Of a DNA stretch of 64,000 nt, positions 1 through 64,000 are shown piece after piece. The position numbers were made by a program, and so were the translations under genes. Source of the DNA: an uncultured Pelagibacteraceae bacterium (GTDB lineage Bacteria > Pseudomonadota > Alphaproteobacteria > Pelagibacterales > Pelagibacteraceae); the NCBI GenBank assembly GCA_902524945.1, contig CABZFF010000001.1, positions 62,001 through 126,000 on the forward strand, given 5' to 3'. Under the pieces are notes generated by a model. It ran no database searches. It saw nothing but the letters and a program-made list of their open reading frames with translations, and had not been told where the DNA came from. How positions within the stretch are numbered: the first letter of the stretch is position 1; each line of letters starts with the position of its first letter.

Positions 1-711
1 TAAATCTTTATTTACATCGTTTAATTTTTTTTTTGAGGTCGATCTTGAAACGATTGAAACTCCAATCTTTCCTAATCGAAAAAAAGGATAGCTCCCAACA
101 TCTACAGACTTTATATACTTTTTTTGAATATGTCCTAATTGTTTAGAAATATTACTTTCAACAGTAAAAATATTAATTGTTTTACTGTGAACTTTTAATC
201 CTTTGACTAAGTATTTTTTACAATTTTCTATCATTGAATTTAAAATTGACGGTACTCCAGGCAAAGATAAAACATTTTTAGTAATAAACCCTGGAGCAGC
301 GCTAGACGGATTATAAATTAATTTTGCGTTAGCTGGCATTTTTGCCATTTTTTTTCTTCCATCATTAAATTCTCCTTCACCATAATAAGTTTCCAATATT
401 TTGAAGGCTTCTTTATGATATTTATATTTTAATTTAAAAGCTTTTGAGATGGATGCAGCCGTAATATCATCGTGAGTTGGTCCTATTCCTCCAGTAGTAA
501 ATACATAATTAAACTTTTTTGAAAGAGATCTTATATTTTCAATTATAATTTTTTCAACGTCAGGTATAATTCTTACCTGCAATACTGCAATTCCACAGCT
601 TGAGTTTAACCAATTACATAAAAATGATATATTTTTATCTTGTGTTCTACCTGATAAAATTTCATTGCCAATAATTAAAATTGCTGCATTTACTTTTTTT
701 TTTTTCTTCAT
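1..711 (-). CDS. MoaB/CinA-like molybdopterin-binding domain protein (partial)
   Basis: The reverse strand opens with ATG at 711 and stays open to the window edge, so at least 237 codons are visible and the C-terminus is missing. The protein begins MKKKKKVNAAILIIGNEILS and continues with SGRTQDKN and, near residue 77, TTGGIGPTHDDIT. These are the classic motifs of the MoaB/Mog fold found at the N-terminus of CinA proteins. In known families this domain binds molybdopterin or is part of a nicotinamide-nucleotide or ADP-ribose pyrophosphatase. The visible length suggests a stand-alone domain of about 240-260 residues, without the CinA deamidase domain, but the missing end prevents certainty. 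It is divergent from sfsA with only 16 bases between the two start codons. Confidence 0.85.
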   Translation of the reverse strand, partial: MKKKKKVNAAILIIGNEILSGRTQDKNISFLCNWLNSSCGIAVLQVRIIPDVEKIIIENIRSLSKKFNYVFTTGGIGPTHDDITAASISKAFKLKYKYHKEAFKILETYYGEGEFNDGRKKMAKMPANAKLIYNPSSAAPGFITKNVLSLPGVPSILNSMIENCKKYLVKGLKVHSKTINIFTVESNISKQLGHIQKKYIKSVDVGSYPFFRLGKIGVSIVSRSTSKKKLNDVNKDL

Positions 712-727
712 AGATTATTAAATATAT

Positions 728-1423
728 ATGAATTTTAATAATATATTAATATCAGGTGAATTAATCAAAAGATACAAACGTTTTTTTGTCGATGTTAGAA
801 CCAAGAAAGAAATTATCACAGCACATTGTCCCAATACCGGCTCTATGATGGGTTTGCTTAAAAAAGGTAATAAAGTTTGGTTAAGTAAGTCTGATAATCC
901 AAAGAGGAAACTTCAATATACTTTACAAGTCATTGAAGATGCAAATTCTAAGGTTGGTGTAAATACTCATTTAACAAATAAAATTGTTTTAGAAGCTCTA
1001 AATGAACGTAAAATAGAAAATTTTAAAAATTTTTCTGATATTAAACAAGAGGTGAATTTTGGTGAGGGCACAAGATTTGATTTTTTGATAACTGAAAAAA
1101 CAAAAAAATCATTTATAGAGGTTAAAAATGTAACCCTTTCAAGAAATAAATTTATAGCTGAATTCCCAGATGCAGTTACCTCAAGAGGTCAAAAACATAT
1201 TAAAGAACTGCTAAAAGCAAGCAACAAAGGTTACAATGTTTATCTTCTTTATGTAATTCAAAGGGATGATTGTAAAAATTTCAAATTAGCTGAAGATATA
1301 GATCCAGATTATTGCGATTTATTAAAAAAAGCTGTTAAAAGAAAATTAAATGTTCTCTGCTACGATTGTAAATTTTCATCAAAAGGAATAAAACTTAATC
1401 AAAAGATAATGTTCAAAACTTAA
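728..1423 (+). CDS. sfsA: SfsA family protein (sugar fermentation stimulation homolog)
   Basis: This 231-residue protein matches SfsA along its whole length. The N-terminal part has the family signature with AHCPNTGSMMGLL near residues 33-45, part of an OB-like nucleic-acid-binding region. The second half carries a nuclease-like core, RFDF near residue 115 and EVK at about 131-133, resembling the PD-(D/E)XK motif. E. coli SfsA is a DNA-binding protein linked to maltose metabolism; its true role is unsettled. The stop codon lies four bases before the first possible map start, so the two genes are probably co-transcribed and lead into the purine genes. No Shine-Dalgarno sequence is visible before the ATG. 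Confidence 0.9.
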   Translation: MNFNNILISGELIKRYKRFFVDVRTKKEIITAHCPNTGSMMGLLKKGNKVWLSKSDNPKRKLQYTLQVIEDANSKVGVNTHLTNKIVLEALNERKIENFKNFSDIKQEVNFGEGTRFDFLITEKTKKSFIEVKNVTLSRNKFIAEFPDAVTSRGQKHIKELLKASNKGYNVYLLYVIQRDDCKNFKLAEDIDPDYCDLLKKAVKRKLNVLCYDCKFSSKGIKLNQKIMFKT

Positions 1424-1438
1424 TGAATGAAAATTATA

Positions 1439-2191
1439 ATGAATGAAATTTATAAAGAGGCTTTTGAAAAAACTAGACAGGCTGGAGCAATTGCTGCTGG
1501 AGCTCTTGATGAAGTTAATAAAATTATAAAACCAGGGACACGAACTCAGGACATTGATGAATTATGTTATGAATATCTTAATGATCATGGAGCTTACTCT
1601 GCTCCACTATTTTATAGAGGTTTTCCTAAATCTTGTTGTACATCTACAAATCATGTTGTTTGCCACGGAATACCATCTGATAAAATTTTAAAAGAAGGAG
1701 ATATTATAAATGTTGATGTAACTGCCTTAAAAGATGGGTGGCATGGCGATACAAGTAAAACTTTTGAAATAGGAAAAGTATCAATTAAAGCAAAAAAATT
1801 AGTTAATACTACTCATGAGGCTTTAATGAAAGCAATTAAAATTATTAAGGAAGATACTCATTTAGGTGATATCGGTGCAGTTATACAAGATCACGTTGAA
1901 GCTGAGGGGTTTTCAGTAGTACAAGATTTTTGTGGTCATGGGATCGGAAAAAAATTTCATGAAGAACCAAACGTTTTACATTATGGTAAAAAAGGAACAG
2001 GGATTAAGATTAAAGCAGGTATGATATTCACAATTGAACCAATGATAAATTTTGGAAAATATGAAACTAAGACACTTAACGATGGTTGGACAGCTGTAAC
2101 AAAAGATAAATCTTTATCTGCACAATTTGAACATACTATAGGTGTAACAAAAGATGGTTGTGAAATATTTACATTATCAAAAAATAAATGA
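1439..2191 (+). CDS. map: Methionine aminopeptidase, type I
   Basis: Removes the initiator methionine from nascent proteins in the cytoplasm. The metal-binding set is visible: histidine in VVCHGIP, aspartates in INVDVT and HGDTSK, histidine in CGHGIG, glutamate in FTIEPM and glutamate in QFEHTIG. The length of about 250 residues is normal for a bacterial type I enzyme without an N-terminal extension. I prefer the ATG at 1439 (MNEIYKEAF) because family members have about a dozen residues before the AGAIAA helix; an in-frame ATG at 1427 would add four residues. The stop overlaps the purB start by four bases (ATGA), implying coupled translation. Confidence 0.95.
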   Translation: MNEIYKEAFEKTRQAGAIAAGALDEVNKIIKPGTRTQDIDELCYEYLNDHGAYSAPLFYRGFPKSCCTSTNHVVCHGIPSDKILKEGDIINVDVTALKDGWHGDTSKTFEIGKVSIKAKKLVNTTHEALMKAIKIIKEDTHLGDIGAVIQDHVEAEGFSVVQDFCGHGIGKKFHEEPNVLHYGKKGTGIKIKAGMIFTIEPMINFGKYETKTLNDGWTAVTKDKSLSAQFEHTIGVTKDGCEIFTLSKNK

Positions 2192-3486
2192 TTGATAGAT
2201 ATTCCAGAAAAGAAATAAAAAGCATTTGGGAAGATAAAAACAAATATGCTATTTGGCTAAAAATAGAATTAGCTGCAGCAGAGGCTATGGAGAAATTGAA
2301 AATTATTCCTAAAGGAGTTTCAAAAAAAGTAAAATCTAAAGCTAAAATTAATGTAAACAGAATTTTGGAGATCGAAGAAAAAGTAAAACACGATGTTATT
2401 GCTTTTTTAACTTCTATAAATGAACAAACAGGTAATGATGCAAGATATCTTCATAAAGGCATGACATCATCGGATGTTTTAGATACTTGTTTTAATTTGC
2501 AACTTAAGCAGTCAGGTGAAATTTTATTAAAAGATATTAACGAATTGCTCATTTCAATTAAACGCAAAGCAATAAAACATAAATATAGTTTGTGCATTGG
2601 TAGAAGCCATGGAATTCATGCTGAACCAACTACTTTTGGTTTAAAGATGTTAACTTTTTATCAAGAATTTATTAGAAATAAAAAAAGATTAGAAAATTCA
2701 ATTAAAGAAATTTCAACATGCGCAATTTCTGGTGCAGTTGGGACTTTTGCTAACATAGATCCAAAAATAGAGAGTTATGTTGCAAAAAAACTAAAACTTA
2801 ATATTGAGCCAATTTCAACGCAAGTTATACCAAGAGATAGACATGCTCAATTTTTTTCTACACTTGGAATTATAGCCAGCTCGATTGAGAGATTAGCGAC
2901 CGAAATAAGACATCTTCAAAGAACAGAAGTTTTAGAAGTAGAGGAATTTTTTGGCAAAAACCAAAAGGGTTCATCGGCAATGCCACATAAAAAAAATCCG
3001 ATCTTAAGTGAAAACTTGACAGGATTAGCAAGATTAATACGATCGAGTGTGATTCCGTCGTTAGAAAATGTTGCGCTATGGCACGAGAGAGACATTTCTC
3101 ACTCAGCTGTTGAAAGAAATATTGGACCTGATGCAACTATTGCGCTGGATTTTGCATTAGTTAGGTTAAGTAATCTTGTAAAAAATTTAAATATTTATCC
3201 TAAAAAAATGCTTAAAAACTTAAATTTAACAAATGGAATTTTTTTTTCTCAAAGAATTTTGTTAGAAATGACTAACACAGGATTTACTAGGGATGAGGCA
3301 TATAGAATCGTCCAAAGAAATGCATTAAATTCATGGAAAGAGAATACCTCTTTTTTAGAGAATATTATTTCAGATAAAAAAATTACTAGTAAAATACCTG
3401 TTAATAAACTCAAAAAATTATTCAATTTCAGTTACCATACAAAAAAAATTAATATAATTTTTAAACGAAGTCTAAAAAATAAGTAA
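2188..3486 (+). CDS. purB: Adenylosuccinate lyase
   Basis: Cleaves SAICAR to AICAR plus fumarate and adenylosuccinate to AMP plus fumarate. The fumarase/aspartase superfamily signature SSAMPHKKNP is at about residues 262-271. The upstream catalytic regions are present as GMTSSDVLDT and GRSHGIHAEPTTFG. At 432 residues it has the usual length of the short PurB type. It starts inside the last codons of map and ends four bases before purC. An 88-codon open frame on the opposite strand inside this gene is a coding shadow. Confidence 0.96.
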   Translation: MIDRYSRKEIKSIWEDKNKYAIWLKIELAAAEAMEKLKIIPKGVSKKVKSKAKINVNRILEIEEKVKHDVIAFLTSINEQTGNDARYLHKGMTSSDVLDTCFNLQLKQSGEILLKDINELLISIKRKAIKHKYSLCIGRSHGIHAEPTTFGLKMLTFYQEFIRNKKRLENSIKEISTCAISGAVGTFANIDPKIESYVAKKLKLNIEPISTQVIPRDRHAQFFSTLGIIASSIERLATEIRHLQRTEVLEVEEFFGKNQKGSSAMPHKKNPILSENLTGLARLIRSSVIPSLENVALWHERDISHSAVERNIGPDATIALDFALVRLSNLVKNLNIYPKKMLKNLNLTNGIFFSQRILLEMTNTGFTRDEAYRIVQRNALNSWKENTSFLENIISDKKITSKIPVNKLKKLFNFSYHTKKINIIFKRSLKNK

Positions 3487-3490
3487 TCAC

Positions 3491-4282
3491 ATGAATAAAG
3501 GAAATAAATTATACGAAGGAAAAGCAAAAATAATTTATGAAACTAAGGATAAGAATTTAGTAATTCAACATTTTAAAGATGACGCAACAGCTTTTAATAA
3601 TCTTAAAAAGGCAAAAGTAGAAGGAAAAGGTGTTTTGAACAATAGAATATCTGAATATATTCTAACTAATTTGTCTCAATGTGGAATAAAAACGCATTTG
3701 ATAAAAAGACTTAATATGAGAGAGCAACTTATTAAAAAAGCTGATATTTTTCCTATTGAATTTATTGTAAGAAATATTGCAACAGGATCATTAACAAAAA
3801 GACTAGGAATTTCTGAAGGTACACTCTTAGAAAAACCACTATTAGAATATTGCCTCAAAAAAGACGAATTAAGTGATCCTTTAATTTCAAAAGAACATAT
3901 TTTTTCATTTGGATGGGCCTCGGAAAAAGAAATTAAAACTATTGATAAAATGACACTTAGAATAAATGATCTTTTAACAGGCATGTTCAGAGCTGTAGGT
4001 ATAAAACTAGTAGATTTTAAAATCGAATATGGAAAAACTTGGAATAAAGATACGGAGAAAAATGAGATAGTTTTGGCAGACGAAATTAGTCCTGATACGT
4101 GTAGACTGTGGGATGTAAAAACAGAAAAAAAGTTAGATAAGGACAGATTTAGAAAAGACTTAGGAAATATTATTCAAGCATATCAAGAAGTTGCAAGAAG
4201 ATTGGGTATTATGCCGGAAGAGACTAATATTAGCGAAGTTAACTTTGGTAAAACAATTCCAATTAAATTTAAAAAAAAATAA
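3491..4282 (+). CDS. purC: Phosphoribosylaminoimidazole-succinocarboxamide (SAICAR) synthase
   Basis: Condenses CAIR with aspartate using ATP. The start YEGKAKIIYET is the ATP-binding beginning of SAICAR synthetases, followed by FIVRNIATGSL and the aspartate-site signature DEISPDTCRLWD at about residue 197. The length of 263 residues is slightly above the usual 235-250; the extra residues form the C-terminal tail. The gene has no visible Shine-Dalgarno site and relies on the four-base gap to purB. purS begins one base after the stop codon. Confidence 0.96.
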   Translation: MNKGNKLYEGKAKIIYETKDKNLVIQHFKDDATAFNNLKKAKVEGKGVLNNRISEYILTNLSQCGIKTHLIKRLNMREQLIKKADIFPIEFIVRNIATGSLTKRLGISEGTLLEKPLLEYCLKKDELSDPLISKEHIFSFGWASEKEIKTIDKMTLRINDLLTGMFRAVGIKLVDFKIEYGKTWNKDTEKNEIVLADEISPDTCRLWDVKTEKKLDKDRFRKDLGNIIQAYQEVARRLGIMPEETNISEVNFGKTIPIKFKKK

Positions 4283-4283
4283 A

Positions 4284-4523
4284 TTGAAATTTTCAGTAAC
4301 AGTTACACTTAAGAAAGACGTTTTGGATCCTCAAGGCAAAGCTGTTCTAAACACTCTTAATAATTTAGGAATGAACAGTTTAAAGAATATCCGACAAGGT
4401 AAATTTTTTGAAATTGAGGTTAATGAAGATAACCAAGAAAAAGCCGTGAAAAAGATAAAAGATATGTGTGAAAAACTTTTAGTAAATTTGATTATTGAGG
4501 ATTATAAAATAAATAAATTGTAA
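4284..4523 (+). CDS. purS: Phosphoribosylformylglycinamidine synthase subunit PurS
   Basis: PurS bridges PurQ and PurL in the three-part FGAM synthase. The product read from TTG at 4284 is 79 residues beginning (M)KFSVTVTLKKDVLDPQGKA, which is exactly where PurS proteins begin, and contains the NLG..S.. and RQGKFFEIE segments of the family. The reading frame is open further upstream into purC, but that stretch is not PurS-like, and no ATG is available near the right place. The TTG start is therefore favoured. The stop overlaps the purQ ATG by one base (TAATG). Confidence 0.93.
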   Translation: MKFSVTVTLKKDVLDPQGKAVLNTLNNLGMNSLKNIRQGKFFEIEVNEDNQEKAVKKIKDMCEKLLVNLIIEDYKINKL

Positions 4524-5200
4524 TGAGATCATCTGTAATCGTCTTTCCAGGTTCAAATTGTGATAGGGATATTGCAGTTGCGCTAGAAAAAATGCAATTT
4601 AAAAATCAAATGGTTTGGCATAAAGAAACCATTCTACCTAAATCAGATCTAATTGTAATTCCAGGAGGATTTTCTTACGGGGATTACTTGCGCTCTGGGG
4701 CTATAGCCGGAAAATCTTTAATAATTGAAGAGGTAATCAAAGCTGCTAATTCAGGTTGCTTAATATTAGGAGTTTGTAATGGTTTTCAAATTTTGACTGA
4801 AACAGGATTGCTGAAAGGTACATTGTTAAGAAATAAAAATCTTAAATTCATAAACAAAGACGTCAATATCAAAGTGATGAACAATCATACTAGATTTACC
4901 TCTAAATATGAAACAGATCAGGTTTTAAAAATTAATATTGCTCATAATGAAGGGAATTATTTCACTGATCAGAAACACCTTGAGGAACTAAAAAATCAAA
5001 ATTTAATAGGTTTCAAATATTGTGATGATAAAGGAAATATTAACGATGAAGCTAACCCCAATGGAGCAATTGAAAATATTGCGGGTATATTCAATAAAAA
5101 TAAAAACATTTTAGGAATGATGCCCCATCCTGAAAGGATGATCGATAAACTCATTTCAAATAACGATGGATTAAATTTATTTTCTAGTTTGTTAAATTAA
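4523..5200 (+). CDS. purQ: Phosphoribosylformylglycinamidine synthase subunit PurQ (glutaminase)
   Basis: Class I glutamine amidotransferase that feeds ammonia to PurL. The nucleophile cysteine is in GVCNGFQ at residue 85, and the histidine and glutamate of the triad are in PHPE at about residues 202-204. The N-terminus VIVFPGSNCDRD and the PGGFSYGDYLR loop are typical. At 225 residues it is the standard small PurQ found in organisms with split PurS/PurQ/PurL, in line with the neighbouring genes. It ends three bases before purL. Confidence 0.96.
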   Translation: MRSSVIVFPGSNCDRDIAVALEKMQFKNQMVWHKETILPKSDLIVIPGGFSYGDYLRSGAIAGKSLIIEEVIKAANSGCLILGVCNGFQILTETGLLKGTLLRNKNLKFINKDVNIKVMNNHTRFTSKYETDQVLKINIAHNEGNYFTDQKHLEELKNQNLIGFKYCDDKGNINDEANPNGAIENIAGIFNKNKNILGMMPHPERMIDKLISNNDGLNLFSSLLN

Positions 5201-5203
5201 TAT

Positions 5204-7384
5204 ATGAAATTTGAAGAAAAAATTATACAGAAACATGGTTTAAAGTCTGAAGAATATAAATCTATCCAAAAACTTTTAAAAAGAGATCCAAATCTGTTAG
5301 AACTTGGAATTTTTTCTGCAATGTGGAATGAGCATTGCTCATATAAATCCTCCAGAATTCATTTGAAAAAATTACCAACAAAAGGTAAACAAGTTATTCA
5401 AGGACCAGGGGAAAACGCTGGAGTAATTGATATTGGAGATAATGACGCTATAGTATTTAAAATTGAAAGTCATAATCATCCTTCTTATATTGAACCCTAC
5501 CAAGGTGCCGCCACAGGAGTTGGTGGAATATTACGAGATGTTTTCACAATGGGAGCTAGACCAATAGCACTATTAAACTCCTTACATTTTGGATCGCCAT
5601 CTCATCCGAAAACTAAAAGTTTATTAAATGGAGTTATCTCTGGTATTGGGGGATACGGTAATTGTATAGGTATTCCAACTGTAGCTGGTGAGACAAAATT
5701 TAATGACACTTACAATGAAAATATATTAGTTAACGCAATGGCTGTAGGTCACGCCAAAAAAAATAAGATCTTTTACTCTAAAGCTAAAGGTTTAAATAAA
5801 GCAGTTGTTTATGTTGGTTCTAAAACTGGTCGAGATGGTATTCATGGTGCATCTATGGCCTCTGCTGAATTTGACGAAAATTCTGAAGAAAAGAAACCCA
5901 CTGTTCAAGTAGGCGATCCCTTTACAGAGAAATTACTTTTAGAAGCATGTTTAGAACTAATGAAAGACGATTCTATAATTGCAATTCAAGACATGGGCGC
6001 AGCTGGATTAACTTCCTCAAGCGTTGAAATGGCGTCTAAAGGAAATTTAGGAGTAGAATTAGATTTAGACAAAGTTCCTTGCAGGGAAGAAAACATGACA
6101 CCTTATGAAATGATGTTATCAGAAAGTCAAGAAAGGATGTTAATAATTTTAGAAGATGGAAAAAAAGAAAAAGCTAGAAAAATTTTTGAAAAGTGGGATT
6201 TAGATTTTGTTGTAATAGGAAAAACTACTAACACAAATAATTTAACTCTTAAATTTAATAATAAAATAGAGGGAGAAATACCTATTGAAGCATTGTCGTC
6301 AAAAGCACCTATTTATAATCGCAAATGGATTAAAAAAAAGTTACCAAACACAAAACTTGAGACAAAAAAATTGAAAAAAATTAAAATTGAAGATGCTCTA
6401 GTAAAAATATTATCTTCTCCTAATTATTCAAATAAAAGTTGGATTACAAGTCAGTATGATCAGATGGTTATGGGTGATACTGTTCAAAGGTCTGGTTCTG
6501 ATGCTGCAATAATTAGAATTCATAAAAAAGAGAAAGCTATAGCTGTATCTGTCGACTCATCTGCTAATTATTGTAAATCTCATCCAATAACAGGCGGGAA
6601 ACAAATAGTTTGTGAAAACTGGAGAAATTTAATATCTGTTGGGGCTAAGCCTTTAGCAATTACTAATTGTTTAAATTTTGGAAATCCGGAAATCAAAGAA
6701 ATTATGGGAGAGTTTGCAGAATGCTTAGAGGGTATTAAAGAGGCTTGTGAATTTTTGAATTTTCCTGTTGTGTCAGGAAATGTATCATTTTATAACGGCA
6801 CAAATAAAAAAAATATATATCCTACGCCAGTAATAGGAGGTGTTGGTTTAATTAATAAGTTATCTAAACCTATTGATCTTAAATTTAAAAAAGAGAAAAG
6901 CTGTATAATTATAATTGGTAAAACATTTGGACATTTAGAGCTTAGCAGTTACTTAAGAGAGAATTATTCTATTATTGATGGAAAACCACCAAAGGTTAAT
7001 CTAGTAAACGAAAAAAATAATGGAGAAATAGTATTAGACCTTATAAATAAGGATTTGATTTTATCAGCACATGATGTTTCAAGTGGAGGTGTAATCATTG
7101 CCTTAAGTGAGATGTCAATGCAATCAGAAATTGGTGTTAAAATTGAAAGACCAAAAAAATTAATTGATATTAATGAATTTTTTTTTGGTGAGGATCAAGG
7201 TAGATATATTTTAGAAATAGATCAAAAAAATTTAGATAAAATTGAAAAAATGTTTAATAATAATAATATTTACTATGAAAAAATTGGCTTTACACAAAAA
7301 AAATATTTCGAAATTGAAAATCAATTAAAGATTGACATAAATGACCTATTTAAAATTAACAATCAATGGTATAATAATTATTAA
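5204..7384 (+). CDS. purL: Phosphoribosylformylglycinamidine synthase subunit PurL
   Basis: ATP-dependent conversion of FGAR to FGAM. At 726 residues this is the small PurL that needs PurS and PurQ. Visible landmarks are ESHNHPS and [13 protein letters not shown] in the first ATP-grasp-like half, [12 protein letters not shown] in the middle, and [10 protein letters not shown] in the C-terminal half. This is the tandem-duplicated PurM-like fold. The stop overlaps the next start by one base. The order purS-purQ-purL is common in alphaproteobacteria. Confidence 0.96.
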
Positions 7385-7614
7385 TGCCCTTGCCTATTAA
7401 AGAAATTGAAAGTTTAATTAAACAATCAATACCCGATGCAGTAATTGAAATTAAAGATTTGATGGGGGACAATAATCATTACACCGCAACGATTAAATCA
7501 AAATTGTTTAATAATTTAAGTAAGATAGATCAACACAAGCTAGTCTACAAATCTCTTAAAGGGAAAATGGGTAATGAGTTGCACGCTCTTTCCTTAAATA
7601 CAGAAGGGATATAA
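7384..7614 (+). CDS. BolA/IbaG family iron-sulfur assembly factor
   Basis: A 76-residue BolA-fold protein. The histidine in NNHY near residue 32 and the QHKLVYKSL....ELHALSL segment near residues 51-70 are the conserved parts; the second histidine region is where BolA proteins pair with a monothiol glutaredoxin to hold a [2Fe-2S] cluster. The gene overlaps purL and the following CGFS glutaredoxin gene by one base each. This BolA-GrxD pairing behind purL is typical of alphaproteobacteria and strongly supports the call. Confidence 0.92.
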   Translation: MPLPIKEIESLIKQSIPDAVIEIKDLMGDNNHYTATIKSKLFNNLSKIDQHKLVYKSLKGKMGNELHALSLNTEGI

Positions 7615-7931
7615 TGGACGTTAAAGAAAAAATTAAGAATTTAATTAATGAAAATAATGTTTGTCTATTTATGAAAGGTACTCCAGACACTCCACAATGT
7701 GGTTTTTCAATGACTGTGTCTAATGTTTTAAAACATCTTAATGTAAAATTTAAAGGAATTAACGTTCTTGAGGACGATGTCTTGCGTCAAGGTATAAAAG
7801 AATTTAGTGATTGGCCAACTATCCCACAATTGTATGTGAATAAAGAATTTATTGGTGGCTGCGATATTGTAAAAGAAATGTTTGAAAAAGGTGAATTAAA
7901 AGAATTACTTAAAGAGAAAAAACTGATTTAG
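7614..7931 (+). CDS. grxD: Monothiol glutaredoxin (CGFS type)
   Basis: A 105-residue monothiol glutaredoxin with the CGFS active site at residues 29-32 and the downstream WPTIPQLYVN and GGCDI glutathione-binding segments. CGFS glutaredoxins carry and hand over [2Fe-2S] clusters with a BolA partner rather than reduce disulfides; the partner is encoded just upstream with a one-base overlap. It closes the plus-strand purine run. The next gene converges on it with a single base between the two stop codons. Confidence 0.94.
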   Translation: MDVKEKIKNLINENNVCLFMKGTPDTPQCGFSMTVSNVLKHLNVKFKGINVLEDDVLRQGIKEFSDWPTIPQLYVNKEFIGGCDIVKEMFEKGELKELLKEKKLI

Positions 7932-7932
7932 T

Positions 7933-8676
7933 TTATTTTTTTTTTATAAAACATATATCAGAAATAGGTAAATTACCTTTTAAGATATTTATTGAATCGA
8001 AAGAGTTAAAGAGAACATCCTGTGTCTTTTTATTAATAAATTTAGAATTGAAATATTCTTTTTCTTGAATTTTTTTTAACAATTCATCAATTAAAATTTC
8101 ATTAACGTCTTTGTTGTAGGGGTAATAATTAGGAAATTTAAAATCCTCGATTACGAACAGTCCTCCTTTTTTTAAATATTTAAAAAATAAATTAAGACTA
8201 ATTAAAATATCTGATAAATTATGAGAACCATCATCAATTATTATGTCAAAAAAATTGAAATTATGTTTTTTGAAAATTTTTTTTAAAGTTATCTCTGCCC
8301 TGTTGGTATTAGAAATATCTAAGCCGTGAACATATATATTTTTTGAATAAAACTTAAAATTTGAAATATTAACATCAAAACAAAAAATTTTAGAATTAGG
8401 GAGATACCTTGAAAAACTTGCAGCTGATGCACCGGAAAAAGATCCAATTTCTAAAATATTGTTTTTATTATTTTTAAAATTTTCTAAATACTTGCTATAA
8501 TATTTTGAAAATCCATGACCTTGTTCATTTGTAGATTTTATCTTTTCTGATTTATCACTTCCATAATAGTAGAATAAATCATCTATAGTCTTAAATTTAA
8601 AATCATCATTATCAATTAAAGTTTTTTTTTTAAATTTAAAAATTAAGTTACGTTTAAAAAGACTAAAAAAATTCAA
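7933..8676 (-). CDS. Class I SAM-dependent methyltransferase (TylF/CmcI-like)
   Basis: A 247-residue protein with a Rossmann methyltransferase core: the SAM-binding glycine loop ILEIGSFSGASA near residue 77, an acidic ribose-binding residue in CFDVN, and IIIDDGSHNLSDIL near residue 145, the Asp-Asp-Gly-Ser-His metal/substrate motif seen in macrocin O-methyltransferase and cephalosporin-hydroxylase-like proteins. The substrate is unknown; sugars of surface glycans are plausible. It abuts rpsD with no spacer and probably depends on read-through from it. Two further methyltransferases with the same motif pattern lie at 32893-33540 and 48340-49062. Confidence 0.75.
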   Translation of the reverse strand: MNFFSLFKRNLIFKFKKKTLIDNDDFKFKTIDDLFYYYGSDKSEKIKSTNEQGHGFSKYYSKYLENFKNNKNNILEIGSFSGASAASFSRYLPNSKIFCFDVNISNFKFYSKNIYVHGLDISNTNRAEITLKKIFKKHNFNFFDIIIDDGSHNLSDILISLNLFFKYLKKGGLFVIEDFKFPNYYPYNKDVNEILIDELLKKIQEKEYFNSKFINKKTQDVLFNSFDSINILKGNLPISDICFIKKK

Positions 8677-9294
8677 TTATCTTGAGTAATATTCGATAAC
8701 TAAATTAGGTTCCATGACTACAGGATATGGTACTTCAGAAAATTTTGGAGCCCTAACTAATTTAGCCGTTTTGTTTTTATCATCCAGCTGTATGTATTCT
8801 GGAACTTCTCGTTCTTTACTTTGCAAAGATCCCTCTATAGCAACAAGTTTTTTTGATTTTTCTCGAATTTCAATTAAATCTGAGTCTTTAACAACATAAC
8901 TAGAAATATTAACTCTTTTTTTATTAACTGTGATATGGCCGTGATTTATCATTTGTCTCGCAGAAAAAACAGTGGGTGCAAACTTTGCTCTATATATCAC
9001 AGTGTCTAATCTACTTTCTAATAAAGCAATTAAATTTTCAGTAGTATCTCCTTTTTTAGATAAAGCTTTTCGATATGTATTTCTAAATTGTCTTTCATTT
9101 ATATTTCCATAATACGCTTTTAATTTTTGTTTTGCTTGTAATTGAATTCCGTAATCTGTTGGTTTGCCTCTTTTATTTTGTCCATGCTGACCTGGTGGAT
9201 ACGCTCTTGAATTAAAAGGGCTCTTTGGTCTCCCCCAAATATTTGCTTTGAGCCTCCTATCAACTTTGTGTTTAGATTTAAGTCTTTTTGTCAT
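8677..9294 (-). CDS. rpsD: 30S ribosomal protein S4
   Basis: A 205-residue S4 protein that nucleates assembly of the small subunit. The N-terminus [15 protein letters not shown] and the [13 protein letters not shown] segment are typical. The S4 RNA-binding domain is at about residues 93-155 ([19 protein letters not shown]). It stands alone rather than in the alpha operon, as in other alphaproteobacteria. A good promoter lies just upstream and leaves only a very short leader. The methyltransferase at 7933 follows directly. Confidence 0.97.
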
Positions 9295-9307
9295 ATTTTA
9301 AGAAATC

Positions 9308-9335
9308 TTTATACGGTTTGGGAACTATTTGTCAA
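9308..9335 (-). promoter_or_regulatory. Sigma70-type promoter of rpsD
   Basis: On the minus strand TTGACA (9335-9330) is followed after 16 bases by TATAAA (9313-9308). Transcription would begin at about 9300, only a few bases before the rpsD ATG at 9294, so the messenger would be leaderless or nearly so. No Shine-Dalgarno sequence is present. The start site is inferred, not measured. Confidence 0.6.
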
Positions 9336-10061
9336 TTAAGGTTTAAAATTTTTTTTACTCAATGAGCTGATAATACTCGCTAGAATCCTTAATTCCTTGT
9401 CATTTAACTGAAGTTTATAAATCAAATTGTTTATATTAAGAAGCATTGACTGTTTTTTTTCTATGGGAGTGAAGAAATCTTTTTCCTCAAGTAATTTTAC
9501 TAAATGATTTGCAAAAGAAGAAACTTTTAATTTTGAGGAGTATTTTAGTTTTTTTCCTTTAAGAGAATATATCTTTTTATTGAAAAATTTAAATATTTCA
9601 TAGCAAATTAAAGTTACTGAATGTGATAAATTTAAAGATTTAAAATCTTTAGATGTTGGAATTTGCAATATATAGTTTGAGTATGAAAGATCTATATTTG
9701 ATAATCCTGATGCCTCTGGGCCAAACATAAAACCAACTTTTGTTTTTTTTAATTTTTTAAGAATCTCAAAAAAATCTTTCATAGTTATATGTTTTTTATT
9801 TATATCTCTTTTTCTTGCACTTAATGAAATTACGATTTCAAATTCATCTAAAGCATCTTTAGTATTTTTAAATATTTTTGCTTGATTAATAATATCATAA
9901 GCACCAACTGAGGTCGTTTTGGTCTTATGATTAGGAAATGTAAATTTTGGTGAAACGATATTTAACTTTTTGAAGCCAAAATTTTTCATTGAACGCGCAC
10001 ACGCTCCGATATTTTCTCCTAATTGAGGTTTAATTAATACAAAACCAAAATTATTTCTCAT
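9336..10061 (-). CDS. SPOUT-class tRNA/rRNA methyltransferase (TrmJ/TrmH family)
   Basis: A 241-residue RNA methyltransferase. The N-terminal PQLGENIGACARSMKNFG and the knot-forming C-terminal motifs VGFMFGPEASGLS and SLNLSHSVTLICYEIF are those of the TrmJ branch of the SpoU/TrmH family, which makes 2'-O-methylated nucleotides at position 32 of some tRNAs. It lacks the N-terminal RNA-binding extension of RlmB. The last gene of the nadE-cysS-cimA operon, it starts inside the 3' end of cimA with an 11-base overlap. The exact target RNA cannot be read from sequence. Confidence 0.88.
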   Translation of the reverse strand: MRNNFGFVLIKPQLGENIGACARSMKNFGFKKLNIVSPKFTFPNHKTKTTSVGAYDIINQAKIFKNTKDALDEFEIVISLSARKRDINKKHITMKDFFEILKKLKKTKVGFMFGPEASGLSNIDLSYSNYILQIPTSKDFKSLNLSHSVTLICYEIFKFFNKKIYSLKGKKLKYSSKLKVSSFANHLVKLLEEKDFFTPIEKKQSMLLNINNLIYKLQLNDKELRILASIISSLSKKNFKP

Positions 10062-11655
10062 TTATATTAGCTGGAGCTTTTTCTTTGTATAATTTATAAT
10101 CTAAGCTATCAATTAATGCCTTAAAAGAAGCCTCAATTATATTGGGAGAGACTCCAACTGTAAACCAGCTTATCCCAGATTTATCAGTGCTTTCAATTAA
10201 TACCCTGGTTGTTGCTTCAGTACCAGTGTTTAAAATTCTTACTTTATAATCAAGTAGTTTCAAATCAGAAAAAAAATTATGATACTTTGTTACTTTCTTG
10301 AAATTCGTTCTTATTGCGTTATCAAGTGCATTAACGGGTCCATTTCCTTCTCCGTGGCATTCAATTTCTTTACCATCTACTATAAATATTACACTTGCTT
10401 TGGTTTTGATAACATCTGATTTTGAAACATTAACATCATAACTTTTTACTTTTAAATATTCTGGAACTTTTCCTAATAATCTATTGGCCAAAAGCTCAAA
10501 CGAGGCATCTGCACCATCATACGAGTAACCACTAAACTCTCTATCTTTTACCTCATCTAAAATTTTTTGCACTTTTGAGTCTTTGGAGTCTATTTTAACA
10601 CCATATTTTTCTAGTCTAGATAAAATATTAGATCTTCCAGCTTGGTTAGATACAATTATATTTCTATGATTACCGATTAACTTTGGATCAATGTGTTCAT
10701 AAGTTTTTGGGTCTTTTTTTACCGCTGAGACATGTAGCCCACCTTTATGAGAGAAAGCTGAGGCTCCGACATAAGCCATACTTTTATTAGGTTTTCTGTT
10801 AAGAATTTCATCTAACATTCTTGAACAATCAGTTAATGATGACAACTTATTTTTTTTTATATTTATTTCATATTTGTCACTAAATGATTTTTTAAGACAG
10901 AGACTTGGTATTATCGACATTAAATTCGCATTACCACATCTTTCTCCTAAACCATTAATTGTTCCCTGAATTTGTCTTACCCCACACTCAACAGCGGCTA
11001 ATGAATTAGCTACGGCATTTTCAGTATCATTATGCGCATGGATTCCAAGATTTTTACCAGGAATTTGCTTTGATACTTTAGAAATAATTTCCCTAATTTC
11101 ATTAGGTAATGTTCCTCCATTTGTATCACATAGAACCACCCACCTAGCGCCGCTATCATAAGCTTCTTTTATACAATTCATAGCGTAATTAGGATTAGCT
11201 TTATAACCGTCAAAAAAGTGCTCCGCATCAAATAAAAATTCTTTTTTATTTTTAACAAAATGTTTTGCAGTTTCTCTGATATTTTCTAAATTTTCCTCAT
11301 TCTTTATTCCTAAAGCCACTTTAACGTGAAAATCCCAAGATTTTCCAACAACACATACTGCTTGTGTATTAGCGTTGATTAATGAAGCTAGACCTGGATC
11401 GTTATCAGCGCTTCTTCCAACTTTTTTAGTCATACCAAAAGCTGTGAATAATGTTTTATTCATTTTTGGAGGATTAGAAAAAAATTTTGTATCAATTGGA
11501 TTTGCTCCTGGCCAACCACCTTCAATATAATCAACTCCAATATCAGATAAGACTGAAGCAATTTTATTTTTATCTTCAATTGAGAAATCAACACCTTCGG
11601 TCTGAGCTCCATCTCTTAAAGTAGTGTCAAATATATATACTTTCTCTTTACTCAT
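10051..11655 (-). CDS. cimA: (R)-citramalate synthase
   Basis: Condenses pyruvate and acetyl-CoA to citramalate, giving a threonine-independent route to 2-oxobutyrate and isoleucine. The HMGL-like TIM barrel begins with DTTLRDGAQTEG at residues 10-21, with the metal ligands in GIHAHND and a second signature in GTINGLGERCGNANL. The last 130 residues form a LeuA-type regulatory domain (AS..F.VDG...C.GEGNGPVNALD), the usual site of isoleucine feedback. The length of 534 residues fits the long CimA family rather than LeuA. It overlaps cysS by four bases (ATGA) and trmJ by eleven. Confidence 0.93.
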   Translation of the reverse strand: MSKEKVYIFDTTLRDGAQTEGVDFSIEDKNKIASVLSDIGVDYIEGGWPGANPIDTKFFSNPPKMNKTLFTAFGMTKKVGRSADNDPGLASLINANTQAVCVVGKSWDFHVKVALGIKNEENLENIRETAKHFVKNKKEFLFDAEHFFDGYKANPNYAMNCIKEAYDSGARWVVLCDTNGGTLPNEIREIISKVSKQIPGKNLGIHAHNDTENAVANSLAAVECGVRQIQGTINGLGERCGNANLMSIIPSLCLKKSFSDKYEINIKKNKLSSLTDCSRMLDEILNRKPNKSMAYVGASAFSHKGGLHVSAVKKDPKTYEHIDPKLIGNHRNIIVSNQAGRSNILSRLEKYGVKIDSKDSKVQKILDEVKDREFSGYSYDGADASFELLANRLLGKVPEYLKVKSYDVNVSKSDVIKTKASVIFIVDGKEIECHGEGNGPVNALDNAIRTNFKKVTKYHNFFSDLKLLDYKVRILNTGTEATTRVLIESTDKSGISWFTVGVSPNIIEASFKALIDSLDYKLYKEKAPANINEK

Positions 11656-13001
11656 TTAAGTTTCCACATTGTTTTTTCTTTTTTATCTTCAATTAAAATT
11701 CCTTGTGAGGATAATTCATCTCTAATTTTATCTGCAAGAGAGAAATCACCGCTCTTTTTAGCTTTTGCTCTTTCATCTATTTTTTTTAAAATATAACTTT
11801 CAGGCACACTAATTCTGCTCTTTTTTGAATTTTCCCACTCTTTTTTGCTAACATTAAATAAACCTATAAGTTTAAGAGCTATATTAAATTTCGATTTTTT
11901 TTCTTCATCGCCTTTATAGGCTTCATTATATAATTCATGCATTTTAGCTATAAAGCCAGGAGTATTCAAATCATCTAATAGTATTTCTTCTACTTCAGAA
12001 TTGTTCTCTTTTTCTTTGTGTTGGTAAATATTGTACCACTTATTCAAGATTTTTTCTTGATTTATTAATAGATCATCATTCCAATCTAAAGGTTGAGTAT
12101 AATGTGCACTTAAAAGAGCTAATCTTACGACTTGACCAGAATATTTCTTTACTGCATCAGAAATGGAAATTATATTACCTAATGATTTCGACATTTTTTC
12201 TTTATTAATAGTTAAAAATCCATTGTGTACCCAATAATTAGCAAATTTTTTTAAGTTATTATTGCAACAAGATTGTGCAATTTCGTTTTCATGATGAGGA
12301 AAAATTAAATCGAGTCCTCCTCCATGTATGTCAAAATTTTTTCCTAAATATTTTTCACTCATAGCTGAACACTCAATATGCCAACCAGGTCTGCCTCTCC
12401 CCCAGGGAGAGTCCCATCCAGGTTCTTTTTGTTTAGAGGGTTTCCATAAAATAAAATCTATCGGATTTTTTTTTAAATTAGAAATTTCTATTCTACTTCC
12501 AGCCTTTAGTTCATCCAAATTTGTATTAGATAATTTTCCATAGTCTTTAAATGAATTTACCTCAAAATAAACATGTTTTTGATTTTCGTATGCAAATCCT
12601 TTTGAAATTAATGATGATATTATTTCAATCATCTCTTTAATGTGATCAGTTGCTTTTGGCTCTATTGAAGGACTCAAGCAATTCAAACTTTTACAATTAT
12701 CATGAAAAGTTTTTGTTACTTCATTAGTAATTTCTCCTATGTCTTTATTTTTTTTTTGCGATACTTCAATTATTTTGTCATCAATATCAGTTATATTTCT
12801 TACATAAGTTACATTTGATCCGTATAACGCTTTTAAAATTCTAAACAAAACATCAAATACAACTAAACTACGAGCATTACCTACATGGGGAATGTCGTAT
12901 ACTGTCGGGCCACAAGCATATAAAGAAATTTTTTTTGGATTAATAGGTTTAAAAGTTTCTTTTTTTTTAGATAGTGAATTAGTTAAGTGAAGATTATTCA
13001 T
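11652..13001 (-). CDS. cysS: Cysteinyl-tRNA synthetase
   Basis: Class I aminoacyl-tRNA synthetase of 449 residues. The ATP-binding HIGH box appears as HVGNARS near residue 40 after ACGPTVYD, and the KMSKS loop as EKMSKSLGN near residue 266. The zinc site includes the cysteine of ACGPTVYD and IECSAMS with the HHENE segment. The C-terminal helical anticodon domain is shorter than in E. coli. It overlaps nadE by eight bases and cimA by four, in one operon. Confidence 0.96.
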   Translation of the reverse strand: MNNLHLTNSLSKKKETFKPINPKKISLYACGPTVYDIPHVGNARSLVVFDVLFRILKALYGSNVTYVRNITDIDDKIIEVSQKKNKDIGEITNEVTKTFHDNCKSLNCLSPSIEPKATDHIKEMIEIISSLISKGFAYENQKHVYFEVNSFKDYGKLSNTNLDELKAGSRIEISNLKKNPIDFILWKPSKQKEPGWDSPWGRGRPGWHIECSAMSEKYLGKNFDIHGGGLDLIFPHHENEIAQSCCNNNLKKFANYWVHNGFLTINKEKMSKSLGNIISISDAVKKYSGQVVRLALLSAHYTQPLDWNDDLLINQEKILNKWYNIYQHKEKENNSEVEEILLDDLNTPGFIAKMHELYNEAYKGDEEKKSKFNIALKLIGLFNVSKKEWENSKKSRISVPESYILKKIDERAKAKKSGDFSLADKIRDELSSQGILIEDKKEKTMWKLK

Positions 13002-13731
13002 TAAATTTGCAAACTGGTATTGGATTCATCTTGTGTAAATTTTTTTCTCTTATTTCTAAATATTTTTGATAATTAGGATCGTTTTTATCTCTCATAGCCT
13101 TTTCAAGATCCTCATAGCTCATTCCGAGCTGCTGAACATCATTTCTTCCGTCATCCCACAAACCATCAGTTGGTGGTGTATTGATAATGCTTTCAGACAC
13201 GCCTAGATGTTTTCCGAGTTCCCAAACTTGTGTTTTGGTACAATCGGCTATTGGAGAAATATCAACTCCTCCATCACCATATTTAGTATAAAAACCAACA
13301 CCAAAATCCTCTACTTTATTTCCAGTCCCAACTACTATACCATTATTAGCAGCAGCTACTTGATATAAAGTTGCCATTCTCAGTCTAGCTCTAGAGTTTG
13401 CATATCCGTGTTCATTATCAAACTTATTTAAGACTTCCGAAAAAGAGTTGAATATTTTATCCATTTCTAACAAATGATGTTCAACATTTTTATATTTCTT
13501 TTTTAACCATTGAGCATGCAATAAGCTTAGGTCATGTTGAGACTTTATTTGTTTGATTGGCATGGTTAGAACTATTGTTTTACGACCAGTATTTGCACAT
13601 AAAGTACTAACTACGGAAGAATCAATTCCGCCTGATATTCCAACAACCAAAGATTTTGGTTTATAAGATGAGGTGTCACAATATTTATTTATCCAATTTT
13701 GGATTATATCGGCTCTTTTTTTTACTTCCAT
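12994..13731 (-). CDS. nadE: NH3-dependent NAD+ synthetase
   Basis: Amidates deamido-NAD using ATP in the last step of NAD synthesis. The PP-loop SGGIDSSVVS is near residue 34, and GTGNKVEDFGVGFYTKYGDG carries the substrate-binding residues. At 245 residues there is no N-terminal nitrilase domain, so the enzyme should use free ammonia rather than glutamine. It is the first gene of the minus-strand nadE-cysS-cimA-trmJ operon, with 53 bases separating it from the preceding DAHP synthase stop. Confidence 0.95.
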   Translation of the reverse strand: MEVKKRADIIQNWINKYCDTSSYKPKSLVVGISGGIDSSVVSTLCANTGRKTIVLTMPIKQIKSQHDLSLLHAQWLKKKYKNVEHHLLEMDKIFNSFSEVLNKFDNEHGYANSRARLRMATLYQVAAANNGIVVGTGNKVEDFGVGFYTKYGDGGVDISPIADCTKTQVWELGKHLGVSESIINTPPTDGLWDDGRNDVQQLGMSYEDLEKAMRDKNDPNYQKYLEIREKNLHKMNPIPVCKFNE

Positions 13732-13784
13732 AAATAATATTTATCCTCTCTTTTAAGGTTTGATCTTAATAATTACAATAATTA

Positions 13785-15167
13785 TTAAGACGCGGCTTGA
13801 ATAATTTTGTTTGAAATTTTTGAATTTTTCTTGATTTCTTCAGAAATTAAGAATGCTAACTCTAAAGCTTGGTCAGCATTTAATCTTGGATCACAATGAG
13901 TCCTATATCTGTTCGATAAATCATTTTCTGTAATTTTTTGAGCCCCTCCAGTACACTCTGTCACATCTTGACCGGTCATTTCAATATGTAAACCTCCTGC
14001 GTAAGTTCCTTCTGAATGACTTACTGAAAAGAAATTTTTAACCTCTTCAAGAACACTTTCAAAACTTCTTGTCTTAAATCCTGTAGAAGCCTTTATTGTA
14101 TTTCCATGCATAGGGTCACAAGACCAAACTACCTTTAATCCCTCTTTTTTTACTGCTTTGATTAATTTTGGTAAATATTTTTCAACATTATCAGCGCCAA
14201 ATCGAGATATTAAAGTTAACCTGCCTGGTTCATTTTCAGGATTTAAAATATTACATAAATTTACCAATTCTTCAGGTTTCAATGTTGGACCACATTTTAA
14301 TCCTAAAGGATTTTTAATCCCTCTACAAAATTCAACATGTGCCCCATCTAATTGTCTTGTCCGGTCGCCTATCCAAACAAAATGAGCAGATGTATCATGA
14401 TACTCACCTGTAGTAGAGTCTATTCTAGTCATCGACTCCTCAAAAGGCAGAAGTAAAGCTTCATGAGAAGTGTAAAAATTTACGGATCTTAATCTTCGAT
14501 TATTATCAGAATTAATTCCACAAGCCTCCATAAAAGCAAGGGCGTCGGTAATTTTATCCTCGATCTCTTTATATTTACCTTTTGTTTTATCTTTGATGAA
14601 TCCTAGATTCCATAGGTGAACTTGATGAAGGTCAGCAAATCCTCCTTGAGAAAAAGCTCTCAACAAATTTAAAGTTGATGCAGATTGAGAGTAAGCTCTA
14701 AATAATCTTTTAGCGTCAGGTATTCTTGCTTTTTCTGTAAATTCCATTCCGTTAATATTATCACCTAAATAACTTGGTAATTCTTTTCCATCCTTTTTTT
14801 CAGTGGGTGCGCTTCTTGGTTTTGAAAATTGACCAGCAATTCTTCCGACTTTTACAACTGGCATTGAGGCTGATGCTGTAAGAACTAAAGACATTTGTAA
14901 AAGTACTTTAAAGGTATCTCTTATATTGTCCGGATGAAATTCTGCAAAGCTCTCTGCACAATCGCCACCTTGTAATAAAAAAGCTTTTCCTTCAACAACT
15001 TCTGCTAAAGCTTTTTTAAGAGATCTAGACTCGCCAGCAAATACTAAAGGAGGATATTTTTTAATTTTATTTAAAACTAAATCAAGTCCCTCTTTATCCT
15101 GATAAACAGGTAGGTGTTTAGCGGGTAAGCTTTTCCAACTATTTAAATTCCATTTTTTCATATTCAA
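13785..15167 (-). CDS. Class II 3-deoxy-7-phosphoheptulonate (DAHP) synthase
   Basis: First step of the shikimate pathway, joining phosphoenolpyruvate and erythrose 4-phosphate. The 460-residue length and the motifs [11 protein letters not shown] near residue 80, [15 protein letters not shown] near residue 125, GLKCGPT and WSCDPMHGN are diagnostic of the plant/mycobacterial class II enzyme (AroG in M. tuberculosis), not the shorter E. coli type. It is a single gene with about 77 bases of upstream sequence containing an AT-rich run TATATATATA that could serve as the -10 region. No fused chorismate mutase is present. Confidence 0.95.
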
Positions 15168-15244
15168 CTTATGGTATATATATATCTCAATTTACTTATT
15201 TCCAAGCAGGAAAATTAATTTTTTTATCAAAAAATGTATATATG

Positions 15245-15655
15245 TTAAATTTTGTGTATTTTTTTATTTAAAGATATCAAAATAGTTTCAATCTTCAGTT
15301 TTGGATGTTTTTTTTTAAAAATTTTTTTTATTTTTTTGAAGGATTCTTTATGGATCTGATTTTCATATTTTTGGAACTCCCTTTTTCCATTTAAAATTTT
15401 TGCAGCTCCACAATCTTGATGATTAATAACAATTAATTTTTTAATTTTATGAAGTTTTATCGACGTTTCTAGATTATCCCAGAAAGTTTTATGCCATTTT
15501 TTAAATTTTAAAGAAGTTACCCCAATAGCAGATCCTGCAATAGTAAAACTACTGTATTTTCCTTTTAGTTTTTTTTTATTTAAGTAATTAAAAACTATCG
15601 GTTGAAATCTTGGGTCTATACAAGATAAAACCATCGCTTTATATTTTGAATACAT
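15245..15655 (-). CDS. Small beta-carbonic-anhydrase-like protein
   Basis: A 136-residue protein with the metal-site motifs of beta-class carbonic anhydrases: CIDPR at residues 12-16 and HQDCG at 79-83, giving the Cys-His-Cys zinc ligands and the Asp-Arg dyad. Canonical enzymes have about 200 residues; this one lacks much of the C-terminal half and the usual N-terminal helices. It may be a small active variant or a protein that has kept the metal site for another purpose. It sits two bases after glmS on the same strand and is probably co-transcribed with it. The lysine-rich tail is not similar to anything I recognise. Confidence 0.6.
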   Translation of the reverse strand: MYSKYKAMVLSCIDPRFQPIVFNYLNKKKLKGKYSSFTIAGSAIGVTSLKFKKWHKTFWDNLETSIKLHKIKKLIVINHQDCGAAKILNGKREFQKYENQIHKESFKKIKKIFKKKHPKLKIETILISLNKKIHKI

Positions 15656-15657
15656 TA

Positions 15658-17475
15658 TTACTCAACTGTAACTGATTTTGCTAAATTTCTAGGTTTGTCA
15701 ATGTCACAGTTTTTTAATAGAGCTACGTGATATGCTAATAATTGAAGTGGTATAGTAAATAAAATTGGTGAAAGCAAATTGTCTAAAAATGGTACTCTTA
15801 ATCTAAACCTTATATTAGTAGACATAAGCCTTTTTTTAATATCTGTAATAAAAAAAATCTTTCCTCCTCTTGCAATTACCTCCTGAGTATTAGAAAGAGT
15901 TTTTTCAAAATATTTATCTTTTGGAGCAATAACTATTACTGGTAAACCCTCCTCGATTAATGCTAAGGGTCCATGTTTCATTTCACCGGCTGGGTAACCT
16001 TCAGCATGAAGGTAAGATAATTCTTTTAATTTTAATGCTCCTTCTAAGGCGATTGGAAAAGATATTCCTCTTCCTAAGAACATAGATCCTCTAGCTTTTA
16101 AAAATTCTTGAGCCATTAGCTGAATATCACTCTCTGATTTTAATGTTTTTTTAATAGCCTCAGGAAGTTTTTTTAAAGTTTCAATATTTTTATCATAATC
16201 TTTTTTAAGTATATCTTTTCTTATTGAAGAAAGTTTCAAACATAAAATATATAAAACTAATAATTGCCCTAAAAAAGCTTTAGTAGAGGCTACACCTATT
16301 TCTGGTCCTGCATGTATAGGTAAAACCCAATCAGAATTTCTCGCTATTGTGCTTTCAACAACATTTACAACTGAACAAGTTTTCATTTTATTTTCTCTAC
16401 AAATTTCTAAAGCTGCAGCAGTGTCTGCGGTTTCTCCTGATTGAGATACGAAAATATAAAGATTTTTTGAATTAAACTTTAGAGTTCTATACCTAAATTC
16501 AGATGCAATATCTATTTCAACATCAATACTAGTTAATTCCTCAAACCAATATTTAGCGACTAAACATGAATGAAATGCTGTGCCGCATCCGATCAGAATA
16601 ATTTTATTAATTTTATTTGGATCAAAAGGAAAATTATAAATATTTATATCTTTTTTTAAACTATCAATATATTCATTAATACATTTTTTAGCAGTACTGG
16701 ATTGTTCAAATATTTCTTTATACATGAAATTTTTATAATCACCTTTATTGGAGGTGTTTTCTTCATCTGAAACTGTATGTATTTTTTTATTAATCTTTTT
16801 TAAATTTAAATCAAAAAAATCTACATTATTTTTAGATAAAATACATAATTCACCATCATCCAAATAAGAAATCTTATTTGTCATAGATTTCAATGCATAT
16901 GAGTCTGAACCTAAATAGTTTTCTTGGTTTGAATAACCAACTGCTAGTGGACTGCCTCTTCTCGCACCTATTATAATGTCTGAGTAGTTTTTAAATATAA
17001 TTCCAAGAGCAAAACTACCTTTCAATTTTTTTAATGTTTTAAAAACTGACTCTAAAGGTTCAAATTGTTTTAAGTATTCTGTTACTAAAAGAGTTATAAC
17101 TTCAGTATCTGTCTCAGATTTAAATCTAAATCCCTTAGACTCTAGTTGCTCCTTAAGTTCATCTGAATTTTCAATAATTCCATTATGAACAACTGAAACA
17201 TCATCAGAGGAATGAGGGTGAGCATTAATCGTATTGGGAATTCCATGAGTAGCCCACCTCACGTGTCCAATTCCAACAATTCCATCTGAAGGAGTTTTAA
17301 ATAAAATTTTTTCTAATTCTTTTACTCTTCCTGAACATTTTTTCTCATTTATAAGATTATTAGCAAGAGTAGCTATACCAGCGGAGTCATACCCTCTATA
17401 TTCTAATTTTTTTAACGAATTAATTATATTTATAGAGACAGGTTTATTGCTGGCTATTCCAATAATTCCACACAT
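15658..17475 (-). CDS. glmS: Glutamine--fructose-6-phosphate aminotransferase (isomerizing)
   Basis: Makes glucosamine 6-phosphate from fructose 6-phosphate and glutamine, the entry to peptidoglycan and lipid A sugars. Cys2 (MCGIIGIAS) is the N-terminal nucleophile, followed by EYRGYDSAGIA, and the second half has two SIS domains with FVSQSGETADT and VASTKAFLGQ. The C-terminus DKPRNLAKSVTVE is the conserved substrate-channel end. At 605 residues it is full length. Its ATG overlaps the stop of the upstream GlmU-like gene (TAATG). Confidence 0.97.
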   Translation of the reverse strand: MCGIIGIASNKPVSINIINSLKKLEYRGYDSAGIATLANNLINEKKCSGRVKELEKILFKTPSDGIVGIGHVRWATHGIPNTINAHPHSSDDVSVVHNGIIENSDELKEQLESKGFRFKSETDTEVITLLVTEYLKQFEPLESVFKTLKKLKGSFALGIIFKNYSDIIIGARRGSPLAVGYSNQENYLGSDSYALKSMTNKISYLDDGELCILSKNNVDFFDLNLKKINKKIHTVSDEENTSNKGDYKNFMYKEIFEQSSTAKKCINEYIDSLKKDINIYNFPFDPNKINKIILIGCGTAFHSCLVAKYWFEELTSIDVEIDIASEFRYRTLKFNSKNLYIFVSQSGETADTAAALEICRENKMKTCSVVNVVESTIARNSDWVLPIHAGPEIGVASTKAFLGQLLVLYILCLKLSSIRKDILKKDYDKNIETLKKLPEAIKKTLKSESDIQLMAQEFLKARGSMFLGRGISFPIALEGALKLKELSYLHAEGYPAGEMKHGPLALIEEGLPVIVIAPKDKYFEKTLSNTQEVIARGGKIFFITDIKKRLMSTNIRFRLRVPFLDNLLSPILFTIPLQLLAYHVALLKNCDIDKPRNLAKSVTVE

Positions 17476-18116
17476 TATTTTTTCTTTCTTTTATAGTTTC
17501 TAACTTCTTGTTGAGATGATCGAGCAATTGCTAAAGATTTTTTTTTGACATTTTTTGTAATTACTGAACCAGCTCCTACAAAACTTCCACTTTCTATTTT
17601 TACTGGTGCTACTAATGATGAGTTAGATCCAATAAATACATTATCATAAATTTTAGTCTTATTTTTTTTAACTCCATCATAATTACAAGTAATTGTACCA
17701 GCTCCTATGTTAGAATTTTTTCCAATAGATGTATCTCCTATATAAGCTAGGTGATTAACTTTAGAATTTTTGTTGATCGAAGATTTTTTTGTTTCGACAA
17801 AATTTCCTATTTTTGTTTGATCTTTTAAAATTGTGCCTTGTCTAAGCCTGGCATAAGGTCCTACAGTAACATTTTTCCCAATTGAAGATCCTTCAATATA
17901 AGTGAATGACTTTATCACAGAATTGTCTCCAATATTTACCTTTGGGCCTAAAACTACATAAGGTTCAATTGTCACATTCTTTCCAAACTTTGTATCTTTA
18001 GATAGAAAAATTGTTTCAGGCGCAACAAGATTGACAGCGTTTTTCAACGCTTTATTACGTAGTATCTCTTGTGAAATTCTATAGTAATTAACATTTTTAA
18101 TTTTATTTCGACTCAT
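17475..18116 (-). CDS. GlmU C-terminal-like acetyltransferase (left-handed beta-helix domain only)
   Basis: A 213-residue protein equivalent to the acetyltransferase half of GlmU. Hexapeptide repeats run through most of the length ([31 protein letters not shown]), and the GlmU-specific catalytic region NHLAYIGD and [14 protein letters not shown] is intact, as are the C-terminal R.....R residues. About 230 N-terminal residues that would form the uridylyltransferase (pyrophosphorylase) domain are absent, and upstream DNA is an 84-base divergent promoter region, so this is not a truncated reading. Coupled to glmS by a one-base overlap, it should acetylate glucosamine 1-phosphate. UDP transfer would need a separate enzyme. 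Confidence 0.85.
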
Positions 18117-18134
18117 AATTTTTATGTATTTATA

Positions 18135-18162
18135 TTAATACAGGTGCTAAAATAATTCACAA
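18135..18162 (-). promoter_or_regulatory. Putative promoter of the glmU-like/glmS operon
   Basis: On the minus strand TTGTGA (18162-18157) and TATTAA (18140-18135) are separated by 16 bases. The predicted start near 18128 leaves a leader of about 12 bases before the ATG at 18116. AT-rich sequence makes chance matches easy. Confidence 0.4.
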
Positions 18163-18200
18163 AATATTACTTTTTAATACCTCAAATAAAACATTCGTTA

Positions 18201-20228
18201 ATGAAGCAAAAAATATTTAGATATCTTACTTTTATTTTTCTGATTTTGATAACTTTTTTAGTAATCGAAATAACCAATATTTCATTTAAAATTGTTAATA
18301 GGGAGATTGTCTCTTTTGATATTAATAATGTTAGAAATCCTCAAATTAAAAAATTCACAAGATATATAAATGATGTATATGCTTCTTTAATAATCTCATA
18401 TTCTACTAAAAGTAAAAAATATTACTCAAATAATGATGAAAGAGAAAATCTTCCAGATGAAATAGTTATAGAAAAAACAAACAAATTTTCAAAAAATTTA
18501 TATCCAACTTCAAATAATGGAGCAGACTGGAAAAGAAATTACGGCAATAGTGCTTCGAATAGATTTTCAAAACTAAAATTAATTAATAAAGATAATCTCG
18601 ATGAATTAGTGGTAGCATGGAAATATAAAATAGATGGTGATGCAAAAAACGACATTCAATCCAATGTTTTAGTCGCAGAGGAGAAAATATTCCTTGCTAC
18701 TAATAATAAAAAAATAATTTCATTAGATGCTAAGTCTGGTCAATTTATTTGGGAGTTCAAACTCGAAAACAATGCACCTAGAAGGGGTATGCTTTATTTA
18801 GATCCTTCAGAAAACCGTTCTTCAAAATTGATATTTTCATCTTATAAAAAATTGATCTGTTTAGATGCTAAAAGTGGAAAATTAGTCAAAAAATTTGGTA
18901 ATAATGGTTCTGTTAAATTAAAAAGACCTTCGATCACATCTCCAGCTGTTTTTAAAGATAATGTAATAATTACAACTTCAGAGCCTTCGGTGGAGGTCTA
19001 TAACTTAAATAATGGAAAACTTTTATGGAAATTTCTTCTAATGAAAAAAGAAACAAAATTAAGAGGGATTAAAAAGCACGACTATTCGGGTGGTAATCCT
19101 TGGGGTGGATTTTCATTAGATAAAGAAAGAGGGATTGCTTACATTACAACAGGAAATGCTGGTCGATATTTCAACGGTGTAAATAGACCAGGTAAGAATA
19201 ATTACGCAAATTCAATTATTGCACTAGATTTAAACAATAAAAAAAAATTGTGGGATTTCCAAGAAGTGAGGCATGATATTTGGAATTTAGATATTCCAGC
19301 ACCTCCAATACTTGGTTCAGTTACAAAAGATAACAAAAAAGTTGATGTTGTTATAGCGGTAACTAAACTTGGAAACACCATTGTGCTTGATAGAATTTCG
19401 GGTAAACCTATTTATGATTTTCATTTAAAAAAAGCACCAAGTTCGAAAATTCCAGGAGAAAAAACCAATTTTTATCAGCCCTCTATTAAATTGCCAGAGC
19501 CGTTCTCTAAACAAATTTTTAATTTGGATGAGGTGACTAATATAGATACTGCTAGCGAGAATTTTATAAAAAATAAAATTAAAAATCATAGATTTGGTTT
19601 CTTTGAACCCTATGAAATAGGAAAAAAAAATATACAATTTAACTTTCATGGTGGAGCAGAATGGCCTGGGGGTTCCTATGATATAAAAACTGAGAGATTG
19701 TTTATATCTTCATCAAATATAGCTTGGGAAACTGAAGTTTTTTTAAATACTGAAAAAAAAACTTTTTCACCAGAACCCTATTATAAATATGGAAGTAAAT
19801 TTAAAAGGTTAAAAGATCAAAATGGCTATCCAGGAAATAAACCTCCTTGGGGAACTATCACATCTATAGATTTGAGAACTGGCAAAATTTTATGGCAAAA
19901 ACCTTTTGGAGAATACACTGAGTTATCAAAAAAAGGAATTCCGATAACAGGAACAGAAAATTATAGTGGTGTAACAGGAACAGAATCTGGTCTTTTATTG
20001 GCGACTGGTACTTTAGATAAAAAATTTAGAATCTTAGATCTCGACAATGGAAAAGAGCTTTGGTCTTATAATTTACCATACATAGGTTCTAGTCCTCCTG
20101 TAACTTATGGTATAGATAATGAACAGTATATTTTATTAAATTCTACTGGAAGTTTTTCTTTAAAAAAAGGTTACCCTGATCTAGTAAATTTCGGTAACGA
20201 AATAATAGTTTTTAAATTAGAGAAATAA
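18201..20228 (+). CDS. PQQ-dependent (quinoprotein) dehydrogenase, membrane-anchored
   Basis: A 675-residue protein with one N-terminal membrane segment at about residues 7-27 and then an eight-bladed beta-propeller facing the periplasm. Propeller repeats such as IISLDAKSGQFIWEF and ITSIDLRTGKILWQ are clear. The catalytic region RHDIWNLDIPAPP and TKLGNTIVLDRISGKP match membrane glucose/alcohol dehydrogenase motifs with the aspartate base and a PQQ-contacting lysine. GWGG-type loops include GGNPWGGFSLD. No cytochrome c CXXCH site and no pqq biosynthesis gene is in the window. The substrate is undetermined. The next gene begins one base after its stop. Confidence 0.85.
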   Translation: MKQKIFRYLTFIFLILITFLVIEITNISFKIVNREIVSFDINNVRNPQIKKFTRYINDVYASLIISYSTKSKKYYSNNDERENLPDEIVIEKTNKFSKNLYPTSNNGADWKRNYGNSASNRFSKLKLINKDNLDELVVAWKYKIDGDAKNDIQSNVLVAEEKIFLATNNKKIISLDAKSGQFIWEFKLENNAPRRGMLYLDPSENRSSKLIFSSYKKLICLDAKSGKLVKKFGNNGSVKLKRPSITSPAVFKDNVIITTSEPSVEVYNLNNGKLLWKFLLMKKETKLRGIKKHDYSGGNPWGGFSLDKERGIAYITTGNAGRYFNGVNRPGKNNYANSIIALDLNNKKKLWDFQEVRHDIWNLDIPAPPILGSVTKDNKKVDVVIAVTKLGNTIVLDRISGKPIYDFHLKKAPSSKIPGEKTNFYQPSIKLPEPFSKQIFNLDEVTNIDTASENFIKNKIKNHRFGFFEPYEIGKKNIQFNFHGGAEWPGGSYDIKTERLFISSSNIAWETEVFLNTEKKTFSPEPYYKYGSKFKRLKDQNGYPGNKPPWGTITSIDLRTGKILWQKPFGEYTELSKKGIPITGTENYSGVTGTESGLLLATGTLDKKFRILDLDNGKELWSYNLPYIGSSPPVTYGIDNEQYILLNSTGSFSLKKGYPDLVNFGNEIIVFKLEK

Positions 20229-20229
20229 A

Positions 20230-20886
20230 ATGAAGTTTACAATCTTATTTGACTTAGATGGAACTATAGTTAACACTGCGCCCGACTTGATGGCGGCACA
20301 CAATCATGTAATGCGGAAATACGGATATCCAGAAAAAAAATTAAAAGATATAAAATCACTAGCTGGAAGAGGTGCTTGGATTATGATGCAGAGGTCTTTT
20401 AAAGATGAGATTAATGATGAAAAAACAAAAAAAGAAATGCTAAATGAATTTATTAATTTCTATTCAAAAAATATTGATAAAGAGAGCGTACCTTTAGTTG
20501 GAGTAACTAATTTTTTTAAATGGGCTAAAAATAATGAAATCTCTATGGCAGTATGCACAAATAAACAAGAAAAATTAGCAATAGATTTATTAAAAAAACT
20601 TAATATATATCAATTTTTTGATTATGTCGCTGGTTCGGATACTTTTTCTTTTAACAAACCTGATCCTAGACACTTAACCGACGTAGTTCAAATCATTGGA
20701 GGTGATCTGAAAAAAACAATTATGGTTGGTGATAGTGAAGTAGATGCAATGACAGCTCAAAATGCAAACTTACCATTTGTTTTAGTTAAAAATGGTTACA
20801 CTGAAAAAACTGAAAAAGAAATTCAACATGACGAATTAATATCTGACTTTGTTAGTTTTGAAAAAATAATTAAAAAATACTTATGA
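20230..20886 (+). CDS. gph: Phosphoglycolate phosphatase-like HAD hydrolase
   Basis: A 218-residue HAD phosphatase of the Gph type. The nucleophile motif DLDGTIVNTAPDL is at residues 8-20, motif II is VCTNKQE, motif III lysine is in KPDPRHL and motif IV is MVGDSEVDA. The helical cap follows motif I. Such enzymes remove 2-phosphoglycolate or related phosphates. The stop overlaps the following exporter gene by four bases (ATGA). Substrate specificity cannot be told from motifs alone. Confidence 0.85.
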   Translation: MKFTILFDLDGTIVNTAPDLMAAHNHVMRKYGYPEKKLKDIKSLAGRGAWIMMQRSFKDEINDEKTKKEMLNEFINFYSKNIDKESVPLVGVTNFFKWAKNNEISMAVCTNKQEKLAIDLLKKLNIYQFFDYVAGSDTFSFNKPDPRHLTDVVQIIGGDLKKTIMVGDSEVDAMTAQNANLPFVLVKNGYTEKTEKEIQHDELISDFVSFEKIIKKYL

Positions 20887-21482
20887 TAAATCTTGCCCTT
20901 TTTTCGGCTTTAGCAACATTTTATTTCACAATGTTTTTTACCCCCGGACCAAATAATGCAATGCTTACCGCTTCTGGTATGAAATTTGGTTTTATAAGAA
21001 CGTTACCACATTTGATTGGAATACCTTTGGGACATATTTTTCAAATCGGTCTTACTTGCTTTGGTTTGGCAAATTTATTTTTATTCTATCCTCAAATCCA
21101 ATTTTACATGAAAATCTTATGTTTTATTTATTTGCTGTACCTAGGGTGGAAAATGATTGGCTCATTTTCTATGGTTCAAAAAGAAACTGGTAGACCATTA
21201 AGATTTTACGAGGCATCATTATTCCAGTTCATAAATCCAAAAGCATGGTCGATTGCGGTCACTGTTGCATCAGGTTTTTTTCCAACTGAAGAAAACATTT
21301 TTTTAGGGGTTGCATTTGTTACTATTACTGCAGCAGTAATATGTTTTCCTACAATCAGTCTTTGGGCACTTTTTGGAAGTGGATTAAGAAAATTTGTTGG
21401 AGATATTAAAACAAAAAAAATTATAGAATATGTTTTAGCGCTTTTGTTAGTATTAACTGGTATATTTATTCTTATTAAATAA
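20883..21482 (+). CDS. LysE/RhtB family amino-acid exporter
   Basis: A 199-residue inner-membrane protein with about six hydrophobic segments. The start FTPGPNNAMLTASG with GF....PHLIGIPLGH is the hallmark of the LysE/RhtB family, which exports lysine, homoserine, threonine or related metabolites. The loop INPKAWSIAV near residue 118 is also conserved. The gene is translationally coupled to the phosphatase gene upstream. The exported compound is unknown. Confidence 0.9.
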   Translation: MINLALFSALATFYFTMFFTPGPNNAMLTASGMKFGFIRTLPHLIGIPLGHIFQIGLTCFGLANLFLFYPQIQFYMKILCFIYLLYLGWKMIGSFSMVQKETGRPLRFYEASLFQFINPKAWSIAVTVASGFFPTEENIFLGVAFVTITAAVICFPTISLWALFGSGLRKFVGDIKTKKIIEYVLALLLVLTGIFILIK

Positions 21483-21525
21483 TAGCCTTTGATTTTTATT
21501 TCTCTCTTTAATATAAACTTTGCAG

Positions 21526-22422
21526 ATGCATTTTACAAAAAAAAACAGCTCTGAAAAAAGATTAGAATTTGTAAAAAAATTACAATCAAAAAAACTTCTA
21601 AGATTTCCTGGCGCTTATAATCCTTTGTGCGCAAAACTTATAGCTGAAATTGGATTTGATGGAGTTTACATCTCAGGCGGTGTTATGTCTAATGATCTGG
21701 GATTACCAGACATAGGATTAACAACTTTAGATCAAGTAAGTTATAGAGCCAACCAAATATCCAGAGTGACTGACCTTCCTACCATAGTGGACGCAGATAC
21801 AGGGTTTAAAAATTGTAAAAAAACAATAATAACTTTTGAGGGAAAAGGGTTAGCTGGTTGCCATATAGAAGATCAAATAGCTGAAAAAAGATGTGGTCAT
21901 TTAGAAAACAAAGAACTTATTTCAAAAGATGAAATGGTCAAAAAGATTAAAGAGTCGGTAAATGCTAGAAAAGACAAAAATTTTTTAATCATAGTAAGGA
22001 CTGATGCAAATACTGTTGAAGGTATAGATAAAACATTAGAAAGAATAAAATCTTATGAAGATGCAGGTGCTGACATGATTTTTCCTGAAGCAATGAAAGA
22101 TGAAAAAGAGTTTGAAAAAGTTAGAAAAATAACAAAAGGCTATTTGTTAGCTAATATGACAGAGTTTGGGAAATCCAAATTATTAAATAGATCACAGTTA
22201 GAAAATTTAGGCTATAATTTAGTTATTTATCCTGTGACAACACAGAGGCTCGCTATGCAGAATGTTGAATTAGGTCTTAAATCAATATTTAAAGAGGGCC
22301 ATCAAAATAATATCATTGACAAAATGCAGACTAGAAAAAGGTTGTACGAGCTAGTAGAATATGAGAAATACAATACGCCTGATAAGAAAATCACAGATTT
22401 TTCTACAGAAGGACATGAATAA
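21526..22422 (+). CDS. prpB: 2-methylisocitrate lyase
   Basis: Member of the isocitrate lyase/PEP mutase family, here close to PrpB, which splits 2-methylisocitrate into pyruvate and succinate. Motifs are YISGGVMSNDLGLPD, VDADTGF with the metal-binding aspartates, and KRCGHLE near residue 119, the PrpB version of the active-site cysteine loop. I take ATG at 21526; a TTG six bases earlier is also in frame. The prpC stop-start junction overlaps by one base. prpD is not seen in the window. Confidence 0.9.
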   Translation: MHFTKKNSSEKRLEFVKKLQSKKLLRFPGAYNPLCAKLIAEIGFDGVYISGGVMSNDLGLPDIGLTTLDQVSYRANQISRVTDLPTIVDADTGFKNCKKTIITFEGKGLAGCHIEDQIAEKRCGHLENKELISKDEMVKKIKESVNARKDKNFLIIVRTDANTVEGIDKTLERIKSYEDAGADMIFPEAMKDEKEFEKVRKITKGYLLANMTEFGKSKLLNRSQLENLGYNLVIYPVTTQRLAMQNVELGLKSIFKEGHQNNIIDKMQTRKRLYELVEYEKYNTPDKKITDFSTEGHE

Positions 22423-23546
22423 TGAGTGAAGAAATTAAAAAAGGTTTGTTAGGAATAGTTGTTGACGAAACTACAATCTCGCATGTAGTACCTGAACTAA
22501 GTGCCTTAACTTATAGAGGTTACACAGTACAAGAGCTTTGCGATAAATGTGATTTCGAAGAAGTAGCATATTTAGTGCTAAACGGAGAGCTTCCTAACAA
22601 AAATCAGCTAAAAAAATTTATCAAACAAGAAAGATCGGAAAGAAAACTTTCTAAGCAAATATTAAATGATATTAAAAAAATGCCTCGAAACGCTCATCCT
22701 ATGGATGTAATTAGAACTTGTGTAAGTTTTATGGCCTTAGAAGATAAAGACACTAAAGATAATTCTCCTAAAGCAAACATGAGAAAGGCTATGAGAATAT
22801 TTGCTAAAACACCGACAGCTGTTGCAGCTTATTTCAGAACACGAAAAGGTAAATCAATTATAGCACCAAGTAAAAAATTATCTTTTTCAGAAAATTTCTT
22901 TAAAATGATGTTCAATAAAGTTCCAGATAAAGAAATTGTAAGAGCATTTGATATTTCTTTAATATTATACGCTGAACACAGTTTCAACGTTTCGACATTT
23001 ACAGCTAGAACAATTACATCCAGTTTATCTGATTTACATGGTGCGATAACTGGAGCAATTGCCTCTTTGAAAGGTCCACTTCATGGAGGAGCCAATGAAG
23101 CAGTGATGCACATGATGAAAGAAATTGGGAAACCTGAAAAAGCAAAAGCTTGGATTGAAAATGCATTAAATAAAAAAAAAGTAGTAATGGGATTTGGACA
23201 CAGAGTCTATCGCACAGGAGACTCGAGAGTACCAACAATGAAACACTATATGTTTAAAGTAGCAAAGCTTTTGAAAAAAGAAAAATATACGAGAATGTAT
23301 GAAATTTTAGAAAAAGTAATGTTGCAAAGAAAAAATATCCATCCAAATGTAGATTTTCCATGTGGTCCAACTTATTACATGATGGGTATCGATATAGATT
23401 TCTACACACCAATATTTGTAATGTCTCGTATTACTGGTTGGTCAGCTCACATAATGGAACAACACGCTTCAAATAAACTTATTAGACCTTTATCTAAATA
23501 CAGAGGTGCTGAAGTAAGAGAGGTGATGTTGTTAAATCAAAGATAA
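22422..23546 (+). CDS. prpC: 2-methylcitrate synthase / citrate synthase-like
   Basis: A 374-residue citrate-synthase-fold enzyme. Active-site segments are EHSFNVSTFTART, LKGPLHGGANEAVM with the catalytic histidine, GFGHRVYRTGDSR with the second histidine, and NVDFPCGP with the aspartate. Its short length and its overlap with prpB point to the methylcitrate branch (propionyl-CoA plus oxaloacetate) rather than the main TCA citrate synthase. The enzyme may accept both acyl-CoAs. The following small membrane gene starts immediately after the stop codon. Confidence 0.9.
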   Translation: MSEEIKKGLLGIVVDETTISHVVPELSALTYRGYTVQELCDKCDFEEVAYLVLNGELPNKNQLKKFIKQERSERKLSKQILNDIKKMPRNAHPMDVIRTCVSFMALEDKDTKDNSPKANMRKAMRIFAKTPTAVAAYFRTRKGKSIIAPSKKLSFSENFFKMMFNKVPDKEIVRAFDISLILYAEHSFNVSTFTARTITSSLSDLHGAITGAIASLKGPLHGGANEAVMHMMKEIGKPEKAKAWIENALNKKKVVMGFGHRVYRTGDSRVPTMKHYMFKVAKLLKKEKYTRMYEILEKVMLQRKNIHPNVDFPCGPTYYMMGIDIDFYTPIFVMSRITGWSAHIMEQHASNKLIRPLSKYRGAEVREVMLLNQR

Positions 23547-23732
23547 ATGACTTTAAACAATTTACTTTTATTTTTGATCTTAGTAACACTGGCTACATAC
23601 ACTTTTATGCCTTGGAAGGGTATTGATAAAGGTTCATTAGTAAAAGTAGCATCTCAGTGGTTTATGTGGTTTGCTATTTTTGCAATCATTGTTTTAATAT
23701 CTACTTTTTTTGGAATTGAAATCTCTGGATAA
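23547..23732 (+). CDS. Small two-helix membrane protein, unknown
   Basis: A 61-residue hydrophobic protein directly abutting prpC. Two membrane segments are apparent, about residues 3-20 (LLLFLILVTLATYTFMPW) and 36-57 (WFMWFAIFAIIVLISTFFG), separated by a short polar loop. I do not recognise the family. ATG starts at the base after the prpC stop, and the next gene overlaps the 3' end, so it lies within a coupled run. The compact context supports translation, but no homology evidence is available here. Confidence 0.65.
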   Translation: MTLNNLLLFLILVTLATYTFMPWKGIDKGSLVKVASQWFMWFAIFAIIVLISTFFGIEISG

Positions 23733-24618
23733 TAATTTTTTTCAACAAATAAGAATTTTAGATGGGGGTATGGGCCAGGAACTCCTTAACCGTGGAGTAA
23801 AACCTCACGGAACTCTATGGGGAGCCTCTGCATTATATAATCGAAAATATCACAAAACAGTTGTCAAAACGCATTTAGATTTTATAAAAGCCGGAGCAGA
23901 AATTATTGTAACTAATAGCTTCGGTAGCAGAAAAAGAAGGCTTATCGAAAATGGTTTAGTAAAAGAATATAAAAATCTGAACGTTCTAGCAGGAAAACTT
24001 GCAAAAAAAGCCGTAGCAATGTCTAAAAAAAAAATTTTGATTGCTGGAAGTCTACCGCCTCAAAATTTTACTTATTTTGCTGATCTTGGAAAAGATATTA
24101 AGTTTATAAAAGAAAGTTTTAGATCCCAGGCAAAATATCTCAATCCATATGTGAATTTCTTTTATCTAGATGTAATGAGTAGTTGGAAAGAGTGTTCATT
24201 GGGTTTGAATGCTATTAAAGAATATAAGAAAAAAATTTTAGTCGGTATACACATTAGGAGTAAAGGATTGTTACCCTCGGGTGAAAAATTTATAACTGTT
24301 GCAAAAAAAATTCAAAAACATAAACCCATTGGAATTATGGCTTCTTGTGTTTCTTTTGAGGATTTAAATGAAGTAATGAAAGATGCAAAAAAACTTAAAG
24401 TCCCATTTGGATTTAAAATCAATGCTTTTGAACACATTCCGCCAGGTTGGAAACCAGACTCTAATAATCCAAAAGTTCAGCTTGGGAAAAGAGAAGATCT
24501 AACTCCTAAAAAGTTCTTTGAAATTTGTAAAAAATTAAAGAATAAAGGAGCGAAAATTATTGGAGGCTGTTGTGAAATTACTCCAAAACATATTGAAAAA
24601 TTAAAATCTTTAGTGTGA
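23710..24618 (+). CDS. Homocysteine S-methyltransferase family protein
   Basis: A protein of about 300 residues with the fold of MmuM/BHMT/MetH homocysteine-binding domains. ILDGGMGQELLNRG is near residues 16-29, TNSFGSR carries the first region near the zinc cysteine site, and GGCCEI near the C-terminus supplies the two zinc cysteines; a third is expected in MASCVSF. It would move a methyl group from a donor such as S-methylmethionine or betaine to homocysteine. No ATG precedes the conserved core, so a TTG at 23710 or 23716 inside the previous gene must be the start. It converges on the permease gene with a nine-base overlap. Confidence 0.85.
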   Translation: MELKSLDNNFFQQIRILDGGMGQELLNRGVKPHGTLWGASALYNRKYHKTVVKTHLDFIKAGAEIIVTNSFGSRKRRLIENGLVKEYKNLNVLAGKLAKKAVAMSKKKILIAGSLPPQNFTYFADLGKDIKFIKESFRSQAKYLNPYVNFFYLDVMSSWKECSLGLNAIKEYKKKILVGIHIRSKGLLPSGEKFITVAKKIQKHKPIGIMASCVSFEDLNEVMKDAKKLKVPFGFKINAFEHIPPGWKPDSNNPKVQLGKREDLTPKKFFEICKKLKNKGAKIIGGCCEITPKHIEKLKSLV

Positions 24619-25461
24619 TTTAATAATTTTTTGCGTAATTCTATCTAAGATAATTGCTAGAATTACAATTCCTGTTCCACCAATAACCGCGGAGCCGACA
24701 TCAAGTCTCCCAAGGGCAATATATACAGTTAAACCTAGTCCTCCAGCTCCAATAAGAGCTGCAATAACTACCATCGACAGTGCGAGCATCAATGTTTGAT
24801 TAACTCCTGCCATAATAGTTTTTAAAGACAAAGGAATTTCAATTTTGATAAGAATTAAAAATTTTGTAAGTCCTAAACTTGATCCAGCTTCTTTAAAGCC
24901 TTTACCAACTTGTCTTATACCTAAATTTGTTAATCGAATAATTGGTGGTAATGCAAAAATAATTGTAGCAACTACTCCAGGAGTTAAACCAACTCCAAAA
25001 AGCATAACTACAGGGATTAAATAAACGAAACTTGGTATTGTTTGCATTATATCGAGTATAGGACGTAAAATAATTTCAAAAGTATTACTTCTAGAGGCAA
25101 TAATGCCAAGAGGAATTCCTATTAACATACAAAATAAAACAGCAGTAAAAATCATTGCTAATGTGGTCATACTTTCTGACCAAAGATCAACAAGATCAAT
25201 AAAAACTAAACTTACAAAAGAAAATATTGCAAATTTTATTCCATTTGTTCTGTAAGCGAAAATTATAAATATTAAAAGTATGATCGGAAAAGGAATAAAA
25301 TTTAAAAGAGTTTCTAAACTATTTAATACAGTATCTATAGGTGCTGAAATTTTCTTAAAGAGTGGCCTTTGTTCAAACAGCCACTCTTTTATATTTCCCT
25401 CTATCCATTCACCTATGGGAATGTATATTTCGTAATCTGATGGGGCTAATTTTAAACTCAT
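24610..25461 (-). CDS. proW: Glycine-betaine/proline-type ABC transporter permease
   Basis: A 283-residue inner-membrane permease. A soluble N-terminal stretch of about 60 residues is followed by some six membrane helices, and the EAA loop EAGSSLGLTKFLILIKIEIP near residue 190 is where an ATPase would dock. It resembles ProW/OpuAB permeases. Two binding-protein genes lie upstream on the same strand, 18 bases from the nearer one. No ATPase (ProV) is encoded anywhere in the window, so the transporter must borrow one from elsewhere. Confidence 0.9.
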   Translation of the reverse strand: MSLKLAPSDYEIYIPIGEWIEGNIKEWLFEQRPLFKKISAPIDTVLNSLETLLNFIPFPIILLIFIIFAYRTNGIKFAIFSFVSLVFIDLVDLWSESMTTLAMIFTAVLFCMLIGIPLGIIASRSNTFEIILRPILDIMQTIPSFVYLIPVVMLFGVGLTPGVVATIIFALPPIIRLTNLGIRQVGKGFKEAGSSLGLTKFLILIKIEIPLSLKTIMAGVNQTLMLALSMVVIAALIGAGGLGLTVYIALGRLDVGSAVIGGTGIVILAIILDRITQKIIKSH

Positions 25462-25479
25462 TAAAATTAACCTGAACCT

Positions 25480-26421
25480 TTACTTAATCCAACTATCAAA
25501 TGTGCTTTGATTAGCTTTTATCCATTCAGCTGCGTGTTTCTTAATAGCTTTTTCGCTTTTCTCACCCTTGTTCATCTTCAAGTTTTGAGCAGCAATATCT
25601 CCAAGAGGTATTGAGGCTTTTTTAAGCATTTTTTCTACCTTTGGATTTGCTTTAAGAAAATCTACGTTAGCTGCTGGTCTAATATCATCAGCACCAAATC
25701 CTAAATTTACTTTAGACTTTGTAGCATTAGCGATCTTAGTAGGTTTTGTTTTGCTGTATGGAACTTCAATCCAAACTACGTCTTTACCAAGTTTTAAAGC
25801 ACCAACAGTCCAATTAGGTGTCCATGTATAAAATAGAATTGATTTTCCATTTTTATATTTAGACACTGCATCTGCCATTGAAGCTGAGTAGTCTGCTTTC
25901 ACTGGATTGATAAATTCACCTAATCCAAGTTCATCAAAATGTTTTGTGATTTGTTTTTCACAACCCCAGCCTGGAGGGCAAGCAACCATGTCTGCTTTTC
26001 CATCTCCATTAGAGTCAAACTCTTTCACATGTTTTTTGATGTCCATTACGCTTTTGATACTAAATTTATCTGCTGATTTTTTATCAATTAAGTAACCTTG
26101 GGCTCCTCCACCTTTCATTACATAACCAACTGGTTTAACTTTTCCTTTAGACTCTGATATGTAACCATCATGAGTTCCGAACCAGCCGTTCACCCATAAA
26201 TCAACATCTCCTGATGTTGCCGCTACATAAAACACTTGAGGTTTCATTACAGTTGGGCCCGAAACTTTGTAACCCATTTTCTCAAGAGCTGCCTTATAGA
26301 TCTCAGCCTGAAAATAACCTGTGTCCCAGTCTGCCTTACCCATTTTGATCTCATTGGCAAATACAGCACTACTAATAGTAAGAGCTGCAATTATTGATAC
26401 TAAATGTTTTAAATATTTCAT
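25480..26421 (-). CDS. proX: Glycine-betaine-type substrate-binding protein (copy 2)
   Basis: A 313-residue periplasmic binding protein with a cleavable signal peptide ending near AVFA-N (residues 1-22). The mature part has the OpuAC/ProX pattern: WDTGYFQAE, LWVNGWFG, the calcium-like loop DSNGDGKAD followed by ACPPGWGCE, and FYTWTPNW, whose tryptophans build the aromatic cage for quaternary ammonium ligands. It is about 80 percent identical by eye to the copy upstream. A strong Shine-Dalgarno AGGAGGG sits three bases before the ATG. Ligand could be glycine betaine, DMSP or a relative. Confidence 0.9.
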   Translation of the reverse strand: MKYLKHLVSIIAALTISSAVFANEIKMGKADWDTGYFQAEIYKAALEKMGYKVSGPTVMKPQVFYVAATSGDVDLWVNGWFGTHDGYISESKGKVKPVGYVMKGGGAQGYLIDKKSADKFSIKSVMDIKKHVKEFDSNGDGKADMVACPPGWGCEKQITKHFDELGLGEFINPVKADYSASMADAVSKYKNGKSILFYTWTPNWTVGALKLGKDVVWIEVPYSKTKPTKIANATKSKVNLGFGADDIRPAANVDFLKANPKVEKMLKKASIPLGDIAAQNLKMNKGEKSEKAIKKHAAEWIKANQSTFDSWIK

Positions 26422-26424
26422 CTT

Positions 26425-26431
26425 CCCTCCT
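26425..26431 (-). promoter_or_regulatory. Strong Shine-Dalgarno site of the second binding-protein gene
   Basis: AGGAGGG lies directly before AAGATG on the minus strand. Most genes here have no such site, so this marks a gene translated at high level and fixes the start at 26421. Confidence 0.75.
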
Positions 26432-26436
26432 AATTT

Positions 26437-26452
26437 TGTTAAAATTTTAACA
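26437..26452. promoter_or_regulatory. 16-base perfect palindrome upstream of the second binding-protein gene
   Basis: TGTTAAAATTTTAACA is a perfect 16-base inverted repeat 15 bases before the ATG at 26421. It could be a repressor site or a hairpin in the messenger. A TATACA hexamer next to it could be a promoter -10. Function is inferred only. Confidence 0.4.
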
Positions 26453-26503
26453 TGTATAAATTTTGAATGTAACCGTAATACAACTAAAAAGTGAGATATG
26501 TCT

Positions 26504-26529
26504 TATATGCGCACTATCGTGCGCATATA
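26504..26529. promoter_or_regulatory. Strong stem-loop between the two binding-protein genes
   Basis: Arms TATATGCGCAC (26504-26514) and GTGCGCATATA (26519-26529) pair perfectly over 11 base pairs around a four-base loop. It is unusually GC-rich for this DNA. On the minus strand no T-run follows, so it is better read as a messenger-stabilising or attenuating element behind the first binding-protein gene than as a full terminator. Confidence 0.7.
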
Positions 26530-26550
26530 TTCTTATTTGCTAATTTATTT

Positions 26551-27492
26551 TTAATTTATCCAACTATTAAAAGTTTTTTGATTTGATTTAATCCATTCTT
26601 CAGCATGTTTCTTTATTGCTTTTTCACTTTTCTCACCATTATTCATTTTTAAGTTCTGAGCAGCAATATCAGCTAAAGGTATAGATGCTTTTTTCAAAAA
26701 CTTTTCTACTTTTGGATTGGCTTTTAAAAAATCAACATTAGCAGCTGGTCTAATGTCGTTTACTCCAAATCCCATGTTAAGTTTTGATTTAGTTGCGTTA
26801 GGTACGCTAACTTCTTTTGTTTCACTAAAAGGAGCTTCGATCCAAACTACATCTTCACCTAATTTTAAAGTACCGACTGTCCAATTCGGAGTCCAAGTAT
26901 AAAATAAAACAGGTTTACCGTTTTTATATCTTGAAATTATATCTGCCATTGCAGCAGAGTAATCTGCTTTTATAGGATTAATAAATTCACCCAAACCAAG
27001 TTCTTTAAAATGTTTTGATATAATTTTTTCACAACCCCATCCTGGATGGCAGGCAACCATATCTGCTTTACCATCGCCATTAGAGTCAAACTCTTTAGCG
27101 TGATTTTTTATATCCATTACAGACTTAATATTAAATTTGTCTGCAGTTTTTTTGTCAATTAAGTAACCTTGCAAGCCACCGCTTTTTGCAACATAACCTA
27201 CAGGTTTAACTTTTCCCATAGCTTCTTTTACATATGAGTCATGGTTTCCAAACCATCCATTTACCCAAAGATCCATATCTCCTGCTGCTGCCGCAACATA
27301 GAACACCTGGGGCTTCATAACAGTTGGGCCGGTAACTTTATAACCCATTTTTTCTAGTGCTTTTTTATAAACTTCTGCTTGGAAATAACCTGTATCCCAA
27401 TCAGCTTTACCCATTTTTATTTCTTTTGCGTTTATTGATAAACTTAATGTTGAAACAAAAACTATAGTTATTAATGTTTTTAATAATTTCAT
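26551..27492 (-). CDS. proX: Glycine-betaine-type substrate-binding protein (copy 1)
   Basis: Same length (313 residues) and layout as the copy at 25480-26421. The signal peptide ends near SINA-K. The cage motifs WDTGYFQAE, LWVNGWFG and FYTWTPNW are retained, but the pocket loop reads ACHPGWGCE where the other copy has ACPPGWGCE, and SGGLQGYLID replaces GGGAQGYLID. Those differences near the predicted ligand site suggest divided specificity. AGAAGGAT before the ATG gives a recognisable ribosome site. A strong stem-loop follows the stop codon, so this first cistron may be the more abundant. Confidence 0.9.
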   Translation of the reverse strand: MKLLKTLITIVFVSTLSLSINAKEIKMGKADWDTGYFQAEVYKKALEKMGYKVTGPTVMKPQVFYVAAAAGDMDLWVNGWFGNHDSYVKEAMGKVKPVGYVAKSGGLQGYLIDKKTADKFNIKSVMDIKNHAKEFDSNGDGKADMVACHPGWGCEKIISKHFKELGLGEFINPIKADYSAAMADIISRYKNGKPVLFYTWTPNWTVGTLKLGEDVVWIEAPFSETKEVSVPNATKSKLNMGFGVNDIRPAANVDFLKANPKVEKFLKKASIPLADIAAQNLKMNNGEKSEKAIKKHAEEWIKSNQKTFNSWIN

Positions 27493-27578
27493 AATTATCC
27501 TTCTGTTACTATTATATTAAATTATTAAAAATTTTGATGAAAAGAGAGTATTGTCGCAGAGATATTTAATAGGGTGGT

Positions 27579-27977
27579 CTAATCTTTTTTACACTTTTTA
27601 CAAATACCAAAAAATTCTAAATTAAATCTTTTAAATTTCATTCCTTTTCTATAATTAAAACCTGATAAATATTTTGAAAGTTTAGCGTCACTTATTTCAT
27701 CAACCATTTCACAACTTTCACAAATAGAAAATGCTGTTGCTTTAGAAATTTCACAATCTGAACTCCTGCAAGCAACAAAAGCATTTTTACTTTCTATTTT
27801 ATGAATTTTACCCATTTCAATCAACTTATCTAAAGCTCGATAAATTTGTTGTGGTGCGTTAATTCCTTTTTTTTGTACATTAAAAAGTATAGAGTAAGCT
27901 TTTAATGGACCCTTCGCTTTTTCAATAATATCTAAAACAATTTTTTGATTTCTAGAAAGTATTTGTGTTTGTGGCAT
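27579..27977 (-). CDS. zur: Zinc uptake regulator, Fur family
   Basis: A 132-residue Fur-family repressor. The N-terminal winged helix contains AYSILFNVQKKGINAPQQIYRALDKL, and the C-terminal dimer domain has two CXXC-type pairs, CESC near residue 88 and CKKC near residue 128, for structural zinc. Its position last in znuC-znuB-zur and the presence of Zur boxes before znuC identify it as Zur rather than Fur. It should repress its own operon and znuA when zinc is plentiful. The N-terminus MPQTQILSRNQ is compatible with the chosen ATG. Confidence 0.88.
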   Translation of the reverse strand: MPQTQILSRNQKIVLDIIEKAKGPLKAYSILFNVQKKGINAPQQIYRALDKLIEMGKIHKIESKNAFVACRSSDCEISKATAFSICESCEMVDEISDAKLSKYLSGFNYRKGMKFKRFNLEFFGICKKCKKD

Positions 27978-28000
27978 AAATATAAATTATCAATTTGATA

Positions 28001-28804
28001 TCATTTTTTTAATTCTGAAAATTTTTTAAACTTAATAAGTGAAAAACAAAAAAGTATTAAGGCTGCAGTTATTATTGATGGACCCGAAGCCGTATTAAAT
28101 TCTAAAGAAGAAAATAATCCTATTAAAATTGATAATAACCCTCCAATTGTCGACAAAAAAACCATCTGTATGGGATTGTTTGATATGTTTCTTGCAAGAG
28201 CAGCAGGAATAATTAGCATTCCAGTAATTAAAAGTAGTCCGACTATTTTAATTGAAATAGCAATTATTGCTGCCATCAAAATTGTAAATATTGCATTATA
28301 TCTATCAGGCTTCATCCCTTCTGCTTTAGCCAAATCGTAATTTATTGTAGATGCGAACAAAGGCTTCCATATAAATTTTAAAATTATTAAGATAAATATT
28401 CCACTACCCCAAATTAATAATAAATCGTTTTGATTTACAGCTAATATATCACCAAACAACAATCCCATGACATCAAATCTAATAGTTGTTAAAAATCCAA
28501 TAATTACAAGTCCTATCGCTAGTGATGAATGTGCTAACAAACCTAATAAAGCATCATTAGGAAGATTTGTTTTAGTTTGAAGTTGAAGAAGGAAAATTGC
28601 TAAAACTGCTGATATTAAAAAAACTGAAAACGCAATATTAAGTTCAAAAACTAAAGCCATAGTTACACCCAATAAAGCTGAATGTGAAAGTGTACCTGCA
28701 AAAAAAGACAATCTTCTCCATATTACAAAACACCCTAGTGGACCTGTTATTAAAGCTATTCCAATTCCAGCAATTAGAGCTCTTATAAAAAAATCATCAA
28801 GCAT
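28001..28804 (-). CDS. znuB: Zinc ABC transporter permease
   Basis: A 267-residue permease of the ABC-3 family with about seven to eight membrane helices. GPLGCFVIWRRLSFFAGTLSHSALLG near the N-terminus is the family signature, and AEGM...RYN in the middle is the ATPase-coupling loop. It is one base from znuC and 23 bases ahead of zur. Together with ZnuA and ZnuC it imports Zn2+ across the inner membrane. Confidence 0.93.
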   Translation of the reverse strand: MLDDFFIRALIAGIGIALITGPLGCFVIWRRLSFFAGTLSHSALLGVTMALVFELNIAFSVFLISAVLAIFLLQLQTKTNLPNDALLGLLAHSSLAIGLVIIGFLTTIRFDVMGLLFGDILAVNQNDLLLIWGSGIFILIILKFIWKPLFASTINYDLAKAEGMKPDRYNAIFTILMAAIIAISIKIVGLLLITGMLIIPAALARNISNNPIQMVFLSTIGGLLSILIGLFSSLEFNTASGPSIITAALILFCFSLIKFKKFSELKK

Positions 28805-28805
28805 A

Positions 28806-29552
28806 TTATTTTTGATCTATTGTTCCATCTTGAGAGTGAGTGTGATCATGTTTGTGCTCGTATAAAGATAAGATATTTGAAGCTCTATCGCCGAACAATT
28901 CCTTATATTTGTTATCCTTAATTACTTTTTGAGGTGTGCCAGAACAACAGACATGTCCATTTAAACATATCACGAAATCAGTAGCAGACATAACTACATG
29001 TAGATCATGTGAAATTAATAGTATTCCACATTTCATTTTTTCTGTAATTTTTTTGATTAATTCATATAAAGCAATTTCTCCTTTAAAATCAACGCCTTGC
29101 ACTGGCTCATCAAGAACTAGTAATTCCGGTTGTTTAGAAATAGCTCTAGCTATCAAAACTCTTTGAAACTCTCCTCCAGATAAATTACTTAAGCTTTTAT
29201 CTTTTAAATGTTCAACACCTGTTAAATTTAAAGCGTTCTTAATTTGATCTTGAGTTAAATTTTCAGTTAAAGACATAAAATCAAGTACCCTTATTGGTAA
29301 GGTCCAATCTATTGAAATTTTTTGAGGAACATATCCAATTTTATCAGTGTATGTTTTAACTTTGCCATCTATCTTTTTATATATTCCTAAAGCAATTTTT
29401 GCAGTTGTTGATTTCCCAGATCCATTAGGGCCAATCAAAGTAACTATTTCACTTTGTTTAACTTCAAACGAAACTCCTTTCACCAAAGATTTGTCATTAA
29501 TAGAAAAGCCGACATTTTCAACCTTTAGTAGAACTTTATTTTTATTTTCCAT
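28806..29552 (-). CDS. znuC: Zinc ABC transporter ATP-binding protein
   Basis: A 248-residue ABC ATPase. Walker A is GPNGSGKST near residue 42, the signature is LSGGEFQRV near residue 126, Walker B is LLVLDEPVQGVD and the switch histidine is in LISHDLHVV. The C-terminal tail YEHKHDHTHSQDG is histidine-rich, as in many zinc-handling proteins. It is the first gene of znuC-znuB-zur and diverges from znuA across a 59-base region holding two Zur boxes. Confidence 0.94.
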   Translation of the reverse strand: MENKNKVLLKVENVGFSINDKSLVKGVSFEVKQSEIVTLIGPNGSGKSTTAKIALGIYKKIDGKVKTYTDKIGYVPQKISIDWTLPIRVLDFMSLTENLTQDQIKNALNLTGVEHLKDKSLSNLSGGEFQRVLIARAISKQPELLVLDEPVQGVDFKGEIALYELIKKITEKMKCGILLISHDLHVVMSATDFVICLNGHVCCSGTPQKVIKDNKYKELFGDRASNILSLYEHKHDHTHSQDGTIDQK

Positions 29553-29578
29553 AATAAAAAATCCTTGACCTCAAATAT

Positions 29579-29608
29579 GTTATATTATAACAAACGTTAT
29601 ATTATAAC
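29579..29608. promoter_or_regulatory. Two tandem Zur boxes between znuC and znuA
   Basis: GTTATATTATAAC occurs twice, at 29579-29591 and 29596-29608, 17 bases apart start to start. Each matches the known GTTATA-N-TATAAC core of the proteobacterial Zur operator. On the minus strand each contains a TATAAT hexamer that could be the znuC -10. The downstream box ends three bases before the znuA start codon, so Zur bound there would also cover the znuA translation start region of the DNA. Confidence 0.85.
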
Positions 29609-29611
29609 ACT

Positions 29612-30616
29612 ATGATAAACAAATTTATTAGGCTTACAATTACTTTATTTTTTGCATTAAATCTAAGTTTTTCTGCTAAGGCAGATATAAAAGTTGTAAC
29701 TTCTATTAAACCTATACATTCATTAGCTAGTTATTTGATGGATGGAGTGGGTAAACCAGATTTGATTGTAGATGGATATAATTCTCCACATGGATTTGCA
29801 TTAAAACCATCACACGCGAAAATGTTACAAAATGCTAACCTAGTATTTTGGGTCGGCGAAGACTTAGAAACTTTTTTAGAAAAACCATTAAAATCAATAG
29901 CAAAAAAAGCTGAAAAAATAGAATTAATGGAAATTAAGGGATTAAATAAGTTAGAATTTAGAGAAAGAAATATATTTGAAGGTCATGATGATCATGGACA
30001 TGGTCATAAAAAAGATAAACATGATGACCATAAAGAAGCTAAAAATGATGATCATAATGATCATGGTCATAAAGAGGATAAACATGATGATCATCACGGA
30101 CATGGTCATGGTGAACACGACCCACATATTTGGCTTGATCCAATGAATGCAAAAGTAATATTAAGTGAAATGGCAGAACATCTTATTGAAAACGATCAAG
30201 AAAATGCCTCTAAATATAAATCTAATTTAAAAAAAGCACATAAAGATTTAGACAAACTTACAAAAAAAATAAAATCAGAGTTGAATAAAGATTTTAAATC
30301 AATTGTTTTTCATGACGCCTACCAGTATTTCGAAAAAAGATTTGGTGTAAATGTCTTAGGAGCTTTTACTGTAAATGCAGATGTATTGCCAGGTGCAGAG
30401 CAATTATCTGAAATAAGAGAAATAATTGAGCACGAAAAAGTAAGCTGTGTGTTTTCTGAACCTCAATTCAATCCTGATATAATCAATGCAGTGGCAAAAG
30501 ATACGAATATAAAAACTGGGGTTATAGATCCATTAGGAGCGACTCTTAATAAGGGAAAAAATTTATATTTCGATTTAATTAAGAATATGTCTTCTTCTTT
30601 TAAAGTCTGTTTATAA
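29612..30616 (+). CDS. znuA: Zinc ABC transporter substrate-binding protein
   Basis: A 334-residue periplasmic zinc-binding protein with a signal peptide cleaved near SAKA-D (residue 24). Metal-site motifs are NSPHGFALKPS near residue 58, DPHIWLDP after the loop, FHDAYQYF, and SEPQFNPDII with the C-terminal aspartate region. Between residues about 125 and 172 lies a histidine/aspartate-rich loop with many HDDH and HGHGH motifs that gathers zinc. Zur boxes abut the ATG with no room for a Shine-Dalgarno sequence, so the messenger may be leaderless. It converges on the ATP-grasp gene with three bases between stops. Confidence 0.94.
   Translation: MINKFIRLTITLFFALNLSFSAKADIKVVTSIKPIHSLASYLMDGVGKPDLIVDGYNSPHGFALKPSHAKMLQNANLVFWVGEDLETFLEKPLKSIAKKAEKIELMEIKGLNKLEFRERNIFEGHDDHGHGHKKDKHDDHKEAKNDDHNDHGHKEDKHDDHHGHGHGEHDPHIWLDPMNAKVILSEMAEHLIENDQENASKYKSNLKKAHKDLDKLTKKIKSELNKDFKSIVFHDAYQYFEKRFGVNVLGAFTVNADVLPGAEQLSEIREIIEHEKVSCVFSEPQFNPDIINAVAKDTNIKTGVIDPLGATLNKGKNLYFDLIKNMSSSFKVCL
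29999..30094 (+). repeat. Imperfect tandem-type repeat in the ZnuA histidine loop
   Basis: A 33-base unit at 29999-30031 recurs at 30062-30094 with three differences by eye, encoding HGHKKDKHDDH and HGHKEDKHDDH. The 63-base offset keeps the frame. It indicates that the metal-gathering loop grew by internal duplication. Confidence 0.75.
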
Positions 30617-30619
30617 AAA

Positions 30620-32062
30620 TTACTTCTCAATTACTAAAGTGTCTTTAGAACCACCGCCTTGGGAACTATTCACTATAGTGCTACCCTTTTTGAGCGCAAC
30701 TCTAGTCAATCCACCTGTTGTAACCCAAGATTTCTTACCAGTTAATACAAATGGTCTTAAATCTAAATGTCTTGGCTCAATTCCTTCTTCAGAAATTGTT
30801 GGTGTTGTTGAAAGTATTTCTAATGGTTGAGCAATATATGCCTCGGGCTTAGCTTTAATCTTATTAATCATTAGTTCTCGCTCATCTTTAGACGATTTAG
30901 GACCAATTAATATTCCATTTCCTCCAGATCCATTAGTAGGTTTAACAACTAATTTTGAAATATTTTCTATAACATGATCTTTATGAATTTTTTTTCTACA
31001 TAAAAAAGTTTTTACTTGTTTAAGTTTAGGCTCCTCATCTAAATAAAATTTAATCATCTTGTCTACATATGAGTAAATTGCTTTATCATCAGCGATACCA
31101 GTCCCAGGTGCGTTTATAATGCCAACATTTCCTTTTCTCCAACATTTAAATAAACCTGGTACACCTAGTAACGAGTGTTTATAAAAAACTTTTGGATCTA
31201 AAAAGTTATCATCTATTCTTCTATAAATACAATCTACTTTTAACGGTCCTGTAACAGTTTTCATATAGACAAAATCTTTTTCAACAAATAAATCTTTTCC
31301 TTCGACTAAAGCTATACCCATTTGTTCGGCTAAAAATCTGTGTTCAAAATAAGCTGAATTAAATCTTCCTGGAGTTAAAACACACATGTGTGGATTTTTA
31401 GTTTTTCGAGGAACACACTCTAGCATGCAATGATACAATTTATTAGGATACTGGTGTATTGAGGCAACTTTATATTTTGTAAATAATTCTGGAAAAACAT
31501 CTCTCATTACCATTCGATTTTCAAGCATGTAGGAAACACCTGAAGGGACTCTAAGATTGTCTTCGAGCACCATAAACTCTCCATCAATATTTCGAATTAA
31601 ATCAACACCTGAAATATTTGACCAAGATTTATATTTTGGAGAAAATCCATAACACTCTCTCAAATAATGAGGAGAATTAAATACTAGCTCTTCAGGAATA
31701 ATATTATCTTTAAATATTTTTCTATCATTATATACATCGTCAATAAATAAGTTAAGCGCTTTAACTCTTTGAAGTAAGCCTTTAGAAACCTTTAACCAAT
31801 CTTTTTTTAAAATTATTCTTGGTATTATATCTAATGGCCATTTTTTTTCGTGAAGTTTTTTACCAGATGAATATACTCTAAAATTAATTCCTCTTGCGCT
31901 TATGGTGCTTGCACAGTTTTTTTCAATTTCATTTAATTTCTTAAATCCATGCCTTTCTAAAATATGTGAGATTATTATAGCCTGCCTACGCAACTTATTA
32001 TCAGAGTTTAGATATTCGTCATAAGTTTTTTTAGAATCGTATTTTTTCCACAAATTTACCAT
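30620..32062 (-). CDS. Circularly permuted ATP-grasp protein (COG2308 type)
   Basis: A 480-residue protein of the circularly permuted ATP-grasp family. The glycine-rich nucleotide loop PTNGSGGNGILIGP is near residue 380, followed by the acidic and basic residues of DLRPFVL and the C-terminal GGGSKDTLVIE. GVSYMLENRMVMRDVFPE in the first third is also typical. In other bacteria such proteins are encoded with an alpha-E protein, a transglutaminase-like protein and the Anbu protease, and are thought to build a peptide-like product. Here only Anbu is nearby, divergent across 105 bases. The product is unknown. Confidence 0.88.
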   Translation of the reverse strand: MVNLWKKYDSKKTYDEYLNSDNKLRRQAIIISHILERHGFKKLNEIEKNCASTISARGINFRVYSSGKKLHEKKWPLDIIPRIILKKDWLKVSKGLLQRVKALNLFIDDVYNDRKIFKDNIIPEELVFNSPHYLRECYGFSPKYKSWSNISGVDLIRNIDGEFMVLEDNLRVPSGVSYMLENRMVMRDVFPELFTKYKVASIHQYPNKLYHCMLECVPRKTKNPHMCVLTPGRFNSAYFEHRFLAEQMGIALVEGKDLFVEKDFVYMKTVTGPLKVDCIYRRIDDNFLDPKVFYKHSLLGVPGLFKCWRKGNVGIINAPGTGIADDKAIYSYVDKMIKFYLDEEPKLKQVKTFLCRKKIHKDHVIENISKLVVKPTNGSGGNGILIGPKSSKDERELMINKIKAKPEAYIAQPLEILSTTPTISEEGIEPRHLDLRPFVLTGKKSWVTTGGLTRVALKKGSTIVNSSQGGGSKDTLVIEK

Positions 32063-32167
32063 TTATTAATTCTTAATAGTTTGATGCCTATATCAAATGC
32101 ACAAATTAGATAATAGCTATGATAATTAAGAATTGAATAATTACTATTTTTTAAATAAGAATTCACC

Positions 32168-32887
32168 ATGACATATTGTATAGGTATAAAGACCAATGAG
32201 GGTGTTGTTTTAGCTTCTGACTCCAGAACAAACGCTGGCTTAGATAATGTAAATATATATTCTAAAATGCTTACTTACGATGTTGGAGATAGAACTGTTG
32301 TGATTGTTACTTCAGGAAATTTGGCAACATCACAAGCAGTTTTCAAGTCTATTGAGAAGGATATAAAAGATAATTCCGCTCCGAATCTGAATAAGTGTAA
32401 AGATTTTGAGCAAATAGCATCTTATGTTGGAAAACTTACAATTAAACATTCATCACCAGACGGAGTAAATACGGATAGTTTGGTTCTAGGAGCCACGTTT
32501 ATTATCGGAGGACAAATAAGAGGTCAGGATTTAGAACTATACCTTGTTTATCCTCAAGGAAATTATATTAGACCTGCAGATAGTAAGCCTTATTTAGTAA
32601 TTGGCGAAGTAAAGTACGGTAAACCAATACTCGACAGAGTGATAACTCCAAATGTATCTATTGGCGATGCATCAAGATGTGCATTGATCTCTATGGACTC
32701 CACACTAAAAAGTGATTTAACAGTTGGTCCACCTATAGATATAGCTGTTTATAAAAAAGATCAAAAAAAATTATCTTATCTCAAATGTTTGAATACATCT
32801 GATGAAGATTATAAAAGAATTTGTAATCAGTGGTCTGATAAAGTTTTACAAGTTTTTGATACTTTTCCAAAATTTGATTGGGAATAA
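32168..32887 (+). CDS. Anbu-type proteasome-like protease
   Basis: A 239-residue member of the proteasome beta-like group called Anbu (COG3484). The N-terminus MTYCIGIKTNEGVVLASDSR places Thr2 as the nucleophile after removal of Met1, with the D.R and later lysine region typical of Ntn hydrolases, and the SxDG-like GDASRCALISMDSTL segment near residue 170. Anbu forms open helical rings in characterised species, and its proteolytic activity is disputed. Its usual partner, the ATP-grasp protein, is divergent upstream. Alpha-E and transglutaminase genes are not here. Confidence 0.88.
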   Translation: MTYCIGIKTNEGVVLASDSRTNAGLDNVNIYSKMLTYDVGDRTVVIVTSGNLATSQAVFKSIEKDIKDNSAPNLNKCKDFEQIASYVGKLTIKHSSPDGVNTDSLVLGATFIIGGQIRGQDLELYLVYPQGNYIRPADSKPYLVIGEVKYGKPILDRVITPNVSIGDASRCALISMDSTLKSDLTVGPPIDIAVYKKDQKKLSYLKCLNTSDEDYKRICNQWSDKVLQVFDTFPKFDWE

Positions 32888-32892
32888 TTTTC

Positions 32893-33540
32893 TTAGGTAA
32901 TTATTTCTGCAAATCTATTTTCTATTAAATTTAATTTAAGATTGTTTTTTTTGGTGAAATCGTTAATTGCTTTTTCTACTTCTGCAATATAACTTTCTTT
33001 ACCATAATCATCACATAGAATAACTTTCTTCTGATCTTTCATGCCTCCATATAAAATCATGAGATCATTAGTTACAGTTTCGTAACTATGTCCCCCATCA
33101 AGGAATACGAAATCGATTTTTTGTAAATCTATTTCTTTTAAAACCTTATTTGTATCACCAGCGATTAACTTTATATTTTGGCTATATTCTTGCAGGAGTT
33201 TTTGAACACTCTCAATTGAATTTAAATTTTCTTTTAGAATATAGTTATAATAAATATTTTTTAATGGATTAGAAAATTTCTGATCTTTTAAAAAATTAGG
33301 TTTAATCTCATCTCTTTTATCTTTTTGATCGATGCCAAATAAATCTATCCCCGTGTAAGAAAAATTTTTTCCGTGTGATTTATATAAAAAATCGCAGGTA
33401 TTTTTTGCAGTCACCCCACAAAAAACACCTATCTCCAAAACATTTTTCGGATTATAATTTGAAAGTCTCTCAAGAAAAATGTTTCCCCATTTTCCTTTTA
33501 AGCCAGATTTTCTCCAATAACTTTTATATTTTAACTGCAA
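32893..33540 (-). CDS. Class I SAM-dependent methyltransferase (TylF-like)
   Basis: A 215-residue protein with the methyltransferase loop VLEIGVFCGVTAKN near residue 35 and VFLDGGHSYETVTNDL near residue 150, the Asp-Gly-Gly-His form of the substrate/metal motif seen in macrocin-type O-methyltransferases. The start MQLKYKSYWRKSGLKGKWG is basic and aromatic. It follows nrdB by three bases and probably relies on nrdAB transcription, although no functional link is obvious. Substrate unknown; a glycan methylation role is plausible. Confidence 0.72.
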   Translation of the reverse strand: MQLKYKSYWRKSGLKGKWGNIFLERLSNYNPKNVLEIGVFCGVTAKNTCDFLYKSHGKNFSYTGIDLFGIDQKDKRDEIKPNFLKDQKFSNPLKNIYYNYILKENLNSIESVQKLLQEYSQNIKLIAGDTNKVLKEIDLQKIDFVFLDGGHSYETVTNDLMILYGGMKDQKKVILCDDYGKESYIAEVEKAINDFTKKNNLKLNLIENRFAEIIT

Positions 33541-33543
33541 ATA

Positions 33544-34548
33544 TTAAGCAAAAACTTCGCCCCATGTACCTTGTGTCGAAGCTTTAGAATATTCTGTAGC
33601 TCTTCCTTCAAAAAAGTTCATGTGCTCTACTCCATTAAGCATTGTGTCTAACCATGTTAATGGATTTTTCTTAACGTCGTATATTGGCTCTAGACCTAGT
33701 TGCTCCAATCTTCTGTTACCGATAAATCTGATATACTGTTTAACTTCATCAGCTGCTAAACCCTGCATTGGGCCCATTTGAAAAGCAAGATCGATAAATG
33801 CATCTTCATGGTGAACAATTGTTTTGCAAGCTTCATAGATTTCATTTTTTAGTTTATCATTCCAAATTTGCGGTTCTTCTTTAATAAAATCTCTAAAAAG
33901 TCTAATCATAGAGTTACAGTGCAAAGTTTCATCTCTAACTGACCAGGTCACTATTTGCCCCATTCCTTTCATCTTATTAAATCTTGGGAAGTTTAATAAA
34001 ATTGCAAAGCTAGCAAATAATTGTAAACCTTCAGTGAAAGCTGAAAACACTGCCATTGTCATTGCGATGTTATGTTTAGATTTAACATCAAAGCCTTGCA
34101 TGTAATCGTACTTATCCTTCATTTCTTTGTACTGTAAAAAAGCTGAGTATTCTGTTTCTGGCATTCCTATAGTATCTAATAGATGAGAATAAGCAGCGAT
34201 ATGAACTGTTTCCATTGCAGCAAAGGCTGTCATCATCATTAAAACTTCTGTAGGTTTAAACACTGTTGTGTAGTGTCTTAAGTAACAGTTGTTTACTTCA
34301 ACATCTGCTTGGGTAAAAAATCTAAATATGTGGGTTAAAAGATTTTTTTCTTCTACTGAAAGATTTTTTTGCCAATCTCTTACATCATCCCCTAAAGGTA
34401 CTTCTTCTGGAAGCCAATGAATTCTTTGTTGGGTTAACCAGGCATCGTAACACCATGGATATCTAAATGGCTTGTAAACTGGGTTTTCTACTAATAAACC
34501 CATCTTAGGCTGAATAATTGTTGGTTTAGTTTTTTCTGCTATTGACAT
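33544..34548 (-). CDS. nrdB: Ribonucleoside-diphosphate reductase, class Ia beta subunit
   Basis: A 334-residue NrdB that carries the diiron-tyrosyl radical. Metal ligands lie in FTQADVEVNN, AAMETVHIAAYSH (glutamate, histidine and the radical tyrosine), FTEGLQLFASF and VRDETLHCNSM. A GAGGAG sequence eight bases before ATG at 34548 fixes the start at MSIAEKTK rather than the GTG nine bases upstream. It overlaps nrdA by ten bases. The C-terminal tail GTWGEVFA would dock to NrdA. Confidence 0.95.
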   Translation of the reverse strand: MSIAEKTKPTIIQPKMGLLVENPVYKPFRYPWCYDAWLTQQRIHWLPEEVPLGDDVRDWQKNLSVEEKNLLTHIFRFFTQADVEVNNCYLRHYTTVFKPTEVLMMMTAFAAMETVHIAAYSHLLDTIGMPETEYSAFLQYKEMKDKYDYMQGFDVKSKHNIAMTMAVFSAFTEGLQLFASFAILLNFPRFNKMKGMGQIVTWSVRDETLHCNSMIRLFRDFIKEEPQIWNDKLKNEIYEACKTIVHHEDAFIDLAFQMGPMQGLAADEVKQYIRFIGNRRLEQLGLEPIYDVKKNPLTWLDTMLNGVEHMNFFEGRATEYSKASTQGTWGEVFA

Positions 34549-36488
34549 GATAAACACTCCTCATAGTTATTGCTTTCATTATTTGATTTTTGTTTTCCAG
34601 AGTAAACATTTTTTGTCACATCTGTTGAAGATCCATTGTTAACATTTTCAGCTCTCTGGATTGATTTGGATCTACAGTAATAAAGGCTTTTCAAACCTTT
34701 CTTCCACGCTTGAAAATGAATATCGTGAAGTTCTTTTTTATGTATATCTGCGGGTACGAAAATATTTACTGATTGTGCTTGTGAAATGTGAGGCGTCCTA
34801 TCTGCACCTAACTCAACGATCCATCTTTGATCGATTTCAAAAGCAGTTTTAAAAGTGTCTTTTTCGTTCGAAGTTAAAAAATTTAAATGAGATACGGATC
34901 CTTGATTGGTAGTAATGCTTGACCAAACTTCGTCTGTATCCTTGTTATATTTTTGAAGTATTTTTTTTAGATATTTATTTCTCACATTGAACGAACCCGA
35001 AAGCGTTTTATGAGTGTAGCTATTAGCTGCAATAGGTTCTATTCCCGGTGAAGATCCACCACAAATGATTGATATAGAGGCTGTTGGAGCTATTGCAGTT
35101 TTATTTGAAAATCTCTCCTTCATTCCATACTCTGCTGCATCAGGACATGAGCCTCTTTCATCGGCTAAAGTCTTTGAGGCTTCATCAACTTTCTCATGAA
35201 TATTTTGGAATATTTTTTTATTCCAAACTTTGCTCATTACTGATCCGAAGGGAATATTTTTTTGTTGAAAGTATGAATGTAATCCCATCACTCCAAGACC
35301 AACACTCCTTTCTCTCATTGCTGAATATTTTGCGTGAGCAAATTCGTCTGGGGCTCTATTAATAAAATCGGTCATAACGTTATCTAAAAATCTCATTACG
35401 TCTTCAACAAATTGAGGATCATCTTTCCATTGATCGTAAGTATCTAGATTTAATGATGATAAACAACAAACTGCTGTTCTTTGGTTTCCCTCATTATCAA
35501 TTCCAGTTGGTAATGTGATTTCACTGCAAAGATTAGATGTTTTAACTTTTAACCCAGCAAGCTTGTGATGTTGTGGAATTTGTCTGTTGACTGTATCAAT
35601 ATATACAATGTAAGGCTCTCCTGTTTCAATTCTTGCAGTCAATAATCTTATCCATAAATTTCTTGCTGGTATAGTCTGTTGAACAGATCCATCATAAGGA
35701 CTTCTCAATGCCCATTGACCATCTGTTTCTACTGCTCTCATGAATTCATCCGTTACTAAGACTCCATGATGTAAATTTAGTGATCTTCTGTTTACATCTC
35801 CACCAGTCGGTCTTCTCATTTCGATAAACTCTTCAATTTCAGGATGATCAATTTGTAAATAACAAGCTGCTGAACCTCTTCTTAAAGAACCTTGACTAAT
35901 TGCTAAAGTTAAAGAGTCCATAACTTTAATGAATGGAATTATTCCAGAAGTTTTTCCAACTTTTCCTATTTTTTCTCCAATAGATCGTAGATTTCCCCAA
36001 TAACTTCCAATACCGCCGCCTCTTGCTGCAAGCCAAACATTTTCTTCCCATAGATTTGTGATTCCCTCTAGACTGTCGCTAGCTTCGTTTAAAAAACATG
36101 AAATTGGTAATCCTCTTTCTGTACCACCATTTGACAAAACAGGTGTAGCAGGCATAAACCATAGGTTACTTATGTAATTGTAAATTCTCTGCGCATGTAA
36201 ATTATCATCAGCGTAAACGCTCGCTACTCTCGCAAATAAATCTTGAAAACTTTCGTTCTGACCTAAATATCTATCTGTAAGTGTAGCTCTTCCAAAATCA
36301 GTTAAATTTTCATCTCTCGACCTATCAATCTTGATAGTGATACCTTTCTCGTTTTGGAATAATTCAGTCTCTCCAGATAAAGAAAACAAATCAGGTTTTT
36401 TAGGTCCGTTGTTTTTTAGCTCGTTTTGGTTTTTTTGGCTTATTGAGCCGACAGCTTTCTCTATTGCCAATGATACACTTTTATTCAT
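34539..36488 (-). CDS. nrdA: Ribonucleoside-diphosphate reductase, class Ia alpha subunit
   Basis: A 649-residue catalytic subunit that reduces ribonucleotides to deoxyribonucleotides. The active-site cysteines are visible: GLPISCFLN and AVCCLSSLNL form the reducing pair, and SNLCSEITLP contains the thiyl-radical cysteine with its asparagine and glutamate. The tail CLSCQ carries the redox relay pair. The N-terminus runs directly into the catalytic region with no ATP-cone domain, making it about 110 residues shorter than the E. coli protein. Two possible NrdR boxes lie upstream. Confidence 0.95.
   Translation of the reverse strand: MNKSVSLAIEKAVGSISQKNQNELKNNGPKKPDLFSLSGETELFQNEKGITIKIDRSRDENLTDFGRATLTDRYLGQNESFQDLFARVASVYADDNLHAQRIYNYISNLWFMPATPVLSNGGTERGLPISCFLNEASDSLEGITNLWEENVWLAARGGGIGSYWGNLRSIGEKIGKVGKTSGIIPFIKVMDSLTLAISQGSLRRGSAACYLQIDHPEIEEFIEMRRPTGGDVNRRSLNLHHGVLVTDEFMRAVETDGQWALRSPYDGSVQQTIPARNLWIRLLTARIETGEPYIVYIDTVNRQIPQHHKLAGLKVKTSNLCSEITLPTGIDNEGNQRTAVCCLSSLNLDTYDQWKDDPQFVEDVMRFLDNVMTDFINRAPDEFAHAKYSAMRERSVGLGVMGLHSYFQQKNIPFGSVMSKVWNKKIFQNIHEKVDEASKTLADERGSCPDAAEYGMKERFSNKTAIAPTASISIICGGSSPGIEPIAANSYTHKTLSGSFNVRNKYLKKILQKYNKDTDEVWSSITTNQGSVSHLNFLTSNEKDTFKTAFEIDQRWIVELGADRTPHISQAQSVNIFVPADIHKKELHDIHFQAWKKGLKSLYYCRSKSIQRAENVNNGSSTDVTKNVYSGKQKSNNESNNYEECLSCQ
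34557..34562 (-). promoter_or_regulatory. Shine-Dalgarno site that decides the nrdB start
   Basis: GAGGAG inside the last codons of nrdA is eight bases from ATG at 34548. This spacing supports that ATG over an in-frame GTG at 34557. Confidence 0.7.
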
Positions 36489-36520
36489 ATTTTTCCTGTT
36501 TTACTTGATTTGTTAACAAA

Positions 36521-36566
36521 ACAACTACATGTTGTGTTACGAATATGTTAATATACTATATAACAT
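36521..36566 (-). promoter_or_regulatory. Putative NrdR boxes upstream of nrdA
   Basis: ACAACTACATGTTGTG (36521-36536) is a near-palindrome. ATATACTATATAACAT (36551-36566) lies about 30 bases away, close to three helical turns. Both resemble the 16-base NrdR operator (acaCwAtATaTwGtgt), which usually occurs in pairs at this spacing before nrd genes. The second match is partial. No nrdR gene is in the window. Confidence 0.45.
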
Positions 36567-36673
36567 CGAAATCAATAGAACATTATAAGAACATCTGATT
36601 AATTTTGCAAGTGGAAAGTTTTGTTAATAAACATTTAATAACAAATGCCTATATTCTCTAGTATTTATTACTA

Positions 36674-38116
36674 ATGAAAATCAATCCAAACGGTTTTAGA
36701 GAGTATGACGCTAGATGGATCTTTGAAAAAGACATCGATATTGAGGGAATCACAAATTTAGGTAAAGGGCTTGGAACTCAAATTATTCAAAGCACTAAAA
36801 TAAAAAATCCAAGAGTGATTGTTGGTCATGATTATAGATCTTATAGTGAAAAAATTAAAAAAGCTCTTACAGATGGTTTAATTTCAACTGGATGCAATGT
36901 TGAGGATGTAGGATTATCTCTTTCTCCAATGGTTTATTTTGCTCAGTTTAATTTAAACTCAGATGCCATAGCTATGGTAACTGCTAGCCATAATGAGAAC
37001 GGTTGGACAGGTGTAAAAATGGGTATTCAAAAAGGTTTAACACATGCGCCAGAAGAAATGGCAAACTTAAAAGATATTACTTTAAATAACAATTTTTTAG
37101 ATGGAAAAGGATCATTAAAAAAAGTTGATGATTTTAAAAAAGTATATATTCAAGATTTAATTAAAAAAAATAAGATAAATAAAAAAATAAAAGCAGTAGT
37201 TGCTTGTGGTAACGGTACAGCAGGAATATTTGCTCCAGAAATTTTAAAAGGCATTGGATGCGAGGTCGTAGAATTAGATTGTAACTTAGATTGGTCCTTT
37301 CCTAAATATAACCCAAATCCTGAGGATCTTGAAATGCTACATGCTATAGCTAAAGCTGTAAAAGATAATAAAGCCGATATTGGATTTGGTTTTGATGGAG
37401 ATGGAGATAGATGTGGAGTAATAGATGAAGAAGGGAATGAAATATTCTCGGATAAAATTGGTTTACTAATTGCAAGGAATCTTTCAAGTAAACATAAAAA
37501 TTCAAAATTTATCGTCGACGTAAAATCAACTGGACTATTTAAAAATGATAAAATCTTGGAAGAAAATGGATGTGAAACTATATATTGGAAAACTGGACAT
37601 TCGCACATTAAAAGGAAAGTTAATAAGGAAAAAGCATTAGCAGGTTTTGAAAAGAGCGGACATTTTTTCTTTAATCAACCTTTGGGTTATGGATATGATG
37701 ATGGGATTAATTCAGCAATACAAGTTTGTCGCCTTATCGTAGATCAAAACAAAAAAATAAGTGAAATTATAAGATCATTACCGGTAACTTATCAAACCCC
37801 AACGATGGCTCCGTATTGTAAAGATGAAGAGAAATATAAAGTAGTTGATGAAATGGTAAAAGAGGTAAAGAAATTAAAAGATGAAGGTATTAAAATTGAT
37901 AATCAGAGTATTATTGAAGTATTGACAGTTAATGGTGTGAGATTTTCTTTTGAGGATGGATCTTGGGGTTTAATAAGAGCATCATCGAATAAGCCATCTT
38001 TAGTGATTGTAACTGAAAGTACAAAATCAAATGAAAGAAAGAAAAAAATATTTGAATTTATAGATAATCTTTTGCAAAAAACTGGAAAGATTGGAGACTA
38101 CGATCAAAAAATTTAA
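36674..38116 (+). CDS. Phosphomannomutase/phosphoglucomutase
   Basis: A 480-residue alpha-D-phosphohexomutase. The phosphoserine loop is VTASHNENGWTGVKM near residue 100, the metal loop is FDGDGDRCGV near residue 237, the sugar-binding loop GFEKSGHFFF carries the Glu and Ser that recognise the sugar, and the C-terminal phosphate loop is RASSNKPSLV. It would interconvert hexose 1- and 6-phosphates for surface polysaccharides. It is divergent from nrdA across the largest spacer of the window. A 152-codon open frame on the opposite strand is a coding shadow. Confidence 0.93.
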   Translation: MKINPNGFREYDARWIFEKDIDIEGITNLGKGLGTQIIQSTKIKNPRVIVGHDYRSYSEKIKKALTDGLISTGCNVEDVGLSLSPMVYFAQFNLNSDAIAMVTASHNENGWTGVKMGIQKGLTHAPEEMANLKDITLNNNFLDGKGSLKKVDDFKKVYIQDLIKKNKINKKIKAVVACGNGTAGIFAPEILKGIGCEVVELDCNLDWSFPKYNPNPEDLEMLHAIAKAVKDNKADIGFGFDGDGDRCGVIDEEGNEIFSDKIGLLIARNLSSKHKNSKFIVDVKSTGLFKNDKILEENGCETIYWKTGHSHIKRKVNKEKALAGFEKSGHFFFNQPLGYGYDDGINSAIQVCRLIVDQNKKISEIIRSLPVTYQTPTMAPYCKDEEKYKVVDEMVKEVKKLKDEGIKIDNQSIIEVLTVNGVRFSFEDGSWGLIRASSNKPSLVIVTESTKSNERKKKIFEFIDNLLQKTGKIGDYDQKI

Positions 38117-38943
38117 AGTTTAAAATATTCGTATAAGAATCTGGTTCCAATAACTATAAGAAACAATCCAAAATATTTAGTCATTCTCATTTTATCAACT
38201 CTATGGCTAGCCTTAGCCCCTAATCTTGCCATAAAAGCAGTAATTGGGAAAAAAACTAGAAAGGCTGGAATGTTTAAAAAGCCTATGCTCAAAGGTAAAT
38301 CAGCATCTAGATACGACCCAGAAATTAAAAAACCTCCTGCACCAAATAAAGCAATAATAAAACCAATTGCAGCCGCACTGCCAATAGCTTTGTTAATTGG
38401 ATAACCAAAAAATTTTAAGATTGGAACATTCATTACTGCTCCACCAATACCCATTGGTGCAGAAATAAAGCCGCTTACAATCCCTGAAATTGCTTTCGAA
38501 AATAATCCTATTTTGATTTCTATATTTGTTTCTTTTTCTTTTAAAAACAGTAAGTAAAACGCAAGAACATAAACAACTATAGTAAAAAATAATATCAAAG
38601 GTTTTGTTTCTAAACTTGCAGCAAAAATTGTTCCTAGAATTACTCCAGTAGCAACAAAAAAACCAAAGCCTTTAACAATGCTAAAATCAACAGCTTTGTG
38701 CTGATGGTGAGTTAATACGGAAACAGTTGAGGTCGGTATGATAATTCCAAACGAGGTTCCTACAGCTAGATGCATAACATAAGCCGTTTCTATTCCAGAA
38801 AAGCTGAATATATAAAATAATATAGGGACTGTTACTAACCCTCCCCCAATACCAAAAAGTCCAGCAGCAAACCCAGCTGGTATTGCAGTAGCAATCATTA
38901 TTAAAACTAAATAAATAATTTCTGATTGTGAAAGGATATCCAA
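38113..38943 (-). CDS. TSUP family (TauE/SafE) membrane exporter
   Basis: A 276-residue integral membrane protein with eight or so hydrophobic helices in two similar halves. AGFAAGLFGIGGGLVTVPIL near residue 24 and VSGFISAPMGIGGAVMNVPIL near residue 153 are the paired TauE/SafE motifs. Such proteins move sulfite, sulfonates or other sulfur oxyanions. It overlaps the stop of the phosphohexomutase gene by four bases on the opposite strand. It follows dusA on the same strand by two bases. Confidence 0.9.
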   Translation of the reverse strand: MDILSQSEIIYLVLIMIATAIPAGFAAGLFGIGGGLVTVPILFYIFSFSGIETAYVMHLAVGTSFGIIIPTSTVSVLTHHQHKAVDFSIVKGFGFFVATGVILGTIFAASLETKPLILFFTIVVYVLAFYLLFLKEKETNIEIKIGLFSKAISGIVSGFISAPMGIGGAVMNVPILKFFGYPINKAIGSAAAIGFIIALFGAGGFLISGSYLDADLPLSIGFLNIPAFLVFFPITAFMARLGAKASHRVDKMRMTKYFGLFLIVIGTRFLYEYFKL

Positions 38944-38945
38944 AA

Positions 38946-39929
38946 CTATCTCTCTAAAGATATAGGATTAGTTTTTCTAACTTGATCCATAATATGATTT
39001 ACTTTTTGTAAATCAGCATCCCTTATGCACATGTTTTTAGATAAATATTGTTTCCAGGTTTTTGAACCATTTTGTCCATGAAACAAACCTACCGTATGTC
39101 TCATTATATGATTTAATTGTATACCTTTTGATGTTTGTTCTTGAATATAAGGAATTAGATTTTCCATAACTTCTGCTCTTGTTGGTACATTTTCATTTTT
39201 AAAAATTTTTTTTTCAATATCTGCCAAAAAATAAGGTGAATGATAGATAGCTCTACCAATCATTACGCCGTCTACTTTCGTTAAATGATTTTTAATTTCT
39301 TCTATTGTTTTTATGCCTCCATTAATAATTATTTCATCATCCTGGAAATAATCTTTCAATTTATAAACAAATTCATATTTCAATAATGGAATATTCAGAT
39401 TTTCTTTTGGAGTGAGTTTTTTAAGTAAAGCTTTTCTTGCATGAATTATAAATTTTTTTGAACCTGCATCTTTAGTTGTTTGAATAAAAGATTTTAGAAA
39501 CTCAAAATTTTCAATATCGTTGTAGCCTATTCTTGTTTTAATTGTTACAGGTAATTTAGTTGCTTTAGTCATTGCTTCAATACATTTAGCTACAAGATCT
39601 GGTTCCTGCATTAAACATGCGCCGAATTTATTTTTTTGTACTTTTTTACTTGGGCAGCCTAAATTTAAATTTATTTCTTTATATCCGTAGTCTTCAGAAA
39701 TCTTACATGCTTCGGCTAGCTCGTTTGGATTCGATCCGCCGACTTGAAGTGTCACTGGATTATTTATTTTTTTAAATGAAAGCAGTTTAGATCTATCTCC
39801 TCTTATTATTGCATTAGCAACAATCATCTCCGTGTACAAATGTATATTTTTGCTAATTAGACTAAGAAAATAAATTTCGTGCTTATCAGTGCAATCCATC
39901 ATAGGCGCAACTGAAACAGTTTTCATCAT
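38946..39929 (-). CDS. dusA: tRNA-dihydrouridine synthase A
   Basis: A 327-residue flavin enzyme that reduces uridine in the tRNA D-loop. Motifs are VAPMMDCTDKHE at the start, LQVGGSNPNELAEA, NLNLGCPSKKVQKNKFGACLM with the catalytic cysteine, and VDGVMIGRAIYHSPYFL near the C-terminal end of the barrel. The MMDCTD form and length match DusA rather than DusB or DusC. It lies between rpoZ, three bases upstream, and the TSUP gene. Confidence 0.93.
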   Translation of the reverse strand: MMKTVSVAPMMDCTDKHEIYFLSLISKNIHLYTEMIVANAIIRGDRSKLLSFKKINNPVTLQVGGSNPNELAEACKISEDYGYKEINLNLGCPSKKVQKNKFGACLMQEPDLVAKCIEAMTKATKLPVTIKTRIGYNDIENFEFLKSFIQTTKDAGSKKFIIHARKALLKKLTPKENLNIPLLKYEFVYKLKDYFQDDEIIINGGIKTIEEIKNHLTKVDGVMIGRAIYHSPYFLADIEKKIFKNENVPTRAEVMENLIPYIQEQTSKGIQLNHIMRHTVGLFHGQNGSKTWKQYLSKNMCIRDADLQKVNHIMDQVRKTNPISLER

Positions 39930-39932
39930 AAT

Positions 39933-40430
39933 CTACTCTGATTTGTTTTCCTCTGCTGGGACTTCTTCGCTTAATTCAAGAGGAGCTTCCTCGGTGTCTA
40001 AGTTTTCTTCTTTAATCTCTGGTTGTTCTGCCTTTAGCTCTGAAAGGGCTTCGTCAGCTAAACTTGGTTTTTTAACTTCCGGAATTCTTCTTGTTCTTTT
40101 TGATGGTAATATTGCTACACCGCTCTTAGAAACTTGACCTTTGTATAAACTTTCGAAATCATCATTTGTCTCCTCTTCTATTTCTTCTTGTTGATCGGAC
40201 TCATCTGGTTCTTTTCTTAATCTTTTAATCGCGTTAGCTTCAACTTCCTTAACATCTATTTTTCCATCTCCAATTTCTCTTAATGATATAATTGTTCGTT
40301 TGTCATTATCTTCATCAACTAACATTGGAGCACCAGCATTTAATTGTACTGTTCTCTCTTTAGCTAACAAAACCAGATCATATTGATTATCAACTTTTTC
40401 TAAACAGTCTTCTACGGTAATTCTTGCCAT
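39933..40430 (-). CDS. rpoZ: DNA-directed RNA polymerase omega subunit
   Basis: A 165-residue omega subunit. The N-terminal 60 residues are typical (MARITVEDCLEKVDNQYDLV, then KRTIISLREIGDGKI). The rest is an acidic, low-complexity extension rich in Glu, Asp and Lys, with the tail EEAPLELSEEVPAEENKSE. Alphaproteobacterial omegas are often extended, but this one roughly doubles the core. It precedes dusA. No spoT/relA gene follows, unlike in E. coli. Confidence 0.92.
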   Translation of the reverse strand: MARITVEDCLEKVDNQYDLVLLAKERTVQLNAGAPMLVDEDNDKRTIISLREIGDGKIDVKEVEANAIKRLRKEPDESDQQEEIEEETNDDFESLYKGQVSKSGVAILPSKRTRRIPEVKKPSLADEALSELKAEQPEIKEENLDTEEAPLELSEEVPAEENKSE

Positions 40431-40468
40431 GATGCAGAGTGTATATTCAAATAATCTTAAGAAATCAA

Positions 40469-41683
40469 TTATTTTCTAAGCTTAATAGGTTCAAGCTTAT
40501 TTCTTATTAATATTAAAAGAAATAACGAAATAACTATGTATATGCCTGATACAAAAGCAATATTTTCAATTGAAAAACCATTGTCGATCATTAAACCAAA
40601 TACTGCTGTTCCAAAAGCAGTTGAAAACACCATAAAAGCTGTGGTCAAAGCTTTGATAGATCCAATAAATTTTACTCCATATATTTCAGCCCAAGTAGAT
40701 GATCCAAGCACGTTAGCTAATCCATTTGAAATACCCACTAAACCTAAAAAAATAAACGCCGAAATTTCTTGTTGATAATAAAATAATACAAACATTGATA
40801 TTAAAAGAGGTATATTCATAATTGGAATTAATTTTCTGCTTGTAAATTTATCAACTAAAAAACCTGAAAAGAATAATGTTATAATTGAAGCTAATGAATA
40901 AATCATAAATGCTTTTGGTATTGTGTAAATATTCCACATTTTTGAGTCTGAAATAAATGACTGATATACAAATACTCCGGTGGCTATCCAAGGCATTGCA
41001 AGCATATTCAGTGAGATAATATAAAACCTATAATCTTTAATTACTTCTCTTCTTCTCCAGCTTTTAATTTTAAAATCTTTTATTGGATCTAAATCTTTTT
41101 CTCTAGAATCTAATTTAATTTTTTTAATTGTATTTAAAACTACAAACGGTAAAAATAAAATTATTATAATTGCTATTCCTTGCCAAACTGATCTCCAAGA
41201 ATAAATTACAAACAGATAAGTTACTAATACCGGTAAAATAAATTCTGCAGATGACAATCCAAACCAAATTGTGCTTAGAGCTTTTCCTCTAGACCTTTCA
41301 AAAAATCTTGAGATTGTAGTCGTAGAGGTATGGCTCATTAAGCCTTGACCGGAGAATCTCATTAAAAATATACCAATCGATAAAAACATAATACTATTGA
41401 TAAAGGAAAAAAATAAAGATGAAAAAAATAATAATAAGATTACAAAAAAAGAATAATAGATTATTTGATATTCATCGATTTTTTTCCCGACCCATATTAG
41501 TAAGAGACTAGAAAATATTGTTGCAGTTGCATAAATATTTCCAAATTGTCCGTGGGTTATACCTAATTCATTTCTAATTGGTGCGTTAAACAATCCCAAA
41601 AAAAAACTCTGTCCAAAACTTGAAAAAAATGTAAATATAAATCCAAATATAATTACTTTTTTATTTATTGAGAGGTTAATCAT
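40469..41683 (-). CDS. Major facilitator superfamily transporter
   Basis: A 404-residue membrane protein with about twelve helices in two halves. The loop WVGKKIDEYQI between helices 2 and 3 and FLVDKFTSRKLIPI in the second half are the MFS A-like motifs. MRFSGQGLMSH in helix 4 resembles the oxalate:formate antiporter/monocarboxylate branch. The substrate is unknown. Its ATG is only two bases from the ATG of the divergent dehydrogenase gene, so the start is fixed by the first membrane helix, which begins within ten residues. Confidence 0.88.
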   Translation of the reverse strand: MINLSINKKVIIFGFIFTFFSSFGQSFFLGLFNAPIRNELGITHGQFGNIYATATIFSSLLLIWVGKKIDEYQIIYYSFFVILLLFFSSLFFSFINSIMFLSIGIFLMRFSGQGLMSHTSTTTISRFFERSRGKALSTIWFGLSSAEFILPVLVTYLFVIYSWRSVWQGIAIIIILFLPFVVLNTIKKIKLDSREKDLDPIKDFKIKSWRRREVIKDYRFYIISLNMLAMPWIATGVFVYQSFISDSKMWNIYTIPKAFMIYSLASIITLFFSGFLVDKFTSRKLIPIMNIPLLISMFVLFYYQQEISAFIFLGLVGISNGLANVLGSSTWAEIYGVKFIGSIKALTTAFMVFSTAFGTAVFGLMIDNGFSIENIAFVSGIYIVISLFLLILIRNKLEPIKLRK

Positions 41684-41685
41684 TT

Positions 41686-42555
41686 ATGAGTTGTAAAGTT
41701 GCTTTCATAGGTTTGGGTGTTATGGGTTACCCTATGGCAGGTTATATATCAAAAGGTGGTCATGATGTAACTGTTTATAATCGAACAAAAGCTAAAGCAG
41801 AAAAATGGGTCAAAGAATACAAAGGTAAAATAGCAGATAATCCAATGGATGCTGCAAAAGATTGCGATTTTATTTTTACATGTGTCGGAAACGATAATGA
41901 TTTAAGAGAGGTGACTTTAGGTGAGAAAGGTTTATTTAAAACTGCAAAAAAAGGTGCAATTTATGTAGATAATACTACTGCATCTGCAAATATCGCTAGA
42001 GAACTTTATAAAGAAGCAAAAACAAAAGGATTTGATTTCTTGGATGCCCCTATTTCAGGCGGACAAGCTGGAGCAGAAGGTGGAATTTTAACTGTCATGG
42101 TTGGCGGAGATAAGTCTCCTTATAAAAAGGCTGAACCAGTGATCGATTGCTATAGTAAAAAAATTAAACTTCTTGGTCCATCAGGAAGTGGTCAGTTAAC
42201 TAAGATGGTAAACCAAATTTGCATTGCAGGTTTAGTACAAGGATTATCAGAAGCAATAAATTTTGGAATGAATGCAGGATTAAATATGCATGATGTGATT
42301 GAGGTAATTTCAAAAGGTGCAGCTCAATCTTGGCAAATGGAAAATAGACATAAAACAATGATTGAAGATAAATTTGATTATGGTTTTGCAGTTGATTGGA
42401 TGAGAAAAGATTTAAAAATAGCGATGGATGAAGCTAATAAAAATAACTCAGCTTTACCTATCACAAAAATAATTGATGAATATTATGCTGAAGTCCAAAA
42501 AATGGGTGGTCAAAGATGGGATACTTCTAGCTTAATCAAAAGATTTAGAAAATAA
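41686..42555 (+). CDS. 3-Hydroxyisobutyrate dehydrogenase family oxidoreductase
   Basis: A 289-residue beta-hydroxyacid dehydrogenase. The NAD(P) loop is GLGVMGYPMAG at residues 9-19, with YNRTKAKAEKW afterwards. DAPISGGQAGAEGG near residue 121 is the substrate-binding signature, and GSGQLTKMVNQ near residue 166 has the catalytic lysine. Candidates are 3-hydroxyisobutyrate, tartronate semialdehyde or related substrates. A GAGAGG site ten bases before the ATG lies inside the divergent MFS gene. The next gene starts three bases after the stop. Confidence 0.9.
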   Translation: MSCKVAFIGLGVMGYPMAGYISKGGHDVTVYNRTKAKAEKWVKEYKGKIADNPMDAAKDCDFIFTCVGNDNDLREVTLGEKGLFKTAKKGAIYVDNTTASANIARELYKEAKTKGFDFLDAPISGGQAGAEGGILTVMVGGDKSPYKKAEPVIDCYSKKIKLLGPSGSGQLTKMVNQICIAGLVQGLSEAINFGMNAGLNMHDVIEVISKGAAQSWQMENRHKTMIEDKFDYGFAVDWMRKDLKIAMDEANKNNSALPITKIIDEYYAEVQKMGGQRWDTSSLIKRFRK

Positions 42556-42558
42556 ATT

Positions 42559-43167
42559 GTGTCAGAAGCAGTAAGTTACTACGAAGATTCAACAGAGATA
42601 GAAAAGAAGATATGGGATCTGTTGTCTAATGCAGTCAAAGACAGATCATCAGAATTCAGAACACCTGTATTTATTTGCGGTAACGATAAAGATCTTGATG
42701 GTAGAGTTGTTGTTCTTAGAAAAGCAGATCAACAAAATAATTTTATTCAATATCATAGTGATATTAGATCCTTAAAAATTGAGAAAATAAAAAAAAATCC
42801 CAAATGTTCTATTTTATTTTATGGCAAGGAAGAAAAAATACAGCTTAGAGTTAAAGCTGAATGTGAAGTAAATTATAATAATGATATCACAAAAGAGTCT
42901 TGGGAAAAAACAGGTCACATTAGCAGAAAATGTTACTTGGTTACTAATGGACCTGGAACAAAGTCTGAAAAACCGACCTCAGGTTTAGATAATAAGTTTG
43001 ACAATTTTGATTTTACTAATGAAGAAAGCGAAGCCGGTTATAAAAACTTTTGTGTCATAAGGTGCAACATTAAAAGTATTGAATGGCTTTATTTAGCAGC
43101 CAAAGGTCATCGAAGAGCTTTAATTGATTTGAATGGTTCTAAAAAATTTACTTGGCTAATTCCCTAA
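42559..43167 (+). CDS. Pyridoxamine 5'-phosphate oxidase-like flavoprotein
   Basis: A 202-residue split-barrel FMN-binding protein. DGRVVVLRKADQ near residue 48, the YHSDIRSLKIEKIKKNPKC segment, and WLYLAAKGHRRAL near the C-terminus are the PNPOx/Alr4036 pattern. It is not the canonical PdxH, because the C-terminal substrate motif differs. The start is GTG at 42559, three bases after the dehydrogenase stop; no ATG is suitable. It ends in a 12-base overlap with the convergent polysaccharide-lyase-like gene. Confidence 0.8.
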   Translation: MSEAVSYYEDSTEIEKKIWDLLSNAVKDRSSEFRTPVFICGNDKDLDGRVVVLRKADQQNNFIQYHSDIRSLKIEKIKKNPKCSILFYGKEEKIQLRVKAECEVNYNNDITKESWEKTGHISRKCYLVTNGPGTKSEKPTSGLDNKFDNFDFTNEESEAGYKNFCVIRCNIKSIEWLYLAAKGHRRALIDLNGSKKFTWLIP

Positions 43168-43965
43168 ATTTTTTGTAACTTTATCTTTAGAAGTCCCTAA
43201 ATTAACTTCATCAAAGTAAACAGTCATATTTGGATAAGGTTTATCACCATGCTCTCTTTTCCAGCCACTGACAAAAGTTTGGTATATTCCAAAGTCTAAT
43301 CCTACTCCTCTTTTAGTATATGGAGTTAAGTTCTTGATATTCTCAGCATTTAAAATTAATCTATTATTAACAAAAACTTTCATAAAACCGTCATCTTCCC
43401 TTGAGAAACGACCACTAATTAATACGTCTGTCCATTTACCTTTCATATCATTTATCTTTAATGCTTTTTTCATCTCAACATACTCGCCGCTCCACATTCT
43501 TCCAATTTCTAACCATTCTCCAGTTCTATCCGTTACCATTAGAATAGGCTTCCAACCTCTCTCATAAAGTTGAACAAAAGTTGTTCTTACCGGTGCCACT
43601 GATTGATAATCGTTAGGTAAATAGATTGACGCTGAATACCAATAATCTTTTTTATCCTTTTGATGTTTTTTGAATTGCAACTCAGTTCTTTGTCTATCTT
43701 TTTTACAATCATTGTGTCCACTATCTTTACCACAATCACCTAATCTTACTTCAAATCTGTAAGATTTTTTCCCAGATCTTACAGGATGACCGTCTTTACT
43801 ATTAACTAATTTTAAAGAATATTTTTTCTTGTGTGAGATAGTTTTCTTTTTCACCTCAGTATTAGAAACATCTTTACTGTTTTTGGCCTCCAGATTTGAA
43901 AAACCTGATAATAAAATAGCAAATAAGAAAAAACTATTTCTTATATTTTTTAATATTTTCAACAT
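43156..43965 (-). CDS. Exported polysaccharide-lyase-like protein
   Basis: About 270 residues with a signal peptide (hydrophobic core SFFLFAILLSGFS, residues about 9-22). The mature part resembles heparin-lyase-like jelly-roll proteins: RFEVRLGDCGK, RQRTELQF, YWYSASIYLP, GKWTDVLISGRFS and GVGLDFGIYQTF. Two cysteine pairs in LGDCGK and NDCKKD suggest disulfides. The fold is clear, activity is not; the protein could cut or bind uronate-containing glycans. ATG at 43977 is an alternative start. The 5' end overlaps the gamma-carbonic-anhydrase-like gene by about 30 bases. Confidence 0.7.
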   Translation of the reverse strand: MLKILKNIRNSFFLFAILLSGFSNLEAKNSKDVSNTEVKKKTISHKKKYSLKLVNSKDGHPVRSGKKSYRFEVRLGDCGKDSGHNDCKKDRQRTELQFKKHQKDKKDYWYSASIYLPNDYQSVAPVRTTFVQLYERGWKPILMVTDRTGEWLEIGRMWSGEYVEMKKALKINDMKGKWTDVLISGRFSREDDGFMKVFVNNRLILNAENIKNLTPYTKRGVGLDFGIYQTFVSGWKREHGDKPYPNMTVYFDEVNLGTSKDKVTKNLGN

Positions 43966-44437
43966 AATCTCTGGCATTTTCTTTAATATGTTTTATTTCT
44001 TCATCTGTAACTTGTCTAACCACTTTACCAGGGCTACCAAGGACCAAAGATCTATCTGGAATAACTTTATTTTCTGTTACTAATGAATTAGCTCCGATGA
44101 TACAGTTTTTACCGATCTTTGCTTTATTTAAAATAGTTGAGCCTATTCCAATAATACAATCATCTGAAATTTCACATCCGTGAAGCATTACCATATGACC
44201 TACAGTAACTCCTTTGCCTACAATAGTTGGACATCCTGGATCTGTGTGTATTACGCTACCATCTTGAATATTCGAACCTTCACCAATAATGATTGGTTCT
44301 AAATCACCTCTTAAAGTTGCATTAAACCAAATATTAGAATTCTTTTTTAATTCAACTCTGCCAATGATAACTGCATTAGAAGCTACCCAGCTGTCTGGAT
44401 CCATTTTTGGAGTGTGACCGTTAACATCGTAAATCAT
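43934..44437 (-). CDS. Gamma-carbonic-anhydrase-like hexapeptide protein
   Basis: A 167-residue left-handed beta-helix protein. The three zinc histidines are recognisable in DGSVIHTD, VTVGHMVMLH with two histidines, and the RGDLEPI motif precedes them. This is the YrdA/CaiE-like gamma-CA family, present in most alphaproteobacteria and often without measured anhydrase activity. It overlaps the lyase-like gene at the 3' end and diverges from the thioredoxin-fold gene across 41 bases. Confidence 0.88.
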   Translation of the reverse strand: MIYDVNGHTPKMDPDSWVASNAVIIGRVELKKNSNIWFNATLRGDLEPIIIGEGSNIQDGSVIHTDPGCPTIVGKGVTVGHMVMLHGCEISDDCIIGIGSTILNKAKIGKNCIIGANSLVTENKVIPDRSLVLGSPGKVVRQVTDEEIKHIKENARDYVENIKKYKK

Positions 44438-44478
44438 AAATTTGCTGTAATGTATTATTAATTATCTTATAATATATT

Positions 44479-45036
44479 ATGGCTTTAACAAAGACACCAG
44501 TATGCGATTTTGGAAAAAAAGCTGAGGATTTCAAACTAAAATCAATAGAAAATAAAATAATCTCCCTAAATGATGTTAAAGGTGAAAAAGCTACACTTAT
44601 TATGTTCATATGTAATCACTGTCCTTATGTAAAAGCTATTATTCGTGATTTAGTGCAGGATTGTAACGAATTAAAAAAAAATGGGATTAACACTGTTGCA
44701 ATCATGTCTAATGATACTAAAAATTATCCTGAAGACTCTTTCGATAATATGATTAAATTTGCAAAAACAAATAATTTTGGAGAGATAAATTATTTAATAG
44801 ATGAAACACAAGAGATTGCAAGAAAGTACAGTGCAGTTTGTACACCTGATTTCTTTGGATACAATAAGGAATTAAAGCTTCAGTATCGAGGAAGATTTAG
44901 GGAACTAAAAGATTTAAAACCTGTCTCAAGCGGAGATAGTGATTTAAAAGTAGCGATGAAAATGATATCTGAAACGCAATCCGGTCCAAAAGAACAAACT
45001 CCTAGTATGGGATGTAATATAAAGTGGTTTAATTAA
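44479..45036 (+). CDS. Thioredoxin-fold AhpC/TSA family protein
   Basis: A 185-residue protein of the peroxiredoxin-like thioredoxin family. KKAEDFKLKSIENK begins the fold and MFICNHCPYVKAI near residue 49 places a CXXC-type site, CNHC, where peroxiredoxins have a single cysteine. The conserved cis-proline region is ARKYSAVCTPDFFGYN. Such CNHCPYVKA proteins are widespread but uncharacterised; a thiol reductase role is likely. The stop overlaps the glycosyltransferase start by one base. Confidence 0.85.
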   Translation: MALTKTPVCDFGKKAEDFKLKSIENKIISLNDVKGEKATLIMFICNHCPYVKAIIRDLVQDCNELKKNGINTVAIMSNDTKNYPEDSFDNMIKFAKTNNFGEINYLIDETQEIARKYSAVCTPDFFGYNKELKLQYRGRFRELKDLKPVSSGDSDLKVAMKMISETQSGPKEQTPSMGCNIKWFN

Positions 45037-46121
45037 TGTTTTTAGTTTCTACAAGAAATTTTCCACCTGAACTTGGCGGAATGCAGAGTCTAATGGAAGG
45101 TTTATCTAATGCTCTTACAAATCATGGTCCAGTGAAAGTTTTTGCAGACAATCATGAGCAAGCTAAAAAATATGATCAAAATTCTAAATTAAATATAGAG
45201 AGAGTTTCAGGTTTTAAAATTTTTAGAAAGTATAGAAAAGCTAATTTAATAAAAGATTTTATTAAACATAATCAAATACGTGCATGTTTCTTTGACCATT
45301 GGAAAAGTATTGAAAATATTGATTTAGATACTCTAAAGAAAACAAAATCATTCTGCTTAATTCACTCAAAGGAAATAAATCATCCTGTAGGCTCATCATT
45401 AAATAAAAGAGTTTTAAAAGCTTTAGAAAAAGCAGATTTTGTAATTGCAAATTCAAAATTTACAAAAGAATTAGGTTTAAAACTTGGCATTAAAGATATT
45501 AATGTTATCAATCCTGGTTGTAACTATCCTATTGCGGTAACTGATCCAGCTAGAGAATTTTCTAAAAATATTTATAGAAATGCATCGCCAAAATTAATTA
45601 CCATTTCAAGATTAGATAGCCGTAAAAGTCATCAAAATATTTTGATGTCTATTAAAAATCTTTTACCAAAATTTCCAAATCTGAAGTACGTATCAATCGG
45701 TGATGGAGATGAGAGAAAAAATCTTGAAAAATTAAAAAAAGAGTTAAGTTTAGGAAAAAATGTCGAATTAATTTTTAATTCAACTGAGCAAGAGAAAGTT
45801 GCTTTACTCGAACAATCAGATATATTCGTCATGCCCTCGGTTGTTTATAAAAAATCAGTTGAAGGATTTGGTATTTCTTATATTGAGGCAGCATCCTACG
45901 GAAAACCATCAGTTGGTGGAATTTATGGTGGTGAGGGAGATGCGATAAAATCTGGAATAACAGGATATCTTTGTAACGGTAACGATTTAAATGCTATTTA
46001 TGATACACTTTTAAAGATTTTATCAAATGAAAAATATAAAGAGCTCGGTGCTAATGCTTTTAAATTTTCAAAGGACTTTAGTTGGGAAAAAATTATAAAA
46101 AATTATATTAATTTAATTTAG
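45036..46121 (+). CDS. Glycosyltransferase family 4 (GT-B)
   Basis: A 361-residue GT-B glycosyltransferase. The N-terminal acceptor domain starts FPPELGGMQSLMEGLS, the donor domain contains ISRLDSRKSHQN and the family signature VEGFGISYIEAASYGKPSVGG near residue 270, with the glutamates that contact the nucleotide sugar. It likely adds a hexose during lipopolysaccharide or capsule building at the inner membrane. It starts on the last base of the previous gene and overlaps the convergent GT9 gene by 14 bases. Confidence 0.88.
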   Translation: MFLVSTRNFPPELGGMQSLMEGLSNALTNHGPVKVFADNHEQAKKYDQNSKLNIERVSGFKIFRKYRKANLIKDFIKHNQIRACFFDHWKSIENIDLDTLKKTKSFCLIHSKEINHPVGSSLNKRVLKALEKADFVIANSKFTKELGLKLGIKDINVINPGCNYPIAVTDPAREFSKNIYRNASPKLITISRLDSRKSHQNILMSIKNLLPKFPNLKYVSIGDGDERKNLEKLKKELSLGKNVELIFNSTEQEKVALLEQSDIFVMPSVVYKKSVEGFGISYIEAASYGKPSVGGIYGGEGDAIKSGITGYLCNGNDLNAIYDTLLKILSNEKYKELGANAFKFSKDFSWEKIIKNYINLI

Positions 46122-47040
46122 ATTTGACTTTTTCTAAAACAGTTTCAACTGTTAAATTATTTAAATTACCGACACTAATAGCTTTAAAATTAAAATTTTC
46201 AATACTTACTTTCTTTGCAGTAGTATGACTGCCAAAAAGCACAACTCCCATTTTATCTAAATGTGAAGCTATATGAGCTGGTCCTGTATCATTTGCAATA
46301 ATAAATTTTGCATTACTTATTAAAGATATTAAAGTTTTAATATTAATTGGCTCATTATTATCTAGAACTACTTTAGCATTTAATTCCTTAGCTTCTTCAA
46401 TTTCATCTGGTCCCGGAGCTAATAAAACTGGATACTTATTTTTATAATCTTGTTTTAATCTTGAAATTAAATCTTTAAAAAAAGGCCATTTTTTTTGAGG
46501 AAGTTTTTTTGAACAAAAAGGGAATAACAAAATATAATCATTATTTGCATACTGTTTAGCTAATCTTGATATATCTGATATAGCCCAACTTAAATCTATA
46601 TTTTTTACAAATTCAGTTTGTATACCACTTTTTTTTAATTGAATTTCCATTCTATCAAGAACTGGGTCTTTATCGAAATCTCTTTTTTTTTGACCTGGCT
46701 CTAATGAAGTTTCAGTAGACGACCACTCCACGTTTTTTAGAATAAATCTTTTATAAAATTTTGTTCTGCTTGAATTTTGTAAATCAAAAATTTTTGTAAA
46801 ATTGTATTTTGCTAGATTTTTTTTTAGATTATTAAGATAAAATAAATTCCATCTGGGCAACCTCTTGTCTATTATAACACCATCTATATAAGGGCATTCT
46901 GACATAAAAACCGCATATGGCTGAGCTGTAAGTAAAAAAACTTTTCTATTTTTGTAAAAATTTTTTATATCTTTTAAAGCTCCATTTGCTTGAACTAAAT
47001 CACCTAAAGAACCATGCTTTATTATTAATATATTTGACAT
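46108..47040 (-). CDS. Glycosyltransferase family 9 (heptosyltransferase-like)
   Basis: A 310-residue member of family GT9. ILIIKHGSLGDLVQANGALKD at the N-terminus, LLFPFCSKKLPQKKWP in the middle and IANDTGPAHIASHLDK near residue 245 are the heptosyltransferase hallmarks. It would transfer a heptose-like sugar onto the LPS core. The acceptor and sugar cannot be told from the sequence. It diverges from a small gene at 47087 across 46 bases. Confidence 0.88.
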   Translation of the reverse strand: MSNILIIKHGSLGDLVQANGALKDIKNFYKNRKVFLLTAQPYAVFMSECPYIDGVIIDKRLPRWNLFYLNNLKKNLAKYNFTKIFDLQNSSRTKFYKRFILKNVEWSSTETSLEPGQKKRDFDKDPVLDRMEIQLKKSGIQTEFVKNIDLSWAISDISRLAKQYANNDYILLFPFCSKKLPQKKWPFFKDLISRLKQDYKNKYPVLLAPGPDEIEEAKELNAKVVLDNNEPINIKTLISLISNAKFIIANDTGPAHIASHLDKMGVVLFGSHTTAKKVSIENFNFKAISVGNLNNLTVETVLEKVKSKLN

Positions 47041-47086
47041 TATTATTTCGAAGTATATTTAATGATTAATATAGTCAAATATAAAT

Positions 47087-47482
47087 ATGAGCGAGAATAT
47101 GGACAAAATATTGGCAGAAATTTCAGTTGGTGAATTAATAGATAAAATAACGATTTTAGAAATCAAAAAAGAAAAAATAACAGATAAAGAAAAATTAGCT
47201 AACGTACAAAAAGAATTAAATTCATTATCTGCTACTATGGAAAGATATATACCAAACACTAATGATATTATAAATCATAAAAAAGATTTGAAAGAAGTAA
47301 ATACAAAATTATGGGATGTAGAAAACGGTAAAAGAGCAGCTGAAAAAAAGAAAATATTTGATAAAGAATTTATAAATCTATCTAGAAGTGTTTATAAATT
47401 AAATGATAGAAGAGCTGGAATTAAATTATCGATTAATAATATTCTAGGTTCAAACATTAAAGAAGTTAAATCGCACGAATAA
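47087..47482 (+). CDS. DUF6165-like small coiled-coil protein
   Basis: A 131-residue charged, helical protein. The segment EISVGELIDKITILEIKKEK is characteristic of DUF6165 proteins, found near LPS or capsule glycosyltransferases in several bacteria. Heptad-like spacing of hydrophobic residues suggests a coiled coil through residues 10-110, and no membrane segment is seen. The role is unknown; association with surface-glycan genes suggests a structural or regulatory part. One base separates its stop from that of the convergent nitrilase-family gene. Confidence 0.7.
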   Translation: MSENMDKILAEISVGELIDKITILEIKKEKITDKEKLANVQKELNSLSATMERYIPNTNDIINHKKDLKEVNTKLWDVENGKRAAEKKKIFDKEFINLSRSVYKLNDRRAGIKLSINNILGSNIKEVKSHE

Positions 47483-47483
47483 T

Positions 47484-48281
47484 TTAGTCTTTTTTTAAAC
47501 TAGGAATTTTTTTTCTTAATAAATTAGCTTGGTCGGGATTTATTGAAGTTGTTATCACTCCCTCTGTTTTTTTAATTTCTTTTAAAATTTTTCCATCTGG
47601 TGAAATTATTAATGAATGTCCAAATGTTTTTCTTCCATTATAATGTTTACCTGATTGAGCAGGGGCAAAGATAAAACAAAAATTTTCAATCGCTCTGGCT
47701 TTAAGTAAAGTATGCCAATGTTTTTTTCCAGTAGTTTGTGTAAATGCTGATGGTACTGACAAAAATATCGCGCCAGCCTTTGAAAGTTTCCTGTAAAGAT
47801 TTGGAAATCTCAAGTCATAACATACTGTAAGACCTATTTTTCCCCATGGTAACTTAAATAATTTAATTTTTTTCCCAGCCTTAAAAGTTTTTGACTCAAA
47901 ATATTTCTCTTTTTTGCTTAAAACTACATCATACATATGAATTTTATCGTAATAAGTTTTAATTGTACCTTTATCATTGACTAACACTGATCTATTTACC
48001 AAATTATTTTTTGAAATTTTTATGGCAAGTGAACCGACTAAAATCCATTTTTTATATTTTTTTGCCAATCTTCTAATGCCTGTCAAATAAATATCTTTTT
48101 TCATGGAAGTACATACACTTAGTAATTTTTTTCTTTGTAAAGAAAATAATGATGAGATTTCAGGAGTTAAAATAAAATCAGTTTTTTGGCTTACAGCTTT
48201 TTTAATTAGTTTTTCTGTTTTTTTTAAATTTGAAAAAATATTGTCATTTGATTTTAGTTGAATACACGAAACTCTAAACAT
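47484..48281 (-). CDS. Carbon-nitrogen hydrolase (nitrilase superfamily, Nit1-like)
   Basis: A 265-residue nitrilase-fold hydrolase. The catalytic triad is visible: glutamate 41 in TPEIS, lysine in YDKIHMYD and cysteine in GLTVCYDLRFP. The arrangement and the LPWGKIGLTVCYD sequence match the Nit1/deaminated-glutathione amidase branch, which repairs a side product of transaminases. It diverges from a methyltransferase gene across 58 bases. Other amides cannot be excluded as substrates. Confidence 0.9.
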   Translation of the reverse strand: MFRVSCIQLKSNDNIFSNLKKTEKLIKKAVSQKTDFILTPEISSLFSLQRKKLLSVCTSMKKDIYLTGIRRLAKKYKKWILVGSLAIKISKNNLVNRSVLVNDKGTIKTYYDKIHMYDVVLSKKEKYFESKTFKAGKKIKLFKLPWGKIGLTVCYDLRFPNLYRKLSKAGAIFLSVPSAFTQTTGKKHWHTLLKARAIENFCFIFAPAQSGKHYNGRKTFGHSLIISPDGKILKEIKKTEGVITTSINPDQANLLRKKIPSLKKD

Positions 48282-48339
48282 ATAAGATTTTTAATTTTCA
48301 CCTATTAAATTTATCAATAATCACATATATAGGCTGTAA

Positions 48340-49062
48340 ATGAAAAATTTGATAGCAAAAAAAATTAATAGACTTTTAACAAGTAAAAATTCAATGAAAA
48401 TATTTCATTTTTTTCATTATTTGCTTGGTGGATTTAATTCAAAAAAAATAGAGGTAAGTTTTGAAGATAAAAAAAGTCGATTGGAGATAATTCAAAATAT
48501 TATTAATAGAAAAAAATATCAGTCATATCTAGAAATAGGAACATTCAAGGACGAACTGTTTGGTTCTGTAAATTGTAATTATAAAATTGGAGTAGATCCC
48601 GTTTCTGGAGGAAATGTGAGAAAAACTAGTGATGATTTTTTTTCGACTAATAATGAAAAATTTGATTTAATTTTTATTGATGGTTTGCATCACTATGAGC
48701 AAGTCAAGAAAGATATAATTAACTCAATAAATGCCTTAAACGAAAAAGGAATTATATTAATGCATGATTGTTTACCTAGAGATTATTATTATCAAGCTGT
48801 TCCAAGATCGCAATACGACTGGAATGGAGATACATGGAAAGCATTTTTAGAATTTAGAGTAGACGAAAATGTTGACTCTTATTGTTGTTATGCAGATCAA
48901 GGAATAGGGATAATTATAAAAAGAAAAAACAGAAATAAATTAAATATTGTCTCAAAAAATTTTAAAAAGTTTAACTTTAATACTTTTGCTTCAAATTATC
49001 GAGAATATCTGAATTTAATTAATTATGATGAATTAATTCAAATAATTGATAAACATGAATAA
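48340..49062 (+). CDS. Class I SAM-dependent methyltransferase
   Basis: A 240-residue methyltransferase-fold protein with YLEIGTFKDELFG near residue 66, GVDPVSGGN and LIFIDGLHHYEQVKKDI near residue 111, the same DG-H motif type as in the two genes at 7933 and 32893. The N-terminal 50 residues are basic. GDTWKAFLEFR near residue 165 resembles glycosyltransferase-associated methyltransferases. It overlaps the following GT2 gene by eight bases, so a glycan substrate is likely. Confidence 0.75.
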   Translation: MKNLIAKKINRLLTSKNSMKIFHFFHYLLGGFNSKKIEVSFEDKKSRLEIIQNIINRKKYQSYLEIGTFKDELFGSVNCNYKIGVDPVSGGNVRKTSDDFFSTNNEKFDLIFIDGLHHYEQVKKDIINSINALNEKGIILMHDCLPRDYYYQAVPRSQYDWNGDTWKAFLEFRVDENVDSYCCYADQGIGIIIKRKNRNKLNIVSKNFKKFNFNTFASNYREYLNLINYDELIQIIDKHE

Positions 49063-49924
49063 AGATTTAACTATAGTTTTTAGCTCTTACCAAAGTCAGC
49101 ATTTACTTGAGGGTTTCTTAAAAGACTTTGACGGTAAATATAAAATTATAATTATAGAAAACTCCTTGGATAGATCAATAAAAAAAAAATTAGAGTCTAA
49201 ATTTAAGAGCGTAGAAGTAATTATTCCAAATAAAAATCTTGGTTTAGCTAAAAGTTATAATTTAGGTATAAAAAAAGCAAAAACTAAATTTATCTTTCTT
49301 AATAATCCAGATATGATAATTAAAAATCAATCTATTAAAAATCTTATTGCTTGTGCTAAAAAAATCAAAAAATTTGGAGCAATTTCTCCAGCTTATAGAA
49401 ATCAAAAAATTTTCAAAAATTTTGAAGTATTTAGTAAAAAAAAAATAAATAAATCAGCTTTGTTTAAAAAATTTAAAATTATTGAAGTAGATTTACTTGA
49501 TAATAATTTTTTGGTTGATAAAAAACAAATTCAAAATTCACTGTTTGATGAAAATTATTTCTTATATTTTGAAACATTTGACTTCACCCGTAATCTTGCT
49601 AAGCAGGGTAAAAAAATTTATGTAGTTAAAAAAATCAGATTCCATCATCTTGGATCAAGCTTACGATCAGAATATAAAAATTTGATAATTAAAACTAGAT
49701 CTTTTCATTACAGTTGGTCAAAGTTTTATTATTTGAAAAAAAACTTTAATTATTTCTTTGCATTAAGAAAAATTCTACCTAATATTTTTCAATCTATTAA
49801 AAAGATTTTAATTGGTATAATAAAATTAGACTTTAGATTAGTTCAGTTAAGTTTATTAGAATTATTAGGTATTTTTTCTGGTATTCTTTATTTAAAGTCT
49901 TTTTATAGGCCTAAAAACACATAA
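49055..49924 (+). CDS. Glycosyltransferase family 2 (rhamnosyltransferase-like)
   Basis: A 289-residue GT-A glycosyltransferase. NKNLGLAKSYNLGIKKAKTK and LNNPDMIIKN near residue 85 correspond to the conserved nucleotide-sugar site, where the usual DXD reads NPD, as in WbbL-type rhamnosyltransferases. The acceptor-side motif is NYFLYFETFDFTRNL. A C-terminal hydrophobic stretch may attach it to the membrane. I prefer ATG at 49055; an in-frame TTG is nine bases upstream. One base separates its stop from that of the convergent polyamine gene. Confidence 0.85.
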   Translation: MNKDLTIVFSSYQSQHLLEGFLKDFDGKYKIIIIENSLDRSIKKKLESKFKSVEVIIPNKNLGLAKSYNLGIKKAKTKFIFLNNPDMIIKNQSIKNLIACAKKIKKFGAISPAYRNQKIFKNFEVFSKKKINKSALFKKFKIIEVDLLDNNFLVDKKQIQNSLFDENYFLYFETFDFTRNLAKQGKKIYVVKKIRFHHLGSSLRSEYKNLIIKTRSFHYSWSKFYYLKKNFNYFFALRKILPNIFQSIKKILIGIIKLDFRLVQLSLLELLGIFSGILYLKSFYRPKNT

Positions 49925-49925
49925 G

Positions 49926-50966
49926 TTATTTCATCACAGACGAGGCGAAATTCCAATTACAGTCAAAGCTAGGAATATAAGCGCCGGAAATTCTTACATT
50001 TCCAAAGCTTTTTTCTAAAACTTTACACCAATTTTCAACTTGTTTTGGTTTTTTATCATGGCTACCAACTTGAGCGGTTATAACTCCACCTTTTTTAAGA
50101 ATTCTTTTAAGTCCCCTCATATTTTTTCTCGCAAGATCGATACAATACTGATCATCATTTAAATCAACGAAAATTTTATCATATTTGGAGTCCTCTATTT
50201 CTTTAATACTTTTAAATGCATCGCCCCAAAAAGTTTTAATCCTATTGCTTTTTTTAACTTTTGAACAAACTTTAGGTAAATGGCGATAACAAACGTCAAC
50301 TATTTCCGGGTCAAGTTCAAACCAATCTATATAATTTGAATTATTTTCTAAGCATGCTCGAGCTACACCACCATCTCCGCCACCGATAATTGCAACATTA
50401 TTATTTTTTTTACTTAGATCGTAACTTGATTTAAAAAAATTTGAGCTGTAAATTTTTTCATCTTTTTCAGCTACTTGAATTTCATGATCAATAAATAATG
50501 CATGACCAAACTCTTCTAAATCCATAATTTCAACAAACTGGCCCACTTTAGAAGTGAATTTTTCTAAAACATCTTTAACTACATAAAATTTCTTTTGACC
50601 TGGGGTGCTATAAATATCATCATAAAGACCTACGCTACTCCGATCAAAAGCATTAGCCACTACTCTTTGATGATCGATCTCTTTTCTTAAAATTTTTAGA
50701 GCTACTTTGGGGTTCACTTTTCCGCAAGTAAAAAAATCAAAGCTTATTACTCCTCTTTCAGGAAAGGTATGAAAACTAAAATGGCTCTCCGACAATAAAG
50801 CAACTAAAGTAAAGCCTTGTGGTTCAAATTTATGGGAAGCAACATTTAATATTTCCACCTTTGCAGCTTTTGCTATTTTGTAAATAACTTTTTCGTAAAA
50901 CTCTGGTGAATAGTCTTTTTTAACACCAAGAAAATCAATGGCAATGTGCTCACCAACTTTAATCAT
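49926..50966 (-). CDS. SpeD-SpeE fusion: AdoMet-decarboxylase-like plus spermidine-synthase-like
   Basis: A 346-residue fusion. Residues 1 to about 115 form a SpeD (SpeH-type) pyruvoyl decarboxylase: EPQG, then the self-cleavage site SES-H with Glu60/Ser61, His66 in FHTFPERG and Cys81 in FFTCGK. Residues about 120-346 form an aminopropyltransferase with GGGDGGVARACL near residue 190 and WFELDPEIV. Where Thermotoga SpeD has Ser55 I see Thr53. The N-terminal half could decarboxylate S-adenosylmethionine, or ornithine or arginine as reported for some SpeD relatives. The C-terminal half would make spermidine (or similar) and release methylthioadenosine, which the downstream genes can use. It lies last in the minus-strand cluster. 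Confidence 0.88.
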   Translation of the reverse strand: MIKVGEHIAIDFLGVKKDYSPEFYEKVIYKIAKAAKVEILNVASHKFEPQGFTLVALLSESHFSFHTFPERGVISFDFFTCGKVNPKVALKILRKEIDHQRVVANAFDRSSVGLYDDIYSTPGQKKFYVVKDVLEKFTSKVGQFVEIMDLEEFGHALFIDHEIQVAEKDEKIYSSNFFKSSYDLSKKNNNVAIIGGGDGGVARACLENNSNYIDWFELDPEIVDVCYRHLPKVCSKVKKSNRIKTFWGDAFKSIKEIEDSKYDKIFVDLNDDQYCIDLARKNMRGLKRILKKGGVITAQVGSHDKKPKQVENWCKVLEKSFGNVRISGAYIPSFDCNWNFASSVMK

Positions 50967-50971
50967 AAAAA

Positions 50972-51616
50972 TTACCCTTTTTTATAATTTTTAAATTTTC
51001 CTAAGACAATTTTCATTTCTTTTTTTGAAAGAATCTTAGGTATTCCAATTCTTAAGGCATTTATATATTGATGGCAAATATTTTCGATCTCTTGAGCAAG
51101 TTCAAAAGTCTTCTCTAAATTTTCTCCAAAAGCAACCTGACCGTGATTAGCAATCAAACATGCTGTTCTATTTTTTAAAGCTTTGATTATATTTTTTGAA
51201 AGATTTTTTGTTCCAAATGTTGCATATTTAGTGCATTTAATATCTTCTCCACCTGCTACTGCAACCATATAGTGAAAAGCTGGGATTTTTTTTTGATGAG
51301 AAGACACTGCTGTTGCACAAGTTGAATGAGCGTGAACTATAGCTTCAGCCTCTTTTTTATTCACATAAATATCCTGATGGAATCTCCATTCTGATGAAGG
51401 TTTTCCTTTTTTTTTATCATAAACACCTTTGAGCGAAACAAAGACAATGTCTTTTGTTTTTAAAGACGAGTACTTTCTTCCCGACGGAGTAATATAAAAA
51501 CCATCCACTCCTTTTTCTTTTGCTCTTGCAGAGATATTTCCAGATCTTAAAGCAGATAAATTATTAATATTTAATTTTTTTGAATATTTTATTACTTCTG
51601 ACTTTAGCTTAATCAT
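50972..51616 (-). CDS. Class II aldolase (FucA-like, probably 5-methylthioribulose-1-phosphate aldolase)
   Basis: A 214-residue class II aldolase with strong resemblance to L-fuculose phosphate aldolase. SSEWRFH near residue 77 supplies the catalytic glutamate, IVHAHSTCATAV the first zinc histidines and LIANHGQVAFG the last. In the company of MtnA and MtnP the likely substrate is 5-methylthioribulose 1-phosphate, split to DHAP and methylthioacetaldehyde (the DHAP shunt), rather than fuculose phosphate. MtnB, a dehydratase of the same fold, is the main alternative. It begins on the last base of the hydrolase gene. Confidence 0.82.
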   Translation of the reverse strand: MIKLKSEVIKYSKKLNINNLSALRSGNISARAKEKGVDGFYITPSGRKYSSLKTKDIVFVSLKGVYDKKKGKPSSEWRFHQDIYVNKKEAEAIVHAHSTCATAVSSHQKKIPAFHYMVAVAGGEDIKCTKYATFGTKNLSKNIIKALKNRTACLIANHGQVAFGENLEKTFELAQEIENICHQYINALRIGIPKILSKKEMKIVLGKFKNYKKG

Positions 51617-52542
51617 TAAATTCTGGAAGATATATAATCTAAAATTTTTGGATTATAATATTGAAAACAAGTTGCGTGATCCATTCTGTGACCATCTTTA
51701 ACAGGTTCTTTTCCATTGGCAAATTCTAAAAAACATTTTTGACCCTTGATTGTATAGTCCTCTGAAATAATAATTCTTTCTAAACCAGGTATTTTATCAA
51801 GCCAGTCAGACAATAATCCTTCGTAGCTATCTTTTGGATGTGTAAATGCAAGTAAGGGTAAATTTTTAGAACTTTTTATTTCATCAATTTGTGACTGTCT
51901 AACAACTGAGGGTCCTGGTTTTTTTTTTTTAAAACTTTCTAAAGCTGCTTTAGGGCCAACTTTTGCAGCTTTATATTTTTTTGAAATTTTACCAAAACAA
52001 GCTTGATTGAAAGAAATACCTCCGCCTGCTGCATTAGGATGTTTAGCAAAAAGCATTAGTGTCATAAGCCCGCCACAGGAATGCCCGGTGACTATTATTT
52101 GTTTTTTTGGAACACCCATACTAACTAATTGCTCTATAAGTTTGATGTTTTCATCAACTCTTTTTTCTAATTTATGTTTACCTTTATAGGGTCCTACGTA
52201 TTTTTTGTGCCATAAAGGGTATTTTTCTAACATTTGATCACCTTCTAAATGATTAGTACAAAAATTGTACACCATTATTTCTTTACCTTTTACTTTTTCC
52301 CCAATAAGTGATGCCATATTTCTAACATTACCTATCCAAGTGCATTTATTTTTTTTTTTAGAGTCATTAGAAGACTGTCCATGATTAAAAATAATAATTA
52401 TTTTATTTTTAGGTTCAGTAATTTCCAATTTATCTAATTTAGTACTTATTGGTTTTTTTAAGAAGCCGCTTTCTTTTATATCATCGCTTCCAGCAAATGC
52501 TAAAGTAGGAAACATTATGAATAGTAATAATATTTTTTTCAT
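51616..52542 (-). CDS. Exported alpha/beta hydrolase
   Basis: A 308-residue protein with a signal peptide (KILLLFIMFPTLAFA, cut near residue 17). The alpha/beta-hydrolase parts are the oxyanion loop FNHGQSSND, the nucleophile elbow TGHSCGGLMT near residue 165, a candidate acid in HPKDSYEG and the catalytic histidine in DGHRMDHATC. Four to six cysteines may form disulfides in the periplasm. The gene lies between the aldolase and mtnA and overlaps both neighbours by one and four bases. It is not a known member of methylthioadenosine salvage, and its substrate is unknown. Confidence 0.75.
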   Translation of the reverse strand: MKKILLLFIMFPTLAFAGSDDIKESGFLKKPISTKLDKLEITEPKNKIIIIFNHGQSSNDSKKKNKCTWIGNVRNMASLIGEKVKGKEIMVYNFCTNHLEGDQMLEKYPLWHKKYVGPYKGKHKLEKRVDENIKLIEQLVSMGVPKKQIIVTGHSCGGLMTLMLFAKHPNAAGGGISFNQACFGKISKKYKAAKVGPKAALESFKKKKPGPSVVRQSQIDEIKSSKNLPLLAFTHPKDSYEGLLSDWLDKIPGLERIIISEDYTIKGQKCFLEFANGKEPVKDGHRMDHATCFQYYNPKILDYISSRI

Positions 52543-53609
52543 TTAAATAATCCTTTCAATCCTTTTTCTGATGCTTCACAAACTCCTTTTTCAGTAATCA
52601 GACCTGTAACTAGTTTAGCAGGTGTTACATCAAAGGCTAGGTTCAAAGACTTACTTTTTTGTGGGTAAATTCTAACTTTTTTAATTTCATTATTTTCATC
52701 TATTCCCTCAACATGTGATAGCTCCTCTGAATTTCTTGCTTCGATAGGAATTTGTTTGTGATCTTTAATGCTCCAATCTATTGTTGAGCTGGGCAAGGCA
52801 ACGTAGAATGGAACATTATTATCTTTTGCAGATAAAGCTTTTAAATAAGTTCCAATTTTATTGCAAACGTCTCCATTAGATAAAGTTCTATCGGTTCCTA
52901 CGATACACATATCCACTTCTCCTCTTTGCATTAATATACCACCAGCATTATCAGTTATTATAGTGTTTGATATTCCTTCCTCATTTAACTCATACGAAGT
53001 TAGGTTAGCTCCTTGGTTTCTTGGTCTTGTCTCGTCAACCCATACATGAACTTTAATACCTTTTTGATGAGCATGATAAATTGGTGAAGTGGCTGTCCCC
53101 CAGTCTATAGTTGCTAACCACCCTGCATTACAATGAGTTAAAATATTAACTGTATCTTTTTTTTTGTTAGCAATATCTTCAATAATTTTTAGACCGTTTA
53201 AACCGATATTTTTACAAAATTTTTCATCCTCTTCTGTAATAGCTTTTGCCTCATCTAAAGCTATTTTCAATATATCTTTATCATTTACTCCGTTGAGCTT
53301 TTTCATCATTCTATCTACTGCCCACTTAAGATTAATCGCAGTGGGTCTTGATGAAATTAATTCTTCGCTAGACTTCTTTAGAAAAGATAAATCATTTTTT
53401 TCGATGATAGATAAAACTAAACCATATGCAGCTGTTGCGCCAATTAATGGAGCCCCTCTCACCTCCATTATTTTAATTGCATAAATTATATCTTTCACAG
53501 TTTTTAAATCTTTAATGATAAACTGATGAGGAAGTTTTGTTTGATCAATGATTTTTACTAAATTGTTCTCAAACCAAATTGTCTTATAAGATTTTCCCTC
53601 AATTTTCAT
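52539..53609 (-). CDS. mtnA: S-methyl-5-thioribose-1-phosphate isomerase
   Basis: A 356-residue eIF2B-alpha-like isomerase that turns methylthioribose 1-phosphate into methylthioribulose 1-phosphate. MEVRGAPLIGATAAYG near residue 48, ILTHCNAGWLATIDWGTA near residue 158 with the catalytic cysteine, and CIVGTDRT near residue 240 with the aspartate are all in place. It is one base from the tautomerase gene and overlaps the hydrolase gene by four bases. Its presence confirms the cluster handles methylthioadenosine. Confidence 0.95.
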   Translation of the reverse strand: MKIEGKSYKTIWFENNLVKIIDQTKLPHQFIIKDLKTVKDIIYAIKIMEVRGAPLIGATAAYGLVLSIIEKNDLSFLKKSSEELISSRPTAINLKWAVDRMMKKLNGVNDKDILKIALDEAKAITEEDEKFCKNIGLNGLKIIEDIANKKKDTVNILTHCNAGWLATIDWGTATSPIYHAHQKGIKVHVWVDETRPRNQGANLTSYELNEEGISNTIITDNAGGILMQRGEVDMCIVGTDRTLSNGDVCNKIGTYLKALSAKDNNVPFYVALPSSTIDWSIKDHKQIPIEARNSEELSHVEGIDENNEIKKVRIYPQKSKSLNLAFDVTPAKLVTGLITEKGVCEASEKGLKGLFK

Positions 53610-53610
53610 T

Positions 53611-54051
53611 TTATTTTTCCATTTTTTTTAATCTTTTTCTTAAACTTGCTGATAACGAATTAAACCATTTATTCTCATTTCCTGATTTAGGTAGAACCTC
53701 TCCATACTCAATCATTTGATCCGGTAATAAATCTTCTAAGTAAACCCAAACAAAATCTCTCTGCAACTTTGTGTTCTTAATCAAAATTTTTCTTAAACCT
53801 AAAATTAATTGTTTTTTAACTTTTGGTGTTCGCCCAGCTCTTATCTGTCCATTTAGGAAAATTTCTTTAGTTTTTACTAGTTTGCCACCCATGAAATGAG
53901 CGTTTTTTTCATTTTTTTGAAATATGACTTGAGCAAAAAAGGTATTAGCGCCAGTAAATTTACTATGAGTAACTGTTATATCATTTGCAATAGAGTTTTT
54001 TTGTTTTTGTGAAAGATTAATATTGGAATATTTTACTGTATAAGTTGGCAT
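53611..54051 (-). CDS. Tautomerase-family protein (oxalocrotonate tautomerase-like)
   Basis: A 146-residue protein starting MPTYTVKYS, so that Met removal exposes Pro as in the tautomerase superfamily. GQIRAGRT near residue 88 is the arginine-containing segment typical of the longer cis-CaaD/MSAD-like branch (Tautomerase_3). The extra C-terminal 40 residues are basic. It sits between mtnP and mtnA with gaps of five bases and one base. Its substrate is unknown; involvement in a carbonyl or enol intermediate of the salvage route is only inference. Confidence 0.75.
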   Translation of the reverse strand: MPTYTVKYSNINLSQKQKNSIANDITVTHSKFTGANTFFAQVIFQKNEKNAHFMGGKLVKTKEIFLNGQIRAGRTPKVKKQLILGLRKILIKNTKLQRDFVWVYLEDLLPDQMIEYGEVLPKSGNENKWFNSLSASLRKRLKKMEK

Positions 54052-54056
54052 TAAGG

Positions 54057-54932
54057 TTATTTGTTATTTAAAACTCTACCGGCAATATTTTTTAATTTTT
54101 TGATTGTTTTTTTTGTTCTTAACTTTGGATCAGTTATTATGGCAACATCCAAACAATTGTTTGCAGGATCCTTTTTTACTGAATAGTTTTTAAATGTTTT
54201 TATTATTTCTTTGATCATATTTTGTGCATTAGACGCATTTTTCATTAGAGTTTGAACTACCATGCTAACATCGACCTCATCATGATCAGGATGCCAGCAA
54301 TCGTAATCTGTCACCATTGCAACAGTGCAATATCTAATTTCAGCTTCTCTAGCCAATTTAGCTTCAGGCATATTAGTCATGCCGATAACATCAGCTCCCC
54401 AAGATCTATATAAATTTGATTCGGCTAAAGTCGAAAATTGAGGCCCTTCCATAACTATGTATGTTCCTCCAAGTTGGTGACTAATATTTAATTTTTTTAG
54501 TACAGCCTCACAACACTTTGCAAGTCCAGAACTTGTTGGTTTGGCCATTGAAACATGGGCTACTATTTCTTCATTGAAAAACGTTTTTACTCTTGCAAAG
54601 GTCCTATCAATAAATTGGTCTACAATTAAAAATTTTCCTGGATCTAAGTTTTCTTTTAATGATCCAACAGCAGATACCGAGATGATATCTGTTACTCCTA
54701 ACTGTTTCATTGCATCAATATTTGCCCTAAAATTTATATTTGATGGATTGATTTTATGACCTCTTGAGTGTCTAGGAATAAAACAAATTTCTTCTCCTCC
54801 AATACTAGCCAATAAAATTTCGTCTGAAGGTTTGCCCCATGGAGTTTTTATTTTTTTCCACTTTGTTTTTTCAAAGCCCTCCATTTTATAAAGGCCACTA
54901 CCCCCAATTATCCCAAGCTTTCTTTTTTTCAT
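54057..54932 (-). CDS. mtnP: S-methyl-5'-thioadenosine phosphorylase
   Basis: A 291-residue purine-nucleoside-phosphorylase-fold enzyme that splits methylthioadenosine into adenine and methylthioribose 1-phosphate. GIIGGSGLYKMEGF at the start, PRHSRGHKINPSNINFRAN near residue 53, and the substrate loops MEGPQFSTLAE, GMTNMPEAKLARE and TDYDCWHP are diagnostic. It is first in the minus-strand cluster. The divergent apt gene, 44 bases away, recycles the adenine it releases. Confidence 0.95.
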   Translation of the reverse strand: MKKRKLGIIGGSGLYKMEGFEKTKWKKIKTPWGKPSDEILLASIGGEEICFIPRHSRGHKINPSNINFRANIDAMKQLGVTDIISVSAVGSLKENLDPGKFLIVDQFIDRTFARVKTFFNEEIVAHVSMAKPTSSGLAKCCEAVLKKLNISHQLGGTYIVMEGPQFSTLAESNLYRSWGADVIGMTNMPEAKLAREAEIRYCTVAMVTDYDCWHPDHDEVDVSMVVQTLMKNASNAQNMIKEIIKTFKNYSVKKDPANNCLDVAIITDPKLRTKKTIKKLKNIAGRVLNNK

Positions 54933-54976
54933 TATTTAACTATTAATGGTTTTTTGCTAGAACTTGAAGCTAAATT

Positions 54977-55504
54977 ATGGATTTAAAAAAACACATAAGA
55001 TCGATACCTGACTACCCTAAAAAAGGTATTTTATTCAGAGATATAACAACTTTAATTAAAAATACTGACGCCTTTAGATATACAAATGATAAAATTATAG
55101 AAATTTCACAAAAAATCAATTTCGACAAAGTAGCTGCGATTGAATCAAGAGGATTTGTTTTTGCATCAACTGTGTCTTATAAATTAAAAAAACCATTTAT
55201 TCTATTAAGAAAAAAAAATAAACTTCCATCTGAAACTCATTCTGTTGATTTCGAACTAGAATATGGAAAAGCGACAATAGAAGTTCATAAAGACTCGATT
55301 ATAAAAAATGAAAAAATTTTAATAATTGACGATCTCATTGCTACTGGAGGAACTGCAGAGGCAGCTGCAAAGCTAGTAGAAATTTCTGGTGGAAAGGTAG
55401 CTGGGTTTATATTTGTTATTAATCTTTTTGATTTGCCAGGAGAAAAACTTCTAAAAAATAAAGGATATTTTGTTGAGAGTTTGATAGAATTCCCAGGACA
55501 CTAA
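54977..55504 (+). CDS. apt: Adenine phosphoribosyltransferase
   Basis: A 175-residue type I phosphoribosyltransferase. IRSIPDYPKKGILFRDITT near the N-terminus is the APRT signature, AAIESRGFVFAS follows, and the PRPP loop is ILIIDDLIATGGTAEAA near residue 115. It converts adenine and PRPP to AMP. Being divergent from mtnP, it recovers adenine from methylthioadenosine. It overlaps the stop of the convergent epimerase gene by four bases. Confidence 0.96.
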   Translation: MDLKKHIRSIPDYPKKGILFRDITTLIKNTDAFRYTNDKIIEISQKINFDKVAAIESRGFVFASTVSYKLKKPFILLRKKNKLPSETHSVDFELEYGKATIEVHKDSIIKNEKILIIDDLIATGGTAEAAAKLVEISGGKVAGFIFVINLFDLPGEKLLKNKGYFVESLIEFPGH

Positions 55505-56517
55505 ATTTCCTTATTTTTCCAAGTTGATGGGGTAAGCTCATTATTAATTTCAATGTTGATATTGTAATCAAAAGGTCTAACGCCTCTTTTTTTTATGTAC
55601 TCAAACGTTTTTTGAATGCCATCTCTTAAATTAACTTTAGTATTATAGTTTAAAAGCTTTCTAGCTTTATCAGCTGAACAAGTGGCATGCTTTACCTCTT
55701 GAGGTCGGTCTTTTTTATAAATCGGGTTTAAGTTAACACCAGTAATATTTGAACAAATTTCAGAAATTTTATTTATTGTAACGAATTCCTCATCAGGTCC
55801 AATATTAATTGTTTCTTTATTAAGATTTTTTTGATCCAACATTGGTAAAAGACAACTTAAACAATCATCTATGTATGAGAAACATCTTGTTTGTTCTCCG
55901 TCTCCATAAATAATTGGGGCTTTTCCTTGTAACATTCGATTAATCATAATTGAAACTACATTTCGAAACGGGTCATCATATTTCTGTTTTGGGCCAATGA
56001 TGTTGTGTGGTATAGCTATTATCCATTCTACTCCATTAAGCTCACATAAATTTTTTAAAACTTCTTCAGAAGCAACTTTAGAAATAGCGTACGGATCCAC
56101 AGGTTTTGGTTTCATTGATTCAACAAATGGAGCTTTTTGATCACCGTATCTGGCCATTGAGGAACAAAATATTATACGTTCGACTTTCTCGTTTACAGCA
56201 GCAGAAAAAATTGAAACTGAAGCTAAATAATTATTTTTAGTAATTTCATAAGGAGAGAATACTGATAATCCTTCGTGAGCTGTTGCTGCACAGTGATATA
56301 CAACATTTATACCTTTCATTATTGATTGGACTTTTTTAAAATCGCAGCAATCAAAATTGTGAAATCTTATTTTTTTTGGCACATTGTCCTCATATCCACC
56401 TATCATATTATCAATACCAATTACTTCATGACCAAGGTTAACCAGTTTTTCCGCTAAATGAGAACCCAAAAAACCTGCTACGCCGGTAACTAAAACTTTT
56501 TTGGTTTTTAAGGACAT
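55501..56517 (-). CDS. NAD-dependent sugar-nucleotide epimerase/dehydratase
   Basis: A 338-residue extended short-chain dehydrogenase. The NAD loop is TGVAGFLGSHLAEKL near residue 11, the active site YAISK with SMARYGD before it gives Ser-Tyr-Lys, and CFSYIDDCL near residue 210 is the UDP/GDP-sugar site. The HCAATAHEGLSVFSPYE segment is unlike GalE or RmlB, so its exact sugar is open. It belongs to the surface-glycan genes and lies 30 bases after a GT2 gene on the same strand. Confidence 0.85.
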   Translation of the reverse strand: MSLKTKKVLVTGVAGFLGSHLAEKLVNLGHEVIGIDNMIGGYEDNVPKKIRFHNFDCCDFKKVQSIMKGINVVYHCAATAHEGLSVFSPYEITKNNYLASVSIFSAAVNEKVERIIFCSSMARYGDQKAPFVESMKPKPVDPYAISKVASEEVLKNLCELNGVEWIIAIPHNIIGPKQKYDDPFRNVVSIMINRMLQGKAPIIYGDGEQTRCFSYIDDCLSCLLPMLDQKNLNKETINIGPDEEFVTINKISEICSNITGVNLNPIYKKDRPQEVKHATCSADKARKLLNYNTKVNLRDGIQKTFEYIKKRGVRPFDYNINIEINNELTPSTWKNKEI

Positions 56518-56547
56518 GGGGTTTTTATATATAAAATATTTTTTTTA

Positions 56548-57399
56548 TCAATTATTTATTATTTTTGGTCTATACCACGATTTTTTTCCAATCATCGAAT
56601 TAAGTAAACCTGAGAAACGTTGAAAATAAATTTTTCTTTTTTTAGAATTCAATAAAAATGTAAAATAAATTATTTTAAATATTGAAGAAAAAAGTTTTTT
56701 TCCTACTTTTATCAATGCATTTAAATATCCATAATGTTTTTTATTAAAGTAAAAAGTTGACCACATCCAATGCCAATTTCTAGATAGCTCCATCTCAAAA
56801 TTTATTTCTTCATTATGAGAGCTACCACCTAAATGGGTTACTTTGATGTTTTTATCTAAATAAATTTTTCTATTTTTTTCTCTTAGTCTTTTGCATAAAT
56901 CAATTTCCTCTAAATAAATAAAAAAATTACCGTCAAAAAAACCAACCTCTTGGAATTGTTTTAAATTTAAAAACATTGCAAAACCTTTAATGCTATTTAC
57001 TTCATATATCTCATTATCATTTTTGTCATTATTTACATCGCTATATTCATCTTGTTTTGCCGGACCAATTATTGAAAAATCTTTAATTTTTTCAGCAGAC
57101 TTAAAAAAATTATTGATTGCATTTTTTTCAAGAAGTGCGTCAGGATTAATAATTAAAGCATACTTGCTTTTTACTTTTGAAAGACCGAAATTATTACCTT
57201 TTGCGTAACCAAGGTTTTCTCCAGTTAAAAAACATTCTACATTTTTATATTTTTTCTCTAAAGTTTCTTTGAATTTATTATTATCTGAATTTTCTACAAT
57301 GATTATTTTGTATTCTACACCAATAGAATCTATGCATTGATTTATTTTATCTTCGCTTTTAAAAGTATTAATAACTACTGTGATTTTATTGTTATCCAT
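56548..57399 (-). CDS. Glycosyltransferase family 2
   Basis: A 283-residue GT-A enzyme related to the one at 49055. LTGENLGYAKGNNFGLSKVKSK and LIINPDALLEKN near residue 90 form the nucleotide-sugar site, and NFFIYLEEIDLCKRLR near residue 163 is the acceptor-side motif with the catalytic acid. The C-terminal 60 residues are basic and hydrophobic, suggesting membrane contact. A rhamnosyltransferase role would fit the adjacent dTDP-sugar genes, from which it diverges across 80 bases. Confidence 0.86.
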   Translation of the reverse strand: MDNNKITVVINTFKSEDKINQCIDSIGVEYKIIIVENSDNNKFKETLEKKYKNVECFLTGENLGYAKGNNFGLSKVKSKYALIINPDALLEKNAINNFFKSAEKIKDFSIIGPAKQDEYSDVNNDKNDNEIYEVNSIKGFAMFLNLKQFQEVGFFDGNFFIYLEEIDLCKRLREKNRKIYLDKNIKVTHLGGSSHNEEINFEMELSRNWHWMWSTFYFNKKHYGYLNALIKVGKKLFSSIFKIIYFTFLLNSKKRKIYFQRFSGLLNSMIGKKSWYRPKIINN

Positions 57400-57446
57400 T
57401 TTAATTAAAATTATTGATTTAAATAACTAACTATCTTATTACATTA

Positions 57447-57483
57447 TATAATAAAAATGTCTCTTAAACTAAATTTTAAATGA
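57447..57483 (+). promoter_or_regulatory. Candidate -10 element and short upstream reading frame before rfbB
   Basis: TATAAT at 57447-57452 lies just before an ATG at 57457. That ATG opens an eight-codon frame (MSLKLNFK) whose TGA at 57481-57483 overlaps the rfbB ATG at 57480 as ATGA. Predicted transcription would begin next to the first ATG. It could be a coupling leader peptide or chance. Confidence 0.35.
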
Positions 57484-58505
57484 CAAATATAATTGTTACT
57501 GGCGGAAATGGATTTATTGGTAGTAACTTAGTTAATTTTTTAGTCAAAAAAAAATATAACGTTATCAATATTGATAATAATAAATACTCAAAAGGTTCAT
57601 ATTTGCTTAAAAACTTAAAAGTTAAAAATTACAAATTCATAAATTTAGATATAAATGATAAAAAAATTTATAAGATTTTAATCAAATTTAGACCAGATGT
57701 TATTTTTAATCTTGCTGCAGAAACTCACGTTGATAGATCTATAGACTCTCCCAAAGATTTTGTATATTCGAATATTCTGGGAACATTTAATATCCTAGAA
57801 CAAATAAGAAAATTTAAAAAAAAATATAAAAAAAAAATTAAGCTTATTCATGTTTCTACCGATGAAGTTTACGGCGACTTAGAGAAAAATAAAAAATCAA
57901 GTGAATTGAGTCCTTACAAACCAAGTTCACCTTATTCAGCCAGTAAAGCAAGTGCTGATCACTTAATTAATGCATATGCTCGAACTTACAAAATTGATGT
58001 GATGATATCCAATTGCTGCAATAATTTTGGACCAGGACAATTTCCAGAAAAATTAATTCCAACATTGATATTTAATATTTTAAATAATAAATCTCTGCCA
58101 ATTTATGGAACAGGTAAAAATTCAAGGGAATGGATATATGTAGAAGATCATTGTAATGGTTTATTTCAAATTTACAAAAAAGGTAAAATTGGTGAAAGTT
58201 ACAACATAGGATCAGGAATTAATTTAAATAATCTTAATTTAACCAAATTTTTATTAAAAATTATTAGAAATAAAAAAATTTTGATTGGAAAAAAAGTAAA
58301 AATTAAATTTGTGAAAGATAGACCTGGGCATGATTTTAGATATTCTCTTAATTGTAAAAAAATTAGAACAAAACTAAAATGGCGTCCCTCTACAAATCTT
58401 TCGTCCGGTTTAGAAAAAACATTTAGTTGGTACTTAAAAAATTATGAATTCTTTAATTTTTTTTCTAAAAGAAAATTTTTTAAAAGGTTAGGTTTGACAA
58501 TATGA
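57480..58505 (+). CDS. rfbB: dTDP-glucose 4,6-dehydratase
   Basis: A 341-residue extended short-chain dehydrogenase making dTDP-4-keto-6-deoxyglucose. The NAD loop TGGNGFIGSNLVN is at residues 8-20, NLAAETHVDRSIDSP near residue 80 and HVSTDEVYGDL near residue 122 are RmlB-specific, and YSASKASADH supplies the Tyr-Lys pair. The C-terminal basic tail is longer than usual. The gene overlaps rfbA by four bases (ATGA) and heads a dTDP-sugar operon with a glucose thymidylyltransferase, a reductase and an epimerase. Confidence 0.93.
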   Translation: MTNIIVTGGNGFIGSNLVNFLVKKKYNVINIDNNKYSKGSYLLKNLKVKNYKFINLDINDKKIYKILIKFRPDVIFNLAAETHVDRSIDSPKDFVYSNILGTFNILEQIRKFKKKYKKKIKLIHVSTDEVYGDLEKNKKSSELSPYKPSSPYSASKASADHLINAYARTYKIDVMISNCCNNFGPGQFPEKLIPTLIFNILNNKSLPIYGTGKNSREWIYVEDHCNGLFQIYKKGKIGESYNIGSGINLNNLNLTKFLLKIIRNKKILIGKKVKIKFVKDRPGHDFRYSLNCKKIRTKLKWRPSTNLSSGLEKTFSWYLKNYEFFNFFSKRKFFKRLGLTI

Positions 58506-59368
58506 TCAAAAAGGGAATAATTTTAGCTGGCGGACATGGGACACGGATGAGCCCTTTGACAAAAGCAGTTAATAAACAGTTATTACCCATTTATGATAAA
58601 CCTCTAATTTATTATCCGATTTCCGTTTTGATGTTAGCTGGAATTAAGAATATTCTATTAATTGTAAATAAAGGTCAATTAAATCAATTTAGAAAAATAC
58701 TTGATAACGGAAAACGTTTTGGCGTTAATATTAGTTATATAGAACAACCCAAACCAAGAGGATTGCCTGATGCGTTTATATTAGGTAAAAAATTTATTGA
58801 TAAAGACAAGGTTGCTTTAATATTGGGAGATAATTTTTTTTATGGGCAAAGTTTAACAAATAAACTTAAAAATTGCACTAGGCTAAATTCAGGTTGCAAG
58901 GTTTTATTACACTCTGTAAGTAACCCAGAACTTTATGGTGTAGCTTTTATGAGTAAAAAAAATAAAATTATTTCAATTAAAGAAAAGCCAAGAAAATCTA
59001 AATCAAATTTAGCGATTACTGGTCTATATTTTTTCGATAATAAGGTTGTTGAATATAGTAAATCTCTAAAGCCTTCTAAAAGAAATGAATTAGAAATTGT
59101 AGACTTGTTAAATAGATATAGAAAAAAAAATAAGCTTACTGCTGAATTTCTTGGTAGAGGTGGTGCTTGGCTTGATACTGGGTCAATAGATGATTTTTAC
59201 AACACCTCATCTTTTGTTTCAGCCCTGGAAAATAGACAAGGACTTAAAATTGCTTGCTTAGAGGAAATAGCTTTGAAAAATAAATGGTTAGAAAAAAAAG
59301 ATATGAAAAAAGCTATAAGTTTTTACGGTAATTGTATTTACTCAGATTATCTTAAGAAATTAATTTAA
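58502..59368 (+). CDS. rfbA: Glucose-1-phosphate thymidylyltransferase
   Basis: A 288-residue nucleotidyltransferase. GIILAGGHGTRMSPLTKAVNKQ at the N-terminus is the RmlA nucleotide loop, LLPIYDKPLIYYP and ILGDNFFYG near residue 107 carry the metal-binding aspartates, and FLGRGGAWLDTGS near residue 217 is the sugar site. It makes dTDP-glucose, the substrate of RfbB. Overlaps rfbB by four bases and is two bases before the reductase gene. Confidence 0.94.
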   Translation: MIKKGIILAGGHGTRMSPLTKAVNKQLLPIYDKPLIYYPISVLMLAGIKNILLIVNKGQLNQFRKILDNGKRFGVNISYIEQPKPRGLPDAFILGKKFIDKDKVALILGDNFFYGQSLTNKLKNCTRLNSGCKVLLHSVSNPELYGVAFMSKKNKIISIKEKPRKSKSNLAITGLYFFDNKVVEYSKSLKPSKRNELEIVDLLNRYRKKNKLTAEFLGRGGAWLDTGSIDDFYNTSSFVSALENRQGLKIACLEEIALKNKWLEKKDMKKAISFYGNCIYSDYLKKLI

Positions 59369-59370
59369 AA

Positions 59371-60072
59371 ATGATCAAAAAAATTATAGTTACTGGGGGT
59401 GATGGAAGGTTTGCAGGTCAACTTAAAAAAATAGTTTCTAAATATCGTTTTATACTCAGAAATAAAAAACAATTAGACATATTATCTACAAAATCAATTA
59501 AGAAAAATTTTGAACAGCTTAAACCTGATTGTGTTATTCATTTAGCTGGATTATCTAGACCAATGTCAATACATGAAAAAGATATAAACAAAAGTATTGA
59601 TTTAAATATAATTGGAACCGCTAACTTAGTAAAAATTTGTAACAAAAAAAAAATTAAAATAATCTTTTTTTCAACAAGTTATTTATATCCTGGTAAAAAA
59701 GGAAATTATAGAGAGACTGATCCTTTGCTACCTTGGAATAATTATGGCTGGTCTAAATTGGGCGCTGAGTCTGCAGTTCAAATGTATAAAAACTCTCTGA
59801 TAATAAGAGCTTGTATGACTGAAAAACCTTTCACGCACAAATCAGCTTTTTCAAACGTAAAAACTAATTTTATTTTTCATGATGATTTTGCAAAAATCTT
59901 TATTAAAGTTATTCCATTAAGAGGAGTGATAAACATAGGTGGAAAATCACAAAGTATTTATAAGTTTGCAAAAAAAAATAATTATTCCGTAAAAAAAATT
60001 AGATCTACAGGCCAATTACCACCTAAAATTTTCATGAGTCTTAAAAAATTAAATAAATATTTAAATAGATGA
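59371..60072 (+). CDS. Short dTDP-4-dehydrorhamnose reductase-like protein
   Basis: A 233-residue RmlD-like short-chain dehydrogenase. GGDGRFAGQLKK near residue 8 is the nucleotide loop, VIHLAGLSRP near residue 55 and YGWSKLGAE near residue 128 (Tyr-x-x-x-Lys) form the active site. It is about 50 residues shorter than typical RmlD and lacks part of the C-terminal sugar-binding region, so the final product may differ from dTDP-L-rhamnose. It is co-transcribed with rfbA and rfbC, overlapping rfbC by four bases. Confidence 0.8.
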   Translation: MIKKIIVTGGDGRFAGQLKKIVSKYRFILRNKKQLDILSTKSIKKNFEQLKPDCVIHLAGLSRPMSIHEKDINKSIDLNIIGTANLVKICNKKKIKIIFFSTSYLYPGKKGNYRETDPLLPWNNYGWSKLGAESAVQMYKNSLIIRACMTEKPFTHKSAFSNVKTNFIFHDDFAKIFIKVIPLRGVINIGGKSQSIYKFAKKNNYSVKKIRSTGQLPPKIFMSLKKLNKYLNR

Positions 60073-60605
60073 AAATTATTAAAACTAAGATAAAAGATTT
60101 ATATATTATAAAACAAAATAAATATACGGATAACAGAGGTAATCTAAGAGTAACTTTTAATAACCGAGTCCTTAAAAATAAAAACTTTGTGTATGAATAC
60201 TGTACAACTTCAAAAGCAAAAGCATTAAGAGGTTTCCATTTTCAATATAAATATCAGCAGGCTAAGTACATATGTGTTGTAAAAGGTAAAATTTTAGATT
60301 GTGTTATTGATTTAAGAAAAAATTCTAAAACTTTCGGAAAAACATTTAAAATTTTATTATCAGATAAAAACTGCTTAGGATTATATGTTCCTGAGGGATT
60401 TGCTCATGGATATTATAGTTATGAAAAATTAAATATAATTTATTACAAATTAACTAATTATTACAAACCTAAATTTGAGAGCGGAATTAACTTACTAGAT
60501 AATCAATTAAAAATAAAATGGCCAAGTAAAAGTTTAAATATCTCGAAAAAAGATAGAAAATTAATTTCTTTAAAAGAATTTAAACAAAGCTATAAATATT
60601 TATAG
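60069..60605 (+). CDS. rfbC: dTDP-4-dehydrorhamnose 3,5-epimerase-like protein
   Basis: A 178-residue cupin. DNRGNLRVTF near residue 22, ALRGFHFQ near residue 58 with the catalytic histidine, VVKGKILDCVIDLRKNS and YVPEGFAHGYYS near residue 117 are RmlC motifs; the tyrosine in YYKLTNYY provides the acid. Versions acting on one carbon only (3- or 5-epimerases, or 3,4-ketoisomerases) cannot be excluded. The last codons lie in a 20-base palindrome shared with the convergent gene. Confidence 0.85.
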   Translation: MKIIKTKIKDLYIIKQNKYTDNRGNLRVTFNNRVLKNKNFVYEYCTTSKAKALRGFHFQYKYQQAKYICVVKGKILDCVIDLRKNSKTFGKTFKILLSDKNCLGLYVPEGFAHGYYSYEKLNIIYYKLTNYYKPKFESGINLLDNQLKIKWPSKSLNISKKDRKLISLKEFKQSYKYL

Positions 60606-60607
60606 CT
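60588..60607. repeat. 20-base perfect palindrome spanning two convergent stop codons
   Basis: AGCTATAAATATTTATAGCT reads the same on both strands. On the plus strand it ends rfbC as SYKYL-stop; on the minus strand it ends the DUF4422-like gene as SYKYL-stop. The two genes overlap by 16 bases here. In RNA it could fold into a hairpin for either message. Confidence 0.95.
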
Positions 60608-61411
60608 AGATATATCTTTTACAATAATTGGCTTTTCAATAATTCGATGATTTTTTTGAAACCAATATGATAAAAAACGTTCAGCTAAAAAACCGTAAAT
60701 TCTTTGGAGACCGTACCCTTTTAATTTATCAAATGGAAAAATGTCCTCGCATTTCTCTAACCATGGAAAGATTTCATTGTAGTAATCGTTTAATATTTTA
60801 GTTTTACAGATAAACATATTGTGTGGGTAAAAAGAAGTTTCTATATTCATATAATTTGCAAAGTCTTGTCTATTTTTTATATCAAGTGTTTCTATGGCTT
60901 TATCCAAATTTCCTTTACCATGAAATAAATCAAAGTGAAATTTTAAATTCCTCTTTCTTTTATTAAAAAGAATATTTGGATTAAGAAAAAAATCAAATAA
61001 ATGATTTTTTAATATCTTAGATAGTTTATAATTTTGAACTGAAAATTTTGTTCCTAATATACAATCAAAATTTTCAGGTAAAAAATTAATTTCATTAATT
61101 AATAAATTTTTTAAATTTTCAAAATTTATATTTCTTTCATCGATTTTTTTCTTAACAAAAAATTTTCTATATTGACAAAAACCAACCCAAGGGGTCTTTA
61201 TTTCATTCATATAATTTTTCCATAGCCAATAATGAAAGGTGTATTCGCCATAATAAGGATTTTTTTGAGATATATTTTTACCCTGTTTATCTGATAAACA
61301 ATCATAAGAAAATTTTTTATTGCCAAGACCAACCGGTATAAGAGATAGTTTTTTAATTAAATTTTCGTGATCTGGGTCAAGAGTGAGACAAAAAATTGAA
61401 ACATTTTTCAT
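60590..61411 (-). CDS. DUF4422-like glycosyltransferase
   Basis: A 273-residue protein resembling DUF4422 family proteins. YYGEYTFHYWLWKN near residue 52, TPWVGFCQYRKFF near residue 74, FYPHNMFICKTKIL near residue 196 and QRIYGFLAERFLSYW near residue 240 are the family segments; such proteins occur in LPS and capsule clusters and are believed to be glycosyltransferases. The ATG lies only 12 bases after the 3' CCA of the tRNA-Met gene on the same strand, so it is probably transcribed with it. No Shine-Dalgarno site is present. Confidence 0.78.
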   Translation of the reverse strand: MKNVSIFCLTLDPDHENLIKKLSLIPVGLGNKKFSYDCLSDKQGKNISQKNPYYGEYTFHYWLWKNYMNEIKTPWVGFCQYRKFFVKKKIDERNINFENLKNLLINEINFLPENFDCILGTKFSVQNYKLSKILKNHLFDFFLNPNILFNKRKRNLKFHFDLFHGKGNLDKAIETLDIKNRQDFANYMNIETSFYPHNMFICKTKILNDYYNEIFPWLEKCEDIFPFDKLKGYGLQRIYGFLAERFLSYWFQKNHRIIEKPIIVKDISSYKYL

Positions 61412-61423
61412 AATTTTGAAATT

Positions 61424-61500
61424 TGGTAGCGAGGGGCGGATTCGAACCGCCGACCCCAGGCTTATGAGTCCTGTGCTCTAACCAACTGAGCTACCTCGCC
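61424..61500 (-). tRNA. tRNA-Met (CAT anticodon)
   Basis: The 77-base minus-strand sequence folds as a full cloverleaf with a seven-pair acceptor stem GGCGAGG/CCTCGCT (first pair G-U), discriminator A and encoded CCA. The D arm is GCTC...GAGC, the anticodon loop CTCATAA places CAT at 61466-61464, and the T arm is GGCGG-TTCGAAT-CCGCC. The G-U at the acceptor end and overall form resemble elongator methionine tRNA; a lysidine-modified isoleucine tRNA is less likely. The last anticodon-stem position pairs A31 with G39, which is not a standard pair. Confidence 0.92.
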
Positions 61501-61515
61501 AAAATTAATATATTT

Positions 61516-61544
61516 TATATATAGTATAAATAAATAAACAACAA
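61516..61544 (-). promoter_or_regulatory. Putative promoter of tRNA-Met
   Basis: On the minus strand TTGTTG (61544-61539) and TATATA (61521-61516) are 17 bases apart, predicting a start a few bases before the tRNA at 61500. AT-rich surroundings reduce certainty. Confidence 0.4.
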
Positions 61545-61546
61545 TT

Positions 61547-62134
61547 TTAATTAAGATTTTCGACTGCGAAACAGTATTTAGAAAATCTTATTTTTTGAAA
61601 GGGAAAAAGCCTAATTAAGTCGTCTAAATTTTTATCTATTGAGGTTTTCAATTCAACGATAGATTTATTATCATAGTAAATTATTGCATTAGTAAAATTT
61701 TTATATGAAATCTTTTTATCAATTGAAATTCTAACATCTTTAATTTTTGCATACTCCCTCTCATAACTTACAAAAAAATTTGGTAAACATGTCCCATAAG
61801 TGCTATCAAGAATTCCGTTTTTTTTAAAATAATCAAATTCTTCTTTATTAATTTTTTTTCTTTTTTTAAATCTTCCTTCAACTGACGATGTTTTGATTTC
61901 TAGATAAAAATTTTTATCGTCTGAGTTTGGATAATTTCTTATTCTGATTTTTTTTCTAGGTACTGAACCTTCAACTGAATCCTTATACATTTCAAGTTTA
62001 AGATTATCAAAGTATAAACTATTTATTAATCTTTTTTGAAATAACTGCTTTGCAGAATTTTTTAATAAAAATTCCCTAAATTGAAGTAAGTTTTCAGGTT
62101 TAAAAAATAATTTTTCCTCTATTCTAAAACTCAT
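61547..62134 (-). CDS. VTC-domain protein (polyphosphate-polymerase-like, TTM fold)
   Basis: A 195-residue protein with the VTC (triphosphate tunnel metalloenzyme) pattern: RIEEK at residues 4-8, SLYFDN near residue 39, RKKIRIRNY near residue 60, YLEIKTS near residue 77, a long basic stretch GRFKKRKKI, SIVELKTS near residue 163 and the terminal SKYCFAVE. In yeast Vtc4 this domain makes polyphosphate; bacterial versions are mostly uncharacterised. It is eight bases after a CotH-like gene on the same strand and precedes the tRNA by 46 bases. Polyphosphate synthesis here is inference. Confidence 0.8.
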   Translation of the reverse strand: MSFRIEEKLFFKPENLLQFREFLLKNSAKQLFQKRLINSLYFDNLKLEMYKDSVEGSVPRKKIRIRNYPNSDDKNFYLEIKTSSVEGRFKKRKKINKEEFDYFKKNGILDSTYGTCLPNFFVSYEREYAKIKDVRISIDKKISYKNFTNAIIYYDNKSIVELKTSIDKNLDDLIRLFPFQKIRFSKYCFAVENLN

Positions 62135-62142
62135 AATATTTA

Positions 62143-64000
62143 CTATAAATTTTTATTTTCATTTACTAAAGAATAATTATCAAAACTTACTTTTTCATTT
62201 TTGAAATCACAATCCATTTTGTTAAAATTTATTATTCCGCCCTCAAATTCTTGTTTTTTTTTGTAAGCAGATAAACAAGTATTAACAAGGTTAAAAGTAA
62301 TTCTTTTTGTAGTTACTATTGAACTATCTTTAGATGCAATACCTATCATAGAATTGTTTGCATTGATGTTTTCTAAAATTAATTCTGACTTTTCTCCAAC
62401 TGACAGAGCTTTATCACCACAATTTTCTAGATTTAAATTTTTTATTACGTAATTTCCGTAAGAAAAATCTGCGCAATCATTTTTGGCGAAATTAACATTT
62501 ATGTTTTTAATTTTCAAATTTGAAAAATCTATATCCAAAGCATCACTATAAGATGCATTGATTGTTACATCTTCTATTTCTCCGGATATATTTATAAAAT
62601 TGATTGAGTCCTCGCACGATGAATTAGATGCACTAAGCGAAATATTTTCAACTTCAAGATTTATAAGCGATAAACAACCTGTTAAACCGCTTTCATTAAT
62701 TGGAAACCCCTTTAGATTGGTATTTTCTTTTTCTAAAGGTTGTTCAAAGCCTTCGAAATTAATAATCGTATCTTTAATTGTTCCATTAATAAAAAAAACT
62801 TTGGCACCTGAAATATTTTGTCTAATATTAATGATATTTTCATTTTCGTTAGTAAAAACACTTATACCATTTTCATAAAAAATAGAACTTTCTTTAAATT
62901 TTTTAAATTTATAATTATTAGAAAAATTTTTAAAATTAAAATCATTACCCAAATATTGAAATGAGGAGTTGTTTTTTGTTAATTCACCCTCTAGTAGATT
63001 AGAAAGCTCGATTGTTGAAAAATCTATGTCTAAACACTTTTCAAGATAAATTTCACATTTTTGAAAATTGTTTATATTAAAGTTATTTTTTATTAAATAT
63101 GTTTCTGGGTGATTTGCTTTTAAATTTTTATGGTAGTTTGCCAAGATATTATCAAGCTCTTTAGTTTGGTTATGTTTTATGAGCTTATTTGATGGGTATT
63201 TGAGATAATTTTTTTCTAATTTTTTTAAATTTACTAAAATTTTTTGTATTTTTTTTTCCAATTTATCTTTTGAATAATTGAGGCCTGAAAGTTGCAAATT
63301 ATTTAATACTCTGGAATGATTAATTTTTTTAATTTTATTATTTAAATTACTAAATGAATTAAAAAATTTTTCACTTATTGGATATCTAAATACACCATCT
63401 GGAATTTCAGCATCAATATTAGCGTTAGAGTCGTAATTAACTGGCTCAAAATAATTTTCTATTGAATTCCAGTAAAATTTTCTATTATTTGCGGCTAAAC
63501 CATGTGTACTATTAGTTGATTGCATGAAAAGGTTATATTCATCTAGTTTCGAAATTTTATGTTTATTGTAATTTCCTAACAAAGTATTATCTAGGTCATA
63601 ATCGAAATAATTAAAATTATTTAGTTCATCTTGAAATCTATTTGAAAAATAAAGGTAAACTATATTTAAATTAGCGACTGCGTTTAAAGACATCTTTTTA
63701 TGTCCTTCGCTTTTTTCTAAAATATTAGTATTTATTTGTTTTGATAGCATGTATTTGGAACTTTGGTTCATTAAAGGTACTACCCCCATGTCCCATCCAC
63801 TCAGATGATTATCCTCTATTTTACTGACCGCCTTGAAAAAAAATCTTTCGTCTGCTTCTAGAATTGGCCCTTCTCTTCTCTTATTATACTCTAGCATTTC
63901 TTTGGCGGCCTTTTCTTGAAATAACATTGTGCTTGTAATTTTATTTACTCTTGCCTGCATTTTTATTGTTCTAGGTGCTAAAAAATTTAAATTTCTTAAA
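62143..64000 (-). CDS. CotH-like protein with C-terminal beta-helix (partial)
   Basis: The stop is at 62143 and the frame is open to the window edge, with at least 619 codons. The first ATG at 63960 is internal: codons before it read LRNLNFLAPRTIK, which fits the CotH family. GWDMGVVPLMN lies near residue 75 of the visible part, and HGLAANNRKFYWN with FEPVNYDSN near residue 190 resembles the CotH kinase active-site region. The last 230 or so residues are short repeats (INISGEIEDVTINAS, LDIDFSNLKIKNIN, NCGDKALSVGEKS) typical of a right-handed beta-helix. Pairing with a VTC-domain gene is seen in other bacteria. Function unknown; an extracellular or surface-linked kinase is possible. Confidence 0.7.
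   Translation of the reverse strand, partial: LRNLNFLAPRTIKMQARVNKITSTMLFQEKAAKEMLEYNKRREGPILEADERFFFKAVSKIEDNHLSGWDMGVVPLMNQSSKYMLSKQINTNILEKSEGHKKMSLNAVANLNIVYLYFSNRFQDELNNFNYFDYDLDNTLLGNYNKHKISKLDEYNLFMQSTNSTHGLAANNRKFYWNSIENYFEPVNYDSNANIDAEIPDGVFRYPISEKFFNSFSNLNNKIKKINHSRVLNNLQLSGLNYSKDKLEKKIQKILVNLKKLEKNYLKYPSNKLIKHNQTKELDNILANYHKNLKANHPETYLIKNNFNINNFQKCEIYLEKCLDIDFSTIELSNLLEGELTKNNSSFQYLGNDFNFKNFSNNYKFKKFKESSIFYENGISVFTNENENIINIRQNISGAKVFFINGTIKDTIINFEGFEQPLEKENTNLKGFPINESGLTGCLSLINLEVENISLSASNSSCEDSINFINISGEIEDVTINASYSDALDIDFSNLKIKNINVNFAKNDCADFSYGNYVIKNLNLENCGDKALSVGEKSELILENINANNSMIGIASKDSSIVTTKRITFNLVNTCLSAYKKKQEFEGGIINFNKMDCDFKNEKVSFDNYSLVNENKNL

Follow-up and report, generated by a model that had tools for sequence, protein, structure and literature searches.

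What joins a VTC-domain gene to a large CotH-like gene in the genome of a SAR11 bacterium? The question is raised by a locus at the end of the window (the whole stretch of 64,000 nucleotides analyzed here, from a source genome of 1.01 Mb in 30 contigs), where a gene for a VTC-domain protein of the TTM fold (61547-62134, minus strand, 195 aa; Pfam PF09359, E=4.9e-23) is separated by 8 bases (62135-62142) from a large open reading frame of the same strand that ends at 62143 and extends beyond the window; the part inside it (62143-64000) encodes the last 618 residues of a 778-aa protein. In full, the gene spans L003:6143-8479(-), equivalent to window positions 62143-64479, and 3 bases upstream of it, just past the window edge, is a gene for a DUF4956 protein (L003:8483-9100, minus strand, 205 aa, E=2.8e-10). 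The first-pass annotation had pointed out the close pairing of the VTC and large genes, had expected a DUF4956 partner beyond position 64000, and had stated that these families travel together. The first two are borne out by these coordinates, and an association of CotH, polyphosphate polymerase and DUF4956 genes is in print (PMC7112168).

A compact module at many chromosomal sites

The order DUF4956, CotH-like/beta-helix, VTC, all on one strand, is found in 53 of the 60 loci present in genome contigs, the other seven being cut by contig ends, and the median intergenic gaps are -1 and +1 base. The three families also occur in nearly the same genomes, with VTC genes in 22, DUF4956 genes in 23 and large-protein genes in 23 of 101 congeners. 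The hosts are mostly SAR11, but also include Prochlorococcus MIT 9201, SAR116, a Caulobacterales MAG, and a MAG labelled Flavobacteriales, and a sample of the whole phylum contributed four more genomes with VTC- and DUF4956-linked relatives. Most similar to the large protein, at 65-67% identity, are proteins of uncultured Pelagibacteraceae (SAR11) single cells, and one of these genomes (G070, source of the L035 contig) is listed under the same genus.

The neighborhood of the module is variable. At the window locus, the gene next after DUF4956, reading outward past the window edge, encodes a GT61 glycosyltransferase, and a DUF4422 gene (60590-61411) adjoins the module on the other side, as it adjoins the VTC gene in the related copies L036 and L048. 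It had been proposed that such glycan genes hint at function, a clue that we had to abandon, since other copies reside at unrelated sites, among housekeeping genes (valS/ilvD, guaA/panB, pnp/fabI, or gatB). DUF4422 is found near copies of the window type. A tRNA-Met gene (61424-61500, minus strand, detected by ARAGORN) lies 46 bases past the end of the VTC gene, and in several other copies tRNA-Met, -Thr or -Arg abut this end, as at the insertion site of a mobile element. As the flanking genes differ and different tRNAs often abut the VTC end, we read the module as a self-contained, mobile unit, the tRNA being probably an insertion hot spot with no part in the mechanism.

Several copies depart from the common layout. 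On its contig C6, the source genome itself contains another, diverged cassette (L004:7133-14751), encoding a DUF4956 protein, a TPR-like protein, a CotH plus beta-helix protein of 884 aa that is matched by Pfam CotH (E=3e-12), a VTC protein of 248 aa, and an 824-aa protein that resembles phosphoethanolamine transferases (CptA/EptA). Near a truncated cassette, an extra DUF4956 gene is present on the opposite strand (L092:4002-4676), and the gene that follows VTC in Prochlorococcus MIT 9201 (L071:8731-9648) matches calcineurin-like phosphoesterases weakly, at a score under the cut-off. Carriage of the module by viruses was considered and rejected: the sole fragment on a viral contig, L095, is probably a chimera, its first open reading frame (L095:1-726) being a piece of the beta-helix tail joined in frame to a phage tail-like sequence, probably by assembly.

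The VTC and DUF4956 proteins

The VTC assignment is well above threshold (82.3 bits versus a cut-off of 23), and the active-site residues, which had been named as a point where loss might be seen, are kept. In an alignment of 14 rows, R60, K62, R64, R66, E79, K81, K90, R126, R135, D139, E161, K163, S185, and K186 are invariant, and a profile of the family aligns with the solved yeast VTC4 (3g3q, E=2.9e-7), the first part of the invariant set falling within the aligned region. We take these residues to have the roles that their counterparts have in yeast, i.e., basic residues of the tunnel, a metal-binding glutamate, and a C-terminal SK motif. Enzymes of this type, such as VTC4, make polyphosphate from ATP. 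The VTC protein of the window contains no hydrophobic segment, and it is best described as a putative cytoplasmic polyphosphate polymerase.

The DUF4956 protein (40.6 bits versus a cut-off of 30.6 for PF16316) possesses about five membrane segments followed by a C-terminal ACT-like domain. In a fold search, matches of the ACT/Lrp type were to the C-terminal domain only, none with E below 0.001, and the membrane part was unmatched. The paralog encoded on contig C6 resembles MgtC (NF007431, E=5e-8; Pfam MgtC, 4.5e-4), both matches being below the curated cut-offs. MgtC is usually regarded as a regulator.

The large protein: a CotH fold with a beta-helix, likely exported

The large protein of the window has no match in Pfam, the cut-off for the CotH kinase family (PF08757) not being reached, comparison with NCBIfam profiles named nothing in the window, and a profile of the family did not find CotH among PDB sequences; with hhalign, the QE region alone aligned with the printed fragment of Bacillus cereus CotH. 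A CotH fold had been claimed, with structure prediction set beforehand as the test. A model was made with AlphaFold2 from 45 relatives, on the ortholog L036, which is 67% identical to the window copy (pLDDT 90.8, pTM 0.89). With Foldseek, the only PDB entries matching this model with E below 0.001 are the two B. cereus CotH structures (5jda, 6.2e-8; 5jd9, 1.0e-7; probability 1.00), at a TM-score by target of 0.57-0.58, and it is thus the fold comparison that settled what the sequence-profile comparisons had not. Next in the same search come beta-helices of family 3 pectate lyases (E of 3e-3), and the tail of the window protein aligns to the Pfam-recognized beta-helix of a paralog. Both a CotH fold and a beta-helix are therefore supported by the model and these alignments, the kinase-fold region extending to about residue 480 (63040-64000, minus strand, for the part inside the window; alignments and matches to 5jda/5jd9) and the right-handed beta-helix spanning about residues 596-770 (62170-62694, minus strand; pectate lyase matches and conservation). 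The combination of the two in one chain had been thought unusual; within this module it is the rule.

This protein is likely exported. A hydrophobic, export-like stretch is present at the N-terminus of the window protein, and a signal-like N-terminus is found in 44 of 44 rows of relatives. The window protein contains exactly ten cysteines (31, 98, 475, 482, 602, 622, 669, 687, 735, and 757), six of them in the beta-helix tail, and nine of the ten fall in columns listed as conserved, a pattern that would agree with disulfide bonds formed in an oxidizing compartment.

Is the CotH-like part a kinase?

For B. subtilis CotH, a protein kinase, D228 and D251 are needed for activity (PMC7821199). An aspartate at the D228 position is found in none of the 45 rows of the large-protein alignment. 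Instead, an invariant histidine (H326 of the window protein, 63502-63504) is found at this position or one residue before it, the alignment containing a one-residue gap there. This histidine recurs in VTC-linked proteins of hosts other than SAR11 (L104, L115-L118), as well as in the C6 paralog, but not in L025 and L026, two relatives with VTC and DUF4956 genes nearby, in which a Glu-containing sequence replaces it and the YD motif is degenerate (MGSIEFDWRD, EPIGRE); these two are possibly inactive. The putative metal-binding aspartate of the YD motif, D350 (63430-63432), is invariant and, judging by order and spacing rather than direct alignment, probably matches D251. Residues 122-149 of the large protein make up the strand region that usually binds ATP in kinases, and the alignment shows no invariant lysine there.

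These residues bear directly on a rival reading, in which the large protein would be an ordinary kinase of the CotH type that uses ATP to phosphorylate surface proteins or glycans, with VTC and DUF4956 regulating it or providing something different. CotH being the best structural match, the R..GD and QE motifs and the metal-type aspartate of YD being invariant or nearly so, and the kinase activity of the B. subtilis protein (PMC7821199) all argue for such a role. We nevertheless judge it unlikely, with the catalytic aspartate replaced as described, with no invariant lysine in the strand region, with ATP not expected in the periplasm, and with an exported pyrophosphatase (see below) left unexplained. 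The absence of the known catalytic aspartate casts doubt on a kinase activity like that of CotH, and as an invariant strand lysine is missing as well, we use the name CotH-like and make no claim of kinase activity.

It is the beta-helix that is the most conserved part of the protein, with a mean column identity of 0.57 versus 0.36-0.48 in the kinase-fold lobes, and with 36 columns conserved at 95% or above versus 21 in the kinase fold. It displays an invariant ladder of charged residues about one coil apart. This degree of conservation, together with pectate lyases among the PDB neighbors and a weak profile match to GH28 over the same stretch (E=1.1), would agree with the CotH part being a pseudokinase or a scaffold, and the beta-helix being the enzyme, of the pectate-lyase or polygalacturonase type, acting on glycans or phosphoesters. 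However, the kinase-fold part has invariant charged residues of its own, the catalytic sets of GH28 and PL3 are not reproduced in the beta-helix when judged by eye, and neither the VTC protein nor the pyrophosphatase would be explained, so we give this possibility little credence.

An exported pyrophosphatase in some relatives

One further clue comes from ten relatives in which a family I pyrophosphatase (PF00719, E about 1e-29 to 1e-33) that appears exported is part of the locus. In six of these (L040, L048, L050, L067, L072, and L090) it is fused to the end of the large protein, and in four it is encoded by a separate gene in the operon, either between the large gene and VTC (L065, L109) or after VTC (L108, L110), all four separate proteins beginning with hydrophobic, export-like stretches. 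Judged by eye, the pyrophosphatases contain the canonical motifs, of the GGDGDPLD, MKDFGENDDK, NYG, and NYKG type. In L097, a decayed remnant of 63 residues is seen. PF00719 is rare in these bacteria and goes with the module: only five of 297 Pelagibacteraceae genomes encode it, all five inside the module (two of these, by coordinates, being the genomes of L040 and L090), and none of the 101 congeners does, while the membrane pyrophosphatase (PF03030) is encoded by 19 of 31 congeners. The window copy and its own clade possess no pyrophosphatase. A single fusion event was considered and rejected, as the copies with a pyrophosphatase are dispersed over the tree, which requires at least 8 changes; the history is one of either repeated loss or repeated gain.

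An exported pyrophosphatase tied to the module strongly suggests that pyrophosphate is set free beyond the inner membrane, probably by the module itself. One such scenario would be a phosphate store: polyphosphate made by VTC would be exported and retained by the large protein or at the cell surface, then broken down to pyrophosphate and phosphate and taken up again. Both SAR11 and Prochlorococcus have been reported to lack intracellular polyphosphate and to maintain a large buffer of phosphate outside the cell (PMC4525184); the module is present in both groups, and the pyrophosphatase would free phosphate. However, only about a quarter of the sampled congeners possess the module, which cannot thus be the general buffer, the buffer reported is of phosphate, not polyphosphate (PMC4525184), and PPK1 is encoded by 14 of 31 congeners, so that gene content does not imply that intracellular polyphosphate is missing. 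Neither clear exclusion nor linkage is seen between polyphosphate kinase and the module. We regard the storage scenario as improbable.

A tentative mechanism

The reading we prefer, held tentatively and at somewhat less than even confidence, is that the three-gene module brings phosphoanhydride chemistry to the outer side of the inner membrane, from VTC via DUF4956 to the CotH-like protein. ATP is normally absent from the periplasm. The cytoplasmic VTC protein would make polyphosphate or a short oligophosphate from ATP, the DUF4956 protein would pass, gate, or control it at the membrane, and the exported CotH-like/beta-helix protein would spend it in the periplasm as a phosphate donor, modifying an acceptor that the beta-helix may hold. 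Pyrophosphate would be released, and in some relatives the exported pyrophosphatase would destroy it, pulling the reaction forward. The fixed gene order, the co-occurrence, the conserved VTC residues, the signs of export, and the pyrophosphatase fusion and linkage all count for this sequence of events. These, like the folds, come from the computations, while the release of pyrophosphate, the polyphosphate donor, the transport by DUF4956, and the acceptor are inferred. Against it count the fact that most copies, including that of the window, carry no pyrophosphatase, so that removal of pyrophosphate must be optional, and the DUF4956 protein, whose membrane part has no solved match and whose paralog resembles MgtC. 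The pyrophosphatase could also serve imported or environmental pyrophosphate instead.

A more specific version, in which phosphotransfer driven by polyphosphate takes place in an ATP-free compartment at a histidine-based active site of the CotH fold, and is made irreversible by the pyrophosphatase, strikes us as rather doubtful as it stands, if worth pursuing. If true, it would give a function to the widespread and unexplained association of CotH, VTC, and DUF4956. Independently, the exported pyrophosphatase offers a chemical clue that the donor is something else than ATP in the periplasm. The choice between polyphosphate and ATP as the donor can be tested directly and cheaply, and the carriers, SAR11 and Prochlorococcus, are very abundant ocean bacteria of phosphate-scarce waters. 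We know of no measured activity for any CotH/VTC/DUF4956 module.

Comparison with known systems

The association of CotH, VTC, and DUF4956 is known, while lacking an agreed function. In the open-licence literature we came upon no account of the form with a beta-helix, of the absence of the catalytic aspartate, or of an exported pyrophosphatase, and no paper on the module in SAR11 or on a link between CotH and pyrophosphatase. The closest precedent is presented by the Pel loci of Gram-positive bacteria, in which CotH, polyphosphate polymerase, and DUF4956 genes (along with DUF4832) are accessory genes (PMC7112168). The same three families are encoded by contiguous genes in both cases, and glycan genes are alongside in the Pel loci. 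However, the module described here stands alone, without Pel or DUF4832, at many unrelated chromosomal sites, its CotH-like protein carries a beta-helix, and an exported pyrophosphatase is an optional addition. The pyrophosphatase, in turn, shares canonical active-site motifs with other family I enzymes (PF00719), but it is exported and either fused to, or in an operon with, a CotH-like protein; when a review of microbial pyrophosphatases was searched by term, no exported or fused example came up.

The individual proteins display a similar mixture of the familiar and the divergent. With the spore coat kinase CotH of Bacillus (PF08757), the large protein shares the N-terminal fold, the R..GD and QE motifs, and probably the YD aspartate, but it has no Pfam match and no catalytic aspartate, an invariant histidine being beside its position, and it is exported, has a beta-helix tail, and is partnered by VTC and DUF4956. 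Likeness to MgtC/SapB is suggested by the matches of the C6 DUF4956 protein and by a model of the window-type protein that consists of membrane helices and a C-terminal ACT-like domain, although the matches are below curated cut-offs and DUF4956 is a separate Pfam family. Finally, the VTC protein has the catalytic domain of yeast VTC4 (3g3q, 5iig), with the conserved basic residues of the tunnel and the metal-binding glutamate, but it is small and soluble, lacking both SPX and membrane helices, and the membrane part of the system may be supplied here by DUF4956.
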